DNA of 32,276 bases from IMG/VR virus record IMGVR_UViG_3300020055_000088, positions 1 through 32,276 of that record; one strand, 5' to 3'. The notes beneath the pieces were generated by a model. It did not search any database, had not been told where the DNA came from, and saw only the letters and a list, made by a program, of their open reading frames with translations. Below are positions 1 to 32,276 of the stretch, piece by piece; the first letter of the stretch is position 1, and every line of letters begins with the position of its first letter. The position numbers and the translations under genes are program-made. Source of the DNA: a virus.

Positions 1-82
1 TATTTAAGTTGGTAAAGTTAGCATCAACCTCAGAATTAGTTAACGGACTACCTTTACCGGATCGTGTAGTTATTGTTGACAT
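1..82 (-). CDS. N-terminus of a tail/virion protein, cut by window edge
   Basis: Only the first 27 codons are inside the window, starting at the ATG whose complement is at 80-82. The peptide begins MSTITTRSGKGSPLTNSEVD and continues ANFTNLN. The 'G-SPLTNSEVD-NFTNLN' opening is a recurrent N-terminus of tail fibre and virion proteins in marine T4-like phages (family knowledge; no search was run). An AAGGG-type ribosome site lies about 10 bases upstream, and a TATAAATA late box on the same strand (156-163) sits inside the preceding small gene at a suitable distance. The rest of the gene and its function are outside the window. Confidence 0.7.
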   Translation of the reverse strand, partial: MSTITTRSGKGSPLTNSEVDANFTNLN

Positions 83-93
83 TTACTTTACCC

Positions 94-324
94 TTATAGT
101 TTGTTAAGAATATGTGAGAACATATCCTTAATTTCTTTTATATCTTTCTTTAGTGTATTTATATCATCTTGACATTTTACAATCTGATTTTTTTGCTCTA
201 AACGCCTTTTTTTTGCAATTTTATATTCTCGCAAAGCAGAATTGTCTCTGTTCACTAAAGCTTGATTAGAACCATCCCGCAAAAATTCAGGAGATTCTTT
301 TACAATTTCTTTTTTACTAATCAT
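94..324 (-). CDS. Small charged coiled-coil protein, unknown
   Basis: This is a 76-aa protein rich in Lys, Glu and Ile. Roughly residues 33-75 show heptad-like spacing of Leu/Ile/Val (for example QIVKCQDDINTLKKDIKEIK), so a coiled coil is likely. It has no signal peptide or membrane segment. It lies 6 bases after the stop of the 2427-aa giant protein gene and 11 bases before the next tail-type gene, in the same direction, so it is probably part of the late transcript. It may be a small tail-fibre chaperone or accessory protein, but that is inference from position only. I do not recognise the family. Confidence 0.6.
   Translation of the reverse strand: MISKKEIVKESPEFLRDGSNQALVNRDNSALREYKIAKKRRLEQKNQIVKCQDDINTLKKDIKEIKDMFSHILNKL
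156..163 (-). promoter_or_regulatory. T4-type late promoter box TATAAATA
   Basis: The minus strand reads TATAAATACACTA, very close to the T4 late consensus (TATAAATA followed by CTATT-like bases). It lies inside the 76-aa gene and about 70 bases upstream of the start of the next minus-strand gene at 82, so it should give that gene a short leader. Confidence 0.6.
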
Positions 325-330
325 TATATA

Positions 331-3300
331 TTATACCTGTAGAGCGTATGCTCTGAGTTTTCTTACCTTAGGCACATTAACAGTTGTACTGTTCAACGGA
401 ACAATCTTAATTGCGTAATACTTGAATCCTTGATATGTTGTGGTCTGAGTAGTAACTGTTCCTGCTGTAGCTGAAGTACCTCCGCCACCTGAAAGTGTAA
501 CAGTAATTGTACCACCATCATATCCTCTACCTGCATCCAATATATTGATAGCCGTGACTGCTCCTGCTGATATTGTAGCAGTTGCTCTTGCTCCAAACCC
601 ATCACCTGAGTGTGTGATAGTTACAGTTGGTGCTGAAGTATATCCTGATCCGCCTGCTGAAACTGCAATAGAAGCTATGCCGGTAACATCATATTCCAAT
701 ACACCCTCAGTATTTAGACCAAAACTATTGGATCCTTTTGAAGGCAACCCGTATCGGTATTCGCCATAGCTAGTTGTTGGAGAATCCGGTGTTAATTTTT
801 TATCCATTTTTCTCCAAATAATATCATCACTGAATTTAGCCAAATCATCATCTACGTTTTGTACTTTATAATAAACTTCAACATCACCAGTAGAAGGAAT
901 ATAATTATCTAAAATTACTATTAGATCTTCAGCATCCTGAGTATCTTCTAATCTTACTTTCCTAGAAATATATCTAGAGGATGCTGTGCCTCCAGTACGC
1001 ACATCTTCTCCGGAAGAATCATTGTTTATCTCGTTTTTATATGCGTTGAACATTAAAGATTCTATATCAATCATAGGACTTAAATGTTCATAGGGAGTCC
1101 TTAAAGCAATTTCAAAAGTAGCCGTTTTACTACCGCTATAGTTAGCTTGTTCATTTGAATAACTGTAGATTGTTTTTTCTGTTACAAGATCGTTTAGCTC
1201 ACCTATAGCCATAGGAGTCATTGTAGTATTTGCTGAAGCTGCTCCTGTATTTGTTAGAGCAAACTTAGGTGTAATTGTTCCTAGGTTACCAAAGTTATCA
1301 AAAGGACACTTAAATGCGTAAGAACTAACTACCCTATCGTAAATGTTATTTACGTTTGCAGTCTTAGTTCCGTTACCTACTAACACAGAACGTATGGTCC
1401 TTTCTGTACCATCTACTGTATTAGAACCTGTAGAAACAAAACGTCCTTTTAATACAGTAATAGTAGAGGTTTCATCATACATCGCGGCATGATAAGAAAC
1501 ACGACCCAGGTTAAGTTCTGCCGTCACGGTAGCCGCAGAAGAAGGCGAACCACCAGACAAGGTAACAGTTAAATTAGAGTTACCATCATATCCTGCTCCA
1601 GGATTAGTTAGAGTTATATCAGTAACCACACCTGCTGTTAATGTAGCAGTTGCTGTTGCTCCGGTTCCTCTACCTGTGCTATCAGTAATAGTAACTGTAG
1701 GAGTTGTTCCGTATCCGGCTCCTCCACTGTTACCCACAGTGAAAGTAAATCCGTGTACTTTATCGCCAACTGCAAACTTAGTGCTTGAATCACTAAAGCT
1801 ATCGTAGTTAGTCCAGTCATGGTTTTTAGTTTTTAACTTGAGTTTAAAATTAGTATTTGTTGAGAATGTACAACGGTTAATTCTAAACATCATATCTTCT
1901 TTTTGTCTTGCTGACCAAGTTCTGTTGTTAGCAGATGTAAACAGTATTCCACTGTGTGCTTGCTTAGATATTACTGTATCTGAACCATGAATCTTTTTAC
2001 CTAGTTCTGCAATCCAAACGGTATAGTTAGGATCGTCTGAGTCTGGAATAGGAACAACACAATACTCTGTGTTGTTTTCTAAGTAAACAGGTGTTGGGAA
2101 TGCAAAATGAGTACCCCTAGGAGTATATGTACCGTCTCCGTTGTCTATTGAAACTGCACAGTCCCTTCTTTCCTTTCTAGATTTCGCTAGAACAATATCG
2201 CCCGGATAACCGTTAACCATATTTCTAAGTTCTAGTGTGATACCTTTATTATCTTCAGCTTTAGAAACAGTGTGGAAGAACAAATCTACAGAAGAAACAT
2301 ACATTCCATTATCGTATCCTTCAACCATAAATGATTGTGCCATTGGATCCCAACCACCACACAACCCGCCATACATATCAACATATGCTCTTGAAGCTAG
2401 GCCTGCCATATCATATTCAAATTCAAAATTAGTGAAATCATAATCAAATTCAACCGCACTAGCTGCAGGAGTGACAGTAGGAGTTGAAGGAACAGTAGTA
2501 GTGTAGTTATTAGATGGTGGTACCTCTACCGGAATATCATCATAGAAAGTTTCAAATGTAGCAAAACCTTCAGTAAGATCTTCTCCAAAATTAGTTCCGG
2601 TATGATGATTTATTCCATATGTGAGGAACGCATCTATAATAGAATCAACCGGAGCCGCAGAAGTAGGATCTTGAAACCCGATAAATGAATTTGCGCCACC
2701 ATATTCAGTAGGTATAACAGTAACTGTAGCAGGTGGTTTTGAAGTTGTCGCAGTTGTAGGAGTACTGGAAGACTCTGCCGGTCTATCCTGAGGATCATAT
2801 GATATATCAGAAGTCCTTGTAAACACTTGACCTTCTACTATTTTAGGATCTAAAGGTGTTGACACCGCTTGTGCGGGCTCTGAGCCTGTTCTTGTTCTTG
2901 GTTGAGGAGGATTGATAACAGTATAGTGTTTGGCATTAGTAATAATAGTGCCGTCACCGCCTGTAAAAGTATTTGTAGCTCTAGATACAGTGTTTACTAC
3001 ACCACCTGTAGAAGCTACTACTACATCATGTTTACCAGGAGGAAGTTCTTTATCTCCAATAGTAAATGTACCAGAAGCTCTACCATTTGCATTTGAAGTA
3101 AATGTACCTTTGCTAATACCTCCAATATAAATTGTATGTTCTAAATTAGAGCATAGTCCGCCAGCAGACCACTGTATTTCTTGTGATCTAATATATCCGT
3201 AATTTTTTCTACTTACCTCTTTTTCACCATCATAAACACGATTTGCATTAGGTAAAGCACCAATATATGAGTATTGTGTTTCACGCCTCTTAGGTTGTAT

Positions 3301-6300
3301 TTCATTTCTAGCATATTCAGTATAAGGTTGTACTTCAGTCTCATACCAGGTACCTATAGTCAGTAGATAAGGATCTTGATAAGACCATCTGTCTGCTCTG
3401 TGAAATGATAATTCGCCTTCATTCCATATCTCTTCGGTAAATTCTTTCCTGCCGAGTATATTTTCTCCGGGTGTACCTGTGTCGGCGGTTTGAATATAGG
3501 ACAATCCATCATCTACTATTCTGTCATAATCAAGGTGCCACCCATCATCACTGTATTCAAAGTTAGCTTCTACACCTGTTATGACATTTTCAACGTCATC
3601 AGTTGATAGCCTTGTGTCTGTCCATGCAGGATCTTTCTTTGGTCTGATTTGTAGGTCTCCATATACAGGCTGACCAACACCACAAACTGGAGGAGGAGTA
3701 TCTTTTACACAGGTTTGTGTTACAGGATCCCATGTATAACCTGTGTTACACGCTATAGGAACACAGGCAGTACCGGCTGCATTTAGTGTGTAACCTGAAG
3801 CACATACAAGTGCAACATTAGTATTGTTCAGTGTAAATGTTGAACTTGCTGAATCAGTAGCATTTCCATCACTATCAGTGGCATCAAGTGTGAGTTTTAA
3901 AGTTTCATTTTCAGTAATGCCTGTTTCAGTAGCAAACGTAAATGAAACGACTGCTTGAGAACCGCTGTCTATTGTAGCAGTTCCTGTTAGTGAACCGGAA
4001 GCCAAGTCTCCAGATACAAGTGTATATCCTGATGTGCAAGAAAGAGTCCAGCCAACTGTCACACCTGAACCTACAGCATTTCCCTGTATAGTAAGTGATA
4101 TAGATTCGCCTTCATCTACTGCACCTTTATTTGTAATAGAATATTCAACTACACGTTCTGATCCATTATCAGGATTACTAGGTCCGGTGTTACTCGGCCG
4201 CGGAACACAAGCGTTAGATTCAGCGTCCCAAATATAACCAGATTGACAAGTAGGTTGAACAACAACTTCCTCATCATATAGAAGTTCCGTTACAATAGCT
4301 TCCCATTTACTAGCTTTTAAATTTTCCGCATACATAATTTCTGCGTAAGGAACGTGTGCTATAGCTCCAGTCTGACCACACTCGTCAGATGCTCCCGAAA
4401 AATCCGGCAAAAGTGAAATAAATTCGTCAGAGAAATAAGGACGCATAACACCAATAGATTTATGTAAAGAACATTTGTAATCAGGATCATTTACTGCTGC
4501 TGTAGTAAATCCATTAAATGCGTCTACTAACAATCCGTTTTTAAATCTATCTACACCTGATTCATCTAAGAATTTCTCATCTTTAGATGCTTGTTCTAAT
4601 ATAGACAGAGAAGTGTAATACTCAAGATTTTCAATTCTTTTTTCTAGGCCACCAATTTGTGACATAGTATACTTGGGATTATTTACCTTTCTAACTTTAT
4701 TAGCCAAATCTAATCTTGAATAGTATTTACCCGATGCCGCACTCAAAGAAGGATATGGTTTAGCCACAAGTGTAGCCAATGTCATATCTTTACTAGTTTT
4801 AGGCATAGGAATGCTTGGCTTTGTAGAAGCAGGATTAGATACAAGCTCAATAGAACCTGTAGGAGTGACTATAATTCTATGCCCCTGACCCAAATAGTAT
4901 TCAAGATCTGTTGTAAATTCTTGTACAGGGACAGGCATAGTTAGACCATTAGAAGGTCTTGTGATAGTTATTGCACTGCTAGGATTCTGAGTTGCAGAAC
5001 CTAATGTAGCCGTAGGAGTTGCTGTATTAGTTGCATAAGGTCTAAAATCTAATTCATCTCTAAGGTCTACTGTTCTGCCTTTGCTATTAACATATAAAGG
5101 CACCTCTTGTAGTTTCATTGTGTTTGCTGATATTGCGGCTGCATATGAATCTATACAAGAAAAAGTAGGACCAGTAACAGTTCTACTAAAATAGTCAAAC
5201 TTAACAAGTAAGTAAGGTCTGGCAGTAAAGTCTACAGTGGCCGAAGGTTTCTTAAATATCTTAGCGAGTCCATAGTAGTTATCTCGCTGACCGTTATCGA
5301 ATCTAAACTGACTCGTTACGTCTATTCCATCGGAAGCTGCTGAAAATGCTGAAGAATGAGCCCTGATTGATGTTATTCTAAGTACATCAGCTACACCTAA
5401 ATTAAATTCTATTTCGGAAGTAGAATAAGTATCAGTACCGTCAGCAAGAAGTGTCACATATTGATCTGTATTCAGAGTTTTTGAAATTGGCGTAGTATCT
5501 GCTACTTGAACATTGGCATAAATTTTAACATCTAGGCCAGAAGATGCAACAGCTGTTGCTCCTAGGTCTATAGTAATTTCTGTATCACTAACTACGGTTA
5601 CACTTCTGCCTGTAGCAGTGAGATCTAACATTTCTCCCAATGAAAGTGTGTCAGTAGGAGTAGTTGTTGTAAAAGTATCTTCAGCTACTACCTGAATATT
5701 AGCAAGAGCTGTAGTATCGCTCAATACACCGGTCGAGTATGGGAAAGTTTCATTACCGCTTACGGTTATGGATACTTCACCATTAGCTGCTACTGTAGCA
5801 CTAAATTCTTTTGTATACTGAAAATCGTAGTCGTATGTTCCGCCAGGTGCAATAGTCTTTGTATTTCTAGCCGGTAGTGGGAAAAATACTGAATTGAATG
5901 CCTTTTCTTTCAACACTGCACCGTAGTTTGCGGTACCTGCGTACTGCCAAGTGATACCACCATCTGTTGCAGTGCCAGAAGTATGTGTAGGTCCTGAACC
6001 ACTTGAAGCAGAAGTACCTGCTACTGTCGCAGTATATAGATAATCACCATTGTATGCAATTTGATTTGGTGCAAAGTATGTACTAGTTGCCCATGCTTTA
6101 GCATTAGCATCAATATTATTTAATACAACGTCTGCAAAACCATCAGCATTTGTATCATTATAATACAAACTTTTTACATTTTCAAAGTTATCAGAGGTCA
6201 TTTTAACATCATACAAATAAAGCCTGTACTGAGCAGATGCTGAACCTACTGTTCCTGATTCACGGACAAAGTGACGAATTTTAGCTGTACCTATAGCATT

Positions 6301-7614
6301 CCCTGATGCTGTTGTCCCTGAGAAAGTCGCAGAAGTTACCGCTGTCTGTGCAGCATCATATAGAGTAACTTCAGCACTACCGTCTACATCCCAAGCACCA
6401 CAAGTTTCATTCACAAGAATGTAGTTACCATAGTTTGTAGTTATTGTAGAATCTTCTTTTGTTTCCGTATCAGTAGGTTTGTCTATTATCAATAATTTAC
6501 GATTAGTCAGTCGTAAAGGGTGTCCGCCCACTTCACAATAACCGGGAGAAATTTCTGCTACTAATTTTGTAGCATCGCCACCATTAGCAGAAGTAAACAC
6601 ACCACCATTAACACCGTCGTTAAGGTGTTCTTTTAACTGAACAGTCAGACCATGATCTACAAAGTTACCGTATGTTTCATAGGCCCTTTCATTCATTATA
6701 TCGCCTAGACGATTTAGTCCGCTGGTCCTAATATCATTTCTGACTAATCTACCATACTCCCACTGTCCGTATTCAAAAAACAGTTCAGGAAGAACAGCAG
6801 AAGCTGCATATGATTTTAGTTGTGCAGTAATATTATATCGGTCTGCACCGGGTGCATTGAAGTTATAAGAGCCTGATGCTGGATCTAAAAGTGTCTCATC
6901 ATCAGTGTATGCTTTTACTGTCTCTGTTAGTTCAAAACCTATTTTACGAACAACAGAGTTGCTAAAAGGATGTACGTAAGTAGACAATGTATCCGTAAGA
7001 ATAAATTGTTCTTTTGCATATATTACACCAGGAGATAATTGTATTTTGGTTGTAGTACCATAATAGTTATCTGCATGAGTTACAGGGCTTGCGGCCAAAT
7101 TACTAGTAACAAACTCGGTATTTAAATGAGAGCCCCCTGAGATTACTTTTAATCTTTCAGCTCCAGAGAAATGTTCATCACCCTCACCTCGGCCGTTAAA
7201 ATCTAAGTATGCAAGATAAAAAGCCTTTAGTGCCGGCCTTCCTGATACAGATCCTTGTACAGTGCCTATGATTTTAGCTTTAATTCCTGTAGTCTGTCCT
7301 TCAACAATAGCACCCCTAAACTTCTCCATTTGTGCATTGGTCAATGCTGTTGTCGTAGTAACACCGTTAGGATAATAATCATCATTAATTTTAATATAAG
7401 GAACTGCAATAATAGATTCTTCACATCCACTAATCACTGCGCCTTCTTTGAGTGTAAAACTTCCAAGATTAGAAATTTGATTTTGAAGAACTGTTTGTAG
7501 CTGGGTCAGTTCTCTTGCTTGTACAGCAACACCAGGCTTAAAGAGAATCCTGTTATAATTTTTTGTTGCGTCAAAATCGTCAAAATACGGAGAAGTATTT
7601 AAGTTGAGTGCCAT
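331..7614 (-). CDS. Giant DUF4815-type tail/baseplate structural protein (2427 aa)
   Basis: The N-terminus (MALNLNTSPYFDDFD, then NRILFKPGVAVQARELTQLQ) is the signature of the DUF4815 virion proteins of T4-like cyanophages and pelagiphages. The ATG at 7612-7614 has an AGGA ribosome site about 7 bases upstream. The N-terminal half (about 1-1100) is a long beta-rich domain. A Cys-Gly-Tyr module follows at about 1119-1136 and a Calx-beta-like segment at about 1158-1268 ('DEGESISLTI', 'ENETLKLTLDAT'). Two more Cys modules lie at about 1266-1302. Two GSGY beta modules lie at about 1954-2033 and 2311-2388 near the C-terminus. The gene follows gp8, where T4 carries gp9-gp12 (pins and short fibres). 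By position and modularity it is likely a peripheral baseplate or host-contact protein. A TATAAATA box in the end of gp8 may drive it. The exact role is inferred. Confidence 0.85.
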   Translation of the reverse strand: MALNLNTSPYFDDFDATKNYNRILFKPGVAVQARELTQLQTVLQNQISNLGSFTLKEGAVISGCEESIIAVPYIKINDDYYPNGVTTTTALTNAQMEKFRGAIVEGQTTGIKAKIIGTVQGSVSGRPALKAFYLAYLDFNGRGEGDEHFSGAERLKVISGGSHLNTEFVTSNLAASPVTHADNYYGTTTKIQLSPGVIYAKEQFILTDTLSTYVHPFSNSVVRKIGFELTETVKAYTDDETLLDPASGSYNFNAPGADRYNITAQLKSYAASAVLPELFFEYGQWEYGRLVRNDIRTSGLNRLGDIMNERAYETYGNFVDHGLTVQLKEHLNDGVNGGVFTSANGGDATKLVAEISPGYCEVGGHPLRLTNRKLLIIDKPTDTETKEDSTITTNYGNYILVNETCGAWDVDGSAEVTLYDAAQTAVTSATFSGTTASGNAIGTAKIRHFVRESGTVGSASAQYRLYLYDVKMTSDNFENVKSLYYNDTNADGFADVVLNNIDANAKAWATSTYFAPNQIAYNGDYLYTATVAGTSASSGSGPTHTSGTATDGGITWQYAGTANYGAVLKEKAFNSVFFPLPARNTKTIAPGGTYDYDFQYTKEFSATVAANGEVSITVSGNETFPYSTGVLSDTTALANIQVVAEDTFTTTTPTDTLSLGEMLDLTATGRSVTVVSDTEITIDLGATAVASSGLDVKIYANVQVADTTPISKTLNTDQYVTLLADGTDTYSTSEIEFNLGVADVLRITSIRAHSSAFSAASDGIDVTSQFRFDNGQRDNYYGLAKIFKKPSATVDFTARPYLLVKFDYFSRTVTGPTFSCIDSYAAAISANTMKLQEVPLYVNSKGRTVDLRDELDFRPYATNTATPTATLGSATQNPSSAITITRPSNGLTMPVPVQEFTTDLEYYLGQGHRIIVTPTGSIELVSNPASTKPSIPMPKTSKDMTLATLVAKPYPSLSAASGKYYSRLDLANKVRKVNNPKYTMSQIGGLEKRIENLEYYTSLSILEQASKDEKFLDESGVDRFKNGLLVDAFNGFTTAAVNDPDYKCSLHKSIGVMRPYFSDEFISLLPDFSGASDECGQTGAIAHVPYAEIMYAENLKASKWEAIVTELLYDEEVVVQPTCQSGYIWDAESNACVPRPSNTGPSNPDNGSERVVEYSITNKGAVDEGESISLTIQGNAVGSGVTVGWTLSCTSGYTLVSGDLASGSLTGTATIDSGSQAVVSFTFATETGITENETLKLTLDATDSDGNATDSASSTFTLNNTNVALVCASGYTLNAAGTACVPIACNTGYTWDPVTQTCVKDTPPPVCGVGQPVYGDLQIRPKKDPAWTDTRLSTDDVENVITGVEANFEYSDDGWHLDYDRIVDDGLSYIQTADTGTPGENILGRKEFTEEIWNEGELSFHRADRWSYQDPYLLTIGTWYETEVQPYTEYARNEIQPKRRETQYSYIGALPNANRVYDGEKEVSRKNYGYIRSQEIQWSAGGLCSNLEHTIYIGGISKGTFTSNANGRASGTFTIGDKELPPGKHDVVVASTGGVVNTVSRATNTFTGGDGTIITNAKHYTVINPPQPRTRTGSEPAQAVSTPLDPKIVEGQVFTRTSDISYDPQDRPAESSSTPTTATTSKPPATVTVIPTEYGGANSFIGFQDPTSAAPVDSIIDAFLTYGINHHTGTNFGEDLTEGFATFETFYDDIPVEVPPSNNYTTTVPSTPTVTPAASAVEFDYDFTNFEFEYDMAGLASRAYVDMYGGLCGGWDPMAQSFMVEGYDNGMYVSSVDLFFHTVSKAEDNKGITLELRNMVNGYPGDIVLAKSRKERRDCAVSIDNGDGTYTPRGTHFAFPTPVYLENNTEYCVVPIPDSDDPNYTVWIAELGKKIHGSDTVISKQAHSGILFTSANNRTWSARQKEDMMFRINRCTFSTNTNFKLKLKTKNHDWTNYDSFSDSSTKFAVGDKVHGFTFTVGNSGGAGYGTTPTVTITDSTGRGTGATATATLTAGVVTDITLTNPGAGYDGNSNLTVTLSGGSPSSAATVTAELNLGRVSYHAAMYDETSTITVLKGRFVSTGSNTVDGTERTIRSVLVGNGTKTANVNNIYDRVVSSYAFKCPFDNFGNLGTITPKFALTNTGAASANTTMTPMAIGELNDLVTEKTIYSYSNEQANYSGSKTATFEIALRTPYEHLSPMIDIESLMFNAYKNEINNDSSGEDVRTGGTASSRYISRKVRLEDTQDAEDLIVILDNYIPSTGDVEVYYKVQNVDDDLAKFSDDIIWRKMDKKLTPDSPTTSYGEYRYGLPSKGSNSFGLNTEGVLEYDVTGIASIAVSAGGSGYTSAPTVTITHSGDGFGARATATISAGAVTAINILDAGRGYDGGTITVTLSGGGGTSATAGTVTTQTTTYQGFKYYAIKIVPLNSTTVNVPKVRKLRAYALQV
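450..684 (-). repeat. GSGY beta module, copy near the C-terminus of the giant protein
   Basis: Codes for a paired glycine-rich beta unit: GGSGYTSAPTVTI, then GARATATISAGAVTAINI, then DAGRGYDGGTITVTLSGGG. The same pattern recurs in the gp8 and gp7-position genes of this window. Confidence 0.75.
1515..1755 (-). repeat. GSGY beta module, first copy in the giant protein
   Basis: Codes for GGAGYGTTPTVTITD, GATATATLTAGVVTDITL, then NPGAGYDGNSNLTVTLSGG. This has the same architecture as the copy at 450-684, with about 280 residues between them. Confidence 0.75.
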
Positions 7615-7623
7615 TTCCTAATC

Positions 7624-9309
7624 CTAGAATGTTAGTATTGCTTTAATTGTTTCTACCTGATCTTCTTGCCTGTTAATATAAGGCCTGTTTTCAATGTAAA
7701 TAACCTCACCGGAATTTACGTTTATTTCAGGTTGATCGGTAGAAGATGTATAACTATTTATACTCAAACCTGTAACGCTGGTTGTACTATTTGTAATAAC
7801 GCTACTAGAACTTATTATGTCTATTATAGGCTGTAGCCAAACATAGTAGTTTGTGCTGTCTACTTTCTTTTGTATTACTCTAAATCTGCCGCCGTCACCT
7901 GTTGTTATGAGGTCATCTATATTGTATTTGGCGTGTTCGGTTGCACTACCAACTTCTATTCTATGTGTATTAGTGCCTGTTACAGCAGTATAAACTTGTG
8001 TATCACTATCGTATTGTTTTAAGTTTCTTATAAGCCCGACTTGTCTAAAATCGTTGCCTATGAATAAATCTGTATTAGTATTGTCATCAAAATTTACGAC
8101 AATACTTATATTGTTTGCATATAACTCATTTATAGGATGAGCTCCATGCCCATCGTAAGGAGAAATAACAGCTCTTGCTGTAGCTCTGGTATCTACATCT
8201 GCATTTTCATTGCCTGCTAAATCAGTAAAGGTAATCTCAGCAAATGTGTATCCTGACCCAGAATTAGTTACATCAACAGCAGTAATTTGCCCATCAGAAT
8301 TAACTGTGGCGGCCGCTTCAGCCCCTGTACCGTCTCCCGTAATAATTACTCTAGTTCCGTTAGCCGTATAACTAGTACCCAATCCAATAATATCAATTTT
8401 ATCTATAGTACCTTGAGTAGAGGTTGATTCAACAGCAGACTGTAGAGGAGGTAAAGCATCAGTATCACCGACGTTTACTACAACAGTTGCTCCTGATCCA
8501 CCCCCGCCTGAAATAGTTGCAAGAGCAAAAGAGTAACCTGCTCCTGCATCTGTAATTGTAATAGCACTAACAGCGCCAGCAGAAACTGTAGCTGTTGCTG
8601 TAGCTCCACCACCGTCACCTACAATAGTAACAGTAGGTGTACTAGTATATCCTGAACCACCGTCTGTTATAGTGATAGAATCTACTTCACCATTAACATC
8701 CCCGTAAGGAGTAGTTGTAAGTTTTCTTACAGGTATATAGTTTGTATCTAAAAATTTAGTTTGATCTGATGAAGATATTTGAAACATAAACTTCCATTTA
8801 TAACCATCAGACAAGATAGCTACAGAGGTAGCTGTAGACGTTGGTTTTATTGAACTTTGTGCGCCATTATTATTGTCTAAACATTTATAGACTTTATATT
8901 CATCTGTCATTACATAAAAGTTGGCATCTTTTAATGAAGTTGCTCCTGAAGTAGCTTGGTAATAAGTAGTCTCACCTGCAGAACCAAAAACATCTATGTA
9001 AGGTCTACCGTATTCGTGGTCATAAGCGTCATACACTTGACCATTTTCCCAATCTATTCGTCTTGCAACGTGACATATATCAGCAGCATCTGCTTTTTGT
9101 GCGACAATGATATTTTTTCTATAATCATTTAGATCACAATCGTTGTCTATAGGAGCAGGAGGCGATTGTTCGTCACTCCAAGCAGTAGTTCTACCTAAAG
9201 TAATATAAAAATAATCATGTGGGGCGCCGGTAACTACCGGTTCAACAAGATCCCGTTTAAAGGATCTTGCTAAACCGATTCGGCCCAATATAGATAGAGC
9301 TATAGCCAC
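7624..9309 (-). CDS. 8: gp8-like baseplate wedge protein with inserted GSGY modules
   Basis: From memory of T4 gp8 (334 aa), both ends match. The T4 stretch IFITFGRSEPW corresponds to [20 protein letters not shown] here. YVWEYLFEIP corresponds to [10 protein letters not shown]. The T4 C-terminus GEMIYMENRPPI...DQTEEI corresponds to [12 protein letters not shown]...DQVETI. gp8 dimers form part of the baseplate wedge that rearranges on sheath contraction. This protein is 561 aa. Much of the excess is explained by an insert at about residues 205-368 made of two paired glycine-rich GSGY modules. The start is a GTG (complement 9307-9309) with AGG about 10 bases upstream. It lies between the 149-aa protein and the giant protein gene. 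Confidence 0.85.
7755..7762 (-). promoter_or_regulatory. T4-type late promoter box TATAAATA
   Basis: The minus strand reads TATAAATAGTTATAC inside the 3' part of the gp8 gene, about 140 bases upstream of the giant protein start at 7614. It is in the sense orientation and could give that gene an extra late transcript. Confidence 0.5.
8205..8695 (-). repeat. Two paired GSGY beta modules inserted in gp8
   Basis: Codes for [50 protein letters not shown] more diverged second unit follows: [50 protein letters not shown]4 gp8 has no such insert (recalled sequence), so the fold is interrupted by an added decoration domain. Confidence 0.75.
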
Positions 9310-9321
9310 TATATTTACCTA

Positions 9322-9771
9322 TTAAGAAATAGTTACAGTCCAGGTTACAGTCATGCTGTCAGAAGCACCTTTGTTGATTACTGAGAAAACAGTACGACAA
9401 AGCATTGTGCCTGCTGAAGAAGCATTAAAAATACCTGCTTCTGTAAGTGCGCCAGTACCAGTACCAGCTGCGAAAGTACAAACATACGCAACAGCGTTGT
9501 CAGTAACAGTGGTAGAAGTAAGAGCTGTACGAGATGAGCTTACTGCTGCACCAAGAGCAGTGTCACCAGAAGCGGCTGCTGTGTTATCAGTGCCTACTTC
9601 CATGTGTGACATTGCAGTAGCAGTTGCGTCTTTCATACGTGAAGCAATGAAGTCAAGGCCAGTGTCAACAACCAAGTTGTTTACAGTGAAGTCCTCTTTA
9701 ACATTACCAAACTCATCCTTAAGTACGACATTTACTTTACCTGTCGCTTTCATAGTTTCTTTGTTAAACAT
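9322..9771 (-). CDS. Small, probably abundant virion protein (149 aa)
   Basis: The protein opens with MKATGKVNVVLKDEFGNVKE and 'NNLVVDTGLDFIASRM'. It has an Ala/Thr/Ser-rich centre and ends in a beta-rich stretch (LTEAGIFNASSAGTMLCRTVF... MTVTWTVT). This pattern is seen in small phage decoration or tail proteins with an Ig-like or jelly-roll-like fold. I recognise the style but not a named family. It has a GGAG ribosome site 7 bases before the ATG and a TATAAATA box 195 bases upstream. Its codon choice is more regular and less AT-biased than its neighbours, as expected for a highly expressed virion protein. It sits between the gp7-position protein and gp8, where T4 has no gene. Confidence 0.75.
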   Translation of the reverse strand: MFNKETMKATGKVNVVLKDEFGNVKEDFTVNNLVVDTGLDFIASRMKDATATAMSHMEVGTDNTAAASGDTALGAAVSSSRTALTSTTVTDNAVAYVCTFAAGTGTGALTEAGIFNASSAGTMLCRTVFSVINKGASDSMTVTWTVTIS

Positions 9772-9789
9772 TTTCGTTCTCCAAAATTG

Positions 9790-12700
9790 TTATAGTGTGT
9801 AATTAGTACCAACATAACTTTCAGCGAAGTATGTTGGATCCGAATAATTTTGTACGTTTGCAGTAGCACTTTCTGTTGCTAGTGCGCCACTGTCTGTAAT
9901 GTTCTTACCGAAATCTTTTGCGTCTGCCTCTGCAGCGCCTGCTGAATCTGTATTAGCATTACTTGTATTTATAACCGGTACATCAGTTGAGGTCAGTGTT
10001 TCAGCATTATTTAAATCATAACTTATAATAAGTTGCTGTGTAGCTGTTGCACTGTCAGCCAGTACCTGTTCAATACTTACTTCTGTAATTACACTGTCTG
10101 AAGTTGTTACACTATCAGCCAATGTCTTACCGACACTTACTTGGTTTTCGTCCGCTATTGAAGCTCTATCGTCAGTTGTCGCTGTATCTGCAATCGCTCT
10201 AGTAAGTGTCCAACTAGTTCCGTTGTCAGTTGTTGTAGCTGTATCTGACGGATTCTTACCTACTGTCAGTGTGCTAGATTCTGTGGCTGTTGCCGAATCC
10301 GCCAAGCTGACCGGTATGAATATTTGTGCGTTAAATGATTCTGTAGCTGAAACACTATCACTGAAAGAAGTTATGTAACTTATTGCATGACTTTCAGTTG
10401 CCGAAGCAGAATCATTCAGTCGCTTACCTATTAAGACTTCATTTTCATCTTCTATTGAAGCCTTATCATCAGGAGTTGCTATGTCAGCAAGAACCTGTGA
10501 AATATTAAAATTATTTATTACCTCTGTAACAGACACAGAATCAGATGGATTTGGTTGTATGTTTAGTACCGGTGTATCTGATACTGACTGTGCTTCAGTA
10601 AATGGTAAACTCGTTCCTATTTCTACTGTCTCTGCTACTGTGGCTGTATCTGTAAATGATGCTGTCCACGTTACAACAGGAACAAAAGTTTCTGACGCTG
10701 TTACTGTATCTGAAAAATCTATTATTTTTTCCATAACATAACCAAACAATTCAGTAGCAGTAACAGTATCTGATGGGTTTACGCCCCAGTCATATAAGTA
10801 TGCAAATGATTCAGTAACAGAGACAACATCCTGTAAATACTTTTGATAACTTATCTGAAGGCCGCCATCTCTTACATAGAAATCATTATCCAAGTAATCG
10901 CCGGCATCATTAGCAAAGTAATTTTGTTCTCCTGCGTCATCTGAGATTGTTGTATCTGTCAACGCTTTATTGACAGTAAAGGGGCCTATTTCTTCGCTTG
11001 TTGTTGTCGCATCTTCTGTATTTTTGCCGAAATGTATTACAAAACCACCTTCTCCCAGATAAGAATCAGCATCAACCATGTAATCTTCAGCAAAGTAATC
11101 CTGTGAACCTGAGTCATCAATAGTTGCACTATCAGCCAAAGGTTTTTCTACTAGTTTAGCAACAAGTTCGCTTGTAGTTGCAGTGTCCTCTTTGACCATG
11201 AAATATTCAATAGCAATTGCATCAGATGTATCACCGCCTTCGCCTGCGAATATATCTTCCTCGAAGAATCGAATATGATAACCAGGTGCAGTTACAGTAA
11301 TATCAGAGAAAACTACTTCATTTGTGATTGTTAGATCACCAAATACTTCCCATCCAGCAGGATGAATTGTTCCTTTAATAATATCATTCCAATCGCTCTG
11401 AGGAGTAGAAGATTTGACAATATAAGAATAACTTTGATATTTACGATTATCCTGTAGTCGGTTAACATCAGAGAGTTTGCCTCTGTCATCTACATATTGG
11501 CCTGTATATGTAAATAGATAACCAGTGGTTAGTGTAACAGTTGATGTTTCACCTGTAGCAGATGTAAGTACAAGATCTACTGATCCTTTATTGAAACCAT
11601 ACCCAGGTGTAATGATTCTCCATGTTGAAGGAGCGTTAGAACTTGATACAGTTATTATTTTACCATAAGAATCATTGGTGCCGCCAATAATAACATAATC
11701 CTCAGCAAAGTAATCTAGTGCGTACCCTATAGCATCATCACCAGATTCATTTATAGAAAAGACTTGTCCTGCTGAGAATCCTGCGTCAGCGCCTGAGTAT
11801 GTTCCTGCTGATATGCTTGTTAAAGTTCTTCCTAAATATGCTTTTACATTAGAGCTTGAGGGCAACTCATCTCTTAGTACAATAAAGGTTCTTCTACTGT
11901 CAGTGTTTAAGGATAAAGTAGTAGTAGACGAGTAATATCCAGAACCTTTATTGTCTATGTCAAAATCAGTAATTACACTGTTTGCTACTTCTGCTCTAAT
12001 CTCAGCGCCAGTTCCACCAGAAGGATCTATGATACTAACAATAGGAGCAGCAAGATAATCTTGTCCAGCATCTGTTACTGTAACATCATTTAGTTTTAAC
12101 TCGCCTTCAACGAGTGTTGCTACATCAAAGGTAAGATCTGCGCCACCGCCGCCACCAAGATCTGCATCTGCAATAGTTATAGTCTCATCTATTACAAACC
12201 CTTCACCATCAGTGTCAATAGTTATAGTTGCGGCACCCGCGCCGTCAACAACAACAGTAAACTCGGCAGCTGAGCCATCGCCATCTGAAGTCCAATCAGC
12301 AGTTGTGATTGTATATGTGCCTGCCGCACGACTTGCATCTGCGGCTCCGATAGTATCTACTGTATCAATGGGGCCTTCCCATACAGGTGTAGCTCGACCG
12401 TCTGCGCCAGGACCAGGTATTGATGTTCTTGCCGATTCAAATTTTAGATATACTTCATATTGTTGAGGAGAGGTGTAGGCTATTTTTATTACATCTACAA
12501 CCTCTGCTTCTATTTTATATAAACGAGTAAGAGTGCCTGTAGTAGAATAGTAACATAAATCTATTAACTTTCCTTGAAGATTTAGCACTTCATAATCGTT
12601 AGCAGATGTTACCTTAATAGCCTGTGACTGTTGCCATCTACCATCAGATGCACGTAAAACATATTTGCTTGGATATATTACGTCAACATCTTCTCCGTAA

Positions 12701-13302
12701 AACAAACGGAAAAAGGACTCCGTAGAAGCCTTTGTCCCTTTACTCTCATAGATGTCCTTAATGTGTTTATAGAAAAACTTTTTATCAACAGGAATAGTTT
12801 TAGGCCATTTTCTAGCCAGAAGCAAACGCCATTTTTCTAACTCGTTGTCAGTTGCTTCGTCAATATCATAGTAGCTTTTATTTAATAGTAAATTGATTGG
12901 ATTGTTTTCTGAGTCCATCCAATCATAGTATTTCTCTAAGAAAGTTACAAAGGTAGTATAATCATTTTGTACAAATTCAGGTAGGGTATACTTTACATTA
13001 TTTGCGTTTACTTTTATGTGTTCTGATTTAGGACCGTGGGCAAAATTAAGGACTGCTGTAAGTATTGCTCCACCAGAACCTGCTACAGTAACAGTAGGAG
13101 TAGAGGTATAGCCGTTACCAATGTTTGTTACAGTAACAGTAGCAATCTCACCACTAACAACGGTACAAGTAGCTGTGGCGCCTGTTCCGCCGCCGCCTGA
13201 AATTGTTATAGCAGGAGGATTGGCAGAATTGTATCCGCTACCTGCGTTGGTGATTGTTATAGATTCTACATATCTATAGAAACTAGGTATCTGATGAGCC
13301 AT
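9790..13302 (-). CDS. Baseplate/tail structural protein in the gp7 position (1170 aa)
   Basis: Transcribed directly after gp6 (TAATG stop/start overlap) and before gp8, which is the gp7 position in T4 order. I see no convincing identity with T4 gp7. Residues 11-86 are a GSGY beta module. About 95-220 is a helical domain common in marine T4-like baseplate proteins ([20 protein letters not shown], then [20 protein letters not shown], then [14 protein letters not shown]). Another GSGY unit lies at about 398-459, with looser relatives at 310-395. From about 700 to 1151 the protein is built of short 'DSATATES' repeats. It probably links gp6 and gp8 in the wedge, with a long repetitive arm. That role is inferred from position. 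Confidence 0.75.
9840..11215 (-). repeat. About 20 degenerate 'DSATATES' peptide repeats
   Basis: Codes for a series of units with core D-[ST]-[AV]-[TS]-[AT]-[TS]-[ED], each followed by roughly 12-25 variable residues. Examples are [70 protein letters not shown] and [12 protein letters not shown] longer unit occurs twice: [16 protein letters not shown] and [16 protein letters not shown]. The repeats are spaced most regularly between about 9850 and 10840 and are looser upstream. Confidence 0.8.
9966..9973 (-). promoter_or_regulatory. T4-type late promoter box TATAAATA
   Basis: The minus strand reads TATAAATACAAGTAATG inside the 3' end of the 1170-aa gene, about 195 bases upstream of the 149-aa virion protein start. 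It fits separate late expression of that small protein. Confidence 0.5.
11925..12110 (-). repeat. GSGY beta module inside the gp7-position protein
   Basis: Codes for [53 protein letters not shown]. It is a diverged copy of the module seen at the N-terminus of the same protein. Confidence 0.65.
13045..13270 (-). repeat. GSGY beta module at the N-terminus of the gp7-position protein
   Basis: Codes for [56 protein letters not shown]. It is close to the gp8 copies in both sequence and phase. Confidence 0.75.
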
Positions 13303-15212
13303 TAATCATCTTCTGTATATTGGCTGACTATTATTTCTAATCCTTTTCTAGCGCCTGTTAAAGTATTAAGAACAGTATCGTCCCTAGTCAAAACAGTATT
13401 TTTAGAAGGATAAGCTACAACAGCACTAGAACCATCCGGTGCTGATACTCTAGTCAGAACATTGGTTTTAATATCTTTAACGTCATCATGTGGTTTAAAA
13501 TTAACACGTATAAAGGTGTCAGGGCCTACATAACTAGCAATAGTTGCAGTAAAATTAATTAATCCAGTATCATAATTAACAGTACCTACTAATGATAGAT
13601 TTTCACCTGTTTCATTTTGTAAATATATTTTACCATTGCCATTATATTCTGGGGGATTAACGCCTGTATCAGGGATGTCTACTAATTTGCATTTAATAGT
13701 TGCAGTCTCTACAGTAGCATTGAACCAAGTAGAATGTAATGTTCTAGGTTCTAATTTATTATGAAACTCCATTTGAAATGACTCAGCAACAGTCAAAGTT
13801 CTTGGCGTAAATCTTTTTTGTAATTTAGGATTTATGTTTATAGATATAATAGAGTTTGAAGCAGCTTTTACGTAATTATAAAGTCTGCTCAAATAAAAGT
13901 TTTTATTTAGAACATTTAATTCATTCGTAAAGTAGTTATTTACAGCCGTTGTCACAACGGCCTGAATACCACCTTGAGTTAAAGGAGTGGACTTAGGATT
14001 GTAAACGACCCCAATTTTTAGTTGAATGTAAGTGCGTATAGGATCTACAAACTCAGCCAAAATACCCAAAGGAGCTTTTGGTGCAATTATTTCTGTTTGT
14101 ATAGCATCTTTATCATTCTGTGTTATTGTTGCACCCTCAACAGGATCCAAAGATATAAAAACCTTTCCGTAAATAGGTGGAATATTATCTTCTCCGCCCC
14201 ACACAGAAACCGATTGTATATGTGTGTTACTTGCTTTTATAAGGGCTTCATAGTCAGCAGAAGTCACTGCTCTATTTCTTGTCTGATTATAACGAGGAGC
14301 AGATTGACGTATTGAGTCTATAGTTTCTCTATCTTGACCACCAGAAGAATTGCTTACTACTGTTACGCTTACTGACTCTCCTGATGTAACAAATGTCTCT
14401 GTTACAGAAAAAGAAGAACCAAAATTAGCAGCTTCACCTGTTGAATTTATATAGTCTATAATAACAACATTTCCTGCTTCTAGTTTTTTACCTATATAAT
14501 CATCACCAAAACGAATAATATAAAGCCCATCAATATCTTCTTCAATAAAAAAGGCTTTTGTAGTTGTACTTACGTCTGTAATATTAGTATAATTTTTATA
14601 TGTAGAAAGTGTTAAGTTTGTAGCAGAATCCTGTACTCTAACTCTTATTGTAGTAGTATCTACATTTTTATTCGGTATAACAAATGGGCCCGACACGTTG
14701 GTAGAGTCTACCAAAAACCTATTTTCAACTCTTGTACCTTCAGTTACAGATAGGTTATCAAAATAAAAACCGCCTACACCGTCTCTTGTTTCTTTATTTA
14801 CAGTTACAGTATTTCTAGGATAAAAATAATAATTTTTTTGTCCTATAACTGAGGTAAAAATTACATCTCTACTGAGAGTTAAGGAAGTAACAGAAGCCGG
14901 TAAAATTGATCCTGTGATAGCAAGATTAATTACTGCCGTTGATCCTCTTACCGAACGAGGAGTATAGCCGAGAGCTTTAGCATGAGATACTACAGAGTTT
15001 CTTTTTATAGCAGTATCTAAGAATCCTTCGTTGGCCTGCATATGTGCTAACATAGCATTGTAATGGGTATTATATGCTAAGGCATCAAGCAATACGGACA
15101 TAGCAGAGCCTTCAAAGTCATAATCACTAAACTCTGATTGTGCTTCTAAATAATTTTTCAGACTTTGTTTAATGTCTGCAAAATCTAATTCTGTTACATT
15201 TAATTGCGCCAT
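13302..15212 (-). CDS. 6: gp6 baseplate wedge protein
   Basis: This 636-aa protein (T4 gp6 is 660 aa) has the gp6/baseplate-J-type opening [19 protein letters not shown], then [20 protein letters not shown] and [20 protein letters not shown]. This core is conserved across T4-like phages. gp6 dimers form the inner ring that ties the wedges together in the baseplate. The middle ([23 protein letters not shown]) and the C-terminal half ([18 protein letters not shown]) also fit baseplate-J-like proteins. The gene starts 1 base after gp25 ends and shares a TAATG junction with the next gene, so translation along 25-6-(7 position) is probably coupled. Confidence 0.92.
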
Positions 15213-15213
15213 G

Positions 15214-15618
15214 TTACCTTAACCTTGCTAAGTTTGCTGTTATTATTTGAGGCTGTGGAAACCCTACTACTGCATACTGTAAATATACATTATAAGAAAC
15301 TTCATCTTGACCAACAGTTACATCTAATTCTTGTATAAGTGCTCTAGGCTCGTATGTTTCTATGACTTGTTGTATATTTTTTCTTAAAAGATTTGCTGTC
15401 AACCCATCAATTTGACCGAACAAATATGACCTTAAATTTGCTCCTTTACTAACCTCAAAGGGTCTCTCGTAAAAGTTGGTTTGTAATAATATCTGAATTG
15501 CTTGTTTGACAGCAGCTACATCTGTTTTTTTATTTAGATCAGAGGTAATTGAGTTCTTAGTAAAACTCAAATCAAAGTCTTTATAGACTCTAGATATTTT
15601 TTTAGTTTCTGTGGACAT
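15214..15618 (-). CDS. 25: gp25-like baseplate wedge protein
   Basis: 134 aa, against 132 aa in T4 gp25. It carries the family core of the GPW/gp25 domain: TNFYERPFEVSKGANLRSYL, LTANLLRKNIQQVIETYEPR, then beta strands to the end. gp25 joins the wedge and is the point where the sheath attaches. A TATAAATA box ends only 5 bases before the ATG (complement 15616-15618), and there is no ribosome-binding site at normal spacing. A late transcript starting there would be almost leaderless. The nearest AAGG is 14 bases upstream, before the promoter box. Confidence 0.9.
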   Translation of the reverse strand: MSTETKKISRVYKDFDLSFTKNSITSDLNKKTDVAAVKQAIQILLQTNFYERPFEVSKGANLRSYLFGQIDGLTANLLRKNIQQVIETYEPRALIQELDVTVGQDEVSYNVYLQYAVVGFPQPQIITANLARLR

Positions 15619-15623
15619 ACGAG

Positions 15624-15631
15624 TATTTATA
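15624..15631 (-). promoter_or_regulatory. T4-type late promoter box TATAAATA for gene 25
   Basis: The minus strand reads TATAAATACTCGT followed immediately by the gene 25 ATG. The box and the three bases after it match the T4 late consensus well. It sits in the short gap between the 240-aa gene and gene 25. Confidence 0.65.
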
Positions 15632-15634
15632 ACC

Positions 15635-16357
15635 TTAAATGTTAAATCTTAGCCGCGAATCTGAAATTCCTTCATACTCAATTAGCGCTTCTTCTTCTTG
15701 TGCCTCTAGATCTATAACAAACTCTGGTTGTATTACTATAGGTTGCTGTCTGCCTCCTGGCAAATCTATACCCCATTTACCTGGTTCTATAACTATAGGT
15801 TTACCTCTCAATACTAGAGAACCGTCTGCTGCTTTACCATAGTCATCAACCATATGACATAAATTCTTAGCAGTTATAGCTCCATCTTTGATTAAGGATA
15901 CTACATTATCATAATCTATATCAACACCGCTCCATTTGTTTTTAAAGTTAGACACTTCATTTGCAATTTGTTCTGTTGTCAATACTGCATTTATTGCTGT
16001 TGAAGCTATTGGTTTAACTTTATTAACAAACCCTCTCAAATCCTGAGAAAAAGACCCCTCTTCACCTTCTTCATATTCAATAGCCTGATCTGCATACTCT
16101 AATATGCCGCCAACAGGATCGTTATAGAATTTCATAACTTTTTCATAATGAGCATAATATTCTGCATATTTTTCTGCACCAATAATATATTCTGCAATGC
16201 CTTGTCCTGTAGTAGGAAAGCCAGGTATAAAAGTAGCAGCAAGGCCTAGTAAACCAGCCGATTCATCTAGTCCGGCTAGTGTATCTAAAAGCTCCATTTG
16301 CTTAGGACTTAAACCACATCCATGCGTTGCTTCTGCTTCTGTATCGTGTTCTGACAT
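15635..16357 (-). CDS. Unknown 240-aa protein between gp5 and gp25
   Basis: The start has a good AGGA ribosome site (AGGATAAGAA then ATG). It is acidic overall. Residues about 25-70 are fairly hydrophobic and helical (SAGLLGLAATFIPGFPTTGQ, then AEYIIGAEKYAEYYAHYEKV). A helical middle section follows, then a beta-like tail rich in Val/Ile (GKPIVIEPGKWGIDLPGG, PIVIQPEFVIDL). Only two Cys are present, so no metal site is obvious and I see no PAAR-type tip motif. The position, directly after the gp5 spike gene and before gp25, suggests a baseplate hub or spike accessory protein. The family is not recognised. Confidence 0.6.
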   Translation of the reverse strand: MSEHDTEAEATHGCGLSPKQMELLDTLAGLDESAGLLGLAATFIPGFPTTGQGIAEYIIGAEKYAEYYAHYEKVMKFYNDPVGGILEYADQAIEYEEGEEGSFSQDLRGFVNKVKPIASTAINAVLTTEQIANEVSNFKNKWSGVDIDYDNVVSLIKDGAITAKNLCHMVDDYGKAADGSLVLRGKPIVIEPGKWGIDLPGGRQQPIVIQPEFVIDLEAQEEEALIEYEGISDSRLRFNI

Positions 16358-16365
16358 TTCTTATC

Positions 16366-17922
16366 CTAAGGTATTGAAGGAGTAGTAGGAGCACCGAGTG
16401 ATGTTGCTACGTGTTTGTGTAAGTTCAAATCAATACCTGTAATAGTAGTAACCTGGGTTCCTAAAATATTTCCAGTCACGTTATACATACCTAAATGTGA
16501 TGTAATTGGTGTCGTAATTTGCCTAACACCTGCAATAGTATTCTGTAAGCCTATAACAGAAATAGTCTGTGTTGCTCCTGATTCAAGTAATTGATTACCA
16601 ACACAAGCAACCTTTTGTGAAACTCCGGAAGTCAAATCCATAGCTATTCCAGAATTTAATTTAACATATGCTGCACTTTCTAAAGAGGCCATCAGTGGAC
16701 CTTGTGCTTTGAAAACAGTTCCCGCATCACAAGCAATACTTTTAGCTGCTGTCAATGTAATAGTTTTATTTCCAGATGATATGTTCATTTGTCCGCCAGA
16801 TGTAAATTGTCCTCTACCCTGCGCGGTAAAACTTATGTCGTTTGCTGTACTAACAATGAAGTGACCTTGACCATCACTGTTACCTATATTGTAACCTACA
16901 TTTGAATGGCATTCTAATACATCAGTTCCCATGACCTTGGTATGACGATTCCCTTCAACAATAGTAAACTTATTACCCCCCTTCCCTGTTGGGTTACCAT
17001 TTTTATCTCTTTCTATTTTAACTTCTTCGTATAAATCTCCACCATCAACGAGAAGTTTACAATCACCTTTAACTGTTACATTACATCCGCCTGTTATATA
17101 AACGTCTTTTCCTGCTAAAACAATTTCAACATCCCTAGATACTACTTTAGTGACTCTAGTTCCATCTGACTGTATTTCTCTATATGTTCCTGAATTGTGG
17201 TACTCATGTATTCTGCCATTTAAAGGAGTATCATCTACTTCAAATATGTGCCCTGATTCAGTTTCTTTGACATGATTGTAAGGATACACTGAGGTTGTTC
17301 CATTTTCAAAAGTAGGAACAGTTCCTGGTTCGCTGTAGGATCCGTCTGCTGTAGTTCCCCAACGAGCATGAGGTTCAGACCAGGTTTCGTTATACAACAA
17401 GCCGTCTGTAATACTACAAGTGTTACTAACATCTGGAGCTCTAGCAGTAGGAATCTCCTCTATTCTAGCAGCTCTTTTCTTAATTAAGCTAGCGTGTTTC
17501 TCTGCTTCTGCACCTCGGGCTAATCTTGACAAGTCGGATTCTTTGAGTCCGTTTCTACCTTCTTTAGTAGTGAAAGGATAAATGTGTTTTGGATCATTGA
17601 AACCTACTTTTTCATCTTCTACTTTTTCTGTAGGAAGGCCTGGCATCGAGCCAAGTATAACTGGTTGTTGTTCGTCATCACCATCAACAAAGAATCCTAT
17701 AACAGTAGACCCGTTAGTGAGATTTGGTGTTTCGCCCACACCAGAAATACTTGTTCCTGTGACCGGCATGACAGGAACAGCCCAAGGAAGTTTGTCTGTA
17801 GGTAAAGATTCTCTGTTTGCAGTATGATAACCAAGAATACGTACTCGGTATCTACCTAATTGTTCAGGGTCGATTCTATCTTCAACAACCCCTATCCACA
17901 TTTTAAACTGAGGTACTAACAT
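16366..17922 (-). CDS. 5: gp5-like baseplate central spike, no lysozyme domain
   Basis: 518 aa. The N-terminal OB-fold domain of gp5/VgrG proteins is clear: WIGVVEDRIDPEQLGRYRVR, LPWAVPVMPV, NGSTVIGFFVDGDDEQQPV. The region after about 185 matches the gp5 C-domain (PYNHVKETESGHIFEVDDTP, RIHEYHNSGTYREIQSDGTR). It leads into a repetitive beta-helix needle with many VxGxx-type turns and a His-containing C-terminus (LNLHKHVATSLGAP). T4 gp5 has a lysozyme domain between OB and helix, which is absent here. The protein should form the trimeric membrane-piercing spike under the hub. It shares a TAATG junction with the upstream gp27-like gene, matching the gp27-gp5 partnership. Confidence 0.9.
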   Translation of the reverse strand: MLVPQFKMWIGVVEDRIDPEQLGRYRVRILGYHTANRESLPTDKLPWAVPVMPVTGTSISGVGETPNLTNGSTVIGFFVDGDDEQQPVILGSMPGLPTEKVEDEKVGFNDPKHIYPFTTKEGRNGLKESDLSRLARGAEAEKHASLIKKRAARIEEIPTARAPDVSNTCSITDGLLYNETWSEPHARWGTTADGSYSEPGTVPTFENGTTSVYPYNHVKETESGHIFEVDDTPLNGRIHEYHNSGTYREIQSDGTRVTKVVSRDVEIVLAGKDVYITGGCNVTVKGDCKLLVDGGDLYEEVKIERDKNGNPTGKGGNKFTIVEGNRHTKVMGTDVLECHSNVGYNIGNSDGQGHFIVSTANDISFTAQGRGQFTSGGQMNISSGNKTITLTAAKSIACDAGTVFKAQGPLMASLESAAYVKLNSGIAMDLTSGVSQKVACVGNQLLESGATQTISVIGLQNTIAGVRQITTPITSHLGMYNVTGNILGTQVTTITGIDLNLHKHVATSLGAPTTPSIP

Positions 17923-19265
17923 TAATTTATTGCCTCGTTAAATCCATTTTTAACTATTTCAACCTGCATAGTATGTTTGTCGTTTGTAATAAAATGTCTA
18001 ATTGCGGTAATTAAAAACACTCCTGACAAATATTTATCAACCGCATCAGCGGCAGTAGCGTCTACTAGTTTTGTCCCTGTAGAAGGATATAAAAAGTTTA
18101 TACACATTCCTACTGCCATATCAGTTCTACCATGGATTTGAATAGAGAATTTAGTAGCAAGCAAAGAGTTTAAATAAGAGTGTCTATAATGTGTTTTGTC
18201 TATAATATAGTCTGCAGGATGACCTTCTGGTAAATCAGTATTGTTTGTTATTCCGTAATCTGTGTATAGGGAAGAATTGACCGGAACAAAAGAAGTGTAA
18301 TTATAAGGATTTAAATTTACATTTTGAGGAATTGCAGTTCCATCTGCTGTTTTAAAGAATCCTTGAGCATCTTTTGACATATCAAATGTAGTTTCTGTAA
18401 TTTTTTTAGTAGTCAGATCATAGCTTCTAACAGCATTAGCATAATACCCATTCATTAAATTACCGACACTATCAATAACACGAGGCACCTTTATGGAAAT
18501 AACCCTAGTCATCTCATCACTAACCGGAGTGCCGTAATAGGAATTTCCGTCTCTTTTTCTTTTATAAGTTCCCGGCACTAGTTCATAAACATACTCATCA
18601 AAAAGACCTTCTATTCTTTGTTTCTTTATTAACGATTCAGGACTGGCCAACATAAAAGCATTCTTAGTTTCAAAAAATAAAAAGTCAGAGGCTATACCAC
18701 TATAACTTTGACATCTCTTAGAGATATAAGCAAGATTTTTAAAGGGTGACCAAAAATTAGAAGTATATTTTATTTTTGTGCTATGTGGGGGATCGTTTAT
18801 TAAAAAATAACTGTAATCACTTACTGTTAAATAATCTTCAAATATTTTTGCAGCTACTTCATCGGTAGTCCCAGAAAAAGACCCAGTTACCGTTGTTTGT
18901 AAATCTATATATCCTTCTTGTGAGATTAACTCCAAGAGATAGCTTACTTGAGTGTCGCCCTTAACTGTTCTATTTTTTATACCGGAAACATAGAAAGTTT
19001 TTTCAAATACTGTAGGGGGAGTATCTTCAAAGGTCGGGGTTCTAAATTTTATAACAACAAGCTCACCACCCACAATAGGAAATGTAGAAATTAAATTAAT
19101 GTTATCAGTGATAAGTATTTCCGCAAATAAACAAGGAGAATACATATCCTCAAATATATTAATTTCTGTAAAAAATTCTTTTAGTCCCGTTCCTCTGTCA
19201 TATTGATTTACTATAATAACATCTTCAACTATGACTGAACCGGTTTGTAAAAGTTCATCTTGCAT
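17922..19265 (-). CDS. 27: gp27-like baseplate hub protein
   Basis: 447 aa (T4 gp27 is 391 aa). It lies between gp53 and gp5 and is translationally coupled to gp5. The sequence is of the hub type: an N-terminal tube-like beta domain (IIVNQYDRGTGLKEFFTEIN, YSPCLFAEILITDNINLIST), a section resembling gp27/gpD hub proteins (YVSGIKNRTVKGDTQVSYLL, AAKIFEDYL), and a C-terminal beta domain (SIQIHGRTDMAVGMCINFLY, SGVFLITAIRHFIT). In T4, gp27 trimers sit on gp5 and join spike to tube. The assignment rests on domain style and neighbours rather than strong identity. It overlaps the end of gp53 by 11 bases. Confidence 0.7.
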   Translation of the reverse strand: MQDELLQTGSVIVEDVIIVNQYDRGTGLKEFFTEINIFEDMYSPCLFAEILITDNINLISTFPIVGGELVVIKFRTPTFEDTPPTVFEKTFYVSGIKNRTVKGDTQVSYLLELISQEGYIDLQTTVTGSFSGTTDEVAAKIFEDYLTVSDYSYFLINDPPHSTKIKYTSNFWSPFKNLAYISKRCQSYSGIASDFLFFETKNAFMLASPESLIKKQRIEGLFDEYVYELVPGTYKRKRDGNSYYGTPVSDEMTRVISIKVPRVIDSVGNLMNGYYANAVRSYDLTTKKITETTFDMSKDAQGFFKTADGTAIPQNVNLNPYNYTSFVPVNSSLYTDYGITNNTDLPEGHPADYIIDKTHYRHSYLNSLLATKFSIQIHGRTDMAVGMCINFLYPSTGTKLVDATAADAVDKYLSGVFLITAIRHFITNDKHTMQVEIVKNGFNEAIN

Positions 19266-19767
19266 TAGCCATCAGCCTTTTATACTGATTAACAAAATCA
19301 CCTACAAATTCACTAGGAACAAGTGCAATTTGTCTTTTTTCATCATTCAATTCAATTTCATAATCATAATTTGATACCTCTGAATATTCACCGCTCGTAA
19401 CTTTGGCTGCGTCATAATCAACTACTGTATCTGTGCCTGCAATAACATAATGATGCACAGCATTTTCGTTGCCGTTGCCATACTTATTTTTAACATACTC
19501 GTCTAATTGTATATTATTCTTAGGCCATTCTTCATAAGGGTTTGTAATATCATTGACAAAAAATATCAACCAATGGTATAAATGATTACCATAAAATCTA
19601 TGCGAAACAATATCAGGAGTATCTCCTTCTTCAATATAGTAAGATTCTAATGCTAATCTACCTTTAGGAGTGCTTCTAAAACCTATTCTATTAAAAATAT
19701 CCTTAGCTGATGTAAAAGAACCATCAGGCAAAGGATAAATTATTTTTGGCATAGCTCTAAAATACAT
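19255..19767 (-). CDS. 53: gp53 baseplate wedge protein
   Basis: 170 aa (T4 gp53 is 196 aa). The conserved core is plain: LALESYYIEEGDTPDIVSHR, then FYGNHLYHWLIFFVNDITNP at residues about 39-77. It is a LysM-like fold typical of gp53. gp53 completes the wedge and lets wedges join around the hub. The first ATG forms a TAATG junction with the gp48 stop. A second ATG five codons later (MPKIIYPLPDG) is also possible and matches common gp53 N-termini better, so the true protein could be 165 aa. Confidence 0.9.
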   Translation of the reverse strand: MYFRAMPKIIYPLPDGSFTSAKDIFNRIGFRSTPKGRLALESYYIEEGDTPDIVSHRFYGNHLYHWLIFFVNDITNPYEEWPKNNIQLDEYVKNKYGNGNENAVHHYVIAGTDTVVDYDAAKVTSGEYSEVSNYDYEIELNDEKRQIALVPSEFVGDFVNQYKRLMANAR

Positions 19768-21035
19768 TAGAATGTGTTCCTCCAGTTAGTTTCAGAAACT
19801 CCTGTACCATCACGATCACCAAGTCCTTGTCTAGTGAGCATTTCTAGTTCTGCAAACGACAACTGCATATTAATTTCTACAGGTTTACCATCTGTGCCTT
19901 TGAAAGACGTAAATGAATCTTGACCGCCGAATGACACTTTAACATCAGTCAATGCACACGGAGCAATTTTGCTTAAATTCTCATTTCTTTTATCCTTATA
20001 ACGATATTCTATTTCAAATTCAGAAGGATATATAAGTGTATAATTGTTGTCATTTCTTTCTGGGTGCATATGATATTTAAATAACTGAATAATACTCATA
20101 ACATTGTTAAATTCCCTATCGTTTCTAGGAATAAACTTATAACCAAATCCAAATTTTCTAAATCCCATACTCTGAAATAATTGTTCTTTATAAGGGTTTA
20201 GAGTATTGCCTGAAATTAAATCAAATGCAGCCCCTAAATCTCCCGCAATACCTATTTTACCTGGCAAGTCAGCAGCCCCTTGTATTAGTGATCTTGCACC
20301 CGCACTTCCTACATTAATAAACTGACTTAAATTGACACTTTTATCAGTGAAGGGTATATCAAAATCACCTTCACCGTCTGTGATAATATCACCTAAAGAA
20401 ACTCCGTTTTGAGTGAGCGCCCCACCTACAATTCCTAAATCTTTATTTTCCCAATTAGCAGAATATTCAGCAGTGGGTGGTCCTGATACAAAAAGTTGTA
20501 TTGCCTGTTTTACACTAACTTTTGAAAAATTAGCTCCTAATGAATCAGGCAGATCAACGCCAGTTACAAGTGCCCCACCTGCAGCTCCAAGAGCTCCTAC
20601 ATCTTGTACTATACCAGGTGCACCAACATAATTAAGGCCTTTTTTTACTACACCAAATGCTCCTAAAGAAAGAAGGCCCAGAGCAAATCCCCCGTCCCTA
20701 TTTTCCCCTATCATATTGTTTAATCCATCCTCACTGGGTCTACCTAGACCAGTATTAGAAATACTACCAGGTGTACGGGTGCCTGCGCTAGTTTTTGCAG
20801 CTCTAGTATTTTCCCTAGTGTTAATATAAAATATTACACTGTGTAATAAATCTGAGTTATCATTGCCTACATCCGAGGGGAATTTATATACCTCTTGTCT
20901 GGCAAGCCTGGCCCCACCAGGAAGAGCAGGACTCAAACTTTCTGGTTCTCCATTTTTTCTAGCTATAGATGCTTCTAAAGCGCTAGTATCAGTAAAGTCG
21001 ATTGGCTTGTCTGGATTTAAAAAGTCGATTGCCAT
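19767..21035 (-). CDS. 48: gp48-like baseplate tail-tube cap protein
   Basis: 422 aa. The opening (MAIDFLNPD, then LHSVIFYINTRENT) and the C-terminal domain (FGFGYKFIPRNDREFNNVMS, YPSEFEIEYRYKDK, CALTDVKVSFGGQDSFTSFK, INMQLSFAELEMLTR) match gp48-type proteins. These cap the hub and start tail-tube growth. The middle (about 100-200) is Gly/Ala-rich with a hydrophobic stretch (GAPGIVQDVGALGAAGGALV), longer than in T4 gp48 (364 aa). It is the first gene of the minus-strand tail cluster, just downstream of a TATAAATA box, with CGGA upstream of the ATG as a weak ribosome site. Confidence 0.82.
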   Translation of the reverse strand: MAIDFLNPDKPIDFTDTSALEASIARKNGEPESLSPALPGGARLARQEVYKFPSDVGNDNSDLLHSVIFYINTRENTRAAKTSAGTRTPGSISNTGLGRPSEDGLNNMIGENRDGGFALGLLSLGAFGVVKKGLNYVGAPGIVQDVGALGAAGGALVTGVDLPDSLGANFSKVSVKQAIQLFVSGPPTAEYSANWENKDLGIVGGALTQNGVSLGDIITDGEGDFDIPFTDKSVNLSQFINVGSAGARSLIQGAADLPGKIGIAGDLGAAFDLISGNTLNPYKEQLFQSMGFRKFGFGYKFIPRNDREFNNVMSIIQLFKYHMHPERNDNNYTLIYPSEFEIEYRYKDKRNENLSKIAPCALTDVKVSFGGQDSFTSFKGTDGKPVEINMQLSFAELEMLTRQGLGDRDGTGVSETNWRNTF

Positions 21036-21042
21036 ATAAATA
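21035..21042 (+). promoter_or_regulatory. T4-type late promoter box for the plus-strand block
   Basis: The plus strand reads TATAAATAATCC, with a predicted start about 21049 and a roughly 30-base leader before gene 4 at 21079. The box overlaps the start codon of the divergent gp48 gene. Confidence 0.65.
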
Positions 21043-21063
21043 ATCCGAAAGATTGTTTTTCTT

Positions 21064-21071
21064 TATTTATA
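21064..21071 (-). promoter_or_regulatory. T4-type late promoter box for the minus-strand tail cluster
   Basis: The minus strand reads TATAAATAAAG, with a predicted start about 21057 and a leader of about 22 bases to the gp48 ATG. It faces the plus-strand box at 21035-21042, so the two predicted transcripts overlap by several bases at their 5' ends. Confidence 0.65.
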
Positions 21072-21078
21072 ACGGCAA

Positions 21079-21525
21079 ATGACATACACTAAACAATTAT
21101 ATCAAGGAAAGTTCAGGCCAAGAAACCCGGCCAAATATAAAGGTGACATATCAAACATAGTGTATCGTTCCGGATACGAATTGAAGTTTATGAATTGGTG
21201 TGATCTCAATGATTCAGTGCAAGAATGGGGAAGTGAAGAAATAATTATACCATATCGTTCACCTATAGACAACAGATACCATAGATACTTTGTGGATTTC
21301 TACGTCAAAGTAGTCAACAATAATATCACTGAAATGTATCTTGTAGAAGTCAAGCCCTATCGTTTTACACAAGAACCTAAGGTTCCTAAGAGAAGAACAA
21401 AAAGGTTCATACAAGAAGTAAAACAATGGGGTGTGAATTTAGCCAAGTGGGAAGCAGCTGAAGAATTCTGTAAAGACCGTAATTGGAAATTCAAAATTAT
21501 TACAGAAAAAGAGTTGAACCTATAA
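21079..21525 (+). CDS. 4: gp4 head completion protein, TnsA-like nuclease fold
   Basis: 148 aa, the same size as T4 gp4 (about 150). It has the conserved RNPAKYKGDISNIVYRSGYE start and a PD-(D/E)XK-type active site laid out as in TnsA-like nucleases: Glu34 (YRSGYE), Asp73 (RYFVDFYV), and Glu90-Val-Lys92 (MYLVEVKP). In T4-like phages gp4 acts after DNA packaging to finish the head so a tail can attach. It is the first gene of the plus-strand block, about 30 bases after a predicted late start site. No strong Shine-Dalgarno sequence precedes the ATG. Confidence 0.88.
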   Translation: MTYTKQLYQGKFRPRNPAKYKGDISNIVYRSGYELKFMNWCDLNDSVQEWGSEEIIIPYRSPIDNRYHRYFVDFYVKVVNNNITEMYLVEVKPYRFTQEPKVPKRRTKRFIQEVKQWGVNLAKWEAAEEFCKDRNWKFKIITEKELNL

Positions 21526-21526
21526 A

Positions 21527-21544
21527 ACCATTATAAATAATGGT
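21527..21544. repeat. Perfect 8+2+8 palindrome around the late box
   Basis: ACCATTAT-AA-ATAATGGT is a perfect inverted repeat between gene 4 and the 191-aa gene. It contains the TATAAATA box at 21532-21539 and ends right at the next ATG. Confidence 0.7.
21532..21539 (+). promoter_or_regulatory. T4-type late box 5 bases before an ATG
   Basis: TATAAATAATGGT is followed by the ATG at 21545, the same box-to-ATG spacing as gene 25. A transcript starting at the usual distance would begin at or next to the start codon. It may be a leaderless promoter or a chance match inside the palindrome. Confidence 0.45.
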
Positions 21545-22120
21545 ATGGCTAATCCATTCCAAAACATAAGAGCCGCGGCAGGCGAACAGGACCGTTCATT
21601 CAGATGGTACCAAGATGCTGTTCGTAAAATGGCTAACGGTATCAATACTTTTGCTGAAGTGTCTCGTACTGACATAGGCGAGTTTACTAGTAGGTTAGAA
21701 CCTGGTAATATGTATATGTTTCAGTATGATCCTAAGTTCAAAGACAGCTTGCCATATTATGATAGGTTCCCCTTATGTTTGCCGTTTGATGATATATCAA
21801 ACGGGTTTGTCGGAATAAACTTTCACTATCTACCTTATATGATGAGGGCTCAGTTATTGGGAAACCTAATGAATTTTACTGACAAAGCGTTGACTGATAA
21901 AAGTAAAATAGAAGTCAGTTGGGGCCTATTAAAAAACTTTGGCCGATTCCCACAAGTAAAACCCTCAGTGAAAAAGTATTTGTATAGTCAAGTCCAGACT
22001 AGGTTCGTAAAGATAAATCCTGAACACTGGAGAGCTTCTATATTTTTACCGACACATGATTTTGCAGGGGCAACACAGAATCAAGTATATAGACAAAGCA
22101 GAGAAATAATAAATGGCTAA
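21545..22120 (+). CDS. Virion protein, possibly gp2-like DNA end protector
   Basis: 191 aa. Conserved-looking blocks are SFRWYQDAVRKMANGI, LEPGNMYMFQYDPKFKDSLP, YYDRFPLCLPFDD and GFVGINFHYLPYMMRAQLLG. A protein family with this 'G-MY-F-YDPK...LPYYD-FPL...GF-G-N-HYL' pattern is widespread in T4-like marine phages and is often named DNA end protector (gp2). I recall that naming but cannot verify it. In T4 gene 2 is next to gene 4, as here, which supports the idea. If correct, it binds packaged DNA ends and completes the head. There is no ribosome site, and a late box ends 5 bases before the ATG. It overlaps the next gene by 8 bases. Confidence 0.6.
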   Translation: MANPFQNIRAAAGEQDRSFRWYQDAVRKMANGINTFAEVSRTDIGEFTSRLEPGNMYMFQYDPKFKDSLPYYDRFPLCLPFDDISNGFVGINFHYLPYMMRAQLLGNLMNFTDKALTDKSKIEVSWGLLKNFGRFPQVKPSVKKYLYSQVQTRFVKINPEHWRASIFLPTHDFAGATQNQVYRQSREIING

Positions 22121-22763
22121 CTCACAATCAACTTTTGAAAACTTTTTAAGTCAAGTAAGAAATGATTATACTCCTCGTTCGGATAAGTTTGAAGTTACCT
22201 TTACGTTACCTGATTCAGATGAAGTAGTACCTCCTTTACGTCTACGTGATAATTTTATATTTACAGTAATGTGTGAAGAAGCTCAGTTACCAGGATTGTC
22301 AGCTACAAATGTTCCTTATAAGAAAGGGTCATGGACTGAATATAGAAATCAAAATGTAGAGTTTCTTACACAAGATGTAGTTTTCACTTTTATTAGTGAC
22401 GGCAATTTTGAAATACGTGATAGATTTGAAGATTGGATATTGAAAACTGTAGATCCATACACAAAAGAGTCTGCTTATATACAGGATGTTGCCAGAAATA
22501 TACAAGTAGCTGTATTGGATAATCAAAACAATATAAGAACAAAATATGAATTACAAGAAGCAATACCTAAACTAATTAACGTGACTCCTCTTTCTTGGTC
22601 TAACACGGGTCACATTAGAATATCAGTGTCATTTACAGCTAAGCGTTGGGTGAGAATGGATAATGAAAGAGAGCGTAATCCCAGAGATGCAGTAAGAGAT
22701 AGACTGAGAAATAGGAGAGTATTAGGACAGATAGGTGGGATCCTTCAAAGGATCTTTGATTAA
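22113..22763 (+). CDS. Tail-tube-fold protein (gp54/gp19-like)
   Basis: 216 aa. The features are those of the tail-tube fold: SDKFEVTFTLPD, an 'EEAQLPGLSA' loop like the SCSLPG loop of tube proteins, TQDVVFTFISDG, EIRDRFEDWILKTVDP, and a closing strand pair (PKLINVTPLSWSNTGHIRIS, VSFTAKRW). The C-terminus is strongly basic (ERNPRDAVRDRLRNRRV). In T4 the fold is shared by gp19 (tube), gp48 and gp54 (tube initiator). gp48 is already assigned at 19767-21035, and this protein lies upstream of gp26 and the tape-measure candidate. A gp54-like initiator is therefore a good guess, but a second tube protein cannot be excluded. Confidence 0.65.
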   Translation: MANSQSTFENFLSQVRNDYTPRSDKFEVTFTLPDSDEVVPPLRLRDNFIFTVMCEEAQLPGLSATNVPYKKGSWTEYRNQNVEFLTQDVVFTFISDGNFEIRDRFEDWILKTVDPYTKESAYIQDVARNIQVAVLDNQNNIRTKYELQEAIPKLINVTPLSWSNTGHIRISVSFTAKRWVRMDNERERNPRDAVRDRLRNRRVLGQIGGILQRIFD

Positions 22764-22779
22764 ATTATAGGAGAATATA

Positions 22780-23469
22780 ATGGCACTACCTAATTTGGAT
22801 GTACCTAGGTTCAACATAAAAGTTCCTGGTATAGAAGAAGAAATATTAGCAAGACCTTTTTTAGTTAAAGAAGGGAACATATTGACACAAGCTGCGGCTT
22901 CTGATATATCAAGTCAATTTTTAGCAGTACAGCAGGTCATTGAAAATTGTACTTTTGGTGAAGTAGCAGTAAAAAAATTAGAGATGTATCAATTACAATA
23001 CATCTTTTTAAAGTTAAAAGGAAGATCGACAGGACCTGAACAAGAGTTTGTTTTGACTTGTGGTAAATGTGAAACTAAAATAAACTATACTATGGATATG
23101 GATTCTTTTGAAACTGTAGGTAATATAGAAGAAAATAGAAAAGATATTAGGATTAATGATAAAGGCGGTATTATATTTAAAAGACCTGCAGCAGAGGTTA
23201 TGATTCAAATTGATAAATTATCTGATTTGGAGGTTATACTTAACTGTGTGGAAGCAGTATATGATACTGAAGAAACAACGGTACCGGAAGATCTTGATCC
23301 TGAAGAATTTAAAGAGTTTGTTGAGAATTTACCACTGGCAGTTTTAGAAGAAGCAAGAGAATTTTTGTCAGAAACACCTGTATTAGGAAAGGCCATACAG
23401 TTTAAATGTTCCTCTTGTGGAACAACAAATGAGGCCATTATAAATGGAGTAGAGCATTTTTTCGTATAA
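22780..23469 (+). CDS. 26: gp26-like baseplate hub / tail chaperone protein
   Basis: 229 aa (T4 gp26 is 208 aa), with a strong ribosome site (AGGAGAATATA then ATG). The opening NLDVPRFNIKVPGIEEEILA with PFLVKEGNIL matches the T4 baseplate gp26 family. Two Cys pairs, Cys94-x2-Cys97 and Cys210-x2-Cys213, could form one zinc site that closes the domain. The family is listed as baseplate hub. Its place before a gp51-like frame and a tape-measure candidate also fits the first member of a tail assembly chaperone pair. The last codons, CAT TTT TTC GTA TAA, contain a slippery heptamer leading into the next frame. Confidence 0.85.
   Translation: MALPNLDVPRFNIKVPGIEEEILARPFLVKEGNILTQAAASDISSQFLAVQQVIENCTFGEVAVKKLEMYQLQYIFLKLKGRSTGPEQEFVLTCGKCETKINYTMDMDSFETVGNIEENRKDIRINDKGGIIFKRPAAEVMIQIDKLSDLEVILNCVEAVYDTEETTVPEDLDPEEFKEFVENLPLAVLEEAREFLSETPVLGKAIQFKCSSCGTTNEAIINGVEHFFV
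23457..23463 (+). promoter_or_regulatory. Candidate -1 frameshift slippery site T TTT TTC
   Basis: In the gp26 frame the sequence reads CA T TTT TTC GTA TAA, a canonical X XXY YYZ heptamer two codons before the stop. Slipping by -1 enters the gp51-like frame at CGT (23463) and reads 61 more codons. A possible 7-bp stem (23482-23488 with 23504-23510) lies 18 bases downstream, farther than usual. Confidence 0.55.
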
Positions 23470-23648
23470 CTCTTTCTCAGGATTCGTTAGACAATTATTA
23501 TAAAACGAATTTCCTATTGATGCAGGAACACAATTGGAGTTTGACAGAATTAGAAAATATGGTGCCCTGGGAAAGAGAAGTTTACGTAGCAATGTTAATT
23601 CAACATTTAAAGAAAAAAGCAGAAGATAGAAAAAATAAGAGAAAGTAA
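23463..23648 (+). CDS. 51: gp51-like frame, probably expressed as a gp26-gp51 fusion
   Basis: The frame encodes RITLSQDSLDNYYKTNFLLM, then QEHNWSLTELENMVPWEREV, then YVAMLIQHL and a basic tail. It occupies the gene 51 place (T4 order 26-51), and the 'NFLLMQ-H-WSLTELE-M-PWER--YV-ML' pattern is that of small gp51/chaperone proteins of T4-like phages. The frame is open only back to a stop at 23430. Between that stop and the conserved part there is no ATG or GTG and no ribosome site. The only ATG (23520) would delete the first third. A -1 slip at 23457-23463 gives a 289-aa gp26-gp51 product. In T4, gp51 is a non-virion hub assembly factor. The function here is inferred. Confidence 0.65.
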   Translation, partial: RITLSQDSLDNYYKTNFLLMQEHNWSLTELENMVPWEREVYVAMLIQHLKKKAEDRKNKRK

Positions 23649-23650
23649 AT

Positions 23651-25387
23651 ATGCTTAGAGTAGATGGTAGAAACATATTAGATGCTGGTTTTAGCGGTTC
23701 CAATGTGAGAAATGTGGAATCTGGACGCTTTGACAAAGAAGGAGCGGCTAATCTAGTGAGTGGTATTCGTATGGGAATGGGACAAGGCATTGATTTGCCC
23801 GGCAACGACTCGAATCTAATAGGTAAAACATCTGCAATTATAGCTGAAAGCATTGGAAAAAATACACAAGAGCTACAAAAACTATTATTAGACCAGGACG
23901 ATGGTACTAAAGAAAAAATAAATGACATTGTAAAAGCTCTTTCAGATAGCCAAGAAAAAAACGGCAAAGAGCTGTTAAGGGCAGTTGAAAGTATAACAGA
24001 AAAAATAGAAGAACTGCGACTCGAATCAGGTGAAGATGGAGACAAGATGATTGAGTTGCTTGGATTAGATAAAGCAAAAGACTCTTTAAATAATTTCACC
24101 CCCTCCTCTCACCCACTAGCAGACAGATTCAATCGTTACATTGGTGCATCATCTGGGCAATCGGCAATGAGCGGTTTGGCTCAAATAGCCAGGCAACCTT
24201 CATTGTTACTAGGATTTAGGCCAAGAGCAGGAACATCAGTAGAGGATAGAGTAAGGGCAAATTTTATTAGAAGGCGACAAAACCAAAGCATAAATGATAC
24301 ATTGGGTGCATTGTCACCAACAGAGGCAGGTGAATTGGGCGGTACTCCTGCTATGACACCTGGTTCAACATTTACAACAGGTATTGACAGAGATCCTTCT
24401 AAAATAGAAAAAACTCTAGTTGAAATGAAAAAATTACTACAACAAATTGCAGACTGCGGATGTCCTGACAATAGTGGCATATTAGATTCACTAAAAATGT
24501 TGACAACTATAGTCGGTGCTATAGGAGTAGGAGTAGGCGCGTTTGCTTTAAAATCACTACAGACTAGCATGGGTGATGCTTATGATTCAATAAAGGATCG
24601 AATCAGCATATTAATACCTGAAGATGTTAAGGAAAAACAACCGGAAGATGTTGAGGAAAAACAACCGTTTGTTGGCCCATTACAACTGCCGCAAACGGAA
24701 GAGGAACAAACGCAAAACCCGGTGGATGAACCTGTTAGGTTACCTGACCCTGTTGACGTTCCTACAAATGTTCCAGATCCAATACCTGTAGCAGCTCGTG
24801 CATTGGGAGAACAATTTGACACTGCTAATCCTCGGCCAAGAAGTGGTCATCAGTTGCGTAACTGGCGGATAAAGAGAGAACGATTTATAAATGAAGGACT
24901 TGTTGCACAAGGACTTGTAGAACCTGCACCTCAGCAAGCCCCCTTGCCAAACCGAATAGCTGATTTTGCTTTTGGAACCCCTGAGGATCCTAGTATGTTT
25001 ACAAAGGGCATGGAAAGTGGAGCAATACCTGCTGCTGTTGTTGCTGGTGCCATCGTCCTGCTCGCCAGCTCTGGAGTAGGCCTGCCTACAATACCTGCTT
25101 TGCTTGCCACGCTAGGTTTAGGATCATTATCCATGGCCGCAGGGGCAGAAGAAATAGATTCTATGCCTCTTAATACAAGTGATGCTATTCAAAACATGAC
25201 ACCAACAGATAGACAGGCACTCCAACAAGTTATTCAGAATATTGATAATAGTCAGCAAATATTACAAAACGCCGGTGGTGGGGGCGGAAGACCTACTCCG
25301 TTAAGGCAACGACCGGACAGGAACAGCCAAGAGAGATACCAAGATAGTAGAACAAGTAGGGCGTACGGACAGGGAGGAAGGGATTAA
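23651..25387 (+). CDS. Candidate tail tape-measure protein (gp29-like position)
   Basis: 578 aa (T4 gp29 tape measure is 590 aa), directly after the gp26/gp51 pair, where a tape-measure gene is expected. About residues 65-135 are helical and charged (ELQKLLLDQDDGTKEKINDI, LLRAVESITEKIEELRLESG), likely a coiled coil. Two hydrophobic segments follow: TTIVGAIGVGVGAFAL at about 285-300, and IPAAVVAGAIVLLASSGVGL with PALLATLGLGSLSM at about 460-500. A Pro-rich linker lies between them (about 325-380). The C-terminus is Gln/Asn/Arg-rich and looks disordered. No peptidase motif was seen. The ribosome site is weak (GAGAAAGTAAAT then ATG), so coupling to the upstream frame is likely. The identity is inferred from length, layout and context, not sequence. 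Confidence 0.5.
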   Translation: MLRVDGRNILDAGFSGSNVRNVESGRFDKEGAANLVSGIRMGMGQGIDLPGNDSNLIGKTSAIIAESIGKNTQELQKLLLDQDDGTKEKINDIVKALSDSQEKNGKELLRAVESITEKIEELRLESGEDGDKMIELLGLDKAKDSLNNFTPSSHPLADRFNRYIGASSGQSAMSGLAQIARQPSLLLGFRPRAGTSVEDRVRANFIRRRQNQSINDTLGALSPTEAGELGGTPAMTPGSTFTTGIDRDPSKIEKTLVEMKKLLQQIADCGCPDNSGILDSLKMLTTIVGAIGVGVGAFALKSLQTSMGDAYDSIKDRISILIPEDVKEKQPEDVEEKQPFVGPLQLPQTEEEQTQNPVDEPVRLPDPVDVPTNVPDPIPVAARALGEQFDTANPRPRSGHQLRNWRIKRERFINEGLVAQGLVEPAPQQAPLPNRIADFAFGTPEDPSMFTKGMESGAIPAAVVAGAIVLLASSGVGLPTIPALLATLGLGSLSMAAGAEEIDSMPLNTSDAIQNMTPTDRQALQQVIQNIDNSQQILQNAGGGGGRPTPLRQRPDRNSQERYQDSRTSRAYGQGGRD

Positions 25388-25409
25388 AAAAGGGGGCCTA
25401 AGCCCCCTT
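25386..25409 (-). terminator. Strong hairpin terminator between convergent gene blocks
   Basis: An 8-bp perfect stem AAGGGGGC / GCCCCCTT with a four-base loop (25398-25401). On the minus strand the stem is followed by TTTTTT, a classic Rho-independent terminator for gp32 transcripts. On the plus strand the stem begins 2 bases after the tape-measure stop codon and has only a weak T tail (TTCCTGTT), so it may also slow plus-strand transcription. Confidence 0.85.
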
Positions 25410-25413
25410 CCTG

Positions 25414-26322
25414 TTAGTCATCATTTGCAAGTTTAGCAAAGTAGGACAGGGTATCATCCTCGTCATCCTCTGAAACTGTAGTCTCAGCCTTTGACATCTG
25501 TGTTACCTTCTCCATGTAGTTATCATCAGCAGCGTCTCCAGTCTGACTAGAAATGCTTTCTGCTGTGCCTACCTTGGCACTGCTACCCAATACAAAGTCC
25601 AACTTCTTTTTGAGTTCGTCATAAGACTTGAAGTTGCTAGGATCTACAATAGCAGCTAACGAATGTTGCTGTCCCCAAATAGCCTCAATAGCTGAATCAT
25701 CATCTGCTACTGCTGAAGGAGCTGCAAACTCAGACTTGTCATAGTTACGATAACCTTCTACCTGACGAATCTTAAGTTTGAAGTTAGCACCATCCCAGAA
25801 GTCAAATGGATTCATTGGAGCCTCATCCTGAAACTCTGGCTGCATTGCGTCTTTGATCTTGTCAAAGATCTTCTTACCAAACTTGTATAAGAATACTTTA
25901 CCGTTGTTAGAAGGATTGCCTGAATCCTCAACAACAAGAATGTTTGCGTAATAAGAAAGCCTACGCTTCTGCTTGCGAGCAATCTCCTTGTTCGCTTCTA
26001 CGCCACTGTTCCACAGTTCAGAGTTTAGTTCTGAAACAGGGTCAGTTTGCTTGAGAGTAGTAAGTGAGTTTTCGATATACCACTTACCTGTAGGACCTTG
26101 AAAGCCGTGATTCCAAAGCTGAACCCAAGGCATATCTTCACCCTGAGGTGCTGGAAGAAAACGAATAACAGCGTATCCGTTGCCTGCTTGATCTACTGTG
26201 GGTTTCCACTCGTTTGAATCATCCTGACGCTGTTGTGGTGCATCAAGTTTTTCGACTTCCTTCATCAGTTGGTCGAAATTGCCACGAGCTTTGCGAAGGT
26301 CTGAAAGTGAATTGAACGACAT
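25414..26322 (-). CDS. 32: gp32 single-stranded DNA-binding protein
   Basis: 302 aa from the ATG at complement 26320-26322, which has an AAGGAG ribosome site 6 bases upstream (T4 gp32 is 301 aa). The frame is open 27 codons further, but that extension has no ribosome site. The OB-fold core is clear: WVQLWNHGFQGPTGKWYIEN, RLSYYANILVVEDSG, GKVFLYKFGKKIFDKIKDAM, NPFDFWDGANFKLKIRQVEG. The C-terminal tail is acidic (SEDDEDDTLSYFAKLANDD), as expected for the partner-binding tail. The three zinc-binding Cys of T4 gp32 are absent (DPVSEL in place of DSCPVC). Codon use is regular, suggesting high expression. It follows gp59 and gp33 as in T4. Confidence 0.93.
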   Translation of the reverse strand: MSFNSLSDLRKARGNFDQLMKEVEKLDAPQQRQDDSNEWKPTVDQAGNGYAVIRFLPAPQGEDMPWVQLWNHGFQGPTGKWYIENSLTTLKQTDPVSELNSELWNSGVEANKEIARKQKRRLSYYANILVVEDSGNPSNNGKVFLYKFGKKIFDKIKDAMQPEFQDEAPMNPFDFWDGANFKLKIRQVEGYRNYDKSEFAAPSAVADDDSAIEAIWGQQHSLAAIVDPSNFKSYDELKKKLDFVLGSSAKVGTAESISSQTGDAADDNYMEKVTQMSKAETTVSEDDEDDTLSYFAKLANDD

Positions 26323-26356
26323 ATGTTTCTCCTTATGTGCGATATATAGCGTTGTA

Positions 26357-26536
26357 TTAATGTGTTTGCGTTGTATTTGTTGTATATGTTTCGAGGACTT
26401 CATCCAGCTCTAAATCATCTAGATCCTCAATACTATTTATACGTCTTAGTTCCTGATCGAGTTGCCTCTCAGGATGTTCTTTTCCAACCCTATGAATTTT
26501 CTTTTCTTCAGGTTTTCTTTTTACTGATTTAGACAT
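26357..26536 (-). CDS. Small protein between gp59 and gp32 (59 aa)
   Basis: An ATG at complement 26534-26536 opens a 59-codon frame that overlaps the end of gene 59 by 16 bases and stops 34 bases before the gp32 start. The N-terminal half is very basic (MSKSVKRKPEEKKIHRVGKE) and the second half acidic (SIEDLDDLELDEVLETYT). The split-charge form and the position in the 33-59-32 replication cluster suggest a DNA- or gp32-contacting accessory protein, but the family is not recognised. A late box lies inside it. Confidence 0.6.
   Translation of the reverse strand: MSKSVKRKPEEKKIHRVGKEHPERQLDQELRRINSIEDLDDLELDEVLETYTTNTTQTH
26434..26441 (-). promoter_or_regulatory. T4-type late promoter box upstream of gene 32
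   Basis: The minus strand reads TATAAATAGTATTGAGG inside the 59-aa gene, about 110 bases upstream of the gp32 start. T4 gene 32 is also transcribed late from a nearby upstream late promoter, so this is a plausible functional site. Confidence 0.55.
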
Positions 26537-27105
26537 TGTGAAATTTTACCTTCAAATCTCTGTTTTACTTCATCTTTGTTTATTATAACAAAGGGTTTAT
26601 ACTTTTTTACTAGTAAACAAATGTGTTCCAATACAAAGTCACTAGCATAATCTTCAACAAAAGGATATAGTTTTTCCATAATAACAAGTGTTTCAAGTTG
26701 TATATCCCCACCCATGTACATCCTGAAGATTAGTGGGTGTTGCCCTTCCATACAAGACTTAATTTCATCCTTTTCCATCCTGAATAAGATATTATCTAAG
26801 TCTGTATCTAAAGTATACAACATTCTTTTACGTCTTGTCAAGTAGTTTTTGTAATTATCTACAAAATTACCTGTATAGATGTTGGCCGTATTATCGCCTG
26901 TGATAAAGTTGGCCACAAGAATGTTTATAACTTCTGTGCGTGTATAAGTGTTTGCTAACTTATACATATGTTGCGTGTCTTTTCGTTTCTCAAAAGAAGC
27001 TCTTAGGTTACCTATACGACCCTTAGTAACAGTAATATCATACTTAGGATCAGTAAAGTGCAACCGTAAAGCCGCATATAATTTGTAGACTTCAAAAGCA
27101 GTCAT
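26521..27105 (-). CDS. 59: gp59-like loader of the replicative helicase
   Basis: 194 aa (T4 gp59 is 217 aa). The N-terminal part matches the family pattern FEVYKLYAALRLHFTDPKYD, and then KRKDTQHMYKLANTY followed by a hydrophobic helix (INILVANFITGDN). It is basic and mainly helical, as gp59 is. In T4, gp59 binds forks and gp32 and loads the gp41 helicase. Its place between gp33 and gp32 is the T4 order. It starts in a TAATG junction with gp33, so the two are probably translated together. Confidence 0.85.
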   Translation of the reverse strand: MTAFEVYKLYAALRLHFTDPKYDITVTKGRIGNLRASFEKRKDTQHMYKLANTYTRTEVINILVANFITGDNTANIYTGNFVDNYKNYLTRRKRMLYTLDTDLDNILFRMEKDEIKSCMEGQHPLIFRMYMGGDIQLETLVIMEKLYPFVEDYASDFVLEHICLLVKKYKPFVIINKDEVKQRFEGKISQCLNQ

Positions 27106-27398
27106 TAGAAAGGTAATTTGTTACTCTTAACCTTAAGTAAATTCAAGTCTTGTGCTTCTGCTTCTAACTTAGACCTTAAACTATTATTGATAATTTTAGA
27201 AAGACTCTCTGCTTCAATTTCATGTTTTATACAATAGTCTATCAAAATATCCATACAAGAAGATTGAGTCCTTACTGCTGTTTGTTCTATGTGTTGAGAA
27301 AATTCAGCAGGTGTTCTAAATTGTTTTGTGATTAAAAATGTGTCAGTTGGTTTTTGTTTTTCTGCCATAAAATCGTTTGTAATAACTTCTAAGTTCAC
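27105..27398 (-). CDS. 33: gp33-like late transcription coactivator
   Basis: 97 aa from a GTG whose ribosome site GGAG overlaps the end of the hydrolase gene. An internal ATG (complement 27366-27368, MAEKQKPT) would give 87 aa and lacks a ribosome site. The core ITKQFRTPAEFSQHIEQTAV, then SCMDILIDYCIKHEIEAESL, then LRSKLEAEAQDLNLL matches small gp33 proteins of T4-like marine phages as I recall them. It ends in a short hydrophobic tip (NKLPF), where T4 gp33 binds the sliding clamp. gp33 links the host RNA polymerase and the late sigma gp55 to the clamp. The several TATAAATA boxes nearby fit its presence. Confidence 0.75.
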   Translation of the reverse strand: MNLEVITNDFMAEKQKPTDTFLITKQFRTPAEFSQHIEQTAVRTQSSCMDILIDYCIKHEIEAESLSKIINNSLRSKLEAEAQDLNLLKVKSNKLPF

Positions 27399-27401
27399 TT
27401 A

Positions 27402-27965
27402 CTACTCCATATTGTAAAAGGTGTGTTTGTTTATTTTGGCAGTTACCTCCATAGCACCTGCCCAATCAGGATCTACTTCATCATTATGATACCACAAGGC
27501 ACCGTTAGTAGGATCCTCATACTTATGATTTATAACACCTGCAGCTACGTCCATAGCACGACCCCATGCCCACATATCTTTTGGTTGGTCGCTACGTCCA
27601 TCACACCACCAACTAAATTGGCACTTGTTTCGTATAGGAACTATTCTGTCATGTTCCATCAGAAACCAAGGTGATATAGGACCTTGCTTAATAACAGTAC
27701 AAAGTGTATCAGGATACCTATCATCCTTTACTCGGTTGTACGCCACATAAGCAACAGCCACTTGGCCAGTGTGTGGTTCGCCTCTTGCCTCAAAATAAAT
27801 ATTTTGGGCGAGACATTCTACATCTCTATATAATGGACCAGTATCAAACTTAAACTCTATATTGATAGGCTCCACCTGTACCGCAGATACTTCTTCTGTC
27901 ACTAATACTTTTACAGCGAGTAAAACCGCTGCTAACAATGCTGTAGAAATAAGAAACTTATTCAT
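27402..27965 (-). CDS. SleB-type cell-wall hydrolase with signal/anchor sequence
   Basis: 187 aa from the ATG at complement 27963-27965, which has GGAG at a good distance and lies just after a predicted late transcription start. The open frame extends to a TTG at 27986, but that codon would be upstream of the transcript start. Residues 3-22 form a hydrophobic signal or anchor (FLISTALLAAVLLAVKVLV). The hydrolase-2/SleB domain follows: CLAQNIYFEARGE (catalytic Glu59), TGQVAVAYVAYNRV, CQFSWWCDG at 115-123, and a closing DPTNGALWYH at 151-160. It probably cleaves peptidoglycan in the periplasm during lysis, reached by the Sec route. No holin is visible nearby, and gp5 lacks a lysozyme domain. 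Confidence 0.88.
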   Translation of the reverse strand: MNKFLISTALLAAVLLAVKVLVTEEVSAVQVEPINIEFKFDTGPLYRDVECLAQNIYFEARGEPHTGQVAVAYVAYNRVKDDRYPDTLCTVIKQGPISPWFLMEHDRIVPIRNKCQFSWWCDGRSDQPKDMWAWGRAMDVAAGVINHKYEDPTNGALWYHNDEVDPDWAGAMEVTAKINKHTFYNME

Positions 27966-27986
27966 ACAATACTCCGTTAGATTCAA

Positions 27987-27994
27987 TATTTATA
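27987..27994 (-). promoter_or_regulatory. T4-type late promoter box for the hydrolase gene
   Basis: The minus strand reads TATAAATATTGAATCTAACG, followed by the GGAG ribosome site and the ATG at 27965. It begins directly after the stop codon of the acyl-CoA-synthetase gene, so the lytic enzyme has its own late start. Confidence 0.7.
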
Positions 27995-29365
27995 TTATAA
28001 CAGTTTTAATGCCTGTTTGTCAACCTTCCCAACAGAAGTCAATGGCAACTCATCTACATAGCGATATTGTTTCGGTACTTTAAAATCACCTAAATATTTT
28101 CGACAATAATTAACATAGTCTGCATTTTTGCCAACAATAAAAGCACAACCCACTTCACCCCACCTTTTATCTGGAATGCCAACGACAGCTGCCTGTTTGA
28201 CACTTGGATGGCTCATCAAAACACGTTCAATCTCCAATGGATAAACATTCTCTCCGCCCGATATAAACATATCTTTAACTCGACCACAAAGTATATATCT
28301 GTCACCTTCTTTTCGCACAGCATCTCCTGTGTGATACCAACTATTCTTTATGACTTTAGATGTTTCCTCTGGTTTCTGCCAATACTCACGCATCATATAA
28401 GGACTTCTTACTAAAAGTTCTCCTTCTTCAATTTTTACTTGTATTCCTGTAACGGGTTTGCCGTCTAATAAAACAGTACCACCACATTCAGTAATGCCTA
28501 CATTATTAAGAACTTTAGCATTTGGGAAAAACTTTCTTAATTTTTCTAATTGTTCTTCAGTAGGAGGTGCACCACCACTTTGATATATTTTAACCGAGCT
28601 TGTATCATAATTTAAAAATTCTTTGTAGTCTAATAACATTTGAGACATGGTAGGAACAACAATAAAAACATTTACTTTATGTTTCTCTATATTTTGTAGG
28701 AACTTTTCTGTTTCAAATTTATGCATTATAACAGAATGTGACTGTAACAAAGTTGAAGCAAAGAATCTATTATGAGAAGCAATATGAAACAATGGCAATG
28801 ATATTAAAGAAGTTTCATCACCATTAAGATTAAAAGTCAAATTAAAAGCCATAGAAGCAATATACATGGCTTTGTGAGTGATGACTGCTCCTTTAGGAGT
28901 TCCTGTTGTTCCTCCTGTATAAATTATACCGTAGATATCTTCGTTTATTCCCGGATGAAATTCAGGAATATCTGAAACAGATTCATAACAACCGTCAGCA
29001 ATATCATATAAAACCAAAGCAGGATCGCAATCCTGAATAATATCTTTTATTTCTCTTTCAGCTAATCTAAAATTAACAGGGACAATTATAGCATTAATAA
29101 AAGAGCAAGCAAACATAAGTTCAATATATTTGTTAGAGTTTTCTCCTATGAAAACAACTCTATCTTTAGGCGAAACACCTCTATCTTTTAGATAGCAAGA
29201 AAGAGAAACTACTCTATCATAGACCTGTTGCCAAGTATATGTAACATCTTCAAATGTTATTGCTGGTTTGTTGGGTGATAAATTTTTAGCTCTTTCTAAA
29301 AGATAAGCTACACTTAAATCACTAGGGGAATCTGACATTAGCATATAATTTTTCAAACCTTTCAT
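27995..29365 (-). CDS. AMP-forming acyl-CoA synthetase-like enzyme (ANL superfamily)
   Basis: 456 aa. All main ANL motifs are intact: A3 YTGGTTGTPKGAVITH (149-164), A5 NNVGITECGG (287-296, with Thr292-Glu293), A7 YHTGDAV (344-350), A8 GRVKDMFISGGENVYPLE (361-378), and A10 SVGKVDK with the catalytic Lys447. The VPVNFRLAEREI segment (95-106) is typical of fatty-acyl-CoA ligases. The enzyme would activate a carboxylic acid with ATP and join it to CoA. The substrate cannot be read from the sequence. It is shorter than most bacterial homologues (500-560 aa), mainly before motif A3. The start is uncertain: ATGs at 29365, 29344 and 29338 have weak ribosome sites, and the last overlaps the exonuclease gene by 17 bases. 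It has no signal peptide. Such a gene is unusual in a phage. Confidence 0.88.
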   Translation of the reverse strand: MKGLKNYMLMSDSPSDLSVAYLLERAKNLSPNKPAITFEDVTYTWQQVYDRVVSLSCYLKDRGVSPKDRVVFIGENSNKYIELMFACSFINAIIVPVNFRLAEREIKDIIQDCDPALVLYDIADGCYESVSDIPEFHPGINEDIYGIIYTGGTTGTPKGAVITHKAMYIASMAFNLTFNLNGDETSLISLPLFHIASHNRFFASTLLQSHSVIMHKFETEKFLQNIEKHKVNVFIVVPTMSQMLLDYKEFLNYDTSSVKIYQSGGAPPTEEQLEKLRKFFPNAKVLNNVGITECGGTVLLDGKPVTGIQVKIEEGELLVRSPYMMREYWQKPEETSKVIKNSWYHTGDAVRKEGDRYILCGRVKDMFISGGENVYPLEIERVLMSHPSVKQAAVVGIPDKRWGEVGCAFIVGKNADYVNYCRKYLGDFKVPKQYRYVDELPLTSVGKVDKQALKLL

Positions 29366-30002
29366 ACTCTAAACGTAAGTCTAATAATTTCTCTACATAA
29401 TTGTCACGTTTTTCAACAAAGACTTGAGGAAACTCATCCTCTACTGTTATAGCAACGACAATTTGCGGGACAGGGATACCTGTCATTTCTTCAAACATAA
29501 TAGCGTATGAAGTACATTGCATAAAGTAATTATCAATCCATTCTTTCTTTTTACTTTTGCGTGAGGTCTTAAAGTCAATAACTGACAGTTTACCTTCCCA
29601 TTCAGCAATACAATCCACACGCCCAGCCATTCTTAAATGGTCACTGTAAAGTGGGTCCTCGATTGCGTGAATGTTGTCTATGTTATTCAACACAGGGCGA
29701 AAGCGATCCCACATCTGTTTATCTAACAAACTGAGATTACTTGTATCAGTGTCTTTGTTCAGCAACACGTTCTCGCACAAGTCATGTATCTTTGTGCCTC
29801 TCGTAGCTGCTTGATTGCTGATTTTGTTAGCTTCTTCTTCACCGACACGTTCACGCCAGGCTTTAATAGCCTCTCTGGTGTGATATGACATAACGGTGGT
29901 AACTGAAGGATATAACTTTCCTTCAGGTGTACGATAATGCCTACCGAATTCGGTAACTTCTGCTTCGGGTATTTTTAAATCTATTTCTATTCTGTTAAAC
30001 AT
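29322..30002 (-). CDS. PD-(D/E)XK exonuclease (RecB/MGME1-like)
   Basis: 226 aa. The motif set is complete: YPSVTTVMSYH (31-41), RGTKIHDLCE (His73, Glu77), Glu115, GRVDCIAEW (Asp130), VIDFKTSRK (Asp143-x-Lys145), and a Gln162-x3-Tyr166 motif. This is the layout of RecB-type single-strand exonucleases, including mitochondrial MGME1, and is common in T4-like marine phages. It probably works in recombination or end processing, or in host DNA breakdown. The ATG overlaps the stop of the SDR-fold gene by one base (TAATG), and the downstream ligase gene overlaps its 3' end. Confidence 0.85.
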   Translation of the reverse strand: MFNRIEIDLKIPEAEVTEFGRHYRTPEGKLYPSVTTVMSYHTREAIKAWRERVGEEEANKISNQAATRGTKIHDLCENVLLNKDTDTSNLSLLDKQMWDRFRPVLNNIDNIHAIEDPLYSDHLRMAGRVDCIAEWEGKLSVIDFKTSRKSKKKEWIDNYFMQCTSYAIMFEEMTGIPVPQIVVAITVEDEFPQVFVEKRDNYVEKLLDLRLEYERFEKLYANVRFP

Positions 30003-30664
30003 TAGTCAGTGTAAATAAATTCTCCATTATTTATTCCCGTATTCATAATGGTTTCATAAATGTATTTGGTTACATTTTTAATTTGTTTTTTGTCGTTATA
30101 ATCAAAAATAGGCATCAAAGCTGCAAATTTTGCTTTCTTATCATTACATTTTGCAAAACCAAACATCATTTGATTTAGCGAAGCACACTCTGCTGCATAT
30201 CCGGTAGCGGAAGGATGGTGAGGCCTGGGAACTTCAAAACCCATGCCAGATGAGACATAAACTACGGAGCTAGTTTCATCCATTTTATCTAAAGCGTATA
30301 TTGTCATAAGATGAGGTATTATGACTTTTGTATTGTAGTTATCATAAAATTTTTCTAAGGTTTGGTGTAAAAATTTAAATTCTTTTTTTGCGCTACTAGT
30401 AAAATGATTATCTGTAGAAGGAAAATTATTTCCGCGTTGGTTAAAGAGTATTAGATCAATGTGCGTAATATCCTCAATCAAGGTTTCAAACTGTTTTACT
30501 GCTTCAACAGGGTCTGACCAATCAATGACTGTGGTATTTGGTTTACCATAATCTTTTTGGGATAAAAGGTGTACAGTATGTTTTTCTTTTATGAGCATAT
30601 CATAAAAGCCTTCCGCCCATGAACCGGGTCTACTGCATCCTACTAAAATTATTGTTTTACTCAT
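30002..30664 (-). CDS. SDR-fold protein with a degenerate active site
   Basis: 220 aa from the ATG at complement 30662-30664. The open frame runs further upstream, but that extension enters the tRNA gene and is rejected. The N-terminus TIILVGCSRPGSWAEGF is a Rossmann strand with a modified Gly-rich turn. IDLILFNQRG (69-78) takes the place of the NNAG region. VVYVSSGMGF (134-143) holds the Ser. GYAAECASL (155-163) holds Tyr156, but the YxxxK lysine is replaced by Cys160. It is therefore an SDR-like fold that is probably either non-catalytic or chemically altered. There is no strong ribosome site. It is the first of three coupled genes (SDR, exonuclease, acyl-CoA ligase). Confidence 0.65.
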   Translation of the reverse strand: MSKTIILVGCSRPGSWAEGFYDMLIKEKHTVHLLSQKDYGKPNTTVIDWSDPVEAVKQFETLIEDITHIDLILFNQRGNNFPSTDNHFTSSAKKEFKFLHQTLEKFYDNYNTKVIIPHLMTIYALDKMDETSSVVYVSSGMGFEVPRPHHPSATGYAAECASLNQMMFGFAKCNDKKAKFAALMPIFDYNDKKQIKNVTKYIYETIMNTGINNGEFIYTD

Positions 30665-30752
30665 ACAATTACTTATACAAATTAGTGCAACAGTTTTCCC
30701 AACCAATACAGTGTCCGGAATGTACTTGGGTGCGCGTTGCCCGCAGATTTTA

Positions 30753-30829
30753 TGGTACACCCTGCAGGAATCGAACCTGCAACCTACGGCTTAGAAGGCC
30801 GTTGCTCTATCCGATTGAGCTAAGGGTGC
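30753..30829 (-). tRNA. tRNA-Arg (anticodon UCU), CCA encoded
   Basis: The minus strand folds into a full cloverleaf. The acceptor is GCACCCT / AGGGTGT (one G-U pair at position 1). The D stem is GCTC/GAGC. The anticodon stem is ACGGC/GCCGT around the loop CTTCTAA, giving anticodon TCT. The T arm is GCAGG-TTCGATT-CCTGC. Discriminator A and the CCA end are encoded (30753-30755). It reads AGA, a very common Arg codon in this AT-rich phage. Its 5' end abuts the stop codon of the upstream 102-aa gene, so it must be cut out of a longer transcript. Confidence 0.97.
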
Positions 30830-31138
30830 TTACCTATTTTTAAGCAACCATTGTGCTTTATTTAATATCCAAGGATCTCGGTTTGGTAAATTAAAACCAG
30901 AGGAGCTGTCCCATTCTTCAAAAGCATAATCAAACCTATCACTGTAGGCATCAGGGTGATCTTTCATTAACTGCTCAAGTTCTCTTGCCCACCCATCAAA
31001 AATATGGTCAGGTACAATATTGTCATCTAAAGTATAGTAGATGCAGGAGTGTACAAGAACCTGCAACCGACGGCGCTTGATTAGTTCAGCAATCGGATTC
31101 GTAGGGGTCGGAAACTTGTAGTAACCTTCTTTAGCCAT
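30830..31138 (-). CDS. Small protein resembling the Ia domain of NAD-dependent DNA ligase
   Basis: 102 aa. The central part LVHSCIYYTLDDNIVPDHIF, then DGWARELEQLMKDHPDAYSD, follows the LigA domain Ia pattern (YY-LD-P---D-EYD-L--EL--LE--HP) that binds NMN in NAD-dependent ligases. The nucleotidyltransferase domain is absent. It may be a remnant, an NAD-binding helper, or a chance resemblance in a phage-specific family. The first ATG is part of a TAATG junction with the 45-aa gene upstream, and the stop touches the tRNA gene. Confidence 0.6.
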   Translation of the reverse strand: MAKEGYYKFPTPTNPIAELIKRRRLQVLVHSCIYYTLDDNIVPDHIFDGWARELEQLMKDHPDAYSDRFDYAFEEWDSSSGFNLPNRDPWILNKAQWLLKNR

Positions 31139-31275
31139 TAGTGAACATATCTCATTGAAAACTGCGAATGCTCATCATTCATCAGTGCGTCAAAAATATC
31201 TTGACCTAACTGATCTATGACCTCTTGGTGACAAGAAAAAATCTGGGATTGATAGCCATCAGTAACGATTAGCAT
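31138..31275 (-). CDS. Small protein, 45 aa, unknown
   Basis: The ATG at complement 31273-31275 starts a 45-codon frame that ends at 31138. Both ends form TAATG one-base overlaps with the neighbouring genes, which is strong evidence that it is a real gene in a coupled series. The protein starts MLIVTDGYQSQIFSCHQEVI and is acidic and polar, with no membrane segment. The family is not recognised. Confidence 0.65.
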   Translation of the reverse strand: MLIVTDGYQSQIFSCHQEVIDQLGQDIFDALMNDEHSQFSMRYVH

Positions 31276-31505
31276 TAGTCACGCACCTCCGTAATATACT
31301 TGTGGTCAACAATAACACACTCACCAGCGTTACGACTGATAACAACCTTGCCAGCGGCATTTTTCCACTGGAAGCCTTCGTCCAGTTTGATATGGTGAGA
31401 GACACCACCACCGTAACAAACACGGCTATGGGTTACTTTGCCGCTGACGGGCTGGTCACCGTTAAGATAAAGACCTTTAACACGCATACCTTCTAAGTTC
31501 CACAT
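31275..31505 (-). CDS. Conserved small phage protein, 76 aa
   Basis: The sequence MWNLEGMRVKGLYLNGDQPV, then SGKVTHSRVCYGGGVSHHIK and GECVIVDHKYITEV, looks like a small all-beta protein that I recall from many T4-like cyanophages under 'hypothetical'. No function is known to me. Base composition is less AT-rich than its neighbours. It is coupled by TAATG junctions on both sides and lies in the early-type operon behind the promoter at 31777-31804. Confidence 0.75.
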   Translation of the reverse strand: MWNLEGMRVKGLYLNGDQPVSGKVTHSRVCYGGGVSHHIKLDEGFQWKNAAGKVVISRNAGECVIVDHKYITEVRD

Positions 31506-31735
31506 TACACAGACTCCTTTGCTAGCTGTTGAAATTCATAATCATCTGCGAGATCGTTGAATATACCATACCACTCCTCAGGTACATCCTGGCCTGCCTC
31601 GCCTGCGTCCATGTGAATATCGGCATCCACAAAGTTCCAGTTGATACGGCCGCGCTCGTCTAAGTTCTCAGGGTTACGGACTGCGTGATGAAAACTCACA
31701 ATAAGTTCACACAATTTTGCTGTATTACTACTCAT
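31505..31735 (-). CDS. First gene of the small early operon, 76 aa, unknown
   Basis: The GAGGAG ribosome site sits right against the ATG at 31741 but exactly 6 bases before the ATG at complement 31733-31735, so the second ATG (MSSNTAKLCELIVSFHHAV) is the likely start. The protein is acidic, with a helical N-terminus and motifs such as RINWNFVDADIHMDAGE and DVPEEWYGIFNDL. The family is not recognised. It is the first gene after the sigma70-type promoter and is probably expressed early. Confidence 0.7.
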   Translation of the reverse strand: MSSNTAKLCELIVSFHHAVRNPENLDERGRINWNFVDADIHMDAGEAGQDVPEEWYGIFNDLADDYEFQQLAKESV

Positions 31736-31776
31736 AAACATCTCCTCACAAGTTGATTTATTAGTTTATGTGTTAC

Positions 31777-31804
31777 ATTATACACGAATCTGAGGAAAAG
31801 TCAA
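31777..31804 (-). promoter_or_regulatory. Sigma70-type early promoter (TTGACT-16-TATAAT)
   Basis: The minus strand has TTGACT (31799-31804), a 16-base spacer and a perfect TATAAT (31777-31782). The predicted start is near 31770, giving about 35 bases of leader before the 76-aa gene. It is the clearest host-type promoter in the window and is distinct from the TATAAATA late boxes. Confidence 0.8.
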
Positions 31805-31813
31805 GCCCTTTTT

Positions 31814-31905
31814 GGCCTAAGGAAAACAAGCACTTAGGCCATTTCTGACGTAAGTGCTTGATTTTATTGGTAAAATTAAAAGCGCTTATAAATCAAGCAC
31901 TTACG
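31814..31905 (-). terminator. Terminator with competing hairpins after phoH
   Basis: The minus-strand RNA can form one stem of 10 bp (31851-31860 with 31827-31836) followed by TTTTCC, a reasonable terminator for phoH. The first half of that stem is also half of a 15-bp perfect inverted repeat (31891-31905 with 31849-31863) that includes the last phoH codons. A third stem, 8 bp (31814-31821 with 31833-31840), overlaps the second half. These folds exclude one another. The stretch 31742-31892 has no gene beyond this and the promoter. Confidence 0.65.
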
Positions 31906-32276
31906 AGATAATCGTCCTCGTATTTCATTCTGGCCTCAATATACTCCCGGACCAGTGCTGATCTGACTATATCTTCTGAACCAAATTCAATGGAACAGAA
32001 GGATGGCATATTTTCAACGGTTACCATAAACTTTTTAAGTCCTGACAAATCGTTCCTCTTGTAAAGGTCCGTTTGCCGAAAGTCACCACAAAAGATTATT
32101 TTTGTATTGACTCCTACCCTTGTCATTATGGAATTGATTTCCATGTCATTTAGATTCTGACACTCATCAACGATAACAATAGCATGGTCTAATGTGATAC
32201 CTCTGACAAATGAAGTACACATGAAATCCAAATACTTTTGTTCCATCAACCTCTGATACGGTTGCTGTTTCGTTGG
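31893..32276 (-). CDS. phoH: PhoH-like ATPase, C-terminal part, cut by window edge
   Basis: 127 codons are visible, with the frame open to the edge. The sequence shows SFVRGITLDHAIVIVDECQN (Walker B with DE), then MEINSIMTRVGVNTKIIFCG and DFRQTDL. This is the typical C-terminal half of PhoH-like P-loop ATPases. The Walker A half lies outside. PhoH is a very common accessory gene in marine phages. Its role is unsettled (phosphate stress and RNA-related functions have been proposed). The stop codon lies inside the 15-bp inverted repeat of the downstream terminator region. Confidence 0.9.
   Translation of the reverse strand, partial: PTKQQPYQRLMEQKYLDFMCTSFVRGITLDHAIVIVDECQNLNDMEINSIMTRVGVNTKIIFCGDFRQTDLYKRNDLSGLKKFMVTVENMPSFCSIEFGSEDIVRSALVREYIEARMKYEDDYLVSA

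Follow-up and report, generated by a model that had tools for sequence, protein, structure and literature searches.

Most described phage metabolic genes serve photosynthesis, nucleotides or phosphate uptake. That phages encode ANL enzymes is not new, and structure libraries include phage proteins named Acs (A0A6J5L563). Genes of the fadD type have been reported from phages in PHA-producing cultures and are described, in the passages of PMC12013262 concerned, as transcribed and host-like. The fadD and acs genes on phage contigs (PMC12013262) and the ocean-virome fadL and fadB families (PMC4053976) represent virus-carried activation or uptake of fatty or organic acids, a trait shared with the ligase of the present DNA stretch (32,276 bases of an IMG/VR fragment, hereafter the window). 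In the relevant passages, the fadD of PMC12013262 resembled the host copy, whereas the window ligase is highly diverged, and its T4-like lineage does not figure in those passages of either source. New here is a diverged, compact and maintained ligase in a T4-like replication operon, with an altered A5 site.

The ligase frame and its motifs

The gene occupies positions 27995..29365 on the minus strand and runs from ATG to TAA with no internal stops. Pfam, alignment and AlphaFold identify its 456 aa product as an AMP-forming acyl-CoA ligase of the ANL superfamily. It contains the N-terminal AMP-binding domain (E 2.3e-65, 221 bits against a cut-off of 29.9, far beyond chance) and the C-terminal AMP-binding_C domain (E 9.8e-20, 72 bits against 24.5); its PHROGs matches are uncharacterised families only. 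The AlphaFold model (pLDDT 92.3, pTM 0.89) possesses the two-domain fold of the superfamily, with the best full-length superposition on MenE 5x8g/5x8f (TM 0.89-0.90, rmsd 2.2), both in thioester-forming conformations, and a TM of 0.89 to 4-chlorobenzoyl-CoA ligase 3cw9. The nearest sequences are feruloyl-CoA and fatty-acyl-CoA synthetases and the long-chain acyl-CoA ligase subfamily PRK06187 (NF004837). The profile search of ANL subfamilies and the tree suggested by the earlier note were both run: PRK06187 is nearest, but this best score of 362.6 bits falls short of the curated cut-off of 476. Scores lie under the cut-offs of all NCBIfam subfamilies, so that neither a subfamily nor a substrate is assigned. 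The careful tree gives the window pair a long branch (1.57) amid cellular proteins and leaves it without a supported partner.

The ligase retains every one of the 12 columns that are invariant in a 70-sequence alignment (Thr150, Gly152, Lys158, Gly290, Glu293, Asp348, Arg362, Gly371, Glu380, Pro431, Pro441 and Lys447), and none of the catalytic residues is missing, be it those of A3, the Thr and Glu of A5, the Asp of A7, the Arg of A8 or the Lys of A10. Motif A3 is intact (YTGGTTGTPKGA), with the P-loop IYTGGTTGTPKGA at residues 148-160 (28886..28924, minus strand, as are the following motifs). Equally intact are A4 (LPLFH), A7 (WYHTGDA, residues 343-349, 28319..28339), A8 with the hinge and the CoA-side loop (GRVKDMFISGGENVYPLEIE, residues 361-380, 28226..28285) and A10 with the catalytic Lys447 (LPLTSVGKVDK, residues 440-450, 28016..28048). 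Motif A5 (NNVGITECG, residues 287-295, 28481..28507) departs from the Y/F-G-x-T-E pattern: its aromatic position, Tyr in 56 and Phe in 12 of 68 relatives, other phage ligases included, is Val289 in both sublineages of the window phage, with Thr292 and Glu293 retained. Judged from the alignment, this is a departure at a single conserved site, and the defining domains and catalytic residues are not lost. The A5 aromatic residue of ANL enzymes stacks on the adenine of ATP; with Val289 in its place, ATP binding may be weaker and catalysis weakened in consequence.

The N-terminal domain lacks 29, 13 and 11 residues after residues 123, 301 and 312, respectively, which most relatives have, and the core from Asn98 to Lys447 measures 350 aa, a length below that of each of the 63 cellular homologues compared (376-428 aa). 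Thus, of the features put forward in the earlier note, the complete 456-aa ANL-type frame is upheld by the uninterrupted ORF with both Pfam domains, and the compact N-terminal domain by the three gaps and the short core. The statement that all ANL motifs are intact holds for A3, A7, A8 and A10 with Lys447 but fails at A5. Two residues of the helix following A4 are uncommon: Arg200, with Arg in 3 of 68 relatives, and His198, where Leu or Ile is commonest. If the numbering of 4-coumarate-CoA ligase is a guide, Arg200 could face the acyl pocket and favour a polar acid.

Genomic setting, recurrence and origin

The window contains T4-like genes for gp32, gp59, gp33, a marine T4-like exonuclease, and baseplate and tail proteins. 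Read along the minus strand from the right end, the order is a partial PhoH-like ORF, small ORFs, tRNA-Arg (TCT, 30753..30829), an SDR-like gene, the PD-(D/E)XK exonuclease of marine T4-like phages (phrog_298, 29322..30002), the ligase, a cell-wall hydrolase/endolysin (PF07486, 27402..27986, likely start ATG 27965), the late-transcription coactivator gp33 (27105..27398), the helicase loader gp59 (26521..27105) and the ssDNA-binding protein gp32 (25414..26403), all proteins from the exonuclease to gp32 except the ligase being named by profile matches, gp32 additionally by 53-58% identity to P-SSM2, HTVC008M and cyanophages. The ligase ATG lies within the 3' end of the exonuclease gene, an overlap of 44 nt suggesting that the two are translationally coupled. 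The interval from the ligase stop to the endolysin is occupied exactly by a T4-type late promoter sequence, TATAAATA (27987..27994, minus strand); such sequences occur nine times in the window against 4.6 expected by chance, and the position beside a gene start is a stronger point for the call than the count. This promoter allows late activation of the endolysin alone, which makes the ligase part of the upstream, replication-side unit. The exonuclease and gp33 genes are adjacent in P-HM2, with nothing between, and are separated by small hypothetical genes in HTVC008M; their gap is therefore a variable cargo site.

The SDR-like gene beside tRNA-Arg (30002..30667, minus strand) encodes a possible degenerate short-chain-dehydrogenase-like protein of weak similarity (hhalign probability 5%), with no Pfam SDR match and a structure prediction of pLDDT 48. 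Of the Yxxx[K] pair it keeps the Tyr (YAAEC), the catalytic Lys being replaced by Cys. A longer start at 30760, running into the tRNA, is probably wrong. The gene is present in the window and in L002-L004 and cleanly absent in L005/L006, thus in one sublineage only, and a fixed ANL and SDR pair in the window is accordingly rejected. Neither the window nor the overlapping 37 kb contig of L004 showed any other fatty-acid gene. The latter, together with L197, carries six radical-SAM proteins in a row (L197:1512-8111, minus strand, with L004:132-1352), flanked downstream by a carbamoyltransferase and upstream by TauD and glycosyltransferase-like genes, the glycosyltransferase match being weak.

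The ligase recurs with the same junctions on five further IMG/VR contigs (L002-L006; six including the window), with 100% identity to the window copy in L002, L003 and L004 and 96% in L005 and L006. The 15.6 kb overlap of the window with the 37 kb contig is nearly identical past the contig end, with 12 mismatches beyond the first kilobase. Codon usage of the ligase matches that of the other phage genes (r 0.90, GC3 0.21). The two sublineages differ by 49 changes in the gene, about 28 of them synonymous where neutrality predicts a share of 21% (p 4e-8), and a dN/dS of 0.18 (dS 0.106, dN 0.019) indicates that the gene is maintained. As a metabolic gene flanked by phage genes and maintained by selection, it qualifies as an auxiliary metabolic gene of a T4-like phage. 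Since 37 of the 49 changes fall after codon 300, in the last third (codons 300-456), recombination has probably exchanged a portion of the gene.

Among the 50,697 annotated phage records of INPHARED nothing exceeds about 33% identity to the ligase (31% over longer stretches); the matches are contigs of bacterial appearance that carry a phage label, or faecal contigs, with no T4-like isolate among them, and the annotated T4-like phages of this collection lack the gene. Phage-named records such as OR846883, CAKLQH020000014 and MG543995 hold bacterial fadD, menE or entE, and several such records look like host contamination, which inflates counts of phage ANL genes. Pattern scans of IMG/VR returned 58 and 8 loci, of which the window lineage alone is close to the ligase, and a peptide-pattern genome scan found no relative. 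Cellular relatives come from several phyla and reach at most about 36% full-length identity (a broader scan and about 1,250 genomes); no protein outside the lineage, cellular or viral, exceeds that value in the samples searched. A recent copy of a sampled host gene is therefore rejected for the sample searched, these scans being samples that leave room for an unsampled donor. The same ceiling of identity marks the ligase, as far as sequence can tell, as an old, phage-adapted copy. The open-access literature yielded no paper on this gene.

These results bear out most of what the earlier note had said of the locus. The endolysin and the phrog_298 exonuclease flank the ligase, which places it between a hydrolase and an exonuclease of a T4-like phage as described, and its view that the gene is adapted, not newly copied from a host, agrees with the long branch, the phage-like codon usage and the compaction. 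A mis-assembled chimera of host and phage DNA, named there among the possible flaws, is excluded by the recurrence of the junctions on L002-L006.

Predicted activity and rival readings

The gene probably encodes a compact, phage-adapted AMP-forming acyl-CoA ligase serving as an auxiliary metabolic gene; activity, substrate, timing and benefit are inferred. The enzyme would bind ATP and a free host carboxylic acid, namely a fatty acid of medium or long chain, or else another acid of comparable size, aryl acids included, and convert them into the acyl-adenylate (acyl-AMP) in a first half-reaction. After rotation of the C-terminal domain, the second half-reaction would turn acyl-AMP into acyl-CoA, which, once released, would go into beta-oxidation (yielding energy, NADH and acetyl-CoA) or into the remodelling of lipids. 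Expression would coincide with that of the replication genes and action would precede lysis, because the gene belongs to the replication-side unit ahead of the late promoter of the endolysin. In phage-infected marine Pseudoalteromonas at low phosphate, fatty-acid transport and degradation proteins rise and lipids fall (PMC11170926); by analogy, an acid-activation step is plausibly useful to the phage during infection.

There is a modest chance that the ligase adenylates its acid and passes it to an acceptor other than CoA (a carrier protein, amine, protein or nucleic acid), e.g. in a modification pathway with the radical-SAM, carbamoyltransferase and TauD proteins of the same phage. ANL folds serve many acceptors, and the matches of the model include the amide synthetase McbA (TM 0.87) and the aryl-acid adenylating enzymes EntE/CahJ (TM 0.86-0.87). 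The phage possesses six radical-SAM proteins, the carbamoyltransferase, a TauD dioxygenase and the weak glycosyltransferase match, and the A5 change and loop deletions speak for an altered enzyme. However, the protein retains GGENVYP, the A8 loop of CoA ligases; its closest sequence matches are likewise CoA ligases, and neither a carrier protein nor an acyltransferase was seen beside the gene. It is rather unlikely that a weak or dead ANL protein is kept for binding, either to sense ATP, AMP or acyl-CoA or to sequester an acid: the lost A5 aromatic residue and the three shortened loops of the ATP-binding domain would suit such a protein, as would the neighbouring SDR-like gene, likewise without its catalytic Lys, but Thr150, Lys158, Thr292, Glu293, Asp348, Arg362 and Lys447 are kept in the second sublineage as well as in the first, and some of them should be missing from a dead enzyme. 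ANL genes are abundant in bacteria and phage-labelled INPHARED records contain bacterial ones, but a host gene mis-assembled onto phage DNA, or a recent hitch-hiker from a host, is hardly credible given the identical or 96% identical ligase with the same flanks on five further contigs, its phage-like codon usage and GC3, and cellular relatives of at most about 36% identity in the samples.

If the acyl-CoA ligase reading is true, some T4-like phages have control over the step through which organic or fatty acids enter use by the host, with a direct effect on carbon flow; by its predicted activity, this T4-like phage family of aquatic bacteria may make the host burn or redirect fatty or organic acids in infection. 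Unrelated ligases recur in other phages, which makes the idea testable across lineages.

Ligases of other phages and the nearest known enzymes

Three T4-like contigs (L021:5983-7425, L023 and L024) possess an ANL gene between gp62 and hsp20, a site different from that of the window ligase; their locus includes gp45 and gp44, and on L021 also gp43. A second group is formed by a cassette of consecutive ANL, SDR and BKACE (beta-keto acid cleavage enzyme, PF05853) genes on at least 11 viral contigs (L033:5899-9003; L191:2711-5873; L165:4908-7998; also L170, L171, L179, L180, L182, L184, L186 and L189). A scan with the BKACE enzyme returned 28 contigs, many of 60-207 kb, further ones carrying an SDR-BKACE pair or BKACE alone, and the BKACE motifs HxHxR and GxEDN are retained in nearly all. 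The cassette ANL proteins form a single virus-only clade (support 100/100). Solute-binding proteins of the TctC and DctP (TRAP) families are found near the cassette on some contigs (L189:6001-7901; L182:8838-9791; L175:5864-6754), and carboxylate uptake may be part of the same module. On L180 the cassette is followed by gp32 (73% to HTVC008M). No paper on the cassette was found within a limited coverage of the literature. Other viral contigs carry ANL genes in clusters of glycan or surface-polysaccharide type (L022:3593-8158, L025:4722-8477), with a PLP aminotransferase, ANL, and a dehydrogenase or SDR. In L061:965-2230 one ORF runs in frame from an ANL N-domain into the C-terminal part of gp44, either through recombination or as an assembly chimera.

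The window ligase has no BKACE beside it and falls outside the 100/100 clade. Common origin with the cassette ligases was favoured by a quick tree (SH-aLRT 88) and opposed by the careful tree with more cassette members, in which the window ligase groups neither with these nor with the ligases of L021, L023 and L024; the AU test does not reject a common clade with either (p 0.36 and 0.30, respectively). Both domains, taken separately, match cellular proteins better than cassette ligases. It is tentatively proposed that T4-like phages captured ANL ligases repeatedly, that a virus-only clade built a module for carboxylic-acid use, and that the window ligase is an independent, streamlined member that has its own substrate and a modified ATP site. 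The earlier view that such ligases lie outside the usual marine myovirus set thus stands for the annotated T4-like phages of INPHARED, but the window gene is not unique, given L021, L023, L024, the cassette and the phage fadD reported in PMC12013262. The cassette may merit more attention than the window ligase gene alone.

The ligases of L021, L023, L024 and the cassette are phage cargo like the window ligase, with 27-30% identity to it (at most 33% in the aligned part), but are inserted elsewhere or accompanied by other genes. B. subtilis MenE (o-succinylbenzoate-CoA ligase, 5x8f/5x8g), the best full-length superposition, is likewise a compact ANL enzyme; its identity to the window ligase is 26-27%, and menaquinone genes are not near the latter. 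Bacterial medium- and long-chain acyl-CoA ligases (PRK06187/FadD-like) and feruloyl-CoA synthetase (PDB 8weu/8wev) share both ANL domains and motifs A3, A4, A7, A8 and A10 with the window ligase at about 30% identity over the whole length. In contrast to these enzymes of about 500 aa, the window ligase comprises 456 aa, with three loop deletions and Val in A5, and unlike the bacterial PRK06187/FadD-like ligases it is phage-encoded and scores under all NCBIfam cut-offs.
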